From the NCBI RefSeq assembly GCF_019968605.1, contig NZ_CP082966.1, positions 1,599,001 through 1,663,000 of the forward strand: a DNA stretch of 64,000 nucleotides. Reading direction: 5' to 3'. This stretch comes from Polaribacter litorisediminis. Its GTDB lineage: Bacteria; Bacteroidota; Bacteroidia; Flavobacteriales; Flavobacteriaceae. Below are positions 1 to 64,000 of this stretch, one piece after another. The notes below the pieces were generated by a model. It was not told where the DNA came from, ran no database searches, and saw only the letters and a list, made by a program, of their open reading frames with translations. Numbering within the stretch: the first letter of the stretch is position 1; each line of letters starts with the position of its first letter. The translations under genes were made by a program, and so were the position numbers.

Positions 1-1755
1 ACCATTATCGTAAGAATTTCCCCAAACTCTAGACACTAAACTATATTGTTGCGTTGCTTGAAAATTACGCTCGTACACATCAAACCAATACTCCTCTATA
101 GCAGTTTGTTCTGTTGTATAAATATAAATCCCTAAATCCCTAATGCTATTATTTTCAGTAATGGTTCCCCAGTGGATTAAAGAAGAAGCAAACTGCATAC
201 TTTCTGATGTAGATTCTTGATCATTTCCTTGTGGAAACGTTGCAAAACCATTTGCCCAACTATGCCCAGCATAAGGACTATAGTTTCTTAGAAATGGAAA
301 TTGAGTGTCATTTCTATCAAAAGAAGCAGCATCTCTAATTAGAGTATTAATCATATCGCCCCATTCTGCAGCCCAACCTGGATCAAATTGTTCCATAAAA
401 GCGGCGGCGTGAATGAAATATCCCCAATGAAAATGATGATCATTCAAGTTATTATCTTGACCATGACCTGCAGGATATCCTATCATTGCAGACCAATCGC
501 TATTATAATAAAACAAGAAAGCTACTTCGCCAGACTCATAACTTAACCAATCTTCTAATCGCTCTTTAATCGTAGCAATCATTTTATCTCTCGCCTCAAT
601 ATTTCCTGTTTGATTTGCTATTCTGGCTGTTTGAATTAATCGATTCATTACTTGACCTTCATTGTAAGAATCTGTCCACGTTGCTAAACCATCATTCTCT
701 ATTTGAGAAATTTTTGCATCTAAATCCGAAGGACTAAAACCTTCACTATAATTTGCTAAATAAGGAATTGTTGGTAAAATACCTTTGTAAGTATTTTCTA
801 CCGTAAAAGTGTTGCCATCTAACATTTTTAATGCTCCTCTTATAGAACTATATTCATATGTATTCGGAGTTGGAGAATTAGACGCTAAATTATACCATTG
901 GTGTGGTAATAATCCTAAAAGCATGTTAGAATGCGTACCTTCCTTTACATCTACAGATGTTGTAAAAGTTGTAGTAACTTTAGAATTACTTTCATTGTAA
1001 CTCCAAGAGGTTTCTGTATTGGTAGGGAATACATACGCATATTTCTTTAAATCTTGTGCTACAGCATTAACGTTACTTGTATTTTGTGGTAACATTGCCA
1101 TAGACCAATAATCCTTGCCATTTAAAGTGGATGTATATACATTGCCTGCTTGCTCCCAGATACTTCCCAATGGTGCGTAAAAAACAAAATCTGCTCCTGC
1201 TGAAGCATTTTCTATCGTTAACATTTCATTTGTAATACTAGCAGAACCAGAATTTACTTTAATAGAAACGATATCGTCAGCATCTTTTTCAAAGTATAAA
1301 AAAGGCATTCCGATACCTGAAGTAGCTTTTAACTCATGATTATTATCTTTCCAATTCATGGTCATTGTCCAATCTGAATAATCAGAAACTGTTGTTCTAG
1401 GCGCATTTAATCCTGTTAATCCTACTTCGATTGGTGCAGAATCTCCTATCACACCAAAAGGAATGTAGGTAACAATTAAACCTGAATTTGTGGTTTTCAT
1501 GGTCATTGGATAATTGAACAAATTATCTGCATGATTTTCTTTTATCAGTTTAGACCACCAATCATTTGTAGGTACTGGTTTCCCGATAGCGTTTCCGCTT
1601 AATTGAGGTGTGCCCGAAGGAAAACCATTTCTACCTGCAGCATCTGTTCCAGGATGCATGTTGGCATAACTACCACTGCCTACCTGAGTTGTTTGAGCTG
1701 TTGCTATGGTAGAAAAAGCTAAAATAAAGTAAATAAAAAGTATATAATTTTTCAT
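1..1755 (-). CDS. GH81 endo-1,3-beta-glucanase (laminarinase), C-terminus beyond window
   Basis: Secreted glycoside hydrolase of family 81, expected to cut internal beta-1,3 bonds in laminarin-type glucans. Translation starts at the ATG at 1755 with a signal peptide ending near ...STIATAQ, then NDWWSKL and long stretches typical of GH81. The active-site region is visible: LNDHHFHWGYF near residue 437 (catalytic Asp/His region) and GNDQESTSESMQF near residue 510 (the glutamates). 585 codons are open to the window edge, so the stop and any C-terminal sorting domain are not seen. Family assignment rests on these motifs; substrate is inferred. Laminarin use fits a marine flavobacterium feeding on algae. 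Confidence 0.9.
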   Translation of the reverse strand, partial: MKNYILFIYFILAFSTIATAQTTQVGSGSYANMHPGTDAAGRNGFPSGTPQLSGNAIGKPVPTNDWWSKLIKENHADNLFNYPMTMKTTNSGLIVTYIPFGVIGDSAPIEVGLTGLNAPRTTVSDYSDWTMTMNWKDNNHELKATSGIGMPFLYFEKDADDIVSIKVNSGSASITNEMLTIENASAGADFVFYAPLGSIWEQAGNVYTSTLNGKDYWSMAMLPQNTSNVNAVAQDLKKYAYVFPTNTETSWSYNESNSKVTTTFTTSVDVKEGTHSNMLLGLLPHQWYNLASNSPTPNTYEYSSIRGALKMLDGNTFTVENTYKGILPTIPYLANYSEGFSPSDLDAKISQIENDGLATWTDSYNEGQVMNRLIQTARIANQTGNIEARDKMIATIKERLEDWLSYESGEVAFLFYYNSDWSAMIGYPAGHGQDNNLNDHHFHWGYFIHAAAFMEQFDPGWAAEWGDMINTLIRDAASFDRNDTQFPFLRNYSPYAGHSWANGFATFPQGNDQESTSESMQFASSLIHWGTITENNSIRDLGIYIYTTEQTAIEEYWFDVYERNFQATQQYSLVSRVWGNSYDNG

Positions 1756-1791
1756 AAAAAGTTTAAATAAAAATTCTGTAATATATTTCGT

Positions 1792-1799
1792 CAAAGTTA
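1792..1799 (-). promoter_or_regulatory. Probable -7 promoter element of the GH81 gene
   Basis: On the minus strand this reads TAACTTTG, a match to the Bacteroidota TAnnTTTG element, 37 bases before the GH81 start codon. No good -33 TTTG partner is evident. Confidence 0.4.
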
Positions 1800-2047
1800 A
1801 TTAATTTAAAAAATAAACGACTAGATAACACACTACAAAAACAATACAGCACTTGTTTTTCATGAAATCGACCACAACATACACTGTAACAAAATTTCTT
1901 TATAAATTATTAACCAGATGATTACATGAAGTTGTTGCACAATACTTATGTTTTTAAAGCACGTTCAAAACATAAGACTAAATCAATCAAATTATATACT
2001 TAAAAAAATTGATAAGAATCTAAAAACAAATTCTTTTAAAAAAAAAT

Positions 2048-2074
2048 AACCGTTTAGAGAATTTCTAAACGGTT
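2048..2074 (-). terminator. Probable rho-independent terminator of folE
   Basis: AACCGTTTAGA and TCTAAACGGTT form an 11-bp stem with a 5-nt loop. On the minus strand it is followed by a run of T. It is the first terminator-like hairpin after folE but is separated from folE by MITE copy 1. Confidence 0.65.
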
Positions 2075-2091
2075 AAACTATTATTAAAATC

Positions 2092-2318
2092 CATTGTTGT
2101 CCGATAAAAGATAAAAAGACCGCTTTCGCTGTTAGAATAAAGAACAAAGACTTGAATGTAACTAACTGAAAAACAATATTATTACGATTTTAAATTTTTC
2201 GATACATCATAAATTCTAAAGCGGTTTTAAAAGCAAGGTATACTACTTTAAAAGCTCTTGAAAATCAATACTATCAATACTTTAAAACACTTTAGCTAAT
2301 TTTAATCGGACAACACTA
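2092..2318. mobile_element. MITE copy 1 (about 227 bp)
   Basis: Non-coding element with imperfect terminal inverted repeats: left end CATTGTTGTCCGAT, right end (reverse complement) TAGTGTTGTCCGAT. It is flanked by a perfect 9-bp duplication ATTAAAATC at 2083-2091 and 2319-2327. Near-identical copies occur at 19213-19438 (inverted) and 27384-27610. It has no ORF, so it must be moved by a transposase encoded elsewhere; a 9-bp duplication would suit an IS4-like enzyme, which is inference. Confidence 0.85.
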
Positions 2319-2343
2319 ATTAAAATCTAAAAAACAGTTACTT

Positions 2344-3012
2344 TTAATCAAAATCGGTATCCATTTTTAAATAATCAAGAAATTCTCTTTTTGTATCTTT
2401 TTCCTTAAATTTACCACCAAACTCTGCCGTTACGGTAGAACTTTCTATGTCTTTTATGCCTCTAGAATTTACACATAAATGTTTAGCATCAATTACGCAA
2501 GCAACATCTTGCACTCCTAAAGCTTCTTGCATTGCTTGCACGACTTGCATTGTTAAACGTTCTTGAACCTGTGGTCTTTTTGCAAAATATTCCACAATTC
2601 TATTCATTTTAGATAAACCAATTACCTTACCTCCAGAAATATAAGCAACATGTGCTCGTCCAATAATGGGCAATAAATGATGTTCGCAAGTAGAATAAAC
2701 AACAATGTTTTTTTCCACTAACATTTCACCATAATTGTAATTATTATCAAACGTAGATGCTTTTGGCTTATTTTTAGGATTCAATCCCATAAAAATCTCA
2801 TTTACAAATGCTTTGGCAACTCTTTTGGGAGTTCCTTGTAAACTATCATCTGTTAAATCCATCCCTAAGGTGGTTAAGATATCTTTAACACTTTCTTGGA
2901 TTTTTTTAATTTTTTCTTCGTCAGAAATATCAAAAGCATCGGCTCTTAATGGCGTTTTTGCAGAAGTTGCTACGTGGTTCTCTCCTATTTCTTCTATTCT
3001 GTCGTCATTCAT
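2344..3012 (-). CDS. folE: GTP cyclohydrolase I
   Basis: Converts GTP to 7,8-dihydroneopterin triphosphate, the first step of folate and pterin synthesis; a cytoplasmic homodecamer. The zinc and active-site motif STCEHHLLPIIGRAHVAY and the later CVNSRGI segment are intact. The frame could start at 3042 (MIEIFEL...), but a TAAATTTG promoter element lies at 3053-3060, which would make that start almost leaderless. The ATG at 3012 (MNDDRIEEIGENH) leaves a short leader and is chosen. The acidic N-terminal extension before the core is normal for flavobacterial FolE. MITE copy 1 lies just after the stop. Confidence 0.95.
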   Translation of the reverse strand: MNDDRIEEIGENHVATSAKTPLRADAFDISDEEKIKKIQESVKDILTTLGMDLTDDSLQGTPKRVAKAFVNEIFMGLNPKNKPKASTFDNNYNYGEMLVEKNIVVYSTCEHHLLPIIGRAHVAYISGGKVIGLSKMNRIVEYFAKRPQVQERLTMQVVQAMQEALGVQDVACVIDAKHLCVNSRGIKDIESSTVTAEFGGKFKEKDTKREFLDYLKMDTDFD

Positions 3013-3052
3013 TTTGTCGGTCAATTCAAAGATTTCAATCAAAATTGTAGTG

Positions 3053-3060
3053 CAAATTTA
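3053..3060 (-). promoter_or_regulatory. -7 element of the folE promoter
   Basis: Reads TAAATTTG on the minus strand, matching TAnnTTTG. Its position decides between the two possible folE start codons. Confidence 0.45.
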
Positions 3061-3346
3061 AGGGTTTGAAACGTATTATTTTAACTTTTTGCATCAATTA
3101 TAATTATGTTATGATAAAATTATGATAAACTAAATTTTAGCGCTTTTATGCAAGCTCATAAAGTTTTGATCATGATTATTTAAAAATTTAAAACAATAAA
3201 TTATACGCAAATATTTTAAAAAATTCTACTGTTTTAAAGTTTGGAATGGTGCTAAATAAAATCTATATGAAATTCTTTACTACGATCGATAAAACAAATG
3301 GTAATGATGACAAGAATACTGATTTAAAAAATATTTCGTGTTCAAA

Positions 3347-4711
3347 TTATTTCAATGTTTCCACCAATTCTGATAAAGAACAATTTGTTTGTTCTCCTAA
3401 AATCATATTTTTTAGGGTAAATTCTTGTTTTTCCATTTCTTGAGATCCTACTAAAACAACGAATTCAATTTCACGTTTATTTGCGTAATTCATTTGTTTT
3501 TTCATTTTAGCAGCATCCGGAAAAAGTTCTGATTTCACATTGTTTTCTCTTAGTAAAGTTATTGCTTTCATACAATACAAAGCTTCAGCTTCCCCAAAAT
3601 TGACGAACAATACTTTTGGTTTTGGTAAACTAACCGCTTTAAACAAACCTAACTCTTCTAAAACTAGATAGATTCTATCCAATCCAAAAGAAATTCCGAC
3701 TCCCGAAACATCTTTTAAACCAAAAATACCTGTTAAATCATCATATCTACCACCGCCGCCAATAGAACCTATTTTAACACCCTTTGGTGCAGAAACTTCA
3801 AAAATAGCACCTGTATAATAATTTAAACCTCTTGCTAAGGTAACATCAACTTCTAAATTAGCAGATTTTAAGCCTAAGACTTCCACAGAATTTATCACAA
3901 AGCGCAACTCTTCAACTCCTTTTGTTCCTTCTTTGGATGTTGCTAACATTTTTTCTAAAGCGTCTAAATTCTCTTCATTATTGCCATCAAAGGAAAACAA
4001 CGGTTGTACTTTTTGAATTGCTTCAACAGTAATTCCTTTAGACAACATTTCTTGCTCTACTTTTTCCTGACCAATTTTATCTAATTTATCTAAAGCTACT
4101 GTAAAATCAATTAATTTATCTTGGGCACCAATCACTTCTGCAATTCCAGATAATATTTTTCTATTATTAATTTTAATGGTAGTATCTAACAAACCTAAAT
4201 GAGTAAAAACAGTATCATATAATTTTACAAACTCAACTTCTTGCCATAAAGATTTACTACCAACCACATCGGCATCACATTGAAAAAACTCTCTAAAACG
4301 TCCTTTTTGAGGTCTATCTGCTCGCCAAACAGGCTGAATTTGATACCGTTTAAAAGGAAATGTAATTTCATTTTGATGTTGTACTACATATCTTGCAAAA
4401 GGAACTGTGAGGTCATAACGAAGTGCTTTTTCGGAAATTTGACCAGTAACTTTTAAACTATCTTTTGTCGCTAATAATTTTTCATCAGCTTTGGATAAAT
4501 AATCCCCAGAATTCAAAATTTTAAAAATCAAGCGATCTCCTTCTTCACCATATTTCCCCATTAAGGTTGATGAATTTTCAAAACTTGGTGTTTCTATAGG
4601 TTGAAATCCGAAGGTTTCAAAAGAAGTTTTAATCGTGCTCATTATATATGAACGATTTGCTACTTCTGTTGGTGAAAAATCTCTTGTTCCTTTTGGGATG
4701 CTTGGTTTCAT
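3347..4711 (-). CDS. hisS: Histidyl-tRNA synthetase
   Basis: Class II aminoacyl-tRNA synthetase charging tRNA-His. Starting at MKPSIPKGTRDFSP (4711) gives 454 residues, the usual length; the frame extends upstream to 4762 but those 17 residues (MSSTTKTKNQ...) look like leader. Motif 2 is in QPVWRADRPQKGRFREFFQC, the histidine-specific motif is LARGLNYYTGAIFE, and motif 3 is GVGISFGLDRI. The C-terminal anticodon-binding domain follows (PKPKVLFVNFGEAEAL). It follows yihY on the same strand. Function is certain from motifs. Confidence 0.97.
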   Translation of the reverse strand: MKPSIPKGTRDFSPTEVANRSYIMSTIKTSFETFGFQPIETPSFENSSTLMGKYGEEGDRLIFKILNSGDYLSKADEKLLATKDSLKVTGQISEKALRYDLTVPFARYVVQHQNEITFPFKRYQIQPVWRADRPQKGRFREFFQCDADVVGSKSLWQEVEFVKLYDTVFTHLGLLDTTIKINNRKILSGIAEVIGAQDKLIDFTVALDKLDKIGQEKVEQEMLSKGITVEAIQKVQPLFSFDGNNEENLDALEKMLATSKEGTKGVEELRFVINSVEVLGLKSANLEVDVTLARGLNYYTGAIFEVSAPKGVKIGSIGGGGRYDDLTGIFGLKDVSGVGISFGLDRIYLVLEELGLFKAVSLPKPKVLFVNFGEAEALYCMKAITLLRENNVKSELFPDAAKMKKQMNYANKREIEFVVLVGSQEMEKQEFTLKNMILGEQTNCSLSELVETLK

Positions 4712-4824
4712 TAAAAAATTTTTAGTTAGTTTTTGGTTTTTAGTTTTCGTAGTGCTACTCAAAACTAATCACTTAAAATTGCACATTTACAATTAAAAAT
4801 TGCGTTTGCAAATATCGTGAAAAC

Positions 4825-5772
4825 TTATAATTCTTTACTGATTGTATCACTTTTATTTTGATTTCTTAATGCGTTGATGGATGCATTTAACTCGAACCCA
4901 AGTAAAAGAATGATTGAGTTTAACCAAATAAATAACATTAAAATTAAAAGCGTACCAATAGAGCCATATAACTCGTTATATTTAGCAAATTCGTTTACAT
5001 AATAACCAAATAAATAAAAGGTTAAAATTGATAAAATAGTAGTAAAAAATGCACCAGGAGAAAAGAATCTAGAATGTTTTCCTTCTTTTGTTCCGTATAA
5101 ATAGAGCATTGAAACGGTCATAAAAATCATGAGTATAAAAATAATTCCACGCCCCAATTGCACCCAAATTAAATTATCTTCTAGCCAACCAATTGTTACA
5201 AATTCTTGTAAAACTAATTCGATAAATATGATTAAAACTACAGTAATGAGCAAGAAAACAACAATCACAATAGATACTAACATGGCTATAAAATAAGATC
5301 TAACACTGTTTCTTACTTCCTTAATATGATAGGAATATTCGAACCCGCCAAATATTGCATTGATACCATTGGTCATTAAAAAAATGGATCCAATAAAACC
5401 AAAAGACAACAAGCCTCCATATTGGTTTTTAATAATATCAACCAAAACAGAATCTACGGCATCAAATGTTTTTGGCGGCAACACATCTGCTATTAAAGAT
5501 AGTAAACCTTCTTGAGCTCCTGGTATGGGTACAAACGGAATTAACGTAAGTATGAATAACAAAAACGGGAAAATCGCCATAAAAAAACTGTAGGCAATTC
5601 CGCTTGCCCTTGTGGTTAAAGCGCCTTCAATAATACCAATAATATACATTTCTAAGACATCATATAAAGACATGCCTTCTAATCCTGGAATTTTAATTTT
5701 CTTCCCGAATCTTACCAAAATATTTAAAATTGGTATTTTTTCTAGTTTGTCTTTAATTTCTTTGCTCATCAA
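4825..5772 (-). CDS. YihY/BrkB family inner-membrane protein
   Basis: Integral membrane protein of 315 residues with about six hydrophobic segments and the family hallmark near residues 55-75 (TTRASGIAYSFFMAIFPFLLF). The family was once called ribonuclease BN, but that activity belongs to another protein, so the molecular role is unknown. An amphipathic N-terminus of about 45 residues precedes the membrane part. It lies 21 bases after the lipoprotein gene at 5794-6264, in a run with the pentapeptide protein and nadC, so a common transcript is likely. Confidence 0.85.
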   Translation of the reverse strand: MMSKEIKDKLEKIPILNILVRFGKKIKIPGLEGMSLYDVLEMYIIGIIEGALTTRASGIAYSFFMAIFPFLLFILTLIPFVPIPGAQEGLLSLIADVLPPKTFDAVDSVLVDIIKNQYGGLLSFGFIGSIFLMTNGINAIFGGFEYSYHIKEVRNSVRSYFIAMLVSIVIVVFLLITVVLIIFIELVLQEFVTIGWLEDNLIWVQLGRGIIFILMIFMTVSMLYLYGTKEGKHSRFFSPGAFFTTILSILTFYLFGYYVNEFAKYNELYGSIGTLLILMLFIWLNSIILLLGFELNASINALRNQNKSDTISKEL

Positions 5773-5793
5773 TGACTTTTCTAAGGAAAAAAT

Positions 5794-6264
5794 CTATTTA
5801 CTATTTACATTTATAAATAAATCTTTAAAAATAAATTCTTTTACAATTGGTGTTATAGAATCTTCTAAAAAGATACGATCTGTGCCAAAACCTAAACTTG
5901 CAATTAGTCCGTAATTTTCATGAAACACTAATGTTTTATAACGATTTTTATCTTTTTTAAGTTGATACATTTTATACGCTAAACTCTTCGATTTATATAT
6001 ATTTGGAATTTTGTTAAAAGTGTCTAAATCTACCAAAATTACATCCTTTTTTAAGTGATGTCTTAATGTAATATTTTTCAAAGAATCGCTTTTTTGTATA
6101 TATTTAAAACTAACGATCGAATCTGTTTTGTTACTATTTAATTTTATTTTTTGAATTTTATTTTGTCCTAATTCATACCCATACATCGAGATGCTCTTTT
6201 CATTTCCTTCGCAAGAAATGAAAAGAAAAACGAGAAAAAATAAGGGATACATCAAATTTTTCAT
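5794..6264 (-). CDS. Small lipoprotein of unknown function
   Basis: 156 residues with a lipoprotein signal MKNLMYPLFFLVFLFISC (lipobox cysteine 18), so probably anchored in the outer or inner membrane facing the periplasm. The rest is polar, lysine-rich and about 135 residues long; I do not recognise the family. Its ATG overlaps the stop of the upstream pentapeptide-repeat gene by 4 bases, indicating translational coupling. Confidence 0.75.
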   Translation of the reverse strand: MKNLMYPLFFLVFLFISCEGNEKSISMYGYELGQNKIQKIKLNSNKTDSIVSFKYIQKSDSLKNITLRHHLKKDVILVDLDTFNKIPNIYKSKSLAYKMYQLKKDKNRYKTLVFHENYGLIASLGFGTDRIFLEDSITPIVKEFIFKDLFINVNSK

Positions 6265-6830
6265 TCAATAATAATTTTATGGTTTAATAAAAGTCCGTCT
6301 ATGGTATTTCTACTAAATTTTGCGTTTTTTAATCGGTTCTGTTGCGGATTGATGTTAAAATTAGAGGCAGTTCTAAAATCTGATTTTTCTAAATCCGTTT
6401 GATCAAAAATTGCTCCTTGTAAATTACAGTTGTCAAAAACAGCATTTATCAACCTAGTTTCAGTAAAATCTGTTTCCTCTAAATTACAATTTTTAAACTT
6501 TGTATCAGAAAGTTTTAATTGATAAAAAGAAGAGAAATTTAATTGACAATCTATAAAGTTTATTTGTAATAAAAACTGATTTACCTCATTAAACTTTACT
6601 CCTATCATTTTACAATTTATAAAACGTACATCCTTAAAAGCGGTATCTTTTACAACAGCGTTGCTAAAATTACAATGGATAAACTCACATTCTACAAACT
6701 GAATATTTGAAGCATGCACGTTCTCAAAATTACAATTTGAAAATGTACAATTGTCATATTCGCCTTTTTTGATTTTTATTTTGGTAAAATCAATTTTTGA
6801 ATATGCTTCGCTGTCAAAAAAATCTTCCAT
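6261..6830 (-). CDS. Pentapeptide-repeat protein
   Basis: 189 residues made almost wholly of A(D/N)LxX-like pentapeptides (for example CNFENVHASNIQFVECEF, CNLEETDFTETRLINA) that fold as a right-handed quadrilateral beta-helix. The domain order resembles Qnr/McbG-type proteins, which mimic DNA and protect gyrase. The C-terminus (DFRTASNFNINPQQNRLKNA) also resembles that group, but a gyrase role is only inference. It overlaps the downstream lipoprotein gene by 4 bases and follows nadC after 78 bases. Confidence 0.85.
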   Translation of the reverse strand: MEDFFDSEAYSKIDFTKIKIKKGEYDNCTFSNCNFENVHASNIQFVECEFIHCNFSNAVVKDTAFKDVRFINCKMIGVKFNEVNQFLLQINFIDCQLNFSSFYQLKLSDTKFKNCNLEETDFTETRLINAVFDNCNLQGAIFDQTDLEKSDFRTASNFNINPQQNRLKNAKFSRNTIDGLLLNHKIIIE

Positions 6831-6908
6831 ATTTTTTTATCATGTTAAATTTAACAGTCAAAATTGTTTCATAATCAAAATTCAACTTGAACTTCTAAAC
6901 CATAAATT

Positions 6909-7766
6909 TTAGAGCGCTTTTAAGCTCAAATCCAAATTATAAACTGAATGTGTTAAGGCGCCTGATGAGATAAAATCGACACCGCATTCTGCATATTTCC
7001 TGATGGTTTTTTCGTTAATTCCGCCAGAAGATTCAGTTAAACAACGATCTCCTATTAACTGAACTGCTTTTTTAGTATCTTCATAATTAAAGTTGTCAAT
7101 TAAAATTCTATATACGCCTTCGTTAGAAAGGATTTCTTTGATTTCTGTTAAACTTCTCGCTTCTACAATTATTTTGATTGCTAACTTTTTATCGGCCAAA
7201 TATTTTTTTGTTTTTGTAATTGCTGCTGTAATTCCACCGGCAAAATCGATATGATTGTCTTTAATCATGATCATATCGTAAAGAGCAAATCTATGATTCT
7301 CCCCTCCTCCTATTTTTACAGCCCATTTTTCTAATGCTCTAATTCCCGGGGTTGTTTTTCTAGTATCTAAAATTTTTGTGTTGGTTCCTTTTAATAAATC
7401 AACAAAAAAAGCGGTTTTTGTAGCAATTGCGCTCATTCTTTGCATGGCATTTAAAACCAAGCGTTCTGCCATTAAAATAGATTGAGATTTGCCAGAAACG
7501 TGAAAAACAACATCGCCAAATTTTACTTTTGTACCATCTTTTATAAAAGTTTCTACTTCTAAATCTTTATCAACATAGCTAAAAACTTGCTTTGCAAATT
7601 CCACACCAGCAATAATTCCTTCATCTTTTACCAGCAATTTTGCTTTGCCTTTCGCATCCGCAGGAATGCAAGAAAGTGAGGTATGGTCGCCATCTCCAAC
7701 ATCTTCACGAATTGCATTTTTTATAATTAACTCTAATTCCTTTTCAAATTGTGCTGTCGATATCAT
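6909..7766 (-). CDS. nadC: Nicotinate-nucleotide pyrophosphorylase (carboxylating)
   Basis: Quinolinate phosphoribosyltransferase, making nicotinate mononucleotide, PPi and CO2 from quinolinate and PRPP in de novo NAD synthesis. 285 residues, full length. Visible motifs are EDVGDGDHTS at the N-terminus, NAMQRMSAIAT, and the substrate-binding stretch ILDTRKTTPGIRALEKWAV followed by GGGENHRF and MIKDNHI. It is divergent from rlmH (166 bases apart) and probably leads the run nadC, pentapeptide protein, lipoprotein, yihY. Confidence 0.97.
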   Translation of the reverse strand: MISTAQFEKELELIIKNAIREDVGDGDHTSLSCIPADAKGKAKLLVKDEGIIAGVEFAKQVFSYVDKDLEVETFIKDGTKVKFGDVVFHVSGKSQSILMAERLVLNAMQRMSAIATKTAFFVDLLKGTNTKILDTRKTTPGIRALEKWAVKIGGGENHRFALYDMIMIKDNHIDFAGGITAAITKTKKYLADKKLAIKIIVEARSLTEIKEILSNEGVYRILIDNFNYEDTKKAVQLIGDRCLTESSGGINEKTIRKYAECGVDFISSGALTHSVYNLDLSLKAL

Positions 7767-7931
7767 ATTTTCTTGAATTCTGCTGTAAAAATAACAATGA
7801 TTTTGAACTTTATGGAAGTTCTATTGAATTTATGTTTTAAAACTGATAAATTTGTAGCGGTAATGATAAAAAACTTCTCGTTACAATTCTGCCAAAAAGC
7901 GAAATACCAAGAAGTGAAAACCTTAAAAATT

Positions 7932-8405
7932 ATGAAAATTAAATTGCTAGCCATTGGTAAAACGGATCATAAAAACTTAATTCCTTTGATTCATGAATAT
8001 CAAAATCGTTTAAAACATTATGTAAAGTTTGAGCTAGAGGTTATTCCTGATCTTAAAAATGTAAAAAATTTAAGTGAAGTTCAGCAGAAAGAAAAAGAAG
8101 GAGAATTGATTTTATCGAAACTACAAAACACAGACCAGTTAATTTTGTTGGATGACAAAGGAAAACACTATACATCCATTGAATTTTCTAAATATTTACA
8201 AAAAAAAATGAATGCTGGCTTAAAACAATTAGTTCTAGTGATCGGCGGCCCTTATGGTTTTTCTGATGCTGTTTATAAAAAGTCACAAGGAAAAATATCA
8301 CTCTCTAAAATGACATTTTCTCATCAAATGATTCGTTTATTTATTGTGGAGCAATTGTACAGAAGCTTTACGATTTTAAAGAATGAACCTTATCATCATG
8401 AATAA
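7932..8405 (+). CDS. rlmH: 23S rRNA (pseudouridine1915-N3)-methyltransferase
   Basis: SPOUT methyltransferase that methylates pseudouridine 1915 of 23S rRNA in helix 69. The frame is open from 7749, but the conserved protein starts at MKIKLLAIGKT (ATG 7932), giving the standard 157 residues. The SAM-binding knot motif VIGGPYGFSD and the C-terminal KISLSKMTFSHQMIRLFIVEQLYRS are intact. It converges with the AraC-type gene, whose stop lies 8 bases beyond. Confidence 0.96.
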   Translation: MKIKLLAIGKTDHKNLIPLIHEYQNRLKHYVKFELEVIPDLKNVKNLSEVQQKEKEGELILSKLQNTDQLILLDDKGKHYTSIEFSKYLQKKMNAGLKQLVLVIGGPYGFSDAVYKKSQGKISLSKMTFSHQMIRLFIVEQLYRSFTILKNEPYHHE

Positions 8406-8412
8406 AAATCTG

Positions 8413-9591
8413 TTAACATTGTTTTAGTTTTAAAAACTCTTGAGGAGAATATGTTGTTATTTTTTTAAAAGCAGTAAAGAAAGGGTTATAAGATGCAAAT
8501 CCTGTTTTGTAGGCTAAAGATTCAAACGTTTCTGTATTTAAAAAACCTTCTTTTATGAGTTCTATGGCATCTTGTATTCTACTATTCATTCTATATTCTG
8601 AAAAAGAAATTTTAGAATGATATTTAAATAAATATACGATATGACTTGCAGGAACTCCTAATTTTTCTGCAATATCACTTTGAGAAATTTTTGGATTTCT
8701 AAAAATTAATTTTTCTGTACTCAATTGATCTACTTCATAAATATAATTTTTAATGTTTGCTCTAATCTTCTCTTGTAATTTCTCATCTTGAGTAGTTTTT
8801 TTAGAACTTGTTTCTAATATCCAATTATCATCTGGGGTGGTTACTATTTCTTTCTTTTCAGATACAATTTCGTTATACTTTAATAAAGTACTATTCAATA
8901 TCGGAAGTCCAAATAATATTTCTGGAGATATTAAGATTTTAAAAAAAATAACCAACCAAAACACCAACGAAAAAATAGCCATCGTTTTTCCGGAAGCACC
9001 TATACCCTGTCTAAATTCTTGAAATAAAGAAATTAAAACCATAATACTAGGAATTATATTAATTATATAAAAGAATATAGTCCAATTTTTTATCAAAGAA
9101 AAGTGTTCATTATTTAAAAGCAAGGTTTTTCTGAACCATATTTTTTTTCTCAACAAATTAAAAGCTATTACTAAATAAAACATTATAAATAGTAGCACAA
9201 AAAAGAAATTCGTGAAAGGTCCAAAATAGAATATAAAACTATTATCTAAAGCTTCGATTGCATTGATAAGATATAAAAATACAATGAAAATTAAATGTTT
9301 TAAATCTTTAAGGTTATAAGATTTTGCCTGAATTGTTAAGTATTTATAGTATAAATAATAACAAGGAACCAGAATTAAATAGAATATTGAATTTTTACCT
9401 GTAACGGGTTTAAAAACTGATTGTAAACCTAAGTGATAACTACCATGAATAAAAAACCTAAAAAAAACAATACTAATAATTAAAACTAAAAAAAGATTAC
9501 AAAAAGGATTAGATTTATAAGACCTTAGCAATAATGCAAGGGTTACAAAACCAATGATCGCAGTGAACAAAAATAAAAATGATTCTAACAA
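8413..9591 (-). CDS. Membrane-anchored AraC-family transcriptional regulator
   Basis: 392 residues. The N-terminal ~235 residues contain about seven hydrophobic segments (starting MLESFLFLFTAIIGFVTLALL), and the C-terminal ~110 residues form an AraC HTH domain (ISQSDIAEKLGVPASHIVYLFKYHSKISFSEY ... FESLAYKTGFASYNPFFTAFKKIT). This architecture is frequent in Bacteroidota; the sensor is thought to perceive an extracytoplasmic or lipid signal. No target is evident; the gene stands alone between rlmH and a 575-base intergenic region. Confidence 0.85.
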   Translation of the reverse strand: MLESFLFLFTAIIGFVTLALLLRSYKSNPFCNLFLVLIISIVFFRFFIHGSYHLGLQSVFKPVTGKNSIFYLILVPCYYLYYKYLTIQAKSYNLKDLKHLIFIVFLYLINAIEALDNSFIFYFGPFTNFFFVLLFIMFYLVIAFNLLRKKIWFRKTLLLNNEHFSLIKNWTIFFYIINIIPSIMVLISLFQEFRQGIGASGKTMAIFSLVFWLVIFFKILISPEILFGLPILNSTLLKYNEIVSEKKEIVTTPDDNWILETSSKKTTQDEKLQEKIRANIKNYIYEVDQLSTEKLIFRNPKISQSDIAEKLGVPASHIVYLFKYHSKISFSEYRMNSRIQDAIELIKEGFLNTETFESLAYKTGFASYNPFFTAFKKITTYSPQEFLKLKQC

Positions 9592-10169
9592 ATCTATTAT
9601 GGGGATTTTAAAAGTGAAAGATAATATTTCTTTTTAAATATTATTTACTGATTCGTTAAAACTCTTACTGATTTACTGAAAATAGCGATATATCAAGGGT
9701 TTACAGAAGGTGATATATTATTTTTTATTATATTCGGACTACCAATTGGAATGAATTAAAAAAGTCCAATTATAATCCTACAAGCTTGCCAGTACAATTT
9801 TAATAGAAGATTTATAATTTTCAGTTCTATTCGGGGGAATATTATAAGAGTATATTTTAAATCTACCTAAAATTAAAGCTGGCAAGTTTCTTTAAATACT
9901 TTTTTCTTTAAGCACTTTTTTTTAGCAACTATTTTCCATATATCTTTTAGACTACTTTTTAAATTTGTCTTTTAATTTTACAGCGTAAAATAATAGCTAC
10001 AATTACTTGGGTTATTACCTGATATTACCATGAAAAACAAAAAACATCCATCCTTTTAGCATTTTTTAGCTTTTGAAATTTACATGCTATATTTTAATAT
10101 TTTGTTCTGATGGGTTCTTAAATATTCATTTATAAATTGATTACATTTGTCATAAATTAAATAGTTTTG
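9592..10169. other. Intergenic region with a spaced inverted repeat
   Basis: No gene seen. AAGCTTGCCAG at 9782-9792 is matched 10 of 11 in inverted orientation by the segment ending GCTGGCAAGTTT at about 9878-9889, leaving a loop of about 85 bases. This could be an operator pair or a hairpin; nothing else is recognisable. Confidence 0.4.
10142..10149 (+). promoter_or_regulatory. -7 element upstream of rdgB
   Basis: TACATTTG, matching TAnnTTTG, 20 bases before the ATG at 10170. No clear -33 element. Confidence 0.4.
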
Positions 10170-10748
10170 ATGAAACTCGTCTTCGCAACCAACAACTTAA
10201 ATAAACTGAAAGAAGTACAAGAAATGTTACCGCAATCAATTCAATTACTGAGTTTAAAAGACATTAATTATTTTAATGAAGTTGAAGAAACAGCCATAAC
10301 TTTAGAAGGAAATGCAAAATTAAAAGCCAACGATATTACCATTAAATTTGGTTTTAATTGTTTTGCAGATGATACGGGTTTAGAAGTAGCAAGTTTAGAT
10401 GGCAAACCTGGAGTATATTCTGCACGTTTTGCTGGTGAACCAAGTAATTCTGAAAATAACATGCAAAAATTATTATTAGAATTAGAAAATAAAAAAACGA
10501 GAAAAGCACAATTCAGAACGGCAATCTGTTTAAATATTGACAAAAATCAATATATTTTCGAAGGAATTTGTAAAGGTGAAATTCTAAAAGAGAAACAAGG
10601 CGAAAAGGGTTTTGGATATGATCCTATTTTTAAACCAGAAGGATTTCATCAATCTTTTGCAGAAATGAGTGCTGAAGAAAAGAATAAAATTTCACATCGG
10701 GGAATTGCCATTCAAAAATTAGTCAGATTTTTAAAGAACTATAAATAA
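10170..10748 (+). CDS. rdgB: XTP/dITP diphosphatase (Ham1/RdgB family)
   Basis: House-cleaning nucleotidase removing XTP, dITP and ITP from the nucleotide pool. 192 residues from the ATG at 10170; a TTG one codon earlier is in frame but the ATG is preferred. Family signatures are [12 protein letters not shown] at the start, [21 protein letters not shown] (catalytic Asp) and [11 protein letters not shown] plus SHRG near the end. It is followed by the FecCD-type permease 50 bases downstream, probably by chance rather than function. Confidence 0.96.
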
Positions 10749-10798
10749 GGTTTTCAGACCTCAATGATTTTATAAATCAATAGAGGATTTTCATCATA

Positions 10799-11827
10799 AT
10801 GGAACAAAAATTATACACAAAACACTTTATATTCTTATCAGTTTCGCTGGTGATTTTGTTTTTTATAAACATTAGTTTAGGCTCTGTTTCCATACCGACA
10901 AAAGAAATTATAAATTTCTTAACAGGTAATTCAACATCCAACGAAAGTTGGGATATTATTTTGTTTAATTTTAGAATTCCGAAAGCAATCACAGCTATTT
11001 TAGTGGGTTCAGGATTATCTATTTCTGGATTATTAATGCAAACCTTATTTAGAAATCCGTTAGCAGGCCCTTTTGTTTTAGGGATTTCTTCTGGCGCAAG
11101 TTTAGGCGTTGCGTTGTTAATTTTAGGTTCTTCGGTTTTTGGAGGATTTTTTCTAAGCAGTGCTGTTTCTAATTGGTCCTTACCAATTGCATCAAGTTTA
11201 GGTGCTTTTTTAGTATTATCAGCAGTAATTATTGCCGCTAATAAAGTTAAAAACACCATGTCTATTCTTATTATTGGTTTGATGTTTGGTAGTTTAACAT
11301 CGGCGGTTATTAGTGTTTTAGCGTACTTTTCTGAGGCCGCAAAAATTCAGCAATATTTATTTTGGAGTTTTGGTAGTTTAGGAAATTTATCTTGGAACGA
11401 AATCAGTGTTTTTATCATGATATATATCCTTGGCTTATTAGCAACCTTAACCATTATAAAACCTTTAAATAGTTTTTTATTAGGAGAAAATTATGCAAAA
11501 AGTTTAGGCATCAATATAAAAAAAAGTAGAATTATTATTTTATTAATTACGAGTGTATTAACGGGCGTTATTACGGCTTTTTCCGGACCTATTGCTTTTG
11601 TAGGTTTGGCGGTTCCGCATATTGCCAGGATGTTTTTCACAACCTCTAATCACAAAATATTAATTCCGGCAACGGCAATCATTGGCGCAATTATTTTGTT
11701 AATTTGTGATGCTATTGCACAATTACCAACGAGCGAGTTTACCTTACCAATTAATGCAATTACCTCTCTTTTTGGAGCACCTGTGGTTATTTGGTTATTA
11801 ATGAGAAAAAAGAAGATATTTGTATAA
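10799..11827 (+). CDS. FecCD/BtuC-family ABC transporter permease
   Basis: Inner-membrane permease of 342 residues for iron-siderophore, heme or vitamin B12 import. About nine to ten transmembrane helices; hallmark segments are GSGLSISGLLMQTLFRNPLAGPFVLGISSGA near residues 77-105, and GPIAFVGLAVPHIAR near 260. It is followed by an ABC ATPase on the same strand; no substrate-binding protein is in this window, so the substrate cannot be fixed. Confidence 0.93.
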   Translation: MEQKLYTKHFIFLSVSLVILFFINISLGSVSIPTKEIINFLTGNSTSNESWDIILFNFRIPKAITAILVGSGLSISGLLMQTLFRNPLAGPFVLGISSGASLGVALLILGSSVFGGFFLSSAVSNWSLPIASSLGAFLVLSAVIIAANKVKNTMSILIIGLMFGSLTSAVISVLAYFSEAAKIQQYLFWSFGSLGNLSWNEISVFIMIYILGLLATLTIIKPLNSFLLGENYAKSLGINIKKSRIIILLITSVLTGVITAFSGPIAFVGLAVPHIARMFFTTSNHKILIPATAIIGAIILLICDAIAQLPTSEFTLPINAITSLFGAPVVIWLLMRKKKIFV

Positions 11828-11888
11828 AATTACAAACTAATCCTCCAAGAATTAAAGGGTTAGAAAGTTGGTATAGGTAATAATAAAA

Positions 11889-12732
11889 ATGGTGAGTACT
11901 CGTATTTACAATTCAGAAAATAAACAATTACAAAATTAAACATCAAGATAAAAATATTGTCCTAAAAACTGAAAACCTAACCATAGGCTATCAATCTAAA
12001 AAAGCGCAAACTATTGTAGCTTCAAATCTTAATCTTGCTATTGAAAAAGGCAAACTAGTAACTGTTTTGGGTAAAAACGGAATTGGAAAATCTACTTTAT
12101 TAAGAACCATTTCTAAAGTACAAGAACCTTTAAACGGAAATGTTTTTATCAATACTAAAAATGTAAAAGACTTTGCTAGCAAAGAACTCGCTGCTGTTTT
12201 AAGTTTGGTGTTAACAGAACGTTTACCCGAAAGTCAAATGACTGTTTTTGAACTCGTTGCACTCGGAAGACAACCCTATACAAATTGGATTGATACACTC
12301 TCTGATCTCGATTTACAAAAAATACATTGGGCCATAGAACAAACTGAAATTGAGCATTTAAAAAATAAGTTTTTTTTTGAATTGAGTGATGGTCAGTTAC
12401 AACGTGTTTTAATTGCCAGAGCTTTGGCACAAGATACAGACCTTATTATTTTAGATGAACCCACTGCTCATTTAGATTTGCATCATACCATAAAAATATT
12501 TTCTTTACTGAAAAAATTAGTGGATGAGACTTCTAAAACCATTATTCTTTCGTCTCATGAAGTAAATTTATGCATTCAATTTGCAGATGAAATCGTTTTA
12601 TTTACCAATGAAAAAGTTCAAATAGGCACCCCAGAAACCTTAATACATGAGGACGCTTTTGATGATTTATTTCCGAAAGATATTATTAATTTTAACAGAA
12701 AATTACAACAGTTTATCATAAACAAAAAGTAA
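11889..12732 (+). CDS. ABC transporter ATPase (FecE/BtuD type), apparent N-terminal frameshift
   Basis: ATPase partner of the preceding FecCD permease. The long open frame has Walker A GKNGIGKST, signature LSDGQLQRV, Walker B LIILDEP and H-loop SSHE. Homologous sequence continues upstream in frame (VLKTENLTIGYQSKKAQTIV...) to a stop at 11893-11895, but there is no ATG, GTG or TTG before the TTG at 12067, which would delete half of Walker A. An ATG at 11889 (MVSTRIYNSENKQLQ) in another frame joins perfectly if one A of the run at about 11932-11935 is removed. So either a one-base insertion (mutation or sequence error) or an unusual start codon. The stretch is 844 bases, one more than a multiple of three. 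Confidence 0.8.
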
Positions 12733-12733
12733 T

Positions 12734-12765
12734 TTTGATTTTGCTTAAACTTTTTGTTACTTTTG
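12734..12765 (+). promoter_or_regulatory. Bacteroidota-type promoter of the M28 peptidase gene
   Basis: TTTG at 12734-12737 and TACTTTTG at 12758-12765 are separated by 20 bases, matching the -33/-7 consensus with its usual spacing. The start codon follows at 12803. Confidence 0.6.
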
Positions 12766-12802
12766 AGAACGAATCTCAAATAATTTAATACTTTTTTAAT
12801 TG

Positions 12803-13861
12803 ATGAAAAAAATACTTTATGTTGCTAGTGCTATCGCTTTTATGGCTTGTAGTTCTAGTAAAGAGGCATCTAAAAATACAGATGCAAATGTAGATCAGGC
12901 TGAAAAATATGCCGCAACAATTACTGCAAAAGAACTAGGAACACACCTTTTTACATATGCTTCAGATGAGTTTGAAGGAAGAAATACAGGTGAACCTGGT
13001 CAAAAAAAGGCAGTAGAATATTTAAAAAACTTTTATGTAACAGAAGGCATTATTTCCCCTTTAGGAGGCGATGATTATTTTCAAGAAGTACCCGCAGAAT
13101 GGATAAATAATAACACGCGAAGAGGAACTTTTAAAGATTCTGAAAACGTCGTTGCTTTTATTGAAGGAAGCGAGAAACCAGAGGAAATTATCGTGATATC
13201 TGCTCATTTAGATCATGAAGGTATCAAAAATGGTGAAATTTATAATGGTGCAGATGATGATGGCTCTGGAACTGTAGCTCTTTTAGAAATTGCACAAGCT
13301 TTTCAAATGGCTACAAAAACGGGTAAAGGTCCTAAAAGATCAATTTTATTTTTACATGTAACGGGTGAAGAAAAAGGTTTATTAGGTTCTAAATATTATG
13401 CAGATGAAGATCCTTTATTTCCATTAGCAAATACTGTTTGTAATTTAAATATTGACATGGTTGGTAGAATTGATGACCGACACAAAGCAGACCCTAATTA
13501 TGTTTATTTAATTGGTTCAGACAAATTAAGTACAGAATTGCACGAGTTGTCTGAGGCAGTGAATAAAAAATATATGAACATTAATCTAGATTATAAATAT
13601 AATGATGAAAATGATCCTAATCGTTTTTATTACAGATCAGATCATTACAACTTTGCAAAAAACAATGTGCCCATTATTTTTTACTTTAATGGTACGCATG
13701 CAGATTACCATAGACCGACCGACACTCCAGACAAAATTAATTATGAGTTGTTAGAAAACAGAGCTCGTTTGGTTTTTCATACAGCTTGGGAAGTTGCTAA
13801 TAAAGAAACTAGAATTATAGCTGATAAAGCGGAAGTTAAAGAAGCATCAACAGGAAAATAA
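12803..13861 (+). CDS. M28-family zinc aminopeptidase, lipoprotein
   Basis: Probable periplasm- or surface-facing metallopeptidase. Signal MKKILYVASAIAFMAC gives a lipidated cysteine. The two-zinc ligand set of the M28 family is visible in order: SAHLDHEG (His), NGADDDGSGT (Asp), TGEEKGLLGS (catalytic Glu and ligand Glu), NIDMVGR (Asp) and THADYHRPTDTPDKI (His). 352 residues from the ATG at 12803 (an in-frame TTG one codon earlier is ignored). It has its own promoter and terminator, so it is probably monocistronic. Substrate unknown. Confidence 0.93.
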   Translation: MKKILYVASAIAFMACSSSKEASKNTDANVDQAEKYAATITAKELGTHLFTYASDEFEGRNTGEPGQKKAVEYLKNFYVTEGIISPLGGDDYFQEVPAEWINNNTRRGTFKDSENVVAFIEGSEKPEEIIVISAHLDHEGIKNGEIYNGADDDGSGTVALLEIAQAFQMATKTGKGPKRSILFLHVTGEEKGLLGSKYYADEDPLFPLANTVCNLNIDMVGRIDDRHKADPNYVYLIGSDKLSTELHELSEAVNKKYMNINLDYKYNDENDPNRFYYRSDHYNFAKNNVPIIFYFNGTHADYHRPTDTPDKINYELLENRARLVFHTAWEVANKETRIIADKAEVKEASTGK

Positions 13862-13884
13862 TTTTCTTTTTTTCTAAATATTTT

Positions 13885-13920
13885 AAACCAAGTGATGAAA
13901 ATTACTTGGTTTTTTGTTTT
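13885..13920 (+). terminator. Rho-independent terminator of the M28 gene
   Basis: AAACCAAGT and ACTTGGTTT form a 9-bp stem followed by a T-rich tract, 24 bases after the stop codon. Confidence 0.8.
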
Positions 13921-13978
13921 AATCAACAGTAATCTTACCTTTATTTTGATCTAACAAAAGAACATCAAAATGGCGGAC

Positions 13979-14059
13979 TAATACCATCTGCAACTTGAAT
14001 TTACCATAATAAAACACCCTTTTTTCTTTTACGGTAAATTCAAATCATAAATGGTATAA
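13979..14059. repeat. Long imperfect inverted repeat
   Basis: Arms 13979-14005 and 14033-14059 match at 21 of 27 positions; the inner 11 bp (TTGAATTTACC / GGTAAATTCAA) are perfect, with a 27-base loop. It lies in the 578-base gap between the M28 gene and msrA, which holds nothing else recognisable. It could be a structured RNA, a palindromic intergenic repeat or an element end. Confidence 0.6.
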
Positions 14060-14439
14060 ATTCGTTTCAATTGGTGTCACATTTAAATATGATATACCGC
14101 TTTACATGGACATTCAATCAACATTAAGATCTAATTTAAAGTAATAATCTACGAACTTCTATTCAATTATTTGAAGAGTTTTAATTTACATAAACATTCG
14201 CTTTGTACTAAAATGATGCTCAGGATAAAATTCGTTTTTAGCACAACAAAAGGATACCCAAATTTCATCATGCAAATAGGTTAAGAAATATTTTTTAATT
14301 TTATTCTCTCTGCTCTAATCCAATAAAAAATAGAGAAACTAATTCTAAATTTAATGGTAATGAGCATAACAAATTGAACGAAAATACAACTGCAGATATG
14401 TAAAATAAAATTTAAAAATAGGAGTCTGACTAAATAGTT

Positions 14440-15096
14440 CTAATGCTTATTTTCCTTCAACAATTCAGGAAACTTACTTTTAAACTTATTTAATCTAGGT
14501 ACAGAAACTGCTTTTACATAGCCTTGATTTGGGTTTCTTCTTTCAAAATCTTGGTGATATTCTTCAGCCTTATAAAATTCAGTAAACTTGGTAACCTCTG
14601 TCACTATTTTACCATTGTATTTTTCTACATTTAATTTGGCAATCGCATCGTCTATAATTTTCTTTTCAGAAGCATTGGAATAAAAAGCAATAGAACGATA
14701 TTGGGTTCCATAATCTGGATGTTGCCCGTTTACAGTGGTTGGATCATGAGAACCAAAAAAAACTGTAACTAAAGTTTCGAAACTCACTTTTTTAGGATTG
14801 TAATATACAGCAACAGTTTCTGCATGCCCCGTTCTTCCTGTTCCGATTGATTGGTACGTAGGATTTTTTGTTTGTCCGCCCGCATAACCAGAAACGGCTT
14901 CCTCTACTCCTATTACACTTTCAAAAATAGCTTCTACACACCAAAAACAACCACTAGCAAAATATGCGATTTGAGTATTTTCTGAAGGAATGTAAAGTGG
15001 CTTTTCTTTTATGGAATCTTCCTTTTTAGAGAAACCCAAACAAGAAATTAATAGGAGAGATATTGCAATGGTAAAAAATGGTTTTATAAATTTCAT
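14440..15096 (-). CDS. msrA: Peptide-methionine (S)-S-oxide reductase, exported
   Basis: Reduces methionine-S-sulfoxide in proteins. 218 residues beginning with a lipoprotein-like signal MKFIKPFFTIAISLLLISC, so it acts outside the cytoplasm. The catalytic motif GCFWCVEAIFE is followed by the canonical GVEEAVSGYAGG, GRTGHAETV, and the FFGSHDPTTVNGQ and YGTQYRS blocks. The C-terminal part is short and lacks an MsrB fusion. It is isolated, with about 350 bases to dnaX on the other strand. Confidence 0.95.
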   Translation of the reverse strand: MKFIKPFFTIAISLLLISCLGFSKKEDSIKEKPLYIPSENTQIAYFASGCFWCVEAIFESVIGVEEAVSGYAGGQTKNPTYQSIGTGRTGHAETVAVYYNPKKVSFETLVTVFFGSHDPTTVNGQHPDYGTQYRSIAFYSNASEKKIIDDAIAKLNVEKYNGKIVTEVTKFTEFYKAEEYHQDFERRNPNQGYVKAVSVPRLNKFKSKFPELLKENKH

Positions 15097-15447
15097 AGTA
15101 TCATTAGTTTTTAAATGAATTGTGTTAAATTTTAGTTTTCAAGTTGATTTCATTACCAGATATCTATTCAAATCTTCCGAAAACTATATAAAAAGCTCGA
15201 ATTCCATAAACCAGATATACTAGCATTTGCTAATTTTCTATTATAAAATTTGCACCAAGAAAAAGCGAATATCTTCTTGGCACAAATTTCCGAACTTTTA
15301 ATCCGATAAAAAAACTCGAATCATTTTTTTTGTCGCAATTACATACCACTTTATACAATTTGTTTACAACTTTAGCATTTTATTAAGAAACCATCTTGTA
15401 AAACAGTAAGTAGATACTTATTTTTGTGACTAAATCTAAATAAATAA
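15097..15447. other. Divergent intergenic region msrA/dnaX with dnaX promoter
   Basis: No gene seen. A promoter for dnaX is likely at 15395-15426 on the plus strand: CTTG, 20 bases, then TATTTTTG, ending 21 bases before the ATG. Confidence 0.5.
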
Positions 15448-17136
15448 ATGGAGCATTTTATAGTTTCTGCACGTAAATACCGTCCTCAAAATTTTGTGGA
15501 TGTTGTTGGGCAACAAGCCATTACAAACACGTTAGATAATGCTATAAAAAATAATCATTTAGCGCAAGCGCTATTATTTACAGGTCCGCGTGGTGTTGGG
15601 AAAACTTCTTGTGCTAGAATTTTAGCAAAGAAAATTAACCAGCAAAATGCTGAACTTTCTGAAGATGAAGATTTTGCATTTAATATTTTTGAATTGGATG
15701 CAGCTTCTAATAATTCTGTGGATGATATTCGGAGTTTAACAGACCAAGTTCGTATTCCGCCACAAACTGGACAATATAAAATATACATTATTGATGAAGT
15801 TCATATGCTCTCTGCATCTGCATTTAATGCTTTTTTAAAAACTTTAGAGGAACCACCTGCACATGCTATTTTTATTTTAGCAACTACAGAAAAACACAAA
15901 ATAATTCCGACTATTTTATCTCGTTGCCAAATTTTTGATTTTAAGCGAATTGGTGTTTTAGATGCTAAAAACTATCTAAAAATTATTTGTGAAAAAGAAG
16001 GAATAACAGCAGAAGATGATGCGTTGCATATTATTGCTCAGAAAGCAGATGGTGCCATGCGAGATGCACTTTCTATTTTCGATAGAGTGGTTAGTTTTTC
16101 TGGAAAAAACTTAACGCGACAAGCGGTTACGGAAAATCTGAATGTATTAGATTACGATACGTATTTTAATATGACAGATTTGTTGTTAAACAATAAAATT
16201 CCGGAAGTTCTAAATGCCTTCAATACGGTTTTAGCGAAGGGCTTTGAAGGACATCATTTTATAAACGGATTGGCTAGTCATTTTAGAGATTTATTAGTGG
16301 CTAAAGATAAAATAACCATAGAATTATTAGAAGTTGGTGATGCCGCTAAAAAGAAATATTTAACGCAGTCAATAAAAGCAAGCATTCCTTTTTTAATGCA
16401 AGCTATTCACAAAGCAAATGATTGCGATTTAAACTATAGGGCGAGTAAAAATAAACGATTGCTGGTCGAGTTAACTTTAATGCAGATTGCCTCTATCACT
16501 TTTGATGGAGAAAAAAAAAAGCCAGCTAATTACATAATTCCAGCAACATTTTTTCAAGCACTTTCTCCTGCACCAAAGAAGATTATAAAAATTGTTCAGA
16601 AAAAAGTTGCACCTTTAGAAACTCAAAAACTTTCAGAACAAAAACCAAAACTAGAAAAACCGGTTCTAAAGTCTGCCCAAAGACGCACATCATCACTTTC
16701 TTTAAAAAGTATCCATCAGAAAAAAGTAGTAAAAAAATCTGTTGTTGAAGAAAATTTTGACAATCACCCAAAAGATTCTTTTACAGAAAAACAATTACAA
16801 GATCTTTGGATATCTTATATCACTTTTCTTCAGCAAAAGGGAGAAAGAAGTATCGCTTCTATTTTTGCCACTGATGTTCCTAAATTAGAACCTAATTTTA
16901 AAGTTTCTTTTTCAGTGCCGAATAAATTAATGGAAGAACAGTTTAGAAAAGGAAGACCAAAATTATTGAATTTTCTGCGTAAAAAATTGAATAACTACGG
17001 AATTGATATTTTTGTTAAACTTAATGAAACCATTGAAAAAAAGTTTGCCTATACACCTTTAGAAAAGTTTAATAAAATGAAAGAAGTGAATCCGTTATTA
17101 GAAAAATTACGTCAAACTTTTGAGTTAGACTTGTAA
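15448..17136 (+). CDS. dnaX: DNA polymerase III subunit gamma/tau
   Basis: Clamp-loader ATPase of the replisome. The AAA+ core has Walker A GPRGVGKT, Walker B YIIDEVH, and the SRC sensor (TILSRCQIFDF). Between Walker A and the Walker B region, where most bacteria carry a four-cysteine zinc module, this protein has QQNAELSEDEDFAFNIF with no cysteines. After residue ~370 comes a lysine-rich linker and a C-terminal tau-like domain. 562 residues, shorter than E. coli tau but typical for flavobacteria. No slippery-sequence frameshift product is evident. Confidence 0.95.
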   Translation: MEHFIVSARKYRPQNFVDVVGQQAITNTLDNAIKNNHLAQALLFTGPRGVGKTSCARILAKKINQQNAELSEDEDFAFNIFELDAASNNSVDDIRSLTDQVRIPPQTGQYKIYIIDEVHMLSASAFNAFLKTLEEPPAHAIFILATTEKHKIIPTILSRCQIFDFKRIGVLDAKNYLKIICEKEGITAEDDALHIIAQKADGAMRDALSIFDRVVSFSGKNLTRQAVTENLNVLDYDTYFNMTDLLLNNKIPEVLNAFNTVLAKGFEGHHFINGLASHFRDLLVAKDKITIELLEVGDAAKKKYLTQSIKASIPFLMQAIHKANDCDLNYRASKNKRLLVELTLMQIASITFDGEKKKPANYIIPATFFQALSPAPKKIIKIVQKKVAPLETQKLSEQKPKLEKPVLKSAQRRTSSLSLKSIHQKKVVKKSVVEENFDNHPKDSFTEKQLQDLWISYITFLQQKGERSIASIFATDVPKLEPNFKVSFSVPNKLMEEQFRKGRPKLLNFLRKKLNNYGIDIFVKLNETIEKKFAYTPLEKFNKMKEVNPLLEKLRQTFELDL

Positions 17137-17174
17137 CAAAAATGTATAGGACTATTAGATTTAAAAAAAGTGGC

Positions 17175-19004
17175 TTATTTTTCTTGAAAATCCATTTCTT
17201 TGCCCAAATAAGACAATACCAAATCTTTCATTTCTAATCCAAGTTTTTCAAACTCTGCAATTAAAAGAATATCGTCACCTTTTTCAATGAACAATGGAAT
17301 TGATTTTTCTTCTTTTCCCAAAAGTTTAATGGCATTCTGATATTCTTCTTTAGAGTTAATACTAACCTCATGAATTACAGGGCTTTCCCTAAAAGCCTCA
17401 CTTAAATTAATAAAATCATCATTGGGTGTAAAAAATGTTTTTCTTTGCTCATCCGTTGCATTTTTAGCTTCAACAGAAGATGCTATTTTATAAGCACCAT
17501 GTTCTCCAAAATCTTTAGAAAAATTCATGATGGCATGGTTATTTACTGCATCACTACCCGAAATGGCTATTAAATAACCAACATCATTTAACTCTATATT
17601 ATCCGTTAAATTATCATCATAGATATCCATGATAATCGCTTCTAAATCCTCTTCTAGAGCTTGCTCAATAAAATACTTATTCGAATCAATTAATACAATA
17701 CGTTTCCCTTTATCTCTTAAATATCCGGCAATTAGTCTAGAAGGATTTGAAGCACCTACAAATAAAATTGCATCTGAACTCTTTAAAAACACGCCTACCA
17801 TTTTCGCAAATAATCTAGCTGTGGTAGCATTTAATAATACGGTTCCTAATACAATCATAAACACCAAAGGGGTAATATATTCAGCACCTTCCACGCCTTC
17901 TTTTAAAAGTTTACTTCCAAATAATGAGGCAATTCCTGCTGCTACAATTCCTCTTGGACCTACCCAACTAATAAATAATTTTTCATTTAATTTTAATTTT
18001 GAATTCATGGTACTTGCAAAAACGGCTAAAGGTCTAATTACAAAAACAATAATCGCAAACAAAGTAGCAGTTTTCCAGGTATATAAAAGCATTAAATCAT
18101 TCATATTAATGTTTGCTGCGAGCAAGATAAATAGAATTGAAATCAATAATACGCTTAAAGATTCTTTAAAATAAAGCAATTCTTTTAAGTTTTTTAATTT
18201 TCCGTTTCCTAAAACCATTCCCATTACCACGACTGCTAAAAGGCCTGATTCATGAGCAAAAACCTCTGATTCTACAAAAACCAATAAAACAGTTGATAAA
18301 GAAACTACATTTAATAAATAATGAGGAATCAATTTTTTATTAATTGCATACGCCAATGCATGGGCAAATGTAAAACCAAAAGTTGTACCGAATAACAAGA
18401 TTTTACCAAATTCAATTAAAGCTGTTTTGGTAAAACCGCCGCCACCGCCAACACTAATAAACTCAAAAACTAAAACGGCAACCAACGCTCCTATAGGATC
18501 AATTAAAATGCCTTCCCATTTTAAAACAGTAGAAATATCTCTTTTTAATGGAATATTTCTTAAAATTGGTGTGATTACAGTAGGACCTGTAACAATGATT
18601 AAACCTGCAAAAAGAAAGGAAAGATCCCAACCTAAATCAAAAATATAATGTGCTAAAATACCTGCGCCAAAAAATGTAATTGCCGATCCTAAAGTAATTA
18701 ATTTTGTGATTACAGGACCTACATTTTTAATTTCACTTCTTTTTAAAGTCAATCCGCCTTCAAAAAGAATGATACTAATTGCTAAAGAAACAAAATAATA
18801 CAAACTCTCTCCAGGAAACAATCCTTTTTCACCGTTCCAAACAGGTTCTATCCATTTAGTGCCATCTTCGCTAAAATAAGTAGCAGCAATTGGTCCAACC
18901 AGTAATCCTATTAATATTAAAGGTAATATTGCCGGAATTTTTAGCTTCCATGCAACCCATTGTGCCAATATTCCTAAAATAATAATTCCTGCTAATTCTA
19001 TCAT
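17175..19004 (-). CDS. Cation:proton antiporter (CPA1/NhaP-like) with C-terminal nucleotide-binding domain
   Basis: Inner-membrane Na+ or K+/H+ exchanger of 609 residues. About twelve helices occupy residues 1-400, including FEGGLTLKRSEI and the GPTVITPILRNIPL segment, and WVGPRGIVAAGIASLFG. A TrkA-N-like Rossmann domain follows from about 415 (AILFVGASNPSRLIAGYL ... RIVLIDSN). Ion preference cannot be told. It is divergent from the second antiporter at 19557, with MITE copy 2 in the shared upstream region. Confidence 0.88.
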   Translation of the reverse strand: MIELAGIIILGILAQWVAWKLKIPAILPLILIGLLVGPIAATYFSEDGTKWIEPVWNGEKGLFPGESLYYFVSLAISIILFEGGLTLKRSEIKNVGPVITKLITLGSAITFFGAGILAHYIFDLGWDLSFLFAGLIIVTGPTVITPILRNIPLKRDISTVLKWEGILIDPIGALVAVLVFEFISVGGGGGFTKTALIEFGKILLFGTTFGFTFAHALAYAINKKLIPHYLLNVVSLSTVLLVFVESEVFAHESGLLAVVVMGMVLGNGKLKNLKELLYFKESLSVLLISILFILLAANINMNDLMLLYTWKTATLFAIIVFVIRPLAVFASTMNSKLKLNEKLFISWVGPRGIVAAGIASLFGSKLLKEGVEGAEYITPLVFMIVLGTVLLNATTARLFAKMVGVFLKSSDAILFVGASNPSRLIAGYLRDKGKRIVLIDSNKYFIEQALEEDLEAIIMDIYDDNLTDNIELNDVGYLIAISGSDAVNNHAIMNFSKDFGEHGAYKIASSVEAKNATDEQRKTFFTPNDDFINLSEAFRESPVIHEVSINSKEEYQNAIKLLGKEEKSIPLFIEKGDDILLIAEFEKLGLEMKDLVLSYLGKEMDFQEK

Positions 19005-19212
19005 ATTTTTAAATCCTTATGAATTGCTAAATTTAAGCATGTTTAGCCATCTTTAAAATTAAATTCAAAGTTTTTTTCTTAATCACAAAGATTATCAACA
19101 AAACAATCAAAATTATAAACAAGTTATTATTTGTTGAAATTTAATAAAACAACTATTCGTTTCGGTTAAGTATAAAATGAACAGGATCTTAGAACATTTA
19201 TTATTTTAATTT

Positions 19213-19438
19213 TAGTGTTGTCCGATTAAAATTAGCTAAAGAGTTTTAAAGTATTGATAGTATTGATTTTCAAGAGCTTTTAAAGTAGTACACCTTGCTT
19301 TTAAAACCGCTTTAGAATTTATGATGCATCGAAAAATTTAAAATCATAATAATATTTTTTTCAGTTAGTTACAGCCAAGTCTTTGTTCTTGATTCTAACA
19401 GCGAAAGCGGTCTTTTTATCTTTTATCAGACAACAATG
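19213..19438. mobile_element. MITE copy 2 (about 226 bp, inverted relative to copies 1 and 3)
   Basis: Starts TAGTGTTGTCCGAT and ends ATCAGACAACAATG, the latter with one substitution in the terminal repeat. Flanks are TTTTAATTT (19204-19212) and ATTTAATTT (19439-19447), a 9-bp duplication with one mismatch. It sits in the divergent promoter region of the two antiporter genes. Its decayed end and flanks suggest the oldest insertion of the three. Confidence 0.82.
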
Positions 19439-19556
19439 ATTTAATTTACTGGTATTATTTAAAGATTGGAACTTTCTATGATTATAAAGAAGAATAATTT
19501 GCGCAACACTGTTTAATTTATATCTTTAGCTTTTAGCTTTACCAAAACAAACTTGA

Positions 19557-21476
19557 ATGCCCATAAAATCAATACTATTTTTTTTAGTCGGATTTGTAAT
19601 CGTTGCGATAGCAGCCAATCAAATTGCTAAAGTCTTTCAAAAAATTAAATTCCCTCTCATTACAGGTTTAATCATTACAGGTATCATTGCTGGTTCTTCC
19701 GTTTTAAATTTTATTCCGGTTGATGCCATCGATAAACTACACTTTTTAAATGAAATTGCATTGGCTATTATTGCATTTTCTGCGGGTTCTGAACTTTATT
19801 TGAATGATTTAAGAAGTAGAATACAAAGCATTAAGTGGATGACTATTGGTCAATTAATAATCACTTTTGTGATTTCTTCTTTGGTCATTTATTTTGTAGC
19901 AAATTCAATTCCTTTTATGGCTGGTTTGCCTGCAAAAGCTAAAATAGCGATCTCTATTTTATTCGGAACTATTTTTGTTGCACGTTCGCCTTCATCTGCC
20001 ATAGCCGTTATTAATGAAATGCGGGCAAATGGTCCGTTTACCAAAACGGTAATGGGTGTAACGGTTGTAAAAGATGTTTTAGTAATTATCCTGTTTGCTA
20101 TTTGTTTCTCCATATCAAAAGCGTTTATCAATGGCGATGAAATTGGTATTTTCTTTTTGGTCATTTTATTTTTAGAGTTGGTTGCTTCTTTCGGAATTGG
20201 ATATCTTCTTGGTAAGTTGCTACAAATCCCTTTTAATTATAAAATTCCGCAAAGTTTAAAAGCTTTTATCATTGTTATTATTGGTTACGGAGTTTATATT
20301 TTTGCTTACTATGTAAAATTAGAAACGGCTATTTATTTGCATCACGAGTTTGTTTTAGAACCACTTTTAATTTGTATTATTGGTAGTTTTGTGTTGACTA
20401 ATTACAGTAAACATCGAATTGAGTTTTCTGAATTGTTAGAAGAAATTAGTCCTTTTATATATATTGTTTTCTTCACTTTAACGGGTGCTTCTTTATCGTT
20501 ACAAGTGCTATATAGTGTCTTCGGAATTGCATTTGCCTTGTTCTTTTTACGTTTACTAACGATGTTTTTTGGTGGAATATTTGGTGTTTATGCAGCCAAA
20601 GATAAAAAGGAATATCGCTTTATTGCTTGGATGCCTTATTTAACGCAAGCCGGGGTTGCCTTGGGTTTGGCAACCATTATTTCTAACGAATTTCCTACTT
20701 GGGGTTCTGAATTTGAAGCCATCGTTATTGCTATTATCGTCATCAATCAATTAGTTGGACCACCGTTGTTTAAATGGGCGTTAAATTTTGTAAAAGAAAG
20801 TCATACCAAAGCCAGTTTGCAACAGTTTGATGGCACAAGAGACGCCGTAATTTTTGGTGTAGAAAGTCAATCTATTGCATTAGCTAATGAACTAGAAAAG
20901 AAAAATTGGGAAACTCGTTTAATAGGATTTGATACCACGGATTTTAATAAGCAAACTAATTTTGAATATGTGCATTTAGAAGATATTTCTTTAAAAAGTA
21001 TCTTATCACTTCAATTAGAAAAAACAGAAGGAATCGTTTTAATGTTAAGTGATGAAAAAAATTATCAATTAGCAGAACTAATTTACGAAAACATTGGCAC
21101 AAAAAATGTGGTAGTCCGGTTAAACAAAAGAGAGAATTTTGATAAATTTCATCAATTAGGAGCCTTAATTATCGAACCTGCAACCGCCATGGTAAGTTTA
21201 TTAGATCATTTTGTACGTTCTCCAAATGCCACCTCTCTCCTATTGGGTATGGATGAAAATCAAGATTCTATGGATGTAGAAATTAGAAATGAAGATATTC
21301 ACGGAATGCGTTTACGAGATTTACGTTTACCTTCTGATGTGTTGGTTTTATCCGTTAGAAGAAGAGGTCAATTATTAGTTTCTCATGGATATACTCGTTT
21401 GCGTTTGGGAGATATAATGACTCTTGTGGGCTCTAAAACAAGTTTAGAAGCCTTAAATTTTAGATTTGATACTTAA
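19557..21476 (+). CDS. Cation:proton antiporter (CPA2/KefB-like) with TrkA-N and TrkA-C domains
   Basis: Inner-membrane K+ or Na+/H+ antiporter, 639 residues. About twelve helices span residues 1-410, with the family stretch FVARSPSSAIAVINEMRANGPFTKT, the position where CPA2 members carry ion-coupling residues. The TrkA-N NAD-binding domain starts near 425 (AVIFGVESQSIALANELE) and TrkA-C near 555 (MDVEIRNEDIHGMRLRDLRLP). The ATG at 19557 is chosen; a weak TATCTTTA element lies upstream. miaE follows after 108 bases. Confidence 0.88.
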   Translation: MPIKSILFFLVGFVIVAIAANQIAKVFQKIKFPLITGLIITGIIAGSSVLNFIPVDAIDKLHFLNEIALAIIAFSAGSELYLNDLRSRIQSIKWMTIGQLIITFVISSLVIYFVANSIPFMAGLPAKAKIAISILFGTIFVARSPSSAIAVINEMRANGPFTKTVMGVTVVKDVLVIILFAICFSISKAFINGDEIGIFFLVILFLELVASFGIGYLLGKLLQIPFNYKIPQSLKAFIIVIIGYGVYIFAYYVKLETAIYLHHEFVLEPLLICIIGSFVLTNYSKHRIEFSELLEEISPFIYIVFFTLTGASLSLQVLYSVFGIAFALFFLRLLTMFFGGIFGVYAAKDKKEYRFIAWMPYLTQAGVALGLATIISNEFPTWGSEFEAIVIAIIVINQLVGPPLFKWALNFVKESHTKASLQQFDGTRDAVIFGVESQSIALANELEKKNWETRLIGFDTTDFNKQTNFEYVHLEDISLKSILSLQLEKTEGIVLMLSDEKNYQLAELIYENIGTKNVVVRLNKRENFDKFHQLGALIIEPATAMVSLLDHFVRSPNATSLLLGMDENQDSMDVEIRNEDIHGMRLRDLRLPSDVLVLSVRRRGQLLVSHGYTRLRLGDIMTLVGSKTSLEALNFRFDT

Positions 21477-21584
21477 TAATCATGTTTCATAATTGTAAAT
21501 AATGCTTTTAAATTTGATAAAGTTTTTGTCTGTTTTACACTAAAAATAGGAATATGTTTTACTTTTACATTTTAAACCATATCG

Positions 21585-22166
21585 ATGTTAGGATTACAAT
21601 TTGAAACCACAACTTCTTGGGCAGAAATAGCCAAAGATAATTTACAACAAATACTTACAGATCATGCTTTTTTAGAACAAAAAGCAGCCTCAAACGCCGT
21701 TTCTATTATTATCAATTATTCAGAAGAAACTGAATTGGTAAAAGAAATGAGCAATATTGCTATTGAAGAAATGCAACATTTTAAAATGGTACATTTATTA
21801 ATGGTAAAACGAGGAATGGTTTTAGGACGTGAGCAAAAAAACGATTATGCGATACGCTTGCAGAAATTTTTTCATAAAACAAAAGATAGAACCAATGCTT
21901 TGGTGCAACGTTTATTAGTGGCAGCTTTAATTGAAGCGCGAAGTTGTGAGCGTTTTAAAGTGTTTTCTGAAAATATGGAGGATGAAGAATTGTGTAAATT
22001 CTATAACAACTTAATGATTTCTGAAGCCAACCATTATACTACTTTTTTAAAATTTGCAAGAGCATATCAAGATAGAAAAATTGTTGATGAAAAATGGAAT
22101 TCCTTACTAGCTTTTGAAGCAGAAATGATGAAAGAAAGAGGCAATTTGGCTAAAATTCATGGGTAG
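21585..22166 (+). CDS. miaE: tRNA-(ms2io6A) hydroxylase
   Basis: Non-heme diiron monooxygenase hydroxylating the isopentenyl side chain of ms2i6A37 in tRNA. Four-helix ferritin-like fold; metal ligands visible as E in HAFLEQKA, EEMQHF, the EARSCERF motif and SEANHYTTF. 193 residues, the usual size. A small DUF4268-like gene follows in the same direction after 80 bases. Confidence 0.9.
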   Translation: MLGLQFETTTSWAEIAKDNLQQILTDHAFLEQKAASNAVSIIINYSEETELVKEMSNIAIEEMQHFKMVHLLMVKRGMVLGREQKNDYAIRLQKFFHKTKDRTNALVQRLLVAALIEARSCERFKVFSENMEDEELCKFYNNLMISEANHYTTFLKFARAYQDRKIVDEKWNSLLAFEAEMMKERGNLAKIHG

Positions 22167-22246
22167 AAATACTCAAAGTTCAATATTTAAAATTCTAAAT
22201 TTTGAACTTGAATCTTGAATCTTAAACTTTAACCCTTCACTACAAA

Positions 22247-22684
22247 ATGTTCTCTAAAGAAGAAGCTGCTGCTTTGCGAAAGTTATTTTGGACCAGTTTT
22301 GGAAAATCTTTTCCAAGAAAATGGTTACTATACAACACTAAAATAAAAGGGTTCTCCTTTAAATTTGTTGCGGATAGAAAAAAAGCAATGGTTTGTTTAG
22401 ATTTTGAACATCCGGAAGATATTGCGAATGAATTGTTGTATGACCAATTAATTTCTTTAAAAAACCTATTAGAAACAGACTTTTTACCAGATGTTATTTT
22501 TGACGAAAACTATCAATTAGATTCAGGTAAAATTATTAGAAGAATTTATGTTCCTTTTGATAGTAAGTTTAGCATCTATAATAAAAATACTTGGCGAGAT
22601 TGTTATGAGTTTTATGTTGATAACATGAATCAATTTGAACTCTTTTTTTATGAATATGAAGACTTTATACGTCAAGCAATTTAA
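22247..22684 (+). CDS. DUF4268-like protein
   Basis: 145-residue cytoplasmic protein without signal or membrane segments. It begins FSKEEAAALRKLFWTSFGK and contains KIKGFSFKFVADRKKAMVCLDFEH, matching my recollection of DUF4268 proteins, some of which are found with nuclease domains. Function unknown. It is transcribed with or after miaE and converges with a DUF4870-like gene. Confidence 0.75.
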   Translation: MFSKEEAAALRKLFWTSFGKSFPRKWLLYNTKIKGFSFKFVADRKKAMVCLDFEHPEDIANELLYDQLISLKNLLETDFLPDVIFDENYQLDSGKIIRRIYVPFDSKFSIYNKNTWRDCYEFYVDNMNQFELFFYEYEDFIRQAI

Positions 22685-22725
22685 AACCTAACTTTCTCTT
22701 CATACTTCAATACGCCCGCGTTAAG

Positions 22726-22803
22726 GATTGTAGTGAAAATCCTTTTCATTTGTTTAAATGAAAAGATTGTAGCGAAAAGCCTGACCAAGTTTTTTTACTT
22801 GGT
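22726..22803. repeat. Structured intergenic repeat, possible bidirectional terminator
   Basis: Two related 17-mers (GATTGTAGTGAAAATCC at 22726 and GATTGTAGCGAAAAGCC at 22765) flank a hairpin CTTTTCATTT-gttt-AAATGAAAAG, followed by ACCAAGT...ACTTGGT (22784-22803). This composite is of a kind often seen between flavobacterial genes. It lies exactly between two converging genes. Confidence 0.6.
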
Positions 22804-22827
22804 AACGCCCAAAAAAACATACCTATA

Positions 22828-23166
22828 TTATTTGATAAATTTTATGGATAATGGATAATTCGGAACCTCATGATTACTAGCCCTTATAGCATTTATAATT
22901 GGAAATATCAGATAGAAAACACCGATTGTAATTAAACCTAAAATACCTAAACCCAAAAATAAAATCAAAGGAATACAAATTAAAATGTATAAAAACATGG
23001 ATATTCTAAAGTTTAAAATTGCTTTGCCATGCGCATCCATTCCTAAAATTTCATCTTTTTTAGTGAGCCATAAAACTAACGGAACAATGAAACCTCCAAT
23101 ACCAGTTGCAAAATCTAATAATTGACTTAAATGTGTTAAAACCAATAGCTGTTTATCTTCTTTCAT
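22828..23166 (-). CDS. DUF4870-like small membrane protein
   Basis: 112 residues from the ATG at 23166 (MKEDKQLLVLTHLSQLLDF); the open frame extends to 23250 but the extra 28 residues (MFSFVINSCNETRIC...) are not family-like. Three hydrophobic segments, with GIGGFIVPLVLWLTKKDE and the conserved HGKAILNFRISM between helices. Role unknown; such proteins are small integral membrane proteins of Tic20/DUF4870 type. Confidence 0.8.
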   Translation of the reverse strand: MKEDKQLLVLTHLSQLLDFATGIGGFIVPLVLWLTKKDEILGMDAHGKAILNFRISMFLYILICIPLILFLGLGILGLITIGVFYLIFPIINAIRASNHEVPNYPLSIKFIK

Positions 23167-23586
23167 TTTGTTGATTAATTTTGTTATACCTCTACAATTA
23201 GGCGTACAAATTCTTGTTTCGTTACACGAATTAATTACAAAACTAAACATCTATTTTAAATAATCCGTATCCGAAGTTCAATAAATTTTTAAAAATAAAT
23301 GAATTCAAATGGCATTTATCATTGTAAATTATAGTGATAACATGTGTTTTTTACTATAGTATTTTATCAAAAAAAACAGTAACTAAGTCTTTACTTTTCC
23401 TTTTATTAAAAGAAAAAAATGATCTTCTTTAACATATTTTCAAAAAATAATAGTGTTATTTTTTATGAATTAAATTAAAAATCACCCTTCTTTTATATGC
23501 GCTAATATCTAAATTGTATGAGCAAATTCTAACTAAAATTTAGCGTTAAATTTGTGTTGAATAAATTAATAATTAAAACTACATAT
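23167..23586. other. Intergenic region with dps-like promoter element
   Basis: No gene seen. TAAATTTG at 23547-23554 on the plus strand matches the -7 consensus and overlaps the TTG that would extend the next gene, supporting the downstream ATG. Confidence 0.45.
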
Positions 23587-24087
23587 ATGGATTACTTGAA
23601 CATAGAGAAGGAAAAAATATTACCTGTAGTAACTGAATTGAATGTTTTATTAGCCAATTATCAGGTATATTATCAAAAATTAAGAAATTTTCATTGGAAT
23701 ATTTTAGGAAAAAATTTTTTTGATTTACACAGCAAATTTAAAGAAATGTACCACGATACAAGGATAAAAATTGATGAAGTAGCAGAAAGAATTATCACCT
23801 TAAAATATCATCCGATAAGTAAACTGTCTGATTATTTAGAAGTCTCAAAAATAAAAGAATCAAGTCCGTTATTATCTGATAAAGAAATGGTTGAAAATAT
23901 CATTGGAGATCATAAAATTTTATTAGAACAATTAGGAAAGGTAATTAACAGAGCAGAGAAAGCAACAGATCAAGGTACCGTCGATTTAATTCGTCCTTAT
24001 GTTAGGCGGTTAGAAAAATCTACATGGATGCTAAATACTTGGTCTAAAGACACCAAAAAGGAAATGAATACAACTTTTGTAGAATAA
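23587..24087 (+). CDS. dps: Dps/ferritin-like DNA-binding stress protein
   Basis: 166 residues from the ATG at 23587 (MDYLNIEKEKILP). The Dps ferroxidase pattern is present: LRNFHWNILGKNFFDLHSKF with His and Asp, and MYHDTRIKIDEVAERI with Asp and Glu. Dps forms a 12-subunit shell that stores iron and consumes H2O2. A strong terminator follows. The upstream TAAATTTG element suggests its own promoter. Confidence 0.88.
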   Translation: MDYLNIEKEKILPVVTELNVLLANYQVYYQKLRNFHWNILGKNFFDLHSKFKEMYHDTRIKIDEVAERIITLKYHPISKLSDYLEVSKIKESSPLLSDKEMVENIIGDHKILLEQLGKVINRAEKATDQGTVDLIRPYVRRLEKSTWMLNTWSKDTKKEMNTTFVE

Positions 24088-24129
24088 TAAAATTTTTTAT
24101 TATATCGTATTTTTGTATTTTTAACGATG

Positions 24130-24163
24130 AAGCTCAACACATAAAAAGTGTTGGGCTTTTATT
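24130..24163 (+). terminator. Terminator of the dps-like gene
   Basis: AAGCTCAACAC and GTGTTGGGCTT form an 11-bp stem (one G-T pair) with a 7-nt loop followed by TTTTATTTT. Confidence 0.8.
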
Positions 24164-24193
24164 TTGTGTAAAATCTTTATGTATTTTTACATC

Positions 24194-25588
24194 ATGATTC
24201 AAAACGATACTATTATTGCATTGGCAACTCCTTCTGGAGTTGGTGCAATTTCTGTAATAAGACTTTCTGGTGACAATGCTATTGCTATTGTGGATGCATT
24301 TTTTAGATCCATAAAAAAAGGAAAATCATTAAAAAACCAGAAAACACATACCATTCATTTAGGACATATTTTGGATGAAGAAATTATTTTAGATGAAGTT
24401 TTAGTTTCAATTTTTAAAAATCCACGTTCTTATACTGGAGAAAATGTAGTAGAAATATCGTGTCATGGATCTACTTTTATTCAGCAAGAAATTATTCAAT
24501 TATTTTTAAAGAATAATTGCAGAATGGCAGATAATGGCGAGTTTACCATGCGCGCATTTTTAAATGGTAAAATGGATTTGAGTCAGGCTGAAGCTGTTGC
24601 CGATGTAATTGCTTCTAATTCTGCCGCAAGTCACCAAATGGCGATTCAGCAAATGCGAGGCGGCATCACCAATGAATTAAAAGAATTACGCGGACAATTG
24701 TTAGATTTTGCAGCTTTAATAGAACTTGAACTCGATTTTTCTGGAGAAGATGTAGAGTTTGCGGACAGAACAAAGTTTAAAGAATTAGTGGCTAAAATTA
24801 CCTTTGTTTTAAAACGATTAATTGATTCTTTTTCTTTTGGAAATGCCATGAAAAACGGAATTCCCGTAGCTATTATTGGGGAACCTAATGTGGGAAAATC
24901 TACCTTACTAAATGCACTTTTAAATGAAGAAAAAGCCATTGTTTCTGATATTGCGGGCACTACTAGAGATGCCATAGAAGACGAAATTATTATTGACGGT
25001 GTTGCCTTTCGATTTATTGACACTGCTGGCTTAAGAATTACAAAAGATGTAATAGAAAATATTGGGATAAAAAAAGCGTATGAAAAAGCAGATAATGCAC
25101 AACTCATTATTTTGTTAATAGATGCCAATAAATTTAGTACGGCTCAAGACTTATTTCTAACTGAAATCCAAACAATAAAAACTCGTTTCCCCAATAAACG
25201 TTTGTTAGTCATTGCAAACAAAATTGATCATCTTTCTCTAGATCAAACTACTATCCTACAATCTGAAATTGAGAATTTAATTCTAATTTCTGCAAAAAAT
25301 AAAACGGGTATTGATGCTTTAAAAGAAGAACTTACGTCTTTGGTAAATATTGGTGCTTTGAGTAATAATGAAACGATTGTAACCAATTCTCGTCATTTTG
25401 AAGCCTTAAACAATGCTCTACAAGCAATTACCTCTGTAAAACAAGGCATCGATTTAGAAATTTCTACCGATCTATTTTCAATTGATATTAGAGAATGTTT
25501 ACGATATTTAGGTGCAATCACAGGAGATTACGATGTTGATAAAGATATTTTGGGGCATATTTTTAGCAACTTTTGTATTGGAAAGTAA
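24194..25588 (+). CDS. mnmE: tRNA modification GTPase MnmE
   Basis: With MnmG installs cmnm5 at U34 of tRNAs. Start at ATG 24194 (MIQNDTIIALATPSGVGAISVIRLSG) gives 464 residues; the frame opens ten codons earlier. N-terminal folate-binding domain, G domain with GEPNVGKSTLLNALL, DIAGTTRD, DTAGL and NKID, and the C-terminal FCIGK with the essential cysteine. The accessory region starts immediately after its stop; mnmE 3' ends are known insertion sites for islands such as SGI1. Confidence 0.97.
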   Translation: MIQNDTIIALATPSGVGAISVIRLSGDNAIAIVDAFFRSIKKGKSLKNQKTHTIHLGHILDEEIILDEVLVSIFKNPRSYTGENVVEISCHGSTFIQQEIIQLFLKNNCRMADNGEFTMRAFLNGKMDLSQAEAVADVIASNSAASHQMAIQQMRGGITNELKELRGQLLDFAALIELELDFSGEDVEFADRTKFKELVAKITFVLKRLIDSFSFGNAMKNGIPVAIIGEPNVGKSTLLNALLNEEKAIVSDIAGTTRDAIEDEIIIDGVAFRFIDTAGLRITKDVIENIGIKKAYEKADNAQLIILLIDANKFSTAQDLFLTEIQTIKTRFPNKRLLVIANKIDHLSLDQTTILQSEIENLILISAKNKTGIDALKEELTSLVNIGALSNNETIVTNSRHFEALNNALQAITSVKQGIDLEISTDLFSIDIRECLRYLGAITGDYDVDKDILGHIFSNFCIGK

Positions 25589-25859
25589 TTACCTTTCTTT
25601 TAACACATAACTAACTGATATTATGTAATTTAAAATATTTTACTTGCTTTTAGTTGTTGCCTATTCATTCTTTTTTAATTAAATTTATTGTCCAATCGTT
25701 GCCTTTATTGATTATTTGTTGCCCAAATTGGTAAATTATTATTTATATAAATAATTATGCACTATAGCGCTACATAATGTATCATATAAGGCTCTACCTC
25801 ACTCCTAACCCAAAAACCCAAACAGAAAGAGTCGTAAATAAAAAGACAAAACAATGAGC

Positions 25860-26470
25860 TGAAACTATTTGCGCTCAATGACAAATAGAAATGCAAAATG
25901 GAATTTATGGATTTTAAGATATTGAAAAGTTAAAAAGCGGCTTTATCAGTTATGTAAAAATATTAGCAGAAACAAAAAACAATAGTGATGGTAACTATGG
26001 CAACCAGAATAGCTTGTTAAACACTTATATAAATTTTGTCCAAATGATATTACTTTTAAAGATGTAGATAAAAATTTTGTACAAAATTTTAGAAATTATT
26101 TTGATAAGGATGCAATTGCTAGAGCTGGAAAAAAACTATCTCAAAACTCTAAACATTCATGTTTTGGAAAATTTATGTCAAGTTTAAAACAAGCTATTAA
26201 AGATGATATTCTAAAAAATAAATCCTGGTCAAAATGTAAAGCATTTTAAACAAGGCGAGCCTCCTCATCGTGAATTCTTAACATTAGATGAATTACAAAA
26301 AGCAGTAAAAATAGAATGCGAAATTCCTATTTTAAAACTGCCTTTATTTTTTCAACATTAACCGATTTAAGGTGGTCAGCTATAGAAAAATTAAAATAAT
26401 CTGAAATTTAACACTTCAAAGAAATGGGACATTACATAAGATTTACCCAAAAGAAAAACGTTGGAAAGGT
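25860..26470 (+). pseudogene. Decayed tyrosine recombinase/integrase
   Basis: Several frames spell pieces of a phage-type integrase: LKSGFISYVKILAETKNN, NDITFKDVDKNFVQNFRNYF, GKKLSQNSKHSCFGKFMSSL, HREFLTLDELQKAV and FIFSTLTDLRWSAIEKLK. These correspond to the SAM-like core-binding domain and the start of the catalytic domain, including the region of the first catalytic Arg. Multiple frameshifts and stops separate them and the rest of the catalytic domain is gone. It lies 270 bases after mnmE and marks a former integrative element. Confidence 0.75.
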
Positions 26471-26737
26471 ATGCAATCTCGCTGTAAACCTTTAACTGTG
26501 CAATTATTTCCTTACTTCAAAAACTATTGCACCATATTCCAAACTATTACAACATTTATGGCTGATACGTGGTAAATCTAGTGCTATACTGTTGCTTTGT
26601 TGATTTTAAATTGTTTATATAAATCGTTTAAATTAAAACCCATCACAAATAGCTCGTATGTAACCGAAATATTGAAAACTCTTTCCTTTCCCCCTTTCAC
26701 ATTCCTTTTAAAACCCAATCCCAAACGGTCGTTTTAC

Positions 26738-26814
26738 CCCTTATTCTTCCCAATGGATCAGTCAACAAGGCATATATCGTTGGCCTATCGGCACGCTATA
26801 TGCTTAGTTATTGG
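26738..26814. repeat. Cassette repeat family 2, copy 1
   Basis: Shares the left block (CTTCCCAATGGAT, GTCAACAAGGCATATA) and right block (ATATGCTTAGTTATTG) with 35838-35932. The ends form an imperfect palindrome (AGGCATAT / ATATGCTT). It sits directly after the stop of the minus-strand Mrr-like remnant, as expected for a cassette repeat. Confidence 0.7.
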
Positions 26815-26832
26815 CTGTAGGTTTTTGTTTTT

Positions 26833-26976
26833 TCAATTTATTGAATCATTGAATATTCTTTTAGCTTCTTTTATGTTAATTCTCGCCTTTGTTCCGTGCT
26901 TTTCTAATAAATGGAGTAAGTTACCACCATTAAGTAAAGTTAAAGGTTTTCCTTTAGCATCAAGGGTTAAAATAAC
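26833..26976 (-). pseudogene. C-terminal remnant of an Mrr-like restriction endonuclease
   Basis: The 47 open codons end with LDAKGKPLTLLNGGNLLHLL and EKHGTKARINIKEAKRIF before the stop at 26833. The first part resembles the last segment of Mrr-type (type IV) restriction endonucleases (...INGxxLLxLL...). The nuclease core is absent and stops interrupt the frame upstream. Assignment is by recollection of the family's C-terminus. Confidence 0.5.
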
Positions 26977-27061
26977 TTATCATTTCGGGCATTGAAAAAA
27001 TAAATAGATATTAACTAATTTAAAAAAGCAACTTGTACCCCTTGTTTATTATATACTCGAT

Positions 27062-27160
27062 GTGTGCCCAGTATGGACATCTTTAATTTATCGAAAGATA
27101 AATAATTAATCTAGAGGGTGCAAGACCCTTATGGGCAAGGGGTAACCCTTCGGCTTCGCT
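27062..27160 (+). mobile_element. 5' fragment of a second group II intron (probable)
   Basis: Begins GTGTGCCCAGTATGGAC, matching the GUGYG 5' end and the start of domain I in many bacterial group II introns, followed by AGAGGGTGCAAGACCC. No downstream domains, RT ORF or domain V follow in this orientation, so it would be a truncated relic. After it the DNA changes to palindromic repeats (about 27150-27230, including CCTGCCGGAAGGCAGG). Confidence 0.45.
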
Positions 27161-27383
27161 CAGGACATGCCAAGCAGAAACCGCACCAGCCTGCCGGAAG
27201 GCAGGTACAGAGGCATAAGTATTTGGGTCAGCGAGCACATCTTTGTAACGCCCAAAAGAGTAACAAAAGGGTAAATATGTAGACACTCCATATCATTAAA
27301 ACTAAATTTATGGATTTTTGTTGATGAATAAATCTTATAAAACAAAGCCTCTCATTTTTGCAAGGCTGTTTCATATTTAGAAA

Positions 27384-27610
27384 CATTGTTGTCCGATAAA
27401 AGATAAAAAGACTGCTTTCGCTGTTAGAATAAAGAACAAAGACTTGAATGTAACTAACTGAAAAACAATATTATTATGATTTTAAATTTTTCGATACATC
27501 ATAAATTCTAAAGCGGTTTTAAAAGCAAGGTATGCTACTTTAAAGGCTCTTCAAAATTAATATTATCAATACTTTAAAACACTTTAGCTAATTTTAATCG
27601 GACAACACTA
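27384..27610. mobile_element. MITE copy 3 (227 bp)
   Basis: Starts CATTGTTGTCCGAT and ends ATCGGACAACACTA, flanked by a perfect 9-bp duplication ATTTAGAAA (27375-27383 and 27611-27619). Same orientation as copy 1 and very similar to it. It is inserted about 130 bases upstream of katG. Confidence 0.88.
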
Positions 27611-27652
27611 ATTTAGAAATGCTGTGCTATATTATATTATTTTTTTGAATGA

Positions 27653-29995
<2,343 letters not shown>

Positions 29996-30379
29996 TAAGT
30001 CTTAATTTAATAGCTTGCGTAATTAAAGTATCTGCTTACTCAAAAAGCCAAGAATGATTTTTCAGCAATAAAACCAGTCCTTTTGGGCTGGTTTTACTGT
30101 TTTTCGAAAGCGGCAAAGCCTAAACGATTTGAGAAGAACAAATTTATCGGGAAAAACCTACAATTTCTTATACCCTAAGCATAATATTTTAAAACTGAAA
30201 GCAGCCAAGTTTTCAACTTCAACAGCAATTTATCTTATATACTCAGTTGTTAGGAATAGCTTATGCCTCTTTTTCAGGATTTTGAATTGAAAAGTCGGTA
30301 TAAAATCAATTAGCCGATATTTGTTATAAAATATTCGAACCAATAATTTGGTTACAAGTTTTGTAATTTTTAAATGTGT
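29996..30379. other. Region after katG: terminator and repeat remnant
   Basis: No gene. The katG terminator is at 30070-30096. A segment at about 30222-30255 (GCAATTTATCTTATATACTC then GTTGTTAGGA) resembles the right end of the cassette repeats at 31210-31235 and 33790-33820, so it may be the stub of a deleted cassette. Confidence 0.45.
30070..30096 (+). terminator. katG terminator
   Basis: AAAACCAGTCC-tttt-GGGCTGGTTTT, an 11-bp stem with one mismatch, followed by a short T-rich stretch. Confidence 0.75.
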
Positions 30380-31235
30380 ACCAACGTGTTTGTAATCGAG
30401 TAGGTAAAGGGAGTTTCACCCTAAACCTCTCACAGAACCGTGCTTGAAAGTCTCCCCTCACACGGCTCTTCTTATACAAATCTAAGCGATTTTTACGTTA
30501 TTTATAAATTCATCCTCAAATTAATTGAGTTGATAAATAAATAACTGCGTATAAGCTAAGCCCTTTGCTCCATTTCCATTACAGAAACTTCATCACTACT
30601 GCGGCTTAGTCTGCCTCTGCTTATAACTTCGGTATGCTACCTCTTGGTTGTTCCAATTGAGTATTTCCCTTTTTACTGGAAGCGAATCCTCTAGCGGTAG
30701 CCTTAAACAAGTCTGACATTTATAAGCAGTTTCCCAAGTTCCGTAAATAAGCCTAAATAAAGGTCTTGCCACCTGAATGACGCCAGACTTACAGAAAATA
30801 AATAGGTTACTTCTGTAATTATTATACTCTAATTGAATTCAATAATTTTCACTCAGTATCATACTTCGTAGCTTTTGACTGGAGGTTTGCAACTTCTCGA
30901 CACCTCATCAGCGGTTCATTTTCATTCAACTCCTTTATTCATACCTGCCAACCTCATGGGCTGGATTCTCCTAAACGCTCAGCACCATAACTGTTAATTA
31001 CAGCACCTTTAGGTGGTTTAAAGTCTCGCTTATACAACGACTCTGATAGACCTACCATCATCTTATTTACAGCATTCAGTCAGTTTATTGCCGTGACTGA
31101 TTCTTGGCACACTATGGTTTGTTGCGTGGTTTAAGCACCTAATTTAGCAAATAAAAACCGAATAGAAAATCCGCAAGGATTTTCGTAAGTAGGCTAGAAC
31201 TAGCAATAAATTATATACGGTGTTACCAGCTGGGT
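30380..31235 (-). repeat. Cassette repeat A, split by a group II intron
   Basis: Joining 30380-30394 to 31113-31235 gives one repeat: ACCAACGTGTTTGTA plus TATGGTTTGTTGCGTGGTTT, then AGCAAATAAAAACCG, a small hairpin AAAATCC-gcaa-GGATTTT, and CTAGCAATAAATTATATACG with GTGTTACC. This closely parallels repeat B at 33684-33820. The outer ends are imperfectly palindromic. It lies directly after the stop of the ATPase gene at 31253. Confidence 0.75.
30395..31112 (-). mobile_element. Group II intron without reverse transcriptase ORF (718 bp)
   Basis: Read on the minus strand it starts GTGTGCC (consensus GUGYG) and ends CTCGAT (consensus AY). Domain V is a canonical 34-mer at 30435-30468: stem GAGCCGTG/CACGGTTC with the catalytic AGC, inner stem GAGGG/CTTTC and GNRA loop GAGA. 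Domain VI follows, with an unpaired A at 30401, 7 bases from the 3' end, as branch point. The long domain I-III part is present. Domain IV is a ~90-base stem region with no ORF, so splicing or mobility would depend on a maturase encoded elsewhere. It is inserted inside a cassette repeat. Confidence 0.9.
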
Positions 31236-31252
31236 TTTGTTCTTTAATCCAT

Positions 31253-33643
31253 TTAAAGTCTTGTGTCAATTAGCATTAAAGTATCTTGTATTAAATTGTC
31301 TAATTCACTTGCAGTAATAGTATGTGGGTTTATTCCGATTATCGAATAGTTAGGTGCAGGATTTCCGTGATGTGGCATCCAGGAAACACTATTTATCAGA
31401 TTCAAATTATTGATTATATCAGAGCGATTTCCATTATCTCTGAAAATCACACCTGATGTATCTAAAAATGAAATTAATCTACCGAATGTCTGTTGTCCAG
31501 TCATTGTTCGCAATTCTCTATAGAATTTAAAGCGTAAATGAGATTCTAAAACGTTTCTCAACCATCCGAGAACTGTATCTTTTATAGAGTGGTCTGGATT
31601 AGTTCGGAAATTTTCTAACGCTTTGAGATGTTTGAAATAATCATTTTGTACTAATTCCTCAAGGTTGCAAGGTTCTAATTCAGATGAATTGGCTGAGAAG
31701 TTTTGTTTAATTCTCAATGTACTTTTATCTGCAATAGGAATGTCTTTTCCAATGGCGTGCAAAAAATATTCATTATGACTTAGAACAATTACTTGTTTAA
31801 GTTGAGATAAAGCTGATTTAATTATACCAATAGTATATGTTCTTCTATTTGTGTCTAAACTTGACAAAGGATCATCAAATACTAGTATTTTATTTTGATG
31901 ATTTGGGTCTATATCAAGCTTTGATAAGAAAAAAGCTAAAGCAATTGTACTTTTATCTCCTTCACTCAAACATTCTTTTGCGCTAAGAGGTTGATTAGTA
32001 TCAAATGAAATGGGATTGCCATTAATCGTAAGCGTGTAATTTATCTTACTTTGAGTAGCTCTTCCTCGTGGTGCAATATGCTCTACAGTATCAATTCTAA
32101 ACGGTGTTTTGAAAATAGCACCTAAATAATGATTAATTCTGGTTTGATAACTGCTGAAGAATGCGGTTGCTGCTGTATTTTGTTGTTGAATTAATATTGG
32201 ATATGCAGTTGTTAGCGCTCTCAAACGTTGCTTTTCAGCAACTATTTGATTGCAAATTTGAACAATAGCTGGCTCAAACCTTTTCTTAATTCTCTTTAAT
32301 CTATCAACTTCTAATTGAGCATTTTCTATTGTTTGAATTCCGCCTTTAAATGCGGTTATAGCAGTATTGTATAATGTAACACTTTGATTATATGCAGTGA
32401 TATTCGTTGTTAAATCTTGTATTAATGTTTGAAAAGTGGTTAATGAACTTGTATTTATGGCTGTTGTTGGATTTTGTATTTTTTGTTCCACTAATGAAAT
32501 TAGAGTTTGAAACTCTGTCTGTAATTCACTAGCATTTGAAATCAATGAATTTATTGGCGCTTGAACCGTATTCGGTAAATGATTTGCCCAAAATGTAATT
32601 TTACTATTATTAGATGTGCAACCAGTATTTATGCCTTGAATGGTGGCGTCCAAATTAAAATTTTGAAGTGATGTTAGATGTGTTCTTAACCTAACTAAAA
32701 ATGCATTGAATTCTTCTTTAAACTTACTTGTGTAAGCACTAATAATATCCATACTATTATTAATACTTTGTTGGCAGAATGGACAATTTAAATCTGTTTC
32801 GTTTTTAGATTCTTTAGAAGTAATATATTTATAACCAGTTTGAAGCCAATTTTCGGCTGATTGAATGGTATTATCATTTAAATCTTGACAGTGACTTGCA
32901 AATAACTGTTCTAATGTTTGATTTTGAATAGACTGTATGGTTGTTTGTAAATCTGTGAGTAAAGTTGTAAAATTAATATTTGCATTAACAGGCGCAATCG
33001 GTATCGTTAATTGTAAAGTTTGGATTATAGAATTTGCCCTTGCATTTGTTAATTTCAATTCTGCAGCTGTAATCGCTGGGTCAATTCCATTGAAATCTGT
33101 TGATGGTATTGACAAAAAGCTGGTAATTAATTCAGAAGTAATATTGTTGCCAACTTGCTGAATTAATTGTGATTCTAGAATAGTTTGATTCTGTCTTGAA
33201 TTTGCTTTATCTAATTTATTTTGCTCTATTTGATTTTGAATAGCAACACCTTGAGCACCAATAACAAATTGGTGAAGTTGTTTTTTATGTTCTTCGTTAA
33301 AGTCAAATCCAGAGTATATATTTTCATTAACAAAATGAATGTCAAAAATTTCAATATTAGGAAAGGGTCTTGTCCATCCAGAAGCTCCAAAAGTGTGATA
33401 GATGTTTGGTGTTCCAAGCTGTGTTATTTGAGCAGCTTGATTTTGAGTATGAGCTGTAGAAATTCTACTTCTAATTATTGAAGGATTATCCGAAGTAAGC
33501 GACCTAAGTACAGAAGTCAAAGTTGTTTTTCCGCCACCATTATCTCCATAAATTAAAGTAAGTTTTTTGAAATTAACTTGTCCTGTGGCTGTGTAATTAC
33601 GATACTTTCCTATTGATACAAGTTTCTCAATTTTATTAATCAT
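31253..33643 (-). CDS. RloC/PrrC-like AAA_13 ATPase, candidate anticodon nuclease
   Basis: 796 residues. N-terminal Walker A YGDNGGGKTT near residue 33; a long helical region with a zinc-hook-like CPFC near 287; ABC signature LSEGDKS near 555; Walker B ILVFDDPLSSLD near 585 and H-loop VLSHN. This SMC/Rad50-like layout with CPFC is that of RloC; PrrC lacks the hook. The C-terminal region contains WLRNVLESHLRF (R-x3-E) and later SWMPHHG; the Arg-Glu-His order echoes the PrrC/RloC anticodon-nuclease triad, but the spacing to His is longer than in PrrC. So a tRNA-cleaving defence role is likely but unproven. It occupies its own cassette-like unit. Confidence 0.75.
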   Translation of the reverse strand: MINKIEKLVSIGKYRNYTATGQVNFKKLTLIYGDNGGGKTTLTSVLRSLTSDNPSIIRSRISTAHTQNQAAQITQLGTPNIYHTFGASGWTRPFPNIEIFDIHFVNENIYSGFDFNEEHKKQLHQFVIGAQGVAIQNQIEQNKLDKANSRQNQTILESQLIQQVGNNITSELITSFLSIPSTDFNGIDPAITAAELKLTNARANSIIQTLQLTIPIAPVNANINFTTLLTDLQTTIQSIQNQTLEQLFASHCQDLNDNTIQSAENWLQTGYKYITSKESKNETDLNCPFCQQSINNSMDIISAYTSKFKEEFNAFLVRLRTHLTSLQNFNLDATIQGINTGCTSNNSKITFWANHLPNTVQAPINSLISNASELQTEFQTLISLVEQKIQNPTTAINTSSLTTFQTLIQDLTTNITAYNQSVTLYNTAITAFKGGIQTIENAQLEVDRLKRIKKRFEPAIVQICNQIVAEKQRLRALTTAYPILIQQQNTAATAFFSSYQTRINHYLGAIFKTPFRIDTVEHIAPRGRATQSKINYTLTINGNPISFDTNQPLSAKECLSEGDKSTIALAFFLSKLDIDPNHQNKILVFDDPLSSLDTNRRTYTIGIIKSALSQLKQVIVLSHNEYFLHAIGKDIPIADKSTLRIKQNFSANSSELEPCNLEELVQNDYFKHLKALENFRTNPDHSIKDTVLGWLRNVLESHLRFKFYRELRTMTGQQTFGRLISFLDTSGVIFRDNGNRSDIINNLNLINSVSWMPHHGNPAPNYSIIGINPHTITASELDNLIQDTLMLIDTRL

Positions 33644-33683
33644 ATTCTAATTTTGCTTTGATGCGCAATGTTTCTTCAACCTT

Positions 33684-33820
33684 GTTGCCAACGGTCTTGT
33701 GTATGGTTAGTTGCGTGGTTAAACAACTAAGTTAGCAAACAAATCACAGATAGAAAATTCCAGCGGAATTTTCGTAAGTCGGCAGTGACCTAGCAATTAA
33801 ATATACACGTTGTTGGGCTT
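33684..33820 (-). repeat. Cassette repeat B (attC-like ends)
   Basis: Lies between the ATPase start and the CPBP stop. On the minus strand it opens with GCCCAAC (33812-33818, fits RYYYAAC) then AACGTGTATATTTAATTGC, has a central hairpin AAAATTCC-gctg-GGAATTTT, and closes with TTAACCACGCAACTAACC and ATACACAAGACCGTTGGC. The two ends pair as an imperfect palindrome of about 30 nt. Another GTTGGGC end lies just upstream of the AraC gene (35565-35571, minus strand), so the CPBP-AraC pair is bounded on both sides. Confidence 0.75.
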
Positions 33821-33833
33821 AGTCTTTCTTCTA

Positions 33834-34724
33834 TTATTTAATTGTTTTAGGGAAATGTTTATCGAAAAAACCTTTTTTATTTAGTAACACTATTAATGCT
33901 AATAGCATTGCATAAATAATAATTCCTGTGTAATCGTAAATCCAAGAGGGGAAATTTGAAATCTTAATATTATATAAACCACCTATTTCCCAATTTGTTC
34001 CAAAAAACGTAAAATTAACCCAATTAACACCACTATGGACGCCAACTACTAACCAAATAGAACGAGAATAATAATATAAGAGAGAAAAAACATATGAAAA
34101 TCCAAAAAGACCTATAAAATAATGAGCATCAAACTCTCTTGCTATAAAATGCCCAAGTGTAAATATTAATCCCATTATAACAAAAATGATATGCGGATTT
34201 ATGTATTTTTTTAATTTTTCAATTGGGTATGCTCGTGTTCCAAGTTCTTCAATAAAAGAATTCCACGCTATAAAACCAATAAGAAAGTAAATGTAATATC
34301 CAACATAAGTAAGAAATGAAACGCTATCGGGAACAGTAATAGGATTGTATTCTATGGTTTCTGCACTTATACCATAAATTATGTTTTTACTCGCTACTAT
34401 TATTACACCAAATAGGAAGCCGAAAAATAGATTTCGTCCAATTTTAGGTTTAAATCCAAGTTGACTTAATGGTTTTTGATGAATATATTTTTGCGCTAAC
34501 CAAATTATGGTGATGGAACATATTCCAAATAGAAAGAAAAAGAAAATGAGACCAAAACTTGGTTTAAAGTTTAAACCCGTATTCTCTTGAATATTTATCC
34601 CAAATAACGATGCTAACTTTACTAAAGGCAACATTATTGCAACAGATAAAAATACAACCATTACTACTACCAATATTTTAACTGCTAAATATTTTTTATA
34701 TTTTTTTCTTATCATTTTTATCAT
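33834..34724 (-). CDS. CPBP-family intramembrane metalloprotease
   Basis: 296 residues with about eight membrane helices. CPBP (CAAX protease and bacteriocin-processing) motifs are visible: EELGTRAYPIEKL (EExxxR), GHFIARE and HSGVNW. The family cleaves within membranes and often gives self-immunity to bacteriocins or processes membrane proteins; the role here is unknown. It lies 43 bases after an AraC-type regulator on the same strand, so the two form one unit bounded by cassette repeats. Confidence 0.85.
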   Translation of the reverse strand: MIKMIRKKYKKYLAVKILVVVMVVFLSVAIMLPLVKLASLFGINIQENTGLNFKPSFGLIFFFFLFGICSITIIWLAQKYIHQKPLSQLGFKPKIGRNLFFGFLFGVIIVASKNIIYGISAETIEYNPITVPDSVSFLTYVGYYIYFLIGFIAWNSFIEELGTRAYPIEKLKKYINPHIIFVIMGLIFTLGHFIAREFDAHYFIGLFGFSYVFSLLYYYSRSIWLVVGVHSGVNWVNFTFFGTNWEIGGLYNIKISNFPSWIYDYTGIIIYAMLLALIVLLNKKGFFDKHFPKTIK

Positions 34725-34767
34725 AAGACAAAAGTATTTAGTTTAAATAAGATAGAATTGTATGAGA

Positions 34768-35553
34768 CTAACCTTTCAGTATTTTTTTAAATTGACTAGG
34801 CGTTATTGATAATTGCTTTTTGAAGATTTTATTGAAATGACTTTGGTCAAAATAACCATTATCTAAAGCAATATTCCTTAATTTATCTTCAGAGTTAACT
34901 ATTTCTTGAATAGTATGCTCAAATCTGATTTTTTCAAGATATTCAGACAATTTGTAACCTGTTTTCTCTTTAAATTTTCTGATAATATAATTGGGGTGCA
35001 ATTGAAATTCTCGTGCAAATTTATGTAATGATATATTTTCTGTTGGATTGTCGTTAATATAATCTATAACATTATTAATCCATTTCAATTTACCTTTCAC
35101 TTTATTGCACTCAAAATAATCTGTAATGGTTTCATAGCATTTTAAATCAATAATATCTTTATCCTCATTTTGATTTATTGAAACAAGAAGTTTAGAGATG
35201 CTAATGGATATTTGTTTTTCAAATTCATTTGTAGGAAGTTGGATGTTGTTTATTGAGGTAAATAAATCTGAGTTTCTTAATTCTAAATTGAGGCAACTAT
35301 TACTATTTGTGTTGAACACATTTGAATGTTCATACTCGGCTCTTCGATAAAGTAAAGTTCCTGAATTTACAATACTTTTGCTATTACTTTTTTCCGTATA
35401 ATTTCCTGATAACAGCAAACATAAATATGGTTTGTTGTGACTATGATTAGGAATTATTTCGTCCTTATTATGATGAGTTATTGAAACATTAAAGTTTTCA
35501 GTAGTGATGTTTTTTTGTTTTACTCCATAATATATGTTCTGTTTATTGTTCAT
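34768..35553 (-). CDS. AraC-family regulator with N-terminal sensor domain
   Basis: 261 residues. The first ~130 residues resemble an AraC cupin sensor (HHNKDEIIPNHSHNKPYLCLLLSGNY). The C-terminal 100 residues are two HTH motifs: SLHKFAREFQLHPNYIIRKFKEKTG and LRNIALDNGYFDQSHFNKIFKKQL. It precedes the CPBP protease and probably controls it. Confidence 0.88.
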   Translation of the reverse strand: MNNKQNIYYGVKQKNITTENFNVSITHHNKDEIIPNHSHNKPYLCLLLSGNYTEKSNSKSIVNSGTLLYRRAEYEHSNVFNTNSNSCLNLELRNSDLFTSINNIQLPTNEFEKQISISISKLLVSINQNEDKDIIDLKCYETITDYFECNKVKGKLKWINNVIDYINDNPTENISLHKFAREFQLHPNYIIRKFKEKTGYKLSEYLEKIRFEHTIQEIVNSEDKLRNIALDNGYFDQSHFNKIFKKQLSITPSQFKKILKG

Positions 35554-35837
35554 TTTCGATTAAGCCCAACAATTATATAACCTCATTGCTGTTATATCGT
35601 ATATAGTTATAATTGTCACATTTTTTTTTAAATCTTTGTCGATCTTTGTAAATGTAGTGAAATCAATTTGATTTTTCCGTTGACTTTAAAAATTCCGAAA
35701 AGTACAAAAAACAGCTATTTGCGAGTTTTAAATACTCCCAATCGTTTAAAAAGTTGTTTTCTAATTAAAGAATACTCAAAGCAGAACGAATTTGTAAGAT
35801 TGCGAATTATTAAGAGTCACACAAAAACATTGGTTCC
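35554..35837. other. Intergenic region upstream of the AraC/CPBP unit
   Basis: Contains AAGCCCAACAATTATATAAC at 35563-35582, the end of an otherwise missing cassette repeat. The rest is AT-rich; the short open frame here has no family character. Confidence 0.45.
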
Positions 35838-35932
35838 TCCCCTTATCCTTCCCAATGGATTAGTCAACAAGGCATATAGGAGCCTATACCGAAACACGGC
35901 GCAGGTCGGCACACCATATGCTTAGTTATTGT
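35838..35932. repeat. Cassette repeat family 2, copy 2
   Basis: Shares both outer blocks with 26738-26814 but has a longer centre (CCTATACCGAAACACGGCGC). The ends CAAGGCATATAGG and CACCATATGCTTAG form an imperfect palindrome. It lies just after the stop of the minus-strand DUF6090-like gene. Confidence 0.7.
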
Positions 35933-35945
35933 ACTTTCGTTGTTT

Positions 35946-36740
35946 TTATTTTTCCAAATATTTTAAAATTGTTTTCGCCTTTTGGGTATAGCGTACCAAG
36001 TCATTTCTTATCAGTAATCTATAGGCACCAATCAATCCTATTTGTGTTTTTAAATATTTATTATTCTTCATTTCATTCCATTCTACATTATATTTCCATG
36101 AATAATTTAATTCTATAGAATTGTTCCCTGCAAAATAATCTCGATTTAATAGTGGGCTATGGAATTTTGACATTTCATCCCGATAGTCATACCAAGCGGT
36201 TTTAAGGATTCGGTTTTTAAAAAGTTCAGCCCAATTATTACGAATATAATAATCATCTAGTAGTCTTTTTAACTCAACATCATTAAATAATTGAATGTTA
36301 TTACTGTTTATTAAATCATTATATGTTGCAGATATTACAGTTAAATTTGGAATAAATCCAGTAAAAATGATTGACTTCATAAGTCTAGAAGTATCTACCT
36401 CCATCAAATTATTATCCAAAAAATCAGCAAGGTAAAATCCTTCTGTTTCGGCTGATGTATTAATCGTATTAAGTCTCTCTAAATTTTCTAAATCTTTTTT
36501 TAGGTCAACCTTTAAATTTTTTAAATACGATTTTCTTATACGAGTGTTCTTTCTTTCCTCATTCCAATTATTAACCTGAAGTGCCAATAAAATTCCAATC
36601 ATCACAAGAACAATCTCACCAATTACATATTTAAAATACCTGCCTGCGGCAAAGGCAGGCTTTCCAGTTTTGCCTGCCTGTCCGGTAGGCAGGTTTTCCA
36701 TAAGCAAGTTTTGTCTAATTTTTCTAAAGAATTTTATCAT
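35946..36740 (-). CDS. DUF6090-like membrane-anchored protein with repeat insertions
   Basis: 264 residues. The N-terminus MIKFFRKIRQNLLMEN, followed by YFKYVIGEIVLVMIGILLALQVNNWNEE, is the hallmark of a large Bacteroidota family with one transmembrane helix and a helical C-terminal domain (DUF6090 as I recall). Function unknown; genomes often hold many copies. Two 7-residue insertions (LPTGQAG and PAFAAGR) interrupt the region before the helix; each is a 21-bp palindromic repeat kept in frame. Family repeat 2 follows its stop. Confidence 0.75.
   Translation of the reverse strand: MIKFFRKIRQNLLMENLPTGQAGKTGKPAFAAGRYFKYVIGEIVLVMIGILLALQVNNWNEERKNTRIRKSYLKNLKVDLKKDLENLERLNTINTSAETEGFYLADFLDNNLMEVDTSRLMKSIIFTGFIPNLTVISATYNDLINSNNIQLFNDVELKRLLDDYYIRNNWAELFKNRILKTAWYDYRDEMSKFHSPLLNRDYFAGNNSIELNYSWKYNVEWNEMKNNKYLKTQIGLIGAYRLLIRNDLVRYTQKAKTILKYLEK
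36639..36692. repeat. Two 21-bp palindromic repeats inserted in a coding region
   Basis: 36639-36659 (CCTGCCTGCGGCAAAGGCAG plus G) encodes PAFAAGR and 36672-36692 (contains CTGCCTGTCCGGTAGGCAG) encodes LPTGQAG. They are separated by 12 bp coding KTGK. Without them the protein would read MENKTGKYFKY, the usual family sequence. A related palindrome is at about 27191-27208. Confidence 0.8.
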
Positions 36741-36787
36741 TGTTTAGCGGTTTCTGGTAATGAAGCACAACCTTTTGGCTATGCGCA

Positions 36788-36870
36788 GTATTGATATATC
36801 GCATTTATGTTTTACGTTTTAAAATTAGTCTTTTCTAGTAAACTATCCCAAGGACTTTTTATGTTTTTCC
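36788..36870. repeat. Direct repeat family 3, copy 1
   Basis: Shares TTGATATATCGCAT-like, AGTCTTTTCTAGTAA and ACTTTTTATGTTTTT blocks with 45675-45760 in the same orientation. The two copies bound the 8.9-kb segment containing the HTH, McrB-like, thioredoxin and AbiE genes. Confidence 0.6.
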
Positions 36871-36946
36871 TTGTTATTTTAATTTCTTTAATATCAGGAA
36901 AAGTATTCATAATTCCTGCGATCTGTCCTATTGCATCTTGCATCAT
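36812..36946 (-). pseudogene. Possible gene fragment of 44 codons
   Basis: An open frame (MMQDAIGQIAGIMNTFPDIK ... SLLEKTNFKT) that overlaps repeat family 3; the counterpart at 45675-45760 has a similar peptide (LDRLLEKTIFQ). An in-frame stop and an A8 run precede it, so it may be the tail of a longer, broken gene. Family not recognised. Confidence 0.3.
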
Positions 36947-37147
36947 AAGTTTTTTTTAAAAAATTCAAAGTCAATGTTTTAAATGATTTTAAGAATTTCT
37001 TTTTTTCTATAGTTTTTTTCTAGTATTATGTCATTCAATCCCTATTAGGCTAACATTTTTAAAAAATTGATAAACTCCACGCTCAAATCCATTTATCTAA
37101 ATTATTTGTTAGTTTCATTTTGTTAACAATAATAAAAACTCATAATT
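36871..37147. other. AT-rich intergenic stretch before the HTH gene
   Basis: Apart from the start of the 44-codon fragment, nothing recognisable. Confidence 0.3.
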
Positions 37148-37454
37148 ATGATTACAAAAACAATACAAATTACAGAAGTTTCAATTGATGAATTAGCAGA
37201 TAAAGTTGCTGATAAGTTGTTGCTAAAAATTGAAGATTATTTAAAAAAAAATAGCAAAAACCAAAAATGAAGAATTGCTGACGAGGCAAGAAGTAGCAAC
37301 TTATTTAAGAATAAGTCTTGTAACAGTTAGTTCTTGGTCTAAACATGGCATAATAAATCCCATACGTATGGGAAATAGAATATTATTCAAAAAACAAGAT
37401 ATATTAGATGTATTAGAGAAACAATCAATAAATAAAAAAAAGCGGCAAATATAA
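37148..37454 (+). pseudogene. HTH/excisionase-like DNA-binding protein, frameshifted at an A9 run
   Basis: Frame 1 from the ATG gives MITKTIQITEVSIDELADKV ... IEDYLKKNSKNQK then a stop. A second frame continues with EELLTRQEVATYLRISLVTV and SSWSKHGIINPIRMGNRILF, a helix-turn-helix of MerR/excisionase type common next to integrases in Bacteroidota. Removing one A from the nine-A run at 37243-37251 joins both into a ~101-residue protein. Slippage, mutation or a sequence error could explain it. It may be the excisionase partner of a lost element. Confidence 0.65.
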
Positions 37455-38246
37455 GTGCCTTGCTTCATCTAACGCACAAAGTCACTTTTTTCATAGCACA
37501 TCTTTTTTCTTTTAAATAAAGGATTAACAGCGCAAAACCTTTATCTCTCCCCTGCTCTAATTGTTTATAATAAAGACTAAAACAAAAGATAAAAATACAG
37601 AATTTAATGCAGCCATATCATATGTGTTAAATAATGCTATTGGGGTTCTGCACCAAATTTTAGTACTGATTATACTTTAGCTTTATGAAGCAGAGGAAAC
37701 TTATCAAGTGCTCAAAATAAAACTACTTATTTGACGACAGCAGAAAAAGTTAGTTTCTGTTTGGATGATAATTCAGCGGAGGGAATGCAAACGCTGATAA
37801 AAAAGCGATGTTGTTCGTGTAAAATCCTAACAAAAAAAGAATCAACTTTAGATGGTGCTGATAGATTTGGAACGCAAACAGTTTCAATACCAAGTAAAAA
37901 ATTTCAGGTTTAGATTTTTCATAATTAAATCCTGTTTTCGAATATAGCTGAAAAATGGCATAAAATAATTCTCCTATTTCTCATTGGCATTATCCATTTT
38001 TTAGTTGATTCCTAAAAATTTCCTTCAGCCTTTTGCTAAGTAATATAATTAATCCGATCAGTATCTATTTTAGAAATAAATTAAAACTGTAGGGTTTCCC
38101 CTAAATTAATAGAAATGTCTGCATTCATTTTTTTAGTAAACAGTATTTTTTTGGTCGAAAAAGAAATATTTCAACGTTTCATCAATTCATTACTATTTTG
38201 TTATCAATTTTAACAAACTTAAATCGAAGTGTTTACGTAATAAAAG
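37455..38246. other. 792-base region without clear genes
   Basis: A 60-codon frame at 37731-37913 (contains RCCSCKILTKKES) resembles no family I know and may be decayed coding DNA. The rest is AT-rich. No repeat matching the cassette families is clear after the stop of the 38247-40610 gene. Confidence 0.3.
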
Positions 38247-40610
38247 TTAGTGAAATTCACTAATTAGAGAAGATAAAGGTTTTAACTCGTTTTCTTCCAT
38301 AAAATGTTGATGAGGATAACGATTGGAACACGTTAACTTTACATTATTTGGTAGTTTAAATTCAACACAAGTAAAATCTTGTTCGTCTTTAGACCACGAA
38401 ATTGTAAATTCTATATCCCTTTTAATTAAAATTTTATAAAGTAAATAGGAAGTTTCATTTGTAACATACAAAGCATTATTAACTTGTTGATTTTTAAAAA
38501 AACATAAGCCTCTTAAACTAGTATATCTAAAATTAAAAAGCGGAATTTCAATTTTAGTATCTATTTTTTCTGTTTCATTTTCTAAATTAAAAATAAGGTA
38601 GTGCTCTAAATTTAATTTCCAACTTACACCCGTATCTTTAAGCTCTTTTTTGTTGAGTATTTCCCAACTTTTTACTTTTTTTAATAGGGCTTTAGAACTT
38701 TCAGGCATGGTCAATAACAAATAAGAAACATTATAAATGCGACTATTCCTGTCTTTTATAAAAGGAAAATAATACCTGTTTTTCTTCTCTACATAGTCCA
38801 AACGCTTTTGAAATTCATTTTTTTTCAAACGCCCAATGAGTACACTTTTATCAAAAGTTTCTCTTTCACCTAAATATTGTTGATAGTGCATTCCAACAAA
38901 TCTTTGCACCTTGTTTTTAGCTGTTTTATCAACAAGCATATTTCCTATATAATTTTCTAATAATCCCGATTTTGTTGGCAATAATGGTAGGTCTTTAAAA
39001 CCATTATTTTCTTTTTTTAATTGATTAAAATTAGTATCTTTTAGATTTGAGGGATATAAAATTATCGATTTTAAATTTCTTTGGTTGTTTTGTTTTCTTG
39101 CATTTTTAATTTCATCTTGTTTTATGAACTCCTTAAAAACCAATAAAGGATTGTCTGTATATTTAGAGTTTTCAGCGTATTTGCTACTGTCTATAATTTG
39201 ATAATTAGGATAAAAATGAAACGAAAGAAGGTTCTCTTTTTTCGTTACAAGCGCTATAGTAGTCAAAGATTTTTCTTTCTTATAATGTAAAGAGATTTCT
39301 TTATGCTCTTTGCTTGTTAATTTTATAGTAGTAAAATCATTAAGACACACATTAACTTTGATTTTTCCATTATGCAAGCCTATTACATTTTGGTTTTTTA
39401 TCTTAAAATTTGAAGATTCTTTGATGATGTCAATAATTTTAAAAAAACACCAATAGGCATATAAATCATCAATCTTATTATAGTTTACTGTAAAAAAATC
39501 ATCCTTTGAAGTTTCAAAATCATTTTCTAATAAGCAATAAATTTGTAAAAAATCTTTGTATCCAGCTGCTTGGGTTAAGGTTGATGAAAAGTAAGTTTCT
39601 TTTTCAAAATCACCAACTTTGGTAAATGGTATATTATTTAAAACAGCATGCAATCTACCCGTGTAAGTGGTAATTTTTTGAATTACTTTTTCATTGTTAG
39701 AGATGCTGTTTTTATGTAAATCTTTTTTTAAATCAGTCAATCTTATAATTATTTGATGACCCATATATTTTACAAATCTGTTTTCATAATTATCGTAGCT
39801 TACCTTTTTTTGTAATGTTAAAGCATGAGAAAAATATTGACCAGAAATTAATTCAATACCATCCTCTTTATTATTTGAGATATACTGTGTGTTTTTATTG
39901 AGCCATGTTTTATTTCTTGACGAAGATTTTCTTACTTTATCTATTTGTTTTACTTCTTCTTCGGTGATAATATTGTGTTTAGGATTTCGTTGAATTATTT
40001 CAAAACTTTTTATCAAATCTTCAAATAAAGCATCTAAAATAAACCACCACTTCGTATGAGAAGTATTGCCATTAGGTTTTTGTTTTATTTTATTATAAAG
40101 GTTTGTTAACAGGTTATAAATTAGTTTATAAACTATTCTAGAACAATCCTTTTGTAGCAATTTATAGTCTGTCTTATAATCTATTTGTTTAGGAAAAACC
40201 TCAAAAGATAGTTGTAAAACTTCTTTGCCATTAGGCGATAAAATTTTAATTTCATGCTTCCCTATAGCCCCGTCAAACGATAATTCTATTTCAAGAGTTC
40301 TTATAGAATGTAACTTTTTGCTCAATCTTTTAGAATACGCTACAAGTTCGTTATCAAGCCAGAGAGAATATTCTTTTGGATGTTTTATAGGATTTAAAAT
40401 AGCCATGCAACTAGCAACTTGCCAATCGTATAAATAAATTTTTTCTGAATTTTCTACAGACTGTTTTTGTCCTAAAATGCTAAGCTTAAAGTTTTCTGTT
40501 ACTATTTTAGAATCCTCTAATTTTTTATTTTCTGATGTGGTAACATCAAAGGTTCCATGATTTTTAATAGCATAACGATATTTTTTTGTTTGATTTTTTA
40601 TCATACCCAA
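38247..40610 (-). CDS. Large DUF2357/McrC-like partner of an McrB-like ATPase
   Basis: 787 residues, cytoplasmic, no membrane segments. Its start overlaps the end of the McrB-like gene by 10 bases, so the two are co-translated. The N-terminal third resembles DUF2357 regions (FEVFPKQIDYKTDYKLLQKD). Near residue 400, DLYAYWCFFKIIDIIKE matches the YxxWCFxK segment that opens PD-(D/E)xK nuclease domains in such McrC-like proteins. The expected PD...DxK residues are not obvious; IIDSSKY near 475 is the nearest candidate. The C-terminal 250 residues are unfamiliar. A restriction or defence role follows from context, not from a proven nuclease. Confidence 0.55.
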   Translation of the reverse strand: MGMIKNQTKKYRYAIKNHGTFDVTTSENKKLEDSKIVTENFKLSILGQKQSVENSEKIYLYDWQVASCMAILNPIKHPKEYSLWLDNELVAYSKRLSKKLHSIRTLEIELSFDGAIGKHEIKILSPNGKEVLQLSFEVFPKQIDYKTDYKLLQKDCSRIVYKLIYNLLTNLYNKIKQKPNGNTSHTKWWFILDALFEDLIKSFEIIQRNPKHNIITEEEVKQIDKVRKSSSRNKTWLNKNTQYISNNKEDGIELISGQYFSHALTLQKKVSYDNYENRFVKYMGHQIIIRLTDLKKDLHKNSISNNEKVIQKITTYTGRLHAVLNNIPFTKVGDFEKETYFSSTLTQAAGYKDFLQIYCLLENDFETSKDDFFTVNYNKIDDLYAYWCFFKIIDIIKESSNFKIKNQNVIGLHNGKIKVNVCLNDFTTIKLTSKEHKEISLHYKKEKSLTTIALVTKKENLLSFHFYPNYQIIDSSKYAENSKYTDNPLLVFKEFIKQDEIKNARKQNNQRNLKSIILYPSNLKDTNFNQLKKENNGFKDLPLLPTKSGLLENYIGNMLVDKTAKNKVQRFVGMHYQQYLGERETFDKSVLIGRLKKNEFQKRLDYVEKKNRYYFPFIKDRNSRIYNVSYLLLTMPESSKALLKKVKSWEILNKKELKDTGVSWKLNLEHYLIFNLENETEKIDTKIEIPLFNFRYTSLRGLCFFKNQQVNNALYVTNETSYLLYKILIKRDIEFTISWSKDEQDFTCVEFKLPNNVKLTCSNRYPHQHFMEENELKPLSSLISEFH

Positions 40611-42250
40611 AAAGAGGTAAATCGATTTTCATCAAAGCGTTCTAACATAAATATTAATTTTTCTGTAGATTTTGGATAGTTTGATTTTTTTAGAATTGAT
40701 TTTTTATTTTTTTCTAAGTATTCTAAATCTGGATATGAGGTGGCTACTTCTTCATTGGCGAGCAGGTTTAATAAGCCAATAATTACTTTTTGAGTACGGG
40801 TAGAACTGCCATGTACCCTTGGTAAAATTTTTTGCATAATTTGAAAGTCAATAGCTTCTTCTTGTTTAAGCAATTGCTCTTTTTTTGCATAAAGTACATA
40901 AAAAATAATCTCATCTCTAACTCTGTACGCAAAATGCAGGTTAGCAATTTCCAGTATTTTATTCATTTTTTTTAACATTTCAAGCGCTTCTTCAACTTGT
41001 AATTTGTCTGTTTTTGTGAGTTCTATACTTGCTATATATTCACTTTTTAAATTGGCATTTGTAAAATTTGTAAGCTTGTCAACTTTTTGTTTTTGTTTAC
41101 GAATCCAGTCTAATTCTACTGTATTCATTTCAATAGAATTGGCTCTATCAAGCACTTTTCTTGAAAAAGGATAGGTAGTCTCATCCATGTTTACAGTACC
41201 TATTAAGTATAGATTTTCTGGCCAATAGATGTCATCATATAAAAAAGCGTTGTTGGCATCTTTTAATTGATTTTTTAATAGTAAAAAATCGGTTTTAACT
41301 TCATTGGTTTTTGTTCTAAAACGGGTTTCTACAATACTTAAAAAATCTGCAAAATAATGTTCTACTCTTGCCAAATTCATTTCATCAAGAATAAAAAAAT
41401 GGGGCTTATTAATATCTTCTTTTGCCTTTATAATGGCTTCTGTAAGTGGTTTAGAAATAAAGTTTCCTTGTAAAGAAGTGTAACCAATTAAATCTGAAGC
41501 ATCCGTCCAATCGGGTCTTACAGGAATTTGAATTACTTGATCTTTACTCATGCCAATTGCTTCTGCAAATAGTCTTGGAAGCTGTGTTTTACCAGTACCC
41601 GAGATACCTGCTAAAATTACAAATGGTTTGGTTTTTAAGGATAGATAAAAATTGATGATTTCACCTTTATTAAAATAGAATCCCTTTTGTTCTATGTAAG
41701 TTTCTATATGGTCTAAATGAGATTTTATATTTAAAGAAGTAGTAGCAGTTAGATTGCTTGATTCAGCTTCGGATATTTTCTTTTCAATATTTGATTTACA
41801 GGTATCAAGAATTTTGATAATGCTTTCTTTATTACTTAATGTTTTGAGTTGGTTGATGTTTATGAGGATATTTTTTTTATCAACGATACTTGTACTATTG
41901 TCATGTATGCATTTTGCTTCATTATTTTTGATAGAATTCCATTCCCAATTATCTGGTATTGTTAGTATTTTTAAAATTTCAAATCGGGTAATTGAGTTCC
42001 ACTTACCATCAATATTATCTTTAAAAAGTGTATCTCCTTGTTGAATATTAGATGCTATCTCTTGGGTATTCGATTTTGTAAATAAAACCCACCTACTCTC
42101 TTTATTTACAATAAAAACATAATCATCTAAAGTGAGATTTTTAAATTTTTCTTCATTCCAATAGAAGTATTTATCGTTATGACTAAAAAGTTTTTCTGCA
42201 TTTTTTGCTGCTGCGCTTTCTATTTCATAAACTATAACTTGTGCTGTCAT
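40601..42250 (-). CDS. McrB-like AAA+ NTPase with N-terminal reader-like domain
   Basis: 549 residues. The C-terminal half is an McrB-type AAA+ module: Walker A GISGTGKTQ near residue 222, Walker B FFILDEMNLARVEHYF, and GTVNMDETTYPFSRKVLDR, equivalent to the McrB NTxD signature and sensor region. McrB members use GTP or ATP to drive DNA translocation and cleavage by a partner. The N-terminal ~110 residues (VIVYEIESAAAKNAEKLF, YFYWNEEKFKNLTLDDYVFI) suggest a PUA/EVE-like domain that would read modified bases; this is inference. Operon with the downstream DUF2357-like gene. Confidence 0.8.
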   Translation of the reverse strand: MTAQVIVYEIESAAAKNAEKLFSHNDKYFYWNEEKFKNLTLDDYVFIVNKESRWVLFTKSNTQEIASNIQQGDTLFKDNIDGKWNSITRFEILKILTIPDNWEWNSIKNNEAKCIHDNSTSIVDKKNILININQLKTLSNKESIIKILDTCKSNIEKKISEAESSNLTATTSLNIKSHLDHIETYIEQKGFYFNKGEIINFYLSLKTKPFVILAGISGTGKTQLPRLFAEAIGMSKDQVIQIPVRPDWTDASDLIGYTSLQGNFISKPLTEAIIKAKEDINKPHFFILDEMNLARVEHYFADFLSIVETRFRTKTNEVKTDFLLLKNQLKDANNAFLYDDIYWPENLYLIGTVNMDETTYPFSRKVLDRANSIEMNTVELDWIRKQKQKVDKLTNFTNANLKSEYIASIELTKTDKLQVEEALEMLKKMNKILEIANLHFAYRVRDEIIFYVLYAKKEQLLKQEEAIDFQIMQKILPRVHGSSTRTQKVIIGLLNLLANEEVATSYPDLEYLEKNKKSILKKSNYPKSTEKLIFMLERFDENRFTSFWV

Positions 42251-42644
42251 TTAAGGTATTTTATTTTAAGCTTCTTTTTAAAAAATTTAGCGTTAAGGTA
42301 TCATCGTTAATCAACCTTTTAACTTTTTACAAAAGAATTTTGTTTGTTTGAAGTGAATTTTCTAGGTTAATGGTATATCGCTTGACTATGCAATCTAGGA
42401 GGAAATAAAATTCACTGTAATTTTACTTAAAAATAGCTATTATATAATTTTTAATAATTATCTATTTAAAAAAAAATGTGGTTCTCAAAGGTAACAAATA
42501 ATAACGCTTTCTCATAAAATTTAAGTGCTTAATATCTTTGCGTAACGTCTAGATTTAAAATTAAGGTTATAAATTTCATTATTTAGGCAATAAAAAAAGA
42601 CAGTATTTTCAAACAGTCTTATTTCAGTTTTGTGTTGTTTTGGA
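42251..42644. other. Upstream region of the McrB-like operon with inverted repeat
   Basis: AGTGAATTTT (42352-42361) and AAAATTCACT (42407-42416) form a perfect 10-bp inverted repeat 45 bases apart, about 100-165 bases before the start codon; a possible operator. A TAAATTTT segment nearer the gene is a weak -7 candidate. No gene seen. Confidence 0.4.
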
Positions 42645-42785
42645 ACTACTGGCAATGTTTATGTCTATCGAAAGTTGCGTGTTTGAGTGCGAGGATTTTC
42701 CGAAGAAAAATCAGAAGCTAACAAACAAAACAACTCTCATTGGTTAAGCTAAAACTAGCAATTTTTTATATTCGGATAGCACAAG
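42645..42785 (-). repeat. Cassette repeat C (degenerate)
   Basis: Contains GTTGCGTGTTTGAGTGCGAG, a small inverted repeat GATTTTCC-gaa-GAAAAATC, GAAGCTAACAAACAAAAC and ACTAGCAATTTTTTATATTC, paralleling repeats A and B. Outer motifs are less conserved. It lies directly after the thioredoxin-like gene end at 42790. Confidence 0.55.
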
Positions 42786-42789
42786 TATT

Positions 42790-43218
42790 TTATAAAGATT
42801 TCAATTGTTTTAAAACATTTTCAAGTTTAAACATTCTACCTTTCAGTGTTTTAATTTTAATTCCGTTTTTGTCTGCTAAGATTAAAGAAGGTAAAGCTTT
42901 CGTTTCCTATTTTTTTTCAAATCTTTTATAATCTTTATTCACTTTACTATTTATATCAATTACATTGGGCAAGTCAATTAAGAATATTATTAGATTTTGT
43001 TCAGCATACTCTTTAAATTCCGAATTTTCAATTACGTTCTTGTCCATTTTTTTACAAGGAGCACACCATTCACTTCCTGTTAAAATTATTAGAATCTGTT
43101 TATTTTCCTTTTGTGCTAATTCTTTTGCTTTATTCCAATCCGTAATCATTTTCACTTCTTGCGAAAATCCAAGTTGAACTAAGTATAAAAAGTATATTGT
43201 ATTTATTAAGTTTCTCAT
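42790..43218 (-). pseudogene. Exported thioredoxin-like protein with internal amber stop
   Basis: Signal peptide MRNLINTIYFLYLVQLGFSQ, then a thioredoxin-fold domain with active site SEWCAPCKKMD. The frame stops at TAG 42907-42909 but continues in the same frame with ETKALPSLILADKNGIKIKT, which contains the cis-proline loop (LPS) expected in thioredoxins, to a TAA at 42790. Full length would be 142 residues. One nonsense mutation (or sequence error) therefore removes the last beta strands. It is a cassette-type unit between repeats C and D. Confidence 0.75.
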
Positions 43219-43230
43219 TTTCTTTTTTGT

Positions 43231-43375
43231 GCCTAAGGTTCTAACAAAGGATTAATTGCTGCGTTGAAGCACTAAACTTAATAAATAAAAACTAACAAAG
43301 AAAATTCACGAGGATTTTAGTAAGTAAACAAAAAGCAAAAAAATAATTTTATAGGGTGTTGGCTTTTTGTCTTAA
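43231..43375 (-). repeat. Cassette repeat D
   Basis: Contains GCTGCGTTGAAGCACTAAAC, TTAATAAATAAAAACTAAC, AAAATTCACGAGGATTTTAG and TTATAGGGTGTTGGCTTTTT, in the same order as repeats A and B. It lies between the thioredoxin-like gene start and the stop of the tiny membrane-protein gene. Confidence 0.65.
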
Positions 43376-43395
43376 AATTCACTTTATCTTTCGAA

Positions 43396-43515
43396 TTAAA
43401 CATATTTATGCTTTATTTCCTCCAAATATTTCTTACTTAATTTCAATGTATTGATATAAAACATTGCCAAAATAATTAATGAAATTAGTATAGAAAAAAT
43501 AATAAATAACTCCAT
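43396..43515 (-). CDS. Tiny single-span membrane protein (39 residues)
   Basis: ATG at 43515, TAA at 43396. It begins MELFIIFSILISLIILAMFY, a single hydrophobic helix, followed by INTLKLSKKYLEEIKHKYV, a basic/acidic helix. Its position right before a cassette repeat, in the same orientation as the other cassette genes, supports it being real; the length alone would not. Function unknown; type I toxin-like or regulatory peptides look like this, but nothing proves it. Confidence 0.5.
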   Translation of the reverse strand: MELFIIFSILISLIILAMFYINTLKLSKKYLEEIKHKYV

Positions 43516-43653
43516 ACTTCAGTGCAAACGCATTAAAAACCATAATAATTGTATTTATATTTTCCATTTAAATTATTGTAAATCAATGATTTATTTATTG
43601 TTTTTGTTGCTTTAAAATTGTATACTACATTGATAATCAGTAATTTATATATC

Positions 43654-43851
43654 TTGAAAACAACAAACAAACTTAAGACCATATTTGGTCAAATACCCGA
43701 TTTTAGACGCTCACACAAGCAGCTTTACGATTTAGAAAGCATCCTTGTTATTGGAATAATTTCAGTGATTTGTGGTGCAGATAGTTGGAATGAAATGGAA
43801 AACTATGCACAATCCAAAGAAGATTATCCGTATCAAAACTTGCTAGTTTAG
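43654..43851 (+). pseudogene. N-terminal fragment of an ISAs1-family transposase
   Basis: KLKTIFGQIPDFRRSHKQLY and DLESILVIGIISVICGADSW, NEMENYAQSKEDYPY are the conserved N-terminus of ISAs1-type transposases. The DDE catalytic domain is missing: the frame ends at 43851 where sequence of the neighbouring minus-strand gene begins. No intact terminal repeats were identified. Confidence 0.8.
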
Positions 43852-43939
43852 TAGATAATTCTAAAATTTTACTGTAATTGCTAGAATCGTTGGCTAAGGT
43901 TCTTTCTAATTCCTGCCTAATTTGTTTTTCTTCCATCAT
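43850..43939 (-). pseudogene. Truncated gene coupled to abiEii
   Basis: Its ATG (43939) overlaps the abiEii stop. About 30 codons remain (MMEEKQIRQELERTLANDSS, NYSKILELSTKLASFDTDN) before the ISAs1 fragment. The stretch resembles the N-terminal leader of GHKL (Hsp90-like) ATPase proteins, where LSxxLASFDxDN precedes the ATPase domain; that is recollection only. Confidence 0.5.
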
Positions 43940-44930
43940 TACATTGTTTTAATTCTGGCGTTTAATTCGGCTATGCGTTCCATCATTTTGCTAAATGATA
44001 GAGTATTACCATAAAACATACTTTCTTGCATGGTTTTATAATCTTTCTCCCAATCTTTAATTGTTTCCTCTGGTGGTAGAATGTTAATTAATTGAGGGTT
44101 ATGGTTTGCGTAGTCAATTCCTCTTATTGCATTGAAATTCTTTCTGTGTGCTACAATTGTATTGTATAATTCAATAGCTTTCAAAGCTTCTGTGCCATGA
44201 ATTGTATCCATTAGTTTTTCTAAATCATACAGATGACGACTCATTCTTTCTACTCTTATAAACTGAGTGTCTTTTTGAAATTCCTCATGCAATAGGAATA
44301 TCTTCTCCAAAAAGGTTCGTTTAGGAGAAACAACAGGTATTGTTATTTCTGTTTCTGCAAAGGGAAGTTCTCTAAATTCCTCAGAAACCATAGAAATAAT
44401 GGCTTTGTTTTCTATAGGCTCCATTAAGGAACGTGCGCCAACTTCTATCAATACTCTTGGTCTTAAATAATCGGATGTTTCTGTTAAAGATTTATATCGT
44501 AATTCAATAATTAATAGATCATTGTCTGTCTCTTTTGTTTCTTGGACAACTAATTCATAATCTTGAACACCTAGTTTAATTAAAACCTCATTGATGTCTT
44601 TATAAAATCATTACCAATAAAAGAACAAGATGCTTTACGTAATTTTTTTACTTGAGTTTTACTTAATTCACCTTCAAAGCCTAAATGTTTTCTGTCAATT
44701 ACTAAGTCAATATCTTCTGAAAAACGTTCAATTAAATTCCATGCTTTACTCAAAGATGTTCCTCCTTTAAAAACAATATATTTTGAATACGGCAATGAAA
44801 ATATAATATTCAATGATAAAGTTACCCACCAATCTTTTTCAACTGCAGAAGATGGAAGCCCAGTTTTTTCACTGACTTGATTGAATATGTTCAGTTTATC
44901 TTTTTCACTAAGTTTTATAAACGTTTTCAT
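43939..44930 (-). pseudogene. AbiEii-type nucleotidyltransferase toxin, frameshifted
   Basis: AbiEii/AbiGii toxins are nucleotidyltransferases that block growth during phage infection. The first part (44580-44930) has FKGGTSLSKAWNLIERFSEDIDLVID, the GGTSL and DIDL active-site motifs. A second part (43939-44580, other frame) carries the C-terminal domain (PKRTFLEKIFLLHEEF ... RHLYDLEKLMDT). Adding one A in the short A run at about 44599-44601 joins them into a single protein of about 330 residues. So one base is missing; the toxin is probably inactive unless slippage restores it. It lies 2 bases after the AbiEi gene. Confidence 0.85.
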
Positions 44931-44932
44931 AT

Positions 44933-45526
44933 TTAATTATTCTTCAGGATTTTTGATATCCAAACAGGAGCTAGTTTAGCATCATGTTCTACAATTTCTG
45001 GTTTTGTTTTTTCAAGATGTATTTTAATTCTTTCTAATTGCTTTGTTGTTACATTGTCTTTTCCAATTTCCTTAAGCGCTTGAATAATTAAACTTGTCAT
45101 TTCTCCTTTTACTGCTAAGTTTTTTGGAGATGTTCGCTTGAGTTTTATTGTTCTTTTACCAACTACTATACTTCTTGGAGCTCCGTCAGTTAAGAAAACA
45201 ATATTCATTGGAATTTGAGTTGATAATCCTAATTTATTAAGGGCTGTTGTTCCTGTTGGAATAATTCGTGCTTTATCTCGTTCTGCAATTGCAAGGGCTA
45301 TTTCTTCTATCGTAGGATATAAAACTCCTAAAAGTTTGTCTTGTTTTGGGTATAAATATATTCCATGAGCTAGTCTTACTAAGAACTTTTTGTTTTCAAG
45401 TCTTAATAATGATTTTTTCACAACTTCAACATTTCCTATATCATCAAAGTTAGATGGGAATAGAATACTCCCTCTTTTCATTGATTTTATTTCGTTTTCA
45501 ATTTTAGTTTGAACTGATTTAGTCAT
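44933..45526 (-). CDS. AbiEi-type antitoxin / DUF6088 protein
   Basis: 197 residues; partner of the following AbiEii toxin. N-terminal winged-helix region (SMKRGSILFPSNFDDIGNVE, VKKSLLRLENKKFLVRLAHG) and an AbiEi-like domain (ARIIPTGTTALNKLGLSTQI). Such antitoxins bind their own promoter. Intact, in contrast to the toxin. The stop-to-start gap to abiEii is 2 bases. Confidence 0.82.
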   Translation of the reverse strand: MTKSVQTKIENEIKSMKRGSILFPSNFDDIGNVEVVKKSLLRLENKKFLVRLAHGIYLYPKQDKLLGVLYPTIEEIALAIAERDKARIIPTGTTALNKLGLSTQIPMNIVFLTDGAPRSIVVGKRTIKLKRTSPKNLAVKGEMTSLIIQALKEIGKDNVTTKQLERIKIHLEKTKPEIVEHDAKLAPVWISKILKNN

Positions 45527-45886
45527 TCCTCACTTATTTATGTCCCAAATTTAGCAATTATTTGGGACAGTTATTTGATTTATGTTGAATATTATTCTTG
45601 GAGAGGGCAGAGTTTTAAAAGTACTTGAACGCACGGCTGGCTTTTTTTTCGCTTGTGGCTAAGGCTGTATATAAGTATTGTCGATATATCACATAAATGT
45701 TCTCTATTTGAAAAATAGTCTTTTCTAGTAACCTGTCCAGAGTACTTTTTATGTTTTTTTATGAATGTATCCAAAAATGAAAGTATATGTAATGAAACTG
45801 GGCCAGTAAGAAATCTAAATATTCTGTTATGATGACTTTTTTATTTTAGTCTCGGTAACGCATTACACAATTTATAGGCATAAAAA
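45527..45886. other. Right edge of the accessory region
   Basis: No gene seen. It holds repeat family 3 copy 2 and then AT-rich DNA up to ung. No copy of the mnmE 3' end was recognised here. Confidence 0.4.
45675..45760. repeat. Direct repeat family 3, copy 2
   Basis: Same order of blocks as 36788-36870: GTATTGTCGATATATCACAT, ATAGTCTTTTCTAGTAACC and GTACTTTTTATGTTTTTTT. It lies near the boundary with core gene ung. Confidence 0.6.
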
Positions 45887-46552
45887 CTACCAATCAATTT
45901 CATTTTTATTTTTAGATTTTAAAAATAAATTAGTTTTCGAAAAATGCTCATTTCCAAACCAATACCCTCTATTAGCACTTAAAGGCGATGGATGTCCGGA
46001 TACTAAAATATGATGTTTATTTGTATCAATTAGTTTTAATTTTTTCTTTGCAAATCCGCCCCAAAGAAGAAAAACCAAATTTTCCTTTTCATCAGAAATT
46101 TGTTTGATCACCGAGTCTGTTAAAGTTTCCCATCCTTGTTTTTGATGACTACCAGCTTCGTGTGCCCTTACGGTTAAAGTAGCATTCAACAATAAAACAC
46201 CTTGTTTCGCCCATTTTTCAAGATTTCCACTTTGTGGATATTCCTTCCCTAAATCCGTAGAAATTTCTTTAAAAATATTTTTTAAAGAAGGCGGATGCGT
46301 GATGCCATCTTTTACTGAAAAGCACAATCCATTTGCTTGGTTTTCCCCATGATATGGATCTTGACCAATAATAACTACTTTTAAATCTTCTAAGGAACAA
46401 AAGTCAAATGCAGCAAAAATATTAGATTCTTTAGGGTAACATGAATTATTTTGATACTCTAATTTCACAAAACTAGTGAGTTCTCCAAAATAAGGTTTCT
46501 CAAATTCTAATTGCAAAATATTTTTCCAACTATCAGCTATTTTTACTTGCAT
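45887..46552 (-). CDS. ung: Uracil-DNA glycosylase
   Basis: Family 1 UDG that removes uracil from DNA for base-excision repair. 221 residues, full length. The catalytic water-activating motif GQDPYHGENQANGLCFSV and the HPSPLSANRG minor-groove loop are intact. Divergent from mutS2 with only 37 bases between the start codons. Confidence 0.97.
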   Translation of the reverse strand: MQVKIADSWKNILQLEFEKPYFGELTSFVKLEYQNNSCYPKESNIFAAFDFCSLEDLKVVIIGQDPYHGENQANGLCFSVKDGITHPPSLKNIFKEISTDLGKEYPQSGNLEKWAKQGVLLLNATLTVRAHEAGSHQKQGWETLTDSVIKQISDEKENLVFLLWGGFAKKKLKLIDTNKHHILVSGHPSPLSANRGYWFGNEHFSKTNLFLKSKNKNEIDW

Positions 46553-46559
46553 AGTTTCT

Positions 46560-46567
46560 TATTTTTG
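46560..46567 (+). promoter_or_regulatory. -7 element of mutS2
   Basis: TATTTTTG, 23 bases before the TTG start of mutS2. It supports initiation close to 46590. Confidence 0.4.
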
Positions 46568-46589
46568 TAAGAATTCCAAAGATAGTATT

Positions 46590-48797
46590 TTGAACAAAAA
46601 CATATCAGAAAAAACATTACAAGATTTAGAGTTTTCAACGGTTTTACAGCATATGTCAGAATTCTGTATTTCTGGTTTAGGGAAAGAAAAGGTTTTTGAA
46701 ATTAAACCCATTCAAAACAAAAAAGAGCTCTTTAAGGAACTTGATTTAGTCAATGAATATCTGTCTTCTTTTCAAAGTGAAAACAGAATTCCTAATCATG
46801 GTTTTGATAATATTATAAATAGCGTAAAGCGTTTAGCTATTGAAAATAGTTTTATAGAAACAGATGCTTTCTTAAAAATTGCTACAACTTCACTAACGGT
46901 TAATGAACTTATTAAATTTTTTAAAAAGTTACAGGTTCAGTTCCCAACGTTCTTTGCGCTCTCTCAAAAAATTGAGTTCATCACGTATGTAGATGATGAA
47001 ATTAAGAAAATCATTGATATTTCTGGCGAAGTAAAAAATAATGCCTCATCGGCTTTAAAACAAATTAGACGAGATATTAATAATATTCGGGGTAAAATTG
47101 GTGCTAGTTTTTCAAGTGCATTATCAAAAGCTATCTCTGCTGGATATTTAGACGATATTAAAGAAACTGTGGTAGATAATCAGCGAGTTTTGGCGGTTTC
47201 AGCTATGCATAGAAGAAAAATTTCTGGTAGCTTGTTAGGTTCTTCAAAATCTGGAAATATCGTATACATTGCGCCTCAAGCAACCCTTGCTTACAGTAGA
47301 GAATATCAAAATTTAATCTATGAAGAAAAGCAAGAAGTTGTAAAAATATTAAGAGATTTAGCTACAACAATACGTCCTTTAGTTCCTTTATTAGAAGACT
47401 ATATTGAATTTTTAATTCATATGGATACCATTGGAGCAAAAGCAAAATATGCGAAAGAAATAAATGCTGTTTTGCCAAAAATATCCAGAGAAAAAAGAAT
47501 ATTTTTTAAGAATGCCTATCACCCTATTTTATGGCGAAAAAATTTTACTCAGAAAATACATACAGTTGCTCAAAGTATTGAACTGAATGAAAAACAACAA
47601 ATTATTGTAATTTCTGGTCCCAATGCAGGTGGAAAAAGTATCACGCTAAAAACAATTGGTTTACTACAAATCATGTTACAAAGTGGTATTTTAATTCCTG
47701 TTGATGAACGCAGTGAAACCTATATTTTTGACACTATTCTAACGGATATTGGAGATAATCAATCTATTGAAAATCAATTAAGTACTTATAGTTATCGCTT
47801 AAAAAATATGCGTTATTTTTTACGGACTTGTAATGAAAATACTTTGTTCTTAATTGATGAGTTTGGTACAGGTTCAGATCCGGAGTTAGGGGGCGCTTTG
47901 GCAGAAATATTCTTGGAAGAATTTTATTATAAGAAGGCTTTCGGAATTATTACTACCCACTACTCTAATTTAAAAGTACTCGCAAACGAATTAGAGAATG
48001 TAACCAATGCAAATATGCAATTTGATGAACGTACTTTAGAGCCGCTGTATCGCTTATTTGTTGGTCAGGCTGGTAGTTCTTTTACCTTTGAAGTGGCACA
48101 AAAAAACGGAATTCCTTACAGCATTATCAACAAAGCAAAAAAGCGTGTAGAAACTGAAAAAGTTCGATTAGACAAAACTATTTCCAAGCTTCAAAAAGAA
48201 AGAAATACGCTCCAAAAAAGATCTGATAATTTAGAAAAACAGCAAGTTCAAGGTCAAGAACATTTAGATAATTTGCAAGAAAAAGAGCAACGTATTCAAG
48301 ATAAATTATCTGGCTTTCAAGAGTTATATGATAAGAATCAAAAAATGCTTTCTCTAGGAAGAAAAACAAATGAATTATTGAATAAATACTTTCAAACCAA
48401 TAACAAGAAAGAGCTAAACAGTAATTTTAATAAATGGGTTAGCGATGAAAAAGTAAAACATCTAAAAAAGAACCCAGATGCCCCAAAAACAAAATCACAA
48501 AAACAAAAAGCAAAAATTGTTGAAAAACAAATAGAAGCCGTAATTCAAAAAGTTGAAAAAGAGGTTTTAGAAAAAGTTATCGAAGTTAGAAAAGAGAAAA
48601 AAATAGAAGCGGCAAAAGTTGCTAAAGAAAAATCTTTATACATTTATAAAGTGAATGATAAAGTGCGCATCAAAGATTCTAATTCTGTAGGAACCATTGA
48701 TAAGATTGATAGAAAAAGTGTGACCATCAATTACGGATTTTTCACAACCAAAACATCTGTTGAAAAATTAGAATTGGTGCAACAAGCAAAAAAGTAA
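46590..48797 (+). CDS. mutS2: MutS2-family DNA-binding ATPase without Smr domain
   Basis: 735 residues. MutS2 proteins bind branched DNA or collided ribosomes. ATPase motifs: Walker A SGPNAGGKSITLKT, Walker B LFLIDEFGTGSDPE, and TTHYSNLK. After the ATPase comes a long charged coiled coil (residues ~520-650) and a KOW-like end (YKVNDKVRIKDSNSVGTIDK), but the C-terminal Smr endonuclease domain of Bacillus MutS2 is absent, as in many Bacteroidota. The only plausible start is TTG at 46590; no in-frame ATG exists until after residue 20. Confidence 0.92.
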   Translation: MNKNISEKTLQDLEFSTVLQHMSEFCISGLGKEKVFEIKPIQNKKELFKELDLVNEYLSSFQSENRIPNHGFDNIINSVKRLAIENSFIETDAFLKIATTSLTVNELIKFFKKLQVQFPTFFALSQKIEFITYVDDEIKKIIDISGEVKNNASSALKQIRRDINNIRGKIGASFSSALSKAISAGYLDDIKETVVDNQRVLAVSAMHRRKISGSLLGSSKSGNIVYIAPQATLAYSREYQNLIYEEKQEVVKILRDLATTIRPLVPLLEDYIEFLIHMDTIGAKAKYAKEINAVLPKISREKRIFFKNAYHPILWRKNFTQKIHTVAQSIELNEKQQIIVISGPNAGGKSITLKTIGLLQIMLQSGILIPVDERSETYIFDTILTDIGDNQSIENQLSTYSYRLKNMRYFLRTCNENTLFLIDEFGTGSDPELGGALAEIFLEEFYYKKAFGIITTHYSNLKVLANELENVTNANMQFDERTLEPLYRLFVGQAGSSFTFEVAQKNGIPYSIINKAKKRVETEKVRLDKTISKLQKERNTLQKRSDNLEKQQVQGQEHLDNLQEKEQRIQDKLSGFQELYDKNQKMLSLGRKTNELLNKYFQTNNKKELNSNFNKWVSDEKVKHLKKNPDAPKTKSQKQKAKIVEKQIEAVIQKVEKEVLEKVIEVRKEKKIEAAKVAKEKSLYIYKVNDKVRIKDSNSVGTIDKIDRKSVTINYGFFTTKTSVEKLELVQQAKK

Positions 48798-49028
48798 TTT
48801 TTTAAGGAAAATAAAGAATTTATTGAAACGAACTATCCTCAAGGCAGAGTCATACAGGTAACTGCCTTCCGTTAGGTTTCGCTCGTTTCATACTCAATCG
48901 AGTTGAGCTCAAGCTTTGACCTAAAAAGGTCAAAAACCTAAATTCTATTATTTAGATTCCCGTTTTCACGGGAATGACAATTTCAACGGAAACCCCGACA
49001 CACAACATCGAGGAATTCTTTTCGAATA
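48798..49028. repeat. Intergenic region with hairpin repeats
   Basis: No gene. TTTGACC-taaaaa-GGTCAAA (48915-48934) is a terminator-like hairpin for mutS2. ATTCCCGT-tttc-ACGGGAAT (48956-48975) is a short palindrome of a type widespread between genes in this group. Confidence 0.55.
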
Positions 49029-49059
49029 AAAAAAGCCTATCAAAAATTGATAGGCTTTT
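49029..49059 (-). terminator. Terminator of the first csp gene
   Basis: AAAAGCCTATCA and TGATAGGCTTTT form a 12-bp stem with a 5-nt loop, bounded by A and T runs so it can work in both directions. Confidence 0.8.
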
Positions 49060-49093
49060 AAATAAAAATTTAACTACTAGTAATAGATATATA

Positions 49094-49285
49094 TTATAAT
49101 ACTCTAACGTTTACTGCGTTTAATCCTTTTTTTCCATCTTGTAAGTCAAATTCAACTTCATCGTTTTCACGAATTTCGTCAATTAATCCTGACACATGCA
49201 CAAAATGTTCTTTGTTTGATCCTTCTTCAGTGATAAATCCAAATCCTTTAGATTCATTGAAAAATTTTACGGTACCTTTATTCAT
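49094..49285 (-). CDS. Cold-shock domain protein (copy 1)
   Basis: 63-residue single CSD protein, an RNA chaperone. RNP1 is KGFGFITEEG and RNP2 is HFVHVSGL. Differs from the protein at 49487-49678 only by Lys instead of Arg in QDGKKGLN. It has its own upstream leader and terminator; the spacing shows a tandem duplication of gene plus terminator (unit 393 bp). Confidence 0.95.
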   Translation of the reverse strand: MNKGTVKFFNESKGFGFITEEGSNKEHFVHVSGLIDEIRENDEVEFDLQDGKKGLNAVNVRVL

Positions 49286-49425
49286 TATAAAAAATTATGT
49301 TGTTATCAATTTAATTATTGACAACATTTTGAATGGCAAAGATAGGCACAATAACTGGTGAAATAGCCAAAAGATATGTTTTATTTCAGAAATTTGACTT
49401 TTACTTAATCGAAACAAAAAAGCAT

Positions 49426-49455
49426 AAAAAAGCCTATCAAATTTGATAGGCTTTT
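49426..49455 (-). terminator. Terminator of the second csp gene
   Basis: Perfect palindrome AAAAGCCTATCAAA/TTTGATAGGCTTTT, homologous to the terminator at 49029-49059. Confidence 0.8.
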
Positions 49456-49486
49456 AGATAAAAAATTAACTAGTAATAGATATATA

Positions 49487-49678
49487 TTATAATACTCTTA
49501 CGTTTACTGCGTTTAATCCTTTTCTTCCATCTTGTAAGTCGAATTCAACTTCATCGTTTTCACGAATTTCATCAATTAATCCTGACACATGTACAAAATG
49601 TTCTTTGTTTGATCCTTCTTCAGTGATAAATCCAAATCCTTTAGATTCATTGAAAAATTTTACGGTACCTTTATTCAT
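49487..49678 (-). CDS. Cold-shock domain protein (copy 2)
   Basis: 63 residues, same motifs as copy 1; one residue differs (Arg in QDGRKGLN). The nucleotide sequences are also nearly identical through the coding region, while the leaders have diverged more, so the duplication is recent or maintained by conversion. Confidence 0.95.
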   Translation of the reverse strand: MNKGTVKFFNESKGFGFITEEGSNKEHFVHVSGLIDEIRENDEVEFDLQDGRKGLNAVNVRVL

Positions 49679-49791
49679 TATAAAAATTATTGTGTTGTTA
49701 AGCTAATTACTAACAACGTTTATATTAGGTACAAATATAACGATAAATAAATTTATTTACATAAAATTAAAAAAATTAATTTAAATTTTTA

Positions 49792-50733
49792 TTAAAGCCC
49801 ACCAATATTGGCTTTAGCGAGATTAAATTCTTCTAAAATTCCTTTTAAAACCTCCTTTACTGGTTTTATTTGATGAATTAAACCAGCAATCTGACCAATT
49901 TCTAACTCTCCTTGTTCTAAATCGCCCTCAAACATCCCTTTTTTGGCTCTTGCTCTCCCTAATAATTCTTTTAATTTTTCTTTGGATGGGTTATTTTGAT
50001 ATAATTCTTGTATTTCTTCATAAAACTTATTCTTTATCAAACGGACTGGTGCCAATTCTTTTAAAGTTAATTGAGTATCACCATCTTTCACAGCAACAAT
50101 GGTTTGCTTAAAATTTCGATGCGCAGAAGATTCTTCTGTAGCTGCAAATCTACTTCCTATTTGCACACCATCTGCACCTAAAACCATTGCTGCGAGCATT
50201 CCCCGACCAGAACCAATACCGCCAGCAGCAATTACAGGAATTTTCACTTGTTCTTTTACCATAGGTATCAATGTAAACGTTGTGGTTTCTTCTCTTCCGT
50301 TATGGCCGCCAGCTTCAAAGCCTTCGCACACAACAGCATCTACTCCAGCAGCTTCTGCTTTTAAAGCAAATTTCACCGAACTAACTACATGGACAACCGT
50401 AATTCCTTTTTCTTTTAAAAAAGCAGTCCACGTTTTCGGATTTCCAGCGGATGTAAAAACAATCTGAACACCTTCTTCTATAATAATCTCCATGATTTTT
50501 TCAATATCAGGATATAACATCGGCACATTCACTCCAAAAGGTTTGTCCGTTGCTTTTTTACATTTCTGAATATGCTCCCGTAATATATCAGGATACATAG
50601 AGCCAGCGCCAATTAAACCTAAACCGCCTGAATTAGAAACTGCCGAAGCGAGCCTCCATCCAGAAACCCAAATCATTCCTCCTTGTATAATAGGATATTG
50701 TATACCGAATAATTCTGTGATTTTATTTGTCAT
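49792..50733 (-). CDS. NAD(P)H-dependent flavin oxidoreductase (nitronate monooxygenase/FabK-like)
   Basis: 313-residue TIM-barrel flavoprotein. Motifs: PIIQGGMIWVSGWRLASAVS at the N-terminus, SAGNPKTW, the FMN-binding CEGFEAGGHNG, and IAAGGIGSGRG plus GADGVQIGSRF. The family covers nitronate monooxygenases and enoyl-ACP reductase FabK; the exact substrate cannot be read from the sequence. Its ATG overlaps the stop of the subtilisin gene by one base. Confidence 0.9.
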   Translation of the reverse strand: MTNKITELFGIQYPIIQGGMIWVSGWRLASAVSNSGGLGLIGAGSMYPDILREHIQKCKKATDKPFGVNVPMLYPDIEKIMEIIIEEGVQIVFTSAGNPKTWTAFLKEKGITVVHVVSSVKFALKAEAAGVDAVVCEGFEAGGHNGREETTTFTLIPMVKEQVKIPVIAAGGIGSGRGMLAAMVLGADGVQIGSRFAATEESSAHRNFKQTIVAVKDGDTQLTLKELAPVRLIKNKFYEEIQELYQNNPSKEKLKELLGRARAKKGMFEGDLEQGELEIGQIAGLIHQIKPVKEVLKGILEEFNLAKANIGGL

Positions 50734-52361
50734 TATTGTTTGATGAATTTTATCGTTTTTTCCTGATTCCCTTTTTGAATTTTTAATAAATAAATTCCTT
50801 TCTCTAAATTAGAAACATTAATTTTATCTGAAATTAATTCCCGATTTTCCAAAATTTTATTTCCTAAAATAGTATAAATGTGAACATTGTATTCCTTAAA
50901 ATGATCCCCATTACTTAAAATCGTAAAAAATTGTTTTGCAGGATTAGGATAGATGTTAATACTTATTTCCTCAAAATTAGGTACTGACAAAACAGTCTTG
51001 TAAGCTGCTTGAAAATTAGGAATTCCATATCCTTCTTGGTCTGTAGGATTTGAAAATCGATCTGAAACGGCTCTAATCACCTCCATGATTTCAAAGTTAT
51101 TCTTGTTAGGAAAAGCTTGCCAAAAACAAGCTATTACTCCTGCCATTACTGGAGATGAAAAAGAAGTTCCGTTAGAAGTAGTAGAATTTCCAGAAGAAAA
51201 ATTAATAATAGCTGTACCTTGACCTTGTGCCAAAACATCTGGTTTTATTCTATCGTCTGCTGTTGGACCAAAAGAACTGAAAGAAGCAATATTTCTTGAG
51301 GCGTCTACTGCTCCAACAGAAAATACAGATGCTGCATCTGCCGGAGCTCCAATATATTTCCAGGCATCATTACCACTATTCCCCGCAGCATTTACCAAAA
51401 TCATTCCACGAGAAGCTCCTATCTCTGCTCCTCTTGAAATAAAGGTCGTTTTCCCATCCATATCTGCATAAGAATGGTTGTGATTAGGATTGTCAAAAGT
51501 TGTATATCCTAAAGATGTATTTATTATATCAACGCCTAAACTATCTGCTCTTTCTGCAGCTTCAACCCAAAGTGTTTCTTCTAAAACCGTTTCTGTTTCT
51601 GCAATTTCAGAAATGAATAAATAAAATTTAGCATTGGGTGCAGTGCCAACAAACTCGTTTTCTAGACTCCCAGCAATTGTTGATAAAACATGAGTTCCAT
51701 GGCTATGTCTGGTATAATAATTCGAATTTCTATCCGCAAAATTATATCCTCCTAAAATTTGATTGTTATCTCTTATTTTCTGAAAAGCTCCCAATGTATT
51801 TACATTCGGAAAACCAGCATCAATAATAGCAATTTGCATTTCATCACCTGTAAAACCAGCCTGATGTAAAAAATCTGCATTTAACATTTTCACCTGATTT
51901 TCTGTATCTCCATAAATAAAATCGGTGTTGCCCTTTAAAAATTTATTTTGATGATTTTCTTTTGTCTTTTTACTGCTTAATTTTGCCCCCGAATTTAAAT
52001 CCTTATTCGCATATTCTACTTTTTCTATAAATGGTAAAGTAGAGAATGTATCTTCAAGGAGCGCCTTCGTTGCTTGTACGTGAATTGCATTGAGCCATTT
52101 CGATGTACCAAGAACAGTTATTCCTGCAGTATTTTCTATTTCTTTTAAATATATTTGGTGAATTGGAACATCTTTTTCGTCTAACGTTATATTTTGTTTT
52201 GTTCTTCTATCTAAAGCTCTTTGAGAAAGCATCAAAGTTGGGTCTGCTAAAAAATTTGCCGAATTTGGTTTGTCCTTTAAGAACAACCATGCATCTTCTT
52301 GCTGTTGAGAAAACAACGAAAAGGTGCATATAAATATAAGAATGAAGCGTATTTTTTTCAT
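50733..52361 (-). CDS. S8 subtilisin-like serine protease with T9SS sorting domain
   Basis: 542 residues, secreted. Signal peptide MKKIRFILIFICTFSLFSQ. Catalytic triad in IAIIDAGFP (Asp), RHSHGTHVLST (His) and SNGTSFSSPVMAG (Ser). The last ~75 residues (ISINIYPNPAKQFFTI ... YLLKIQKGNQEKTIKFIKQ) are a type A C-terminal sorting domain of the type IX secretion system, so it should be exported and surface-anchored or released. The following flavin oxidoreductase gene is translationally coupled, an odd functional pairing. Confidence 0.94.
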   Translation of the reverse strand: MKKIRFILIFICTFSLFSQQQEDAWLFLKDKPNSANFLADPTLMLSQRALDRRTKQNITLDEKDVPIHQIYLKEIENTAGITVLGTSKWLNAIHVQATKALLEDTFSTLPFIEKVEYANKDLNSGAKLSSKKTKENHQNKFLKGNTDFIYGDTENQVKMLNADFLHQAGFTGDEMQIAIIDAGFPNVNTLGAFQKIRDNNQILGGYNFADRNSNYYTRHSHGTHVLSTIAGSLENEFVGTAPNAKFYLFISEIAETETVLEETLWVEAAERADSLGVDIINTSLGYTTFDNPNHNHSYADMDGKTTFISRGAEIGASRGMILVNAAGNSGNDAWKYIGAPADAASVFSVGAVDASRNIASFSSFGPTADDRIKPDVLAQGQGTAIINFSSGNSTTSNGTSFSSPVMAGVIACFWQAFPNKNNFEIMEVIRAVSDRFSNPTDQEGYGIPNFQAAYKTVLSVPNFEEISINIYPNPAKQFFTILSNGDHFKEYNVHIYTILGNKILENRELISDKINVSNLEKGIYLLKIQKGNQEKTIKFIKQ

Positions 52362-52405
52362 GATGTTATGTTGAACTATAAAAATACCAATTTAAAATGC
52401 ATAAA

Positions 52406-52435
52406 AAAAGCCTCATGAATTAAAATGAAGCTTTT
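52406..52435 (-). terminator. Terminator of mnmA
   Basis: AAAAGCCTCAT and ATGAAGCTTTT pair with one mismatch around an 8-nt loop; on the minus strand it is followed by a T run. Confidence 0.65.
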
Positions 52436-52505
52436 CAAAAATAATAGTTCTTTAAATCTATCAGCTTAAATAAGCATAAAATTTTCCTCTTTATACAATT
52501 TTGAT

Positions 52506-53693
52506 TTAAGAGATTACTCCAGAACCTAAAAGCTCTTCATTTTTATACCAAGCAACAAATTGACCTTCTTGAATTGCAGATTGTTGATTCTCAAATTCTA
52601 CATACAACCCCGTTGCTACCTTGTATAAAATTGCTTTTTCTAAAGTCTGTCTATATCGAATTCTTGCTTCAACTTGCAGAATTTCTCCTGGTTTTAAAGC
52701 TAAATCTTCACGGATCCAATGAAGTTCTTCATTAGAGACAAAAAGTACATTTCTGTACAATCCTCTATGGTTTTTTCCTTCGCCCGTATAGATTATATTT
52801 TTTAGAACATCGGTTTCTATGACATATAACGCCTCTTTTGTGCCACCAACATTTAATCCTTTCCGCTGTCCTTTGGTAAAAAAATGCGCTCCTTGGTGTT
52901 TCCCAACTATTTTTCCATCATTTTGTAAATAAGAGAACTTTGTTGCAAAATAATGAAGTTCTGCTTCTTTGTTTTTAAACGTTGGCGTTGCTTTTGTGAA
53001 TTGCTCAAAGTCTGAAGGAATATTTACAATAACACCTTCTTTAGGTTGCAATTTTTGTTGTAAAAATTCAGGTAAACGAACTTTACCGATAAAACATAAG
53101 CCTTGAGAATCTTTCTTTTCGGCTGTAATTAAATCAGCGGCTTTCGCAATCGCTCTTACTTCTGGCTTTGTTAATTCGCCAATAGGAAATAATGCTTTTG
53201 TTAATTGTTTTTGAGATAACTGGCATAAAAAATAAGATTGATCTTTATTCGTGTCTTTGCCTGCTAACAATTTATAAACAGATTTACCATCGATAATTTC
53301 TTCTCCTTTTCTGCAATAATGACCAGTGGCTACATAATCTGCACCTAACTTTAAAGCGATGTCCATAAATACATCAAACTTTATTTCTCGGTTACAAAGT
53401 ACATCAGGATTTGGTGTTCTTCCTTTGCTATACTCATCAAACATATAATCTACAATACGTTCTTTGTATTGTTGGCTTAAATCTACTACTTGAAAAGGAA
53501 TTTCCAACTTTTCAGCAACAATCATGGCGTCGTTACTATCCTCTAACCAAGGACACTCATTGGAAATAGTTACTGAATCGTCATGCCAATTTTTCATAAA
53601 AAGACCAATAACTTCAAAGCCTTGTTCCTTTAACAAATAGGCAGTAACACTAGAATCTACTCCTCCGGAAAGCCCCACAACTACTCTTTTCAT
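52506..53693 (-). CDS. mnmA: tRNA-specific 2-thiouridylase
   Basis: Thiolates U34 of tRNA-Lys, -Glu and -Gln. ATP-PP loop GLSGGVDSS; catalytic cysteines in [12 protein letters not shown] (with NPDV) and SQGLCFIG; C-terminal beta barrels complete ([18 protein letters not shown]). 395 residues, standard. Works with the MnmE pathway (gene at 24194) on the same U34 base. Confidence 0.97.
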
Positions 53694-53871
53694 TTTTTAA
53701 TTTTGAGTTGGCAAAGTTACGGATTTGAAAATGATTTATGGATTGAAAGAATTGATGTGTTTATTGCAGAAATTGATGAATTCTAGTTCGTGTCAATTCT
53801 TGATCATTATTTGTAGATTTAAATATGAACTTATAACTTTACCGGTAACAAAATTTCCTTCCAAGAAAATT

Positions 53872-54579
53872 CTACTTCTCGTTCTTTATGTATTTTTCCT
53901 TTTCAAGATTCTCTTTGCTTGTTATTTCTCCATCTAAATAATACTCCCACTTCCCTACTCTTTTTCCGTTTTCATAAACTCCCGTCTCTTTTAAATCCCC
54001 ATTTAATTCAAAATATTTTGCCTGCCCATTGGGCATTCCATTTTTGAAAGTGACTTCTTCAATTAAAATTCCATCGCTCGAATATTTTTGTGAGATGCCA
54101 TCTTTTAAGCCATTTTTATATATCGATATTTCTGTAGATTTTCCATCTGGATAATAATTAATAAGTTTTCCTTCTAATTTTCCATCTACATAATTTTCCT
54201 CAGACAAAACGTTTCCATTAGCAAAAAAGTAAGTCCATTTTCCAACTCTTTTTCTATCCACCAAAAAACCTTTACTCTGCAGAATTCCACCCAAAGTATA
54301 AAATGAAACGGCAACTTTATTACTGCTAGCTGAAAATGTTTTAATAATTGTTGGGTTTTTAGAATCTGAAATGTCATAAAATTTAAAAACACCAACTTCT
54401 TTACCATTTTTAAATTGTCCTTGATATCGGATTCTGTCATTTGGATAATATTTTTTCCAAACGCCAGTTCTTTTATTGTTCGCATCAAATTGATTAATTT
54501 TTTGCGCAATAACAGATTCACTTAAAAAAAAAGAAGTGAAAAAGATAAAAACAACACAAACCCGTTTTATATTTATCAT
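53872..54579 (-). CDS. YwqK/MORN-type repeat protein, exported
   Basis: 235 residues with signal peptide (MINIKRVCVVFIFFTSFFLS...IAQ) and eight or so repeats of the form GxWxxYYxNGxxxxExxYxxGK (for example KLEGKLINYYPDGKS, KRVGKWEYYLDGEI). Such MORN-like repeat proteins are often annotated as YwqK antitoxins, but there is no toxin nearby, so the role is unknown. It is divergent from the HEAT-like gene, 42 bases apart. Confidence 0.82.
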   Translation of the reverse strand: MINIKRVCVVFIFFTSFFLSESVIAQKINQFDANNKRTGVWKKYYPNDRIRYQGQFKNGKEVGVFKFYDISDSKNPTIIKTFSASSNKVAVSFYTLGGILQSKGFLVDRKRVGKWTYFFANGNVLSEENYVDGKLEGKLINYYPDGKSTEISIYKNGLKDGISQKYSSDGILIEEVTFKNGMPNGQAKYFELNGDLKETGVYENGKRVGKWEYYLDGEITSKENLEKEKYIKNEK

Positions 54580-54621
54580 TTAAATAGAATTTTAGAGTAA
54601 ATATACATAAATCATTTAAAA

Positions 54622-55209
54622 ATGAGTATTCATAATTTAAAAGAACAACTTGATAGAATGAGTGCTTTAAAAGAAGACCGTCAAAGAGTTGCCAATTTTG
54701 TTTTAGAAAACCAACTTCTATTTAAAGATTTGGTTACGATTACTTTTACCGTTGAACAAAAAATTTCCATAAAAGCAGCTTGGGTTTTAGAATGGATTTG
54801 CACAAACCATCATTTAGAGTGGATTTTACCTTATTTAGATGAATTTTCCATAAAAATAGCAACCTTAAAATATGACAGTGCGATTAGACCTTGTGCTAAA
54901 ATTTGCGAACATTTAGCCATTGCTTATCATGATAAAAATAAAAATGAAGTTCAACATAAATTAAAAAGTATACATATAAATGCCATTATAGAAACAGGTT
55001 TTGATTGGCTAATTACGCCACAAAAAATTGCCGTAAGAGCGTATACCATGAGTTTCTTATATTATTTTGGTTTAGAAAAAGACTGGGTACACTCGGCTTT
55101 AAAAAATTTAATTTCAGAAAAAATTATTCATGAAAGTAAAGGAACAAAAGCACTTGGGAACCATATTTTAACATTGATAAAAAAACAACAAATTATTTTA
55201 GGTAGATGA
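54622..55209 (+). CDS. HEAT-like helical protein upstream of purB
   Basis: 195 residues, cytoplasmic, all helical. It begins MSIHNLKEQLDRMSALKEDR and has repeats resembling HEAT units (AAWVLEWICTNHHLEWILPY, AIRPCAKICEHLAIAYHDK). I know no function. It lies upstream of purB in the same direction with a small membrane-protein gene between. Confidence 0.7.
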   Translation: MSIHNLKEQLDRMSALKEDRQRVANFVLENQLLFKDLVTITFTVEQKISIKAAWVLEWICTNHHLEWILPYLDEFSIKIATLKYDSAIRPCAKICEHLAIAYHDKNKNEVQHKLKSIHINAIIETGFDWLITPQKIAVRAYTMSFLYYFGLEKDWVHSALKNLISEKIIHESKGTKALGNHILTLIKKQQIILGR

Positions 55210-55268
55210 TATAGCTCATTGAGAACGTTTTTTTTTCGGTTTAGCTTTGTTTCTTAAACTTCTTTAAT

Positions 55269-55598
55269 ATGGAAATTAAGACCTTAAAAATAAAGCACAA
55301 AACAAGTTTTCATCTTGTTGATTTTATTAATAGAAAAATTGAAGCTGATAAACACAATGAAATTGGTGTTCCTATTTTGCTCATTATGTATAATACAGGT
55401 ATCGCTTCTTTAACTGCAGGATTATCACTTTATATCAATATTTCTTATATAATTTTAGCTATTTCAATCATTACAGCAATGTCTGCATTAGTGGCAGTCT
55501 TAAATTTAATGAAATTTAAATTTATAGTTTGGTTTTGTTTAATTAGTATATCGATCAATATAATTCTATTAATCTATCAAATAATAATACTGCAATAA
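55269..55598 (+). CDS. Small membrane protein
   Basis: 109 residues. A polar N-terminus (KIKHKTSFHLVDFINRKIEA) is followed by three hydrophobic segments (VPILLIMYNTGIASLTAGL; ISYIILAISIITAMSALVAV; FIVWFCLISISINIILLIYQ). Family not recognised. No clear promoter; probably co-transcribed with the HEAT-like gene. Confidence 0.65.
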   Translation: MEIKTLKIKHKTSFHLVDFINRKIEADKHNEIGVPILLIMYNTGIASLTAGLSLYINISYIILAISIITAMSALVAVLNLMKFKFIVWFCLISISINIILLIYQIIILQ

Positions 55599-55700
55599 AC
55601 AAGTTTAAGCGTTAAAAAATATGTCATAAAAATTTTTCAGGAATTCATACCAAATTAGACTTTCAAATATTTATTTTTGCAGTTAACAACAGCATAAAAA

Positions 55701-57044
55701 ATGAATTTAACTCAATTAAATGCCATCTCCCCTATTGACGGGCGTTACAGAAATAAAATATCTAAACTTTCTAACTATTTTTCTGAAGAAGCTTTGATAA
55801 AATACCGCGTTCGGGTAGAAATTGAATATTTTATTGCGCTTTGTGAAATTCCTTTGCCTCAATTAGCGGATTTTAATGCTGATTTATTCGTAGATCTGCG
55901 TAAAATTTATTTAGATTTCTCAACAACAGATGCTCAAAAAATAAAGGATATCGAACACATAACGAATCATGATGTAAAAGCTGTTGAGTATTTTATCAAA
56001 GAAAAATTTGATGCGTTAGGTTTACAACAATTTAAAGAGTTTATTCACTTCGGATTAACTTCTCAAGATATTAACAATACTGCCATTCCGCTTTCTATAA
56101 AAGAAGCAATTAACGATATTTTTGTACCGCATTTACATGAAGTTATACAAAAATTACAATCCTTAGCAATTGAATGGAAAGACATTTCTATGTTGGCAAG
56201 AACACACGGTCAGCCAGCATCGCCAACAAGATTAGGGAAAGAAATTGATGTTTTTGTAGTTCGTTTACAAGAACAATTCAATTTATTCAATAACATACCG
56301 AATGCCGCTAAATTTGGTGGTGCAACCGGTAATTTTAATGCCCATAAAGTTGCTTACAAAAATATTGACTGGAAAGCTTTTGGATCTAAATTTGTGCAAG
56401 AAAAATTAGGTTTAAAACATTCTTTTCCGACTACGCAAATAGAACATTACGATCATTTAGCTGCTTTGTTTGATGCGTTAAAACGTATGAACACCATTAT
56501 CATAGATTTAGATAGAGACTTTTGGACCTATGTTTCTATGGATTATTTTAAACAAAAAATTAAAGCTGGTGAAGTCGGTTCTTCAGCAATGCCACATAAA
56601 GTAAATCCGATTGATTTTGAAAATTCTGAAGGAAATCTAGGAATTGCAAATGCAATTTTTGAACATCTTTCTGCAAAATTACCCATCTCTAGATTGCAAC
56701 GTGATTTAACCGATAGCACAGTTTTACGTAATGTTGGTGTACCTATTGGCCATACCATTATTGGTTTTACAGCTACTTTAAAAGGTTTGAATAAATTACT
56801 TTTAAACAAACCAAAATTTGAGCAAGATTTAGAGAATAATTGGGCGGTTGTCGCAGAAGCAATTCAAACAATTTTAAGACGTGAAGCCTATCCTAATCCT
56901 TATGAAGCTTTAAAAGGATTAACGAGAACAAATGAGAAAATCAATCAAAAAGTAATTGCAAATTTTATTGATACGTTAGAAGTTACATCAGAAATAAAGG
57001 AAGAATTAAAAGCAATTACTCCGTCTAATTATACAGGAATATAA
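55701..57044 (+). CDS. purB: Adenylosuccinate lyase
   Basis: Fumarase-superfamily lyase acting twice in purine synthesis (SAICAR to AICAR, adenylosuccinate to AMP). 447 residues. Signature GEVGSSAMPHKVNPIDFENS, active-site residues in ARTHGQPASPTRLGKE, and HFGLTSQDINNTA are intact. A putative lipoprotein gene and terC follow closely. Confidence 0.97.
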   Translation: MNLTQLNAISPIDGRYRNKISKLSNYFSEEALIKYRVRVEIEYFIALCEIPLPQLADFNADLFVDLRKIYLDFSTTDAQKIKDIEHITNHDVKAVEYFIKEKFDALGLQQFKEFIHFGLTSQDINNTAIPLSIKEAINDIFVPHLHEVIQKLQSLAIEWKDISMLARTHGQPASPTRLGKEIDVFVVRLQEQFNLFNNIPNAAKFGGATGNFNAHKVAYKNIDWKAFGSKFVQEKLGLKHSFPTTQIEHYDHLAALFDALKRMNTIIIDLDRDFWTYVSMDYFKQKIKAGEVGSSAMPHKVNPIDFENSEGNLGIANAIFEHLSAKLPISRLQRDLTDSTVLRNVGVPIGHTIIGFTATLKGLNKLLLNKPKFEQDLENNWAVVAEAIQTILRREAYPNPYEALKGLTRTNEKINQKVIANFIDTLEVTSEIKEELKAITPSNYTGI

Positions 57045-57083
57045 ATTATGATGAATATAGAACACAGAAAAAAGAATAGAGAG

Positions 57084-57482
57084 ATGTGTACTTTTAAACA
57101 ATCTAAAGGAATAGTCCTTTTCTTGAGTCTATTTATTCTTCTCTTTACTCTTAATTCCTGTAAATCAGAATTCGAAGATAATTCAGACCGATTTAAACTG
57201 GGTGTTTTCGAAATTCCTGCTGGAAAAGGTTTTGTAAAAGAAACGATTATCCGAAAAGACAGCATTCAAATTAGCAAACATGGCGATCATATAGATACTT
57301 TGTCTATAAAATGGAAAAATAATTTTTTCTATACCTTAAAGTATATCAATCCTAAAAACGACTTACAAAAAGATCCGATGTTTGTTCAAATTAATAAATT
57401 GAAAGAAAATTCTTATGATTTTACAGTGAAAATAGGTTTTTCAAAATTCTCTAAAAAAGCAACAATGTTTAAAGTAAAATAA
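57084..57482 (+). CDS. Small lipoprotein
   Basis: 132 residues if started at the ATG at 57084 (MCTFKQSKGIVLFLSLFILL ... NSC); the frame also opens at 57048 with 12 charged residues that would spoil the signal. Lipobox cysteine in TLNSCKSEF. The mature part is basic and beta-rich. Homologues are sometimes labelled topoisomerase IV in databases, which nothing here supports. terC begins one base after the stop. Confidence 0.75.
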   Translation: MCTFKQSKGIVLFLSLFILLFTLNSCKSEFEDNSDRFKLGVFEIPAGKGFVKETIIRKDSIQISKHGDHIDTLSIKWKNNFFYTLKYINPKNDLQKDPMFVQINKLKENSYDFTVKIGFSKFSKKATMFKVK

Positions 57483-57483
57483 T

Positions 57484-58254
57484 ATGGAAATATTTTTACA
57501 AGCAGATACTTGGATTGCTCTACTAACACTTACTTTTCTAGAAATTATATTAGGAATTGATAATGTTATTTTCATTTCAATATCCGCAAATAAACTACCA
57601 GAAAATCAAGTAAGAAAAGCTACTTTAACGGGGTTAGCTTTGGCAATGATTACAAGAATATTATTGTTGTTTAGTGTTTCTTATTTAATCGCCTTAAAAG
57701 ATCCTTTTTTAACGATAGATATTGGTTGGTTTAAAACAGGATTTACGGGCCAAAGTATTATTTTATTTCTTGGTGGTATTTTTTTATTATACAAAAGCAC
57801 CAATGAAATACGCCAAAAAGTTGAGCATACCAATGAAGAGCAAATTTTAAAAACACCGAAAGTTATTTCTTTTAAAAGTGTTATTGTGCAGATAATTTTA
57901 ATTGATATTGTTTTTTCTTTTGATAGTATTTTAACAGCTGTAGGTATGACAAATGGTGTTGATGGAGCCTTAATAATAATGGTTATTGCAGTGATTCTTT
58001 CCATTATTATGATGATGCTTTTCTCGCAACCCATTAATAAATTTGTCAATAGAAATCCAACGATTCAAATGTTAGCTTTATCCTTTTTAATTTTAATAGG
58101 TTTTATGCTAATCACAGAGGGCGCACATTTATCACACACCGAATTTTTTAACAAAACTGTAGGTGTTATTCCTAAGGGATATTTGTACTTTGCGATCGCA
58201 TTTTCATTAGGAGTAGAAATGTTGAATTTAAAATTAAGAAAGAAAAAAGAGTAA
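57484..58254 (+). CDS. TerC-family membrane protein
   Basis: 256 residues with seven or more helices. TerC hallmarks: LEIILGIDNVIFISI near residue 20 and IDIVFSFDSILTAVGMT near 140, each with a metal-binding acidic residue in a helix. The family includes manganese exporters (Alx/YkoY/MeeF) and tellurium-resistance proteins; metal specificity is not determinable. Closely spaced with the lipoprotein gene. Confidence 0.88.
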   Translation: MEIFLQADTWIALLTLTFLEIILGIDNVIFISISANKLPENQVRKATLTGLALAMITRILLLFSVSYLIALKDPFLTIDIGWFKTGFTGQSIILFLGGIFLLYKSTNEIRQKVEHTNEEQILKTPKVISFKSVIVQIILIDIVFSFDSILTAVGMTNGVDGALIIMVIAVILSIIMMMLFSQPINKFVNRNPTIQMLALSFLILIGFMLITEGAHLSHTEFFNKTVGVIPKGYLYFAIAFSLGVEMLNLKLRKKKE

Positions 58255-58255
58255 T

Positions 58256-58570
58256 ATCAAACCGTTTAAAAAACATATCGTCCTTTTATTTCTGATTGTA
58301 TTTTTTCTACCATCGGGCGTGCAAATTATGCATGCTTTAGAAAATCACATCCATCCTGTATGTAGTTCTAAAATAGAAAATCATCTTCATGAAGAAGTTG
58401 TCAATTGCGACTTTCATTTCTTTAAATTAAATCAAGGTTATTTATTTCCAGATACCTATAAATCAATTTTACCAGTTACAAAAACAGCTATTATTGATGT
58501 TCAATATCATTTCTTATTAGAGTATCAACCTTTATCTTATCCGCTTCGAGGTCCACCAGTTTACCATTAA
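58256..58570 (+). CDS. Small exported His/Cys-containing protein of a metal locus, start codon unclear
   Basis: The frame reads IKPFKKHIVLLFLIVFFLPS, a signal peptide, then MHALENHIHPVC and HLHEEVVNCDFHFF, rich in His and Cys, suiting metal binding. The only standard start is GTG at 58319, inside the hydrophobic stretch, which would destroy the signal. A start at ATC (58256), exactly where homologues likely have ATG, would restore it; ATC is at best a rare start. It immediately precedes the TonB receptor. A mutated start codon is the simplest reading. Confidence 0.6.
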   Translation: MKPFKKHIVLLFLIVFFLPSGVQIMHALENHIHPVCSSKIENHLHEEVVNCDFHFFKLNQGYLFPDTYKSILPVTKTAIIDVQYHFLLEYQPLSYPLRGPPVYH

Positions 58571-58605
58571 TTATTCTTATTAATTATTAATACTAAAGCA
58601 TAAAA

Positions 58606-61035
58606 ATGACTCGAAAATTCTTTTTATGTGCATTATTTTGTTGTGTAGCTTTTGCGAGTAATACACAAACGAAAGCACGTATAATTTCGCAAGATTGTAA
58701 ATTTACTTTTACAGGTAAAGTAACTGATTTCCATGACAGTACTCCTATTATTGGTGCATCTTTATATATAGAAAACTTAAATAGATATACCACATCAGAT
58801 TTAGATGGTAATTTTGAGTTTAAAAATTTATGTAAAGGCAAGTATATTGTTGAAATTAAACATATTTCTTGCGAAACTAAAAGGGTTATAATCAACCTTA
58901 ATGAGAATTTATACAAAGATATTTTTTTAGAACATCATTTAAATGAATTGAAAGAAGTTATTGTTAAAACAACTTCAAAATCTGAAAAAACGAGTATAGA
59001 GCAATCCATTAAAAAAGCAACAATTGATAATTTTACGGATAAATCTTTAGGCGATGCATTAACCAATTTAAGTGGTGTATCTTCTTTAAATACCGGCAAT
59101 ACTATTGTAAAACCCATGATTCATGGTTTGCATAGTAGCAGATTATTAATTATTAATAATAATGTAAGAATGTTTGACCAAGAATGGGGAGATGAACATG
59201 CGCCTAATATTGATATTAATTCCAGTGAAAGAATTGATGTCATAAAAGGGGCAAATACATTAAAATTTGGGAGTGATGCTATTGGTGGTTTAATTTTAAT
59301 TAGACCTAAAAAATACACGGTTATAGATAGTATTTTTGGTAGCACAATAACCTCTTTTAATTCTAATGGTTTAGGTGGCAATATTAATTCTGAAATTGTA
59401 AAAACTTACAAATCAGGTTTGTATGCTAAAATTCAAGCAAATTACAAGCAATTTGGGGATTTTAATACCCCAGATTATAATCTTACGAATAGTGGCTTAA
59501 AAAACATAAACACTTCTTTAAGATTTGGTTACAACAGTTATGAAAAAGGTTTTAATGTTTATTATAGCTATGTAAATAATGAAATTGCTATTTTGCAATC
59601 TTCGCACATTGGTAACGTGAACGATTTGGTGAACGCTATAAATAGTCAAGAACCCAGAGTTATTGAAGATTTTTCTTATGATATCAATTTTCCAAACCAA
59701 TCTATTGTACATCATTTGGGTAAAATTGAAGCCTATAAACGTTTTAAAAATCTTGGTAAACTATCGATTCAATATGATTTGCAAATTAATAGGCGAAGAG
59801 AGTTTGATTTAAGAAGAGGCGATTTAAAAGATACTCCAGTAATTGATTTGAGGTTATTTACAAACTCATTTCAAACTGATTTAGAAATAAATTATTTTGA
59901 GAACCTTAAAATTAATACCGGTGTTCTCGCAAGATATCAACAAAATGATGCCATTGCCGGCACCGGAACGAGCCCTTTAATTCCTGATTTTGATAAATAC
60001 GATGCTGCTATCTATTCTGTAGTAAATTATAATTTAGATGAAACTAGTGAGTTAAGTGCAGGTATTCGTTATGATTTTTCTAAAATAGAGGCAAGAAAAC
60101 GGTACGATATTGAAGATTGGGAAGAAACCTATAATTATGATGAAATTTTTCCTGAATTTGAGACAGGTACCATTAATGGAACACGAATTTTAACAAAACC
60201 AAATTTTACGTTTCATAATATTTCAGCCAGTTTAGGATATTCTAAATTGTTTAAAAATGATGTAGCACTTCTAATTAATTATGGATTGGCTACAAGAGTA
60301 CCAAATCCGTCAGAATTATTTAGTGATGGCTTGCATCATTCTGCTGCCAGAATTGAAACTGGTTTGTTGACTATGGACAAAGAAACTGCCAATAAATTTA
60401 TTATTTCTTTAGAGAGAAATAATGATAATTTTGGTTTTGTAATGAGTCCGTATTTTAAACAAATAAGCGGTTTTATGCAGTTAATTCCTGTGGGTATTAC
60501 CACCACTATTCGAGGTGCCTTTCCTGTTTGGGAGTACAATCAAATAAATGCTCAAATTTTTGGAATGGATTTTGATATCAACAAGAAAATCACCAATAAT
60601 TTTCAATATCAAGGTAGTTTAAGTTTGTTACGAGGAAATAATTTGACGGATAATATTCCCCTTATTCACATGCCCTCTGCAAATTTTAACAATCGTATTA
60701 CGTATAAAAATGATCGGTTAAATCAATTATCAATTAGTTTAAAACAAAGAACTGTATTACAACAAAATCAATTTCCAGATTACAATTTTTACACATTTAA
60801 CGCAATACTACAAGAAGATGTTTTTGTAGATATTAGCGGAACACCACCTAGTTATTCACTATTTAACCTAAACACTTCTGCTGTTTTCAAAACCTCTGAA
60901 AAAGGAAGTTTAAAGGTTGAATTTAATGTAGAAAACGTATTTAATGTTGCCTACAGAGAAAACTTAAATAGGCTTCGCTATTTTGCTGATGAATTAGGTA
61001 GAAACTTCAATTTAAAAATAAAAATAAATTATTAA
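58606..61035 (+). CDS. TonB-dependent receptor, probably for zinc
   Basis: 809 residues, outer-membrane beta barrel. Signal peptide, then a carboxypeptidase-like domain (FTGKVTDFHDSTPIIGASLY), plug (IEQSIKKATIDNFTDKSLGD; VMPMIHGLHS-like PMIHGLHSSRLLI) and barrel to the terminal aromatic residue. The plug stretch MFDQEWGDEHAPNIDINSSE resembles ZnuD-type zinc receptors. Neighbours encode small His-rich exported proteins, supporting a divalent-metal role. Confidence 0.85.
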   Translation: MTRKFFLCALFCCVAFASNTQTKARIISQDCKFTFTGKVTDFHDSTPIIGASLYIENLNRYTTSDLDGNFEFKNLCKGKYIVEIKHISCETKRVIINLNENLYKDIFLEHHLNELKEVIVKTTSKSEKTSIEQSIKKATIDNFTDKSLGDALTNLSGVSSLNTGNTIVKPMIHGLHSSRLLIINNNVRMFDQEWGDEHAPNIDINSSERIDVIKGANTLKFGSDAIGGLILIRPKKYTVIDSIFGSTITSFNSNGLGGNINSEIVKTYKSGLYAKIQANYKQFGDFNTPDYNLTNSGLKNINTSLRFGYNSYEKGFNVYYSYVNNEIAILQSSHIGNVNDLVNAINSQEPRVIEDFSYDINFPNQSIVHHLGKIEAYKRFKNLGKLSIQYDLQINRRREFDLRRGDLKDTPVIDLRLFTNSFQTDLEINYFENLKINTGVLARYQQNDAIAGTGTSPLIPDFDKYDAAIYSVVNYNLDETSELSAGIRYDFSKIEARKRYDIEDWEETYNYDEIFPEFETGTINGTRILTKPNFTFHNISASLGYSKLFKNDVALLINYGLATRVPNPSELFSDGLHHSAARIETGLLTMDKETANKFIISLERNNDNFGFVMSPYFKQISGFMQLIPVGITTTIRGAFPVWEYNQINAQIFGMDFDINKKITNNFQYQGSLSLLRGNNLTDNIPLIHMPSANFNNRITYKNDRLNQLSISLKQRTVLQQNQFPDYNFYTFNAILQEDVFVDISGTPPSYSLFNLNTSAVFKTSEKGSLKVEFNVENVFNVAYRENLNRLRYFADELGRNFNLKIKINY

Positions 61036-61046
61036 AAACACAAATT

Positions 61047-61604
61047 ATGAAAACTTTAAATACAATTAAATTAGTCGCAATATTATTTATTTCAAGCATC
61101 TCAATTTCTAGTTGCTCTGATGATCACGACCATGATGATCATGACCATGAAGAAGAATTAATTACAACAGTTACCTACACTTTAACCAGTGATACTGATA
61201 TTGTTACCTTAGAATTTAAAGATTTAACGGGTGGAAGTATTGATGATGCAACTTTTAATGTTTCTACACCATTAACTGCAAATACTACATATACAGGGTC
61301 AATTCAATTATTAAATGAAACTGAATCTCCGGCAGATAATATTACTGCGGAAGTTGAAGCAGAAGGAGACGAACATGAGTTTTTCTATGCAACTTCATTG
61401 AGTGGTTTATCAATTACTAAAAGTGATGCTGATGTAAATGGAAATCCAATAGGAATAGAAACCATAGTAACCACAGGCAATGCTGGTTCAGGAACTTTAA
61501 CCATTATTTTAAAGCACGAACCAACAAAACCTAATAATGGCTCTTCTGCAGACGCAGGCGGAAGCACAGATGCTGAAGTAACTTTTAACATTACAGTGCA
61601 ATAA
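61047..61604 (+). CDS. His-rich lipoprotein of the metal-uptake locus
   Basis: 185 residues. Lipoprotein signal with cysteine in SISSCSDDHDHDDHDHEEE: the mature N-terminus is a dense His/Asp/Glu metal-binding tail. The rest is a beta-rich domain (TVTYTLTSDTDIVTLEFKDL ... ITVQ). It starts 11 bases after the TonB receptor and ends at a terminator, so it is the last gene of this operon. Probably collects zinc or copper at the surface. Confidence 0.8.
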   Translation: MKTLNTIKLVAILFISSISISSCSDDHDHDDHDHEEELITTVTYTLTSDTDIVTLEFKDLTGGSIDDATFNVSTPLTANTTYTGSIQLLNETESPADNITAEVEAEGDEHEFFYATSLSGLSITKSDADVNGNPIGIETIVTTGNAGSGTLTIILKHEPTKPNNGSSADAGGSTDAEVTFNITVQ

Positions 61605-61623
61605 ACAAGTTTTTTATTCTACT

Positions 61624-61655
61624 AAAAAGCAGCTATTTCTTTAGCTGCTTTTTTA
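61624..61655 (+). terminator. Terminator of the metal-uptake operon
   Basis: AAAAAGCAGCTA and TAGCTGCTTTTTT form a strong stem with a T tail. Confidence 0.85.
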
Positions 61656-61705
61656 TTTTTATAAACTGAATAATTCTTATTACATTTCAAACAAAATTTT
61701 TAAAT

Positions 61706-62440
61706 ATGTCTAAAGAACTTCTTTTAAATGATATAATTCTTGGTTACAGAAATTTAATTGCAGAAAGGTATGAATACAAAGATTTAAAAGAAAAATATGA
61801 TTTTCCAAAAACTATCAATGAAAAAGTAGTAAATGATATAAAAACTTATTTTTTAACGTATATCTATCCTAATTTAGAAAAAAGAGCTGAATTAGATGAG
61901 GCATTTAGCACTTTAGACGACTTTATAAAAAACCCTCAAAAGTTATTAAATTTAGTATTAGAATCCTTAAAATTACTTTTTACCCATGGCAGGCATCTTC
62001 CCAAAATATTTAATGCGGGTTTAAAAGCGATGAAATCTTTTAGAGGAGCCACAAAATTTGAAAATGCTATTGTACTAATAGCCGCTCAAGAAAATAGCAC
62101 GCCCCCTTTTACAACCAAAAAAATAAGTAAATTAATTCAACTTTTGCCTTACCACGAAATTGAAGAATTTATGAAAAACACTGAAAATTTTTTCAATATT
62201 ATTTATGATAAAGAATTGGTTGAGAAGATTAAAGAAATCATTTGCTTTTTAATTTTAAAAATGAAGAAGAAACCTAAAATATTCTCTAAAAAAGAAATTA
62301 TAGGTTTAACTTTAGCTTTAGAAACTATTTCTAAAGGAGAAGAACTGCTGAATACGTTAACTCAAAAAGATCAAGAAATTTTAATTGCCTTTGTTTTGCA
62401 AATAGAAAAAGATTATTTGCAAGAAATATTTTCAAAATAA
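61706..62440 (+). CDS. Helical protein of unknown family
   Basis: 244 residues, cytoplasmic, helical and Lys/Leu-rich (MSKELLLNDIILGYRNLIAE, FKGATKFENAIVLIA-like segment). No motif known to me. Its stop is 2 bases from the stop of the converging MFS gene. Confidence 0.7.
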   Translation: MSKELLLNDIILGYRNLIAERYEYKDLKEKYDFPKTINEKVVNDIKTYFLTYIYPNLEKRAELDEAFSTLDDFIKNPQKLLNLVLESLKLLFTHGRHLPKIFNAGLKAMKSFRGATKFENAIVLIAAQENSTPPFTTKKISKLIQLLPYHEIEEFMKNTENFFNIIYDKELVEKIKEIICFLILKMKKKPKIFSKKEIIGLTLALETISKGEELLNTLTQKDQEILIAFVLQIEKDYLQEIFSK

Positions 62441-62441
62441 G

Positions 62442-63749
62442 CTACTGTACATATTTAGTTTTTTTGATACTGCTCAATGATATAAAAGCACCTAAAAAGA
62501 AAATACCTAAAGCTAAAACACTCGTTTGAATTGTAAAAAAAGAAGTTAACAGTCCAAAGGTCACCATTCCTACAACCAAAGCTATTTTTTCTGTAACATC
62601 AAAAAAACTAAAATAAGATGCATGGTCTTTTGTTTTAGGTAATAATTTTGAATACGTAGACCTTGCTAAAGATTGAATAGCGCCCATGACCAAGCCAATT
62701 AAAGCCCCTAAAACGTAAAAATAAATATCTATGTTAGGAGTATCTTTGGTTAAATTAAAACCAATAAAACAAACCAAACCCCATATTACAATGGCTATTT
62801 TTAAAGTTTTAATATTCCCTATTTTGTTAGAAAGTCTTGAAAAAAGAAAAGCTCCCAAAATACCTACAAACTGAACTAATAAAATAGTTCCTAATAGATT
62901 TAAAGTAGGCAAGCCAAGTATTGTTCCGAAAATACCCGCCATTAAAATAATCGTCTGAACACCAATACTCAAAAGAAAAAAAGAAATCAAAAATATTTTA
63001 AGTTCTTTGTAAGCAAATAATTCATTGGCTACTTTTTTAATTTCTCTAAGACCTTTGATAAAATAATTGTCTTTTGGTAGCGATACTTTTTCTGTGTTTG
63101 GCAATTTTGCGTAGGTAATTTGGGCAAAACCCAACCACCAAATACCAACTAAAACAAAAGAAAGCTGAGAGCCAAATTGTTTGTCAAAAAAACCAAAAAC
63201 TTCAGTTTCTATAAGCACCAAACAAATAAGCAGTAAAATTATAGAGCCTGAATACCCCATCATAAATCCTTTTGCACTCACATTATCTTGCTGTCCTGGA
63301 TGTGCAATTTCTGGTAAATATGCATTGTAAAAAACAATACTCCCCCAAAACCCGATACTGGCTAAAATTGTAAATAAAATACCGACCCAAAGCGTTTCTT
63401 TACCTGTAAAAAAGAATAAACACATGACAGAGATAGACCCTAAGAGGCAAAAACCTTTTAAAAATTTCTTTTTGTTACCAGCATAATCTGCAATACCAGA
63501 TAACATTGGGGACATTAAGGAAACCACTAAAAATGAAAAAGCTAAAGCATAATTATACAAAGAAGTAGAATTCCATAATAATCCTAAAAATTCTATTTTA
63601 TTATCAGCATTTGCGAACCCTTCTGAAGTTGTTAAACCGGCATAATATATAGGAAAAACAGCAGTACTAATCACTAAAGAATACACAGAGTTTGCCCAAT
63701 CATAAAAAGCCCAAGCATTTATCAATTTTTTGTCTCCAATTTTTAACAT
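62442..63749 (-). CDS. MFS transporter, UMF1/Atg22-like
   Basis: 435 residues, 12 helices. The N-terminus INAWAFYDWANSVYSLVIST is the diagnostic segment of UMF1 (vacuole effluxer Atg22-like) transporters. Substrate not known; Atg22 members export amino acids. It is downstream of the M48 peptidase gene on the same strand, separated by a terminator-like hairpin. Confidence 0.88.
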   Translation of the reverse strand: MLKIGDKKLINAWAFYDWANSVYSLVISTAVFPIYYAGLTTSEGFANADNKIEFLGLLWNSTSLYNYALAFSFLVVSLMSPMLSGIADYAGNKKKFLKGFCLLGSISVMCLFFFTGKETLWVGILFTILASIGFWGSIVFYNAYLPEIAHPGQQDNVSAKGFMMGYSGSIILLLICLVLIETEVFGFFDKQFGSQLSFVLVGIWWLGFAQITYAKLPNTEKVSLPKDNYFIKGLREIKKVANELFAYKELKIFLISFFLLSIGVQTIILMAGIFGTILGLPTLNLLGTILLVQFVGILGAFLFSRLSNKIGNIKTLKIAIVIWGLVCFIGFNLTKDTPNIDIYFYVLGALIGLVMGAIQSLARSTYSKLLPKTKDHASYFSFFDVTEKIALVVGMVTFGLLTSFFTIQTSVLALGIFFLGAFISLSSIKKTKYVQ

Positions 63750-63763
63750 ATATCTATTTTATA

Positions 63764-63797
63764 AAAAAGCCATTCAAAATTATTTTTTTGAACGGCT
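63764..63797 (-). terminator. Terminator after the M48 peptidase gene
   Basis: AGCCATTCAAAA and TTTTGAACGGCT pair with one mismatch; on the minus strand a TTTTTTAT stretch follows. Confidence 0.6.
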
Positions 63798-63834
63798 AAA
63801 TATATGAAAACTTATGTTAGGTCTAGTTTTTCAT

Positions 63835-64000
63835 TTACAAATTTCCTTTTGCGTTATATGTTGCTGCATATTTTTTAGCAGTTGGCAAATAATTTTTTAA
63901 ATCTTGAATTCTAGATTCATTCGAAGGGTGTGTACTTAAAATTTCTGGTTGAGAACCACCTTTAGAGGTTTGACTCATTCTTACCCAAACTTCTGCAGCT
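63835..64000 (-). CDS. M48-family metallopeptidase, C-terminal end only
   Basis: The 55 visible residues (EVWVRMSQTSKGGSQPEILS, THPSNESRIQDLKNYLPTAK) match the C-terminus of M48 (LoiP/YcaL-like) peptidases: the THPSxxxRI segment follows the catalytic domain. The HExxH motif lies beyond the window. The stop is TAA at 63835-63837. Confidence 0.8.
   Translation of the reverse strand, partial: AAEVWVRMSQTSKGGSQPEILSTHPSNESRIQDLKNYLPTAKKYAATYNAKGNL

What the first reader, a model, noticed from the sequence alone, without database searches (positions are those of the whole stretch)
30395..31112. ORF-less group II intron inserted in a cassette repeat
Ends GTGTG...AT, a 34-nt domain V with GNRA loop and a branch-point A 7 nt from the 3' end are all seen, yet domain IV has no reverse transcriptase. 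Removing the intron regenerates a continuous repeat (ACCAACGTGTTTGTA joined to TATGGTTTGTTGCGTGG) that parallels repeat B. Group IIC-attC introns are known to target attC hairpins; an intron lacking its own protein in a non-classical attC-like repeat of Bacteroidota would extend that picture. The insertion supports the repeat being a folded or recombinogenic site.
Basis: partly seen in the sequence, partly recalled or inferred. Interest (0 to 1): 0.75.

Follow-up and report, generated by a model that had tools for sequence, protein, structure and literature searches.

The report
Group II intron in cassette repeats
A protein-less self-splicing type of intron sits inside a hairpin DNA repeat that flanks gene cassettes in a Flavobacteria-type genome, and it belongs to a lineage that has inserted many times at the same spot of such repeats in related bacteria.

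Summary
Confirmed and widened. Window 30395-31112 (minus strand) is a 718-nt group II intron (RF00029 67.4 bits, RF01999 94.1 bits) without a reverse transcriptase (RT) trace. It interrupts one copy of a 130-nt attC-like repeat that has 44 model matches in the genome. Two further intron copies also lie in repeats. In the family search, 21 of 44 related intron 3' ends are followed by the repeat core [AC]CGTT[AG], against 5 of 1716 control windows. RT-bearing relatives in Arenibacter, Maribellus, Cryomorpha and MAGs use the same site (7 of 9 loci). It is not IIC-attC: domain V carries AGC, relatives' RTs are not class C, and it enters the gene-sense strand at the L' box. ORF-less copies keep their RNA fold by compensatory changes, yet the complete genome has no cognate RT. 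The repeats resemble integron attC sites: bottom-strand hairpin, same-strand gene-repeat arrays, nearby tyrosine recombinases; but the one recombinase aligned residue by residue lacks the IntI-specific insertion. Splicing and mobility are untested. New variant of a known kind.

The parts
30395..31112 (-). ORF-less group II intron, 718 nt (5' end at 31112, 3' end at 30395)
   Evidence: no RT trace
30395..30470 (-). intron domains V and VI; AGC triad, branch-point A 7 nt from the 3' end
   Evidence: RF00029, 67.4 bits
30943..31059 (-). intron domain I-IV core (RF01999, D1D4-2)
   Evidence: 94.1 bits; structure kept by covariation in 11 ORF-less copies
30858..30863 (-). candidate EBS1 (TATGAT, intron positions 250-255), pairs 5 of 6 with IBS1
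   Evidence: position chosen after the fact; supported in RT-bearing relatives only
31113..31118 (-). IBS1, last 6 nt of the 5' exon (ACCATA), inside the L' box of the repeat
31113..31227 (-). attC-like repeat, 5' part up to the insertion point (R'' box GGTAAC at 31222-31227)
   Evidence: model R1 positions 2-114 at 31113-31225
30380..30394 (-). attC-like repeat, 3' part after the insertion point (end of L' box, spacer, R' box GTTGGT)
   Evidence: alignments
31253..33643 (-). cassette gene followed by the interrupted repeat (AAA_13 ATPase, 796 aa)
   Evidence: R1 96.7 bits
43234..43361 (-). uninterrupted attC-like repeat
   Evidence: R1 63.1 bits

Best explanation
The segment is a member of a non-IIC lineage of group II introns that specialises in the attC-like repeats of Bacteroidota gene-cassette arrays. 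Shown: intron boundaries and core structure; insertion at one position of the repeat (about model position 114, in the L' box, on the gene-sense strand); the same site used by relatives with and without an RT; structure-preserving evolution of ORF-less copies; no cognate RT in this complete genome. Inferred: the intron is co-transcribed with the cassette gene, splices out with the help of an RT/maturase from elsewhere (a visiting RT-bearing relative, or less likely the class C RT of this genome), and reverse-splices into the gene-sense strand of another repeat by pairing EBS1 (perhaps also EBS2) with the conserved 3' arm of the repeat, which is exposed as single strand during replication or recombination. 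Because the site lies between cassettes, insertion costs the host no gene.
For: Rfam matches. Three copies in G000, all touching repeats. In the family search 37 of 397 genomes match; 21 of 44 intron 3' ends have the repeat core at +4..+15 versus 5 of 1716 control windows. Partial repeat-model matches stop at the intron 5' end at model position 114 or 115 in window, L074, L076, L085 and L093, and 5 nt short of it in L081, i.e. 6 of 18 known 5' ends; the other exons were recognised by eye only. RT-bearing relatives in 7 of 9 genome-contig loci show repeat exons on at least one side, and their RTs form one clade (100/99, 6 rows). EBS1-IBS1: 41 of 48 cognate pairs in 8 RT-bearing introns, permuted mean 34.5, reached by 67 of 20000 permutations. 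ORF-less fold: 18 of 38 pairs with double changes, 0 of 500 shuffles; among the three G000 copies 10 of 38 pairs vary and all 10 stay paired.
Against: EBS1 pairing is no better than permuted in 10 ORF-less introns (33 of 60, permuted mean 36.0) and the position was chosen after the fact; EBS2 is not significant (33 of 48, 7297 of 20000). The repeat flanks of 12 of 18 known 5' ends were not detected by the repeat model at E up to 0.1. The third G000 copy lacks the first 12 nt and follows a nearly complete repeat, so it is truncated or rearranged. 23 of 44 intron ends in the family set are not in the motif, most of them from a sister lineage. No transcript, splicing or mobility data exist here.
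Confidence: 0.72

Rival explanations
1. It is a IIC-attC intron (or close kin) that recognises the folded repeat as a hairpin.
For: Insertion in an attC-like hairpin repeat. IIC-type introns do occur in this genome at the R end of such repeats: RF02001, class C RT, CGC triad, 5' end abutting a repeat at L034 10689.
Against: The window intron has AGC in domain V and matches RF01999. The RT of its relatives scores 165 bits against the best PDB entry versus 304 bits for the class C RT and is in a separate clade (100/100). It lies in the gene-sense strand at the L' box, while IIC-attC introns use the bottom strand at TTGT/T in the R box (PMC7923331, section 3).
Confidence: 0.07
2. The ORF-less copies are dead relics: they no longer splice or move, and were copied or carried around with cassettes by repeat recombination or gene conversion.
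For: No cognate RT in G000 (best 31% identity, class C) and none at 46% identity or more in 7 of the 8 genomes that hold the 13 two-ended ORF-less introns. The third G000 copy is 5'-altered. EBS1 pairing is weak in ORF-less copies.
Against: Their fold is kept by double changes (18 of 38 pairs; 4 of 10 variable pairs among the G000 copies by double change and none broken). D5-D6 scores stay high (67.4 bits in all three G000 copies). The copies lie in different repeats with different flanks.
Confidence: 0.2
3. The 718 bp belong to the repeat and are not an insertion.
For: None found.
Against: 44 repeat matches, 3 intron matches; aligned repeats without it are contiguous across the site.
Confidence: 0.01

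Closest known systems
Group IIC-attC introns of integrons (as described in PMC7923331)
   Same: Group II introns specialised on an attC-type repeat; En-less RT in relatives; insertion between gene cassettes.
   Different: AGC not CGC triad; RF01999 not RF02001; relatives' RT not class C; gene-sense strand instead of bottom strand; L' box instead of R box; EBS1 candidate of 6 nt; many copies without RT.
Group IIB introns in integrons of halophiles (UHB.I2, H.ha.F1, H.ha.F2; PMC7923331, sections 3 and 7 and part 1 of section 10 read)
   Same: Non-IIC introns with AGC triad next to attC-type sites; UHB.I2 lies in the orientation of the cassettes.
   Different: UHB.I2 sits just downstream of an attC and its homologues show poorly conserved exons; here the insertion is inside the repeat at a constant position in many genomes.
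Bacterial ORF-less group II introns, e.g. C.te.I1 (PMC4424553, passages)
   Same: Intron core without an encoded protein; in C.te.I1 also no related protein in the genome.
   Different: A multi-genome, multi-copy ORF-less set tied to one repeat; the review calls bacterial ORF-less introns rare and names a single independent case in 225 genomes.
Integron attC sites and IntI integrases
   Same: R and L box-like arms, bottom strand folds better, gene followed by repeat in same-strand arrays, tyrosine recombinase near the array head.
   Different: 130-nt repeat with GTATAT L box; recombinases fall below the IntI cut-off and the one aligned lacks the IntI-specific insertion; no recombination shown.

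Membership tests
group II intron | Domain V-VI match, GUGYG start, AY end, bulged A 7-8 nt from the 3' end | tested here: met
   RF00029 67.4 bits; GTGTG start, GAT end, A at -7
group II intron | Domain I-IV core structure | tested here: met
   RF01999 94.1 bits; 89.9% of cells paired, 18 pairs with double change in 11 ORF-less copies, 0 of 500 shuffles
group II intron | Splicing and retromobility | not testable with these tools
   no RNA data or assay
group IIC / IIC-attC intron | CGC catalytic triad in domain V | tested here: not met
   AAGAGCC.. = AGC in the window copy; CGC seen in the L034 intron
group IIC / IIC-attC intron | class C RT | tested here: not met
   tested on RT-bearing relatives: 165 bits best PDB hit versus 304 for the class C RT; separate clade 100/100
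group IIC / IIC-attC intron | insertion in the attC bottom strand at TTGT/T of the R box | tested here: not met
   gene-sense strand, TA/TA in the L' box
integron attC site | R and L box inverted arms with a bottom strand that folds | tested here: met
   15 repeats, 29 pairs, 89.5% paired, 10 pairs with double change, 0 of 500 shuffles; z -2.1 and -2.7 on the bottom strand versus -1.0 and -1.0 (two repeats). RNAalifold on the gene-sense alignment found no pairs
integron attC site | RYYYAAC ... GTTRRRY consensus ends | tested here: inconclusive
   YAAC/GTTR core clear, the outer bases match only in part of the copies
integron attC site | same-strand arrays of gene plus repeat | tested here: met
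   G014 arrays at 2215117-2260932 and 2723620-2791656, matches on the minus strand; gene-repeat order in L175
integron attC site | recombination by the cognate integrase | not testable with these tools
   needs an assay
integron integrase (IntI) | IntI-specific insertion near patch III | tested here: not met
   L178 recombinase aligns to VchIntIA (2a3v) in two pieces, 9-188 and 248-310; TIGR02249 in two stretches and below cut-off in 6 of 6 recombinases. NF040815 (XerA/integron integrase) is passed by 2 of these 6

The most novel reading that the evidence does not exclude
Bacteroidota carry a large, so far unrecognised integron-type cassette system with its own long attC-like hairpins and a tyrosine recombinase lacking the IntI-specific insertion, and two unrelated group II intron lineages have independently specialised on it: a IIC type at the R box of the bottom strand and a non-IIC, often RT-less type at the L' box of the gene-sense strand, the latter kept alive as a trans-mobilised parasite of the cassettes.
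Probability: 0.45. Interest if true: 0.85.

Novelty: new variant of a known kind. Interest (0 to 1): 0.7.

Why it matters
The only group II introns said in the sources seen here to be associated with integrons before 2021 were IIC (PMC7923331). A second, non-IIC lineage that picks a fixed place inside attC-like repeats on the other strand would show that cassette recombination sites are a general safe haven for retroelements. ORF-less copies that keep their fold in a complete genome without a cognate RT make a direct test of trans-mobilisation possible. The insertions also mark the repeats as old, abundant sites, and point to cassette arrays in Bacteroidota whose recombinases fail the IntI criterion that IntegronFinder uses (PMC9668308, passages), so such arrays may have been overlooked.

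Tried and rejected
IIC-attC reading: rejected on triad, Rfam family, RT and strand. First EBS1 guess in the CAUGA loop of domain I: dropped because that loop is conserved regardless of the exon. Single-column covariation of exon and intron positions: only +1 stood out against permutation (0 of 300), not controlled for relatedness, so not used. EBS2: pairing plausible in several introns, not significant. RNAalifold on 17 repeats, gene-sense strand: no consensus pair, so the repeat model R1 is sequence-only. A search for RT-bearing relatives by peptide pattern gave only 9 loci. In the RT tree the L145 row is probably another, class-C-like ORF of that locus and says nothing on L145's intron; L149, L094, L095 and L096 gave no usable ORF. 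Rows dropped: repeats L029, L030 and L032 before the model, L017 and L020 before the pair count; G395b and G050c; G053 rows; G000c, G050a, G050c, G013 and G370 from the 5' exon tests because their 5' ends are altered, chimeric or missing; the two 3' ends in L034 and L038. Ten paper searches found no paper on group II introns in Bacteroidota attC-like repeats or on such arrays; the library holds open-licence papers only, and several searches were seen as capped listings.

Full report
What was checked. The 718-nt segment 30395-31112 on the minus strand has group II intron ends (GTGTG at 31112, CTACTCGAT at 30395), a 34-nt domain V with a GAGA loop and an A 7 nt from the 3' end. Rfam gives RF00029 (67.4 bits, 30395-30470) and RF01999 D1D4-2 (94.1 bits, 30943-31059). 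No RT trace is found in it.

The repeat. The genome (one contig, 4339639 bases) holds 44 matches at E up to 0.001 to a model of the interrupted repeat, built from 17 copies (only 150 of 3787 first-look candidates were scored). The repeat is about 130 nt, gene-sense GCCAAC-ACC-GTATAT ... ATATAC-AAACAC-GTTGGC, i.e. R and L box-like arms with unequal spacers. On the bottom strand 15 copies form 29 pairs in 89.5% of cells, with 10 pairs changed on both sides; 0 of 500 shuffles reach these values, while the number of further pair types was reached by 85 of 500. For two repeats the bottom strand folds at z -2.1 and -2.7 and the gene-sense strand at -1.0 and -1.0. RNAalifold on the gene-sense alignment of 17 copies gave no pair, which counts against, though the alignment and strand differ.

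Arrays and recombinase. In 12 genomes that I chose (not at random), a relative of a tyrosine recombinase of this genome (L037:3686-4798) is found in 11 at E up to 1e-40, and the repeat model in the same 11; G023 has neither. G014 has two dense arrays whose listed matches are on the minus strand, at 2215117-2260932 and 2723620-2791656, with a recombinase at 2793676-2794740 on the same strand; genes and repeats alternate in L175. A repeat lies within about 2.5 kb of a recombinase in G000, G014, G131, G220, G346 and G395 (in G395 on the opposite strand), i.e. 6 of 12 recombinase-bearing genomes counting G000; for the others no such neighbour is in the listed rows, and the list was cut. The nearness was not tested against chance. 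TIGR02249 (integron integrase) matches 6 of 6 recombinases in two stretches and below its cut-off; NF040815 (XerA/integron integrase) is passed by 2 of 6. One of them aligned to VchIntIA (2a3v) skips residues 189-247, where the IntI-specific insertion lies (location of that insertion recalled and consistent with PMC9668308, passages). Integrons as such are known in Bacteroidota (PMC2426708 and PMC8618304, passages).

The intron copies. Three matches exist in the genome: the window copy, one at 2028108-2028826 (93%) and one at 167043-167748 (93%). The first two have full ends at the same place of two different repeats. The third lacks the first 12 nt of the intron and follows a nearly complete repeat (model 2-126), with a repeat 3' exon. 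Two more D5-D6 matches are of other kinds: a IIC-type intron at 3743124 and a 534-nt piece at 1678552 that joins the first 104 nt of the IIC type to an AGC-type end.

Other genomes. 37 of 397 genomes of the family match the intron DNA (two candidates scored per genome, so a lower bound). I took 40 stretches. Of 44 intron 3' ends, 21 are followed by [AC]CGTT[AG] within +4 to +15, against 5 of 1716 control windows downstream. The repeat model stops exactly at the intron 5' end, at model position 114 or 115, in window, L074, L076, L085 and L093, and 5 nt short in L081. These are 6 of 18 known 5' ends; the remaining 5' exons were judged by eye (CGCnAC..TCATA) or are not repeat-like (L072, L073). 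In the genome-contig scan, 9 loci encode an RT like that of G346. Repeat exons are seen on at least one side in 7 (Arenibacter amylolyticus, Maribellus sediminis, a Cloacimonadota MAG, a Flammeovirgaceae MAG, a Prolixibacteraceae MAG, Cryomorpha ignava, a Cyclobacteriaceae MAG) and not in 2 (Mangrovibacterium marinum, a Chitinophagales MAG). With the strict 3' motif the count is 3 of 6 3' ends, control 1 of 204. The repeat-site RTs that could be placed form one clade, 6 rows, support 100/99.

Class. Domain V has AGC; the IIC-type intron of the same genome has CGC. The window type matches RF01999, the IIC type RF02001. The relatives' RT reaches 165 bits with the best PDB entry, the genome's class C RT 304 bits. 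So the window intron is not IIC; its exact class was not assigned. The IIC-type introns of these genomes seem to use the R box: 2 of 6 5' ends abut a repeat match on the other strand and 4 of 6 exons end in TTGT.

Target recognition. A 6-nt segment at intron positions 250-255 pairs with the last six bases of the 5' exon: 6 of 6 in Arenibacter, Maribellus and Prolixibacteraceae, whose exons differ. Over 8 RT-bearing introns 41 of 48 cognate pairs form, permuted mean 34.5, 67 of 20000 permutations as high; the position was chosen after scanning. In 10 ORF-less introns it is 33 of 60, below the permuted mean of 36.0. An EBS2 candidate is not significant. So recognition by EBS1 is likely for the RT-bearing members and open for the rest.

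ORF-less but not decayed. In 11 ORF-less introns (of 13 with both ends) the Rfam core structure is paired in 89.9% of cells, with 18 of 38 pairs changed on both sides, 0 of 500 shuffles. Among the three G000 copies 10 of 38 pairs vary, all stay paired, 4 by double change. G000 has four RT-domain matches: three of class C kind and one YSDD RT of another kind; the best match to the lineage's RT is 31%. RTs of 46% identity or more occur in 11 of 37 genomes searched, but only in G050 among the 8 genomes that hold the 13 two-ended ORF-less introns. Seven of these 8 are drafts; G000 is complete.

Mechanism. Most likely the intron is a retroelement that lives in cassette repeats, splices from read-through transcripts of the upstream cassette gene, and reverse-splices into the gene-sense strand at the L' box with an RT supplied in trans. 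The site, fold and lineage are shown; splicing, mobility, the source of RT and any role of single-stranded hairpins are inferred. The relic reading is the main rival.

Literature. PMC7923331 (abstract, sections 3 and 7, part 1 of section 10) describes IIC-attC introns and IIB introns in halophile integrons. PMC4424553 (passages) calls bacterial ORF-less introns rare. PMC8352920 (passages) models attC of 11 taxa, none of them Bacteroidota. PMC8138268 (passages) says the IntI insertion is not fully conserved in its subgroup but essential. PMC8637638 and PMC8919778 (passages) gave nothing on attC-like targets. The ten searches listed under Tried and rejected found no report of this case.

Noticed in passing
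G000 2983686-2984798 (L037:3686-4798) and G014 C1 2723620-2794740: Tyrosine recombinases of IntI/XerA kind without the IntI-specific insertion beside same-strand arrays of genes and attC-like repeats; G014 has two such arrays of about 46 and 68 kb.
   Followed up: partly
L034:8124-8203 and 10689, L037:13301-14581: IIC-type introns with class C RT in the same genome; one 5' end abuts the R end of a repeat on the opposite strand. One RT copy has an in-frame TGA.
   Followed up: partly
L086:280-2251 (G144 C25): Two introns in tandem: an RT-bearing one ends at 1627 and GTGTG of a second follows at once, ending at 2251 in a repeat 3' exon.
   Followed up: no
L072 (G050 C19, minus strand 3' ends at 77, 685, 2400, 3485): Four domain V-VI ends within 3.5 kb, two of them in repeat motifs.
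   Followed up: no
L038 (G000 1678552, minus strand), L073:2095-2813: Intron pieces that join the 5' end of the IIC type to the 3' part of the AGC type, as if chimeric.
   Followed up: no
window 2082-2321, 19197-19441, 27374-27613: A dispersed repeat of about 240 bp in three copies, 92-95% alike, one inverted.
   Followed up: no
window 49076-49300 and 49469-49693: Two direct copies of a 225-bp segment, 96% identical, 393 bp apart.
   Followed up: no
window 22709-22790: Flavo-1 RNA (RF01705, 65.6 bits).
   Followed up: no
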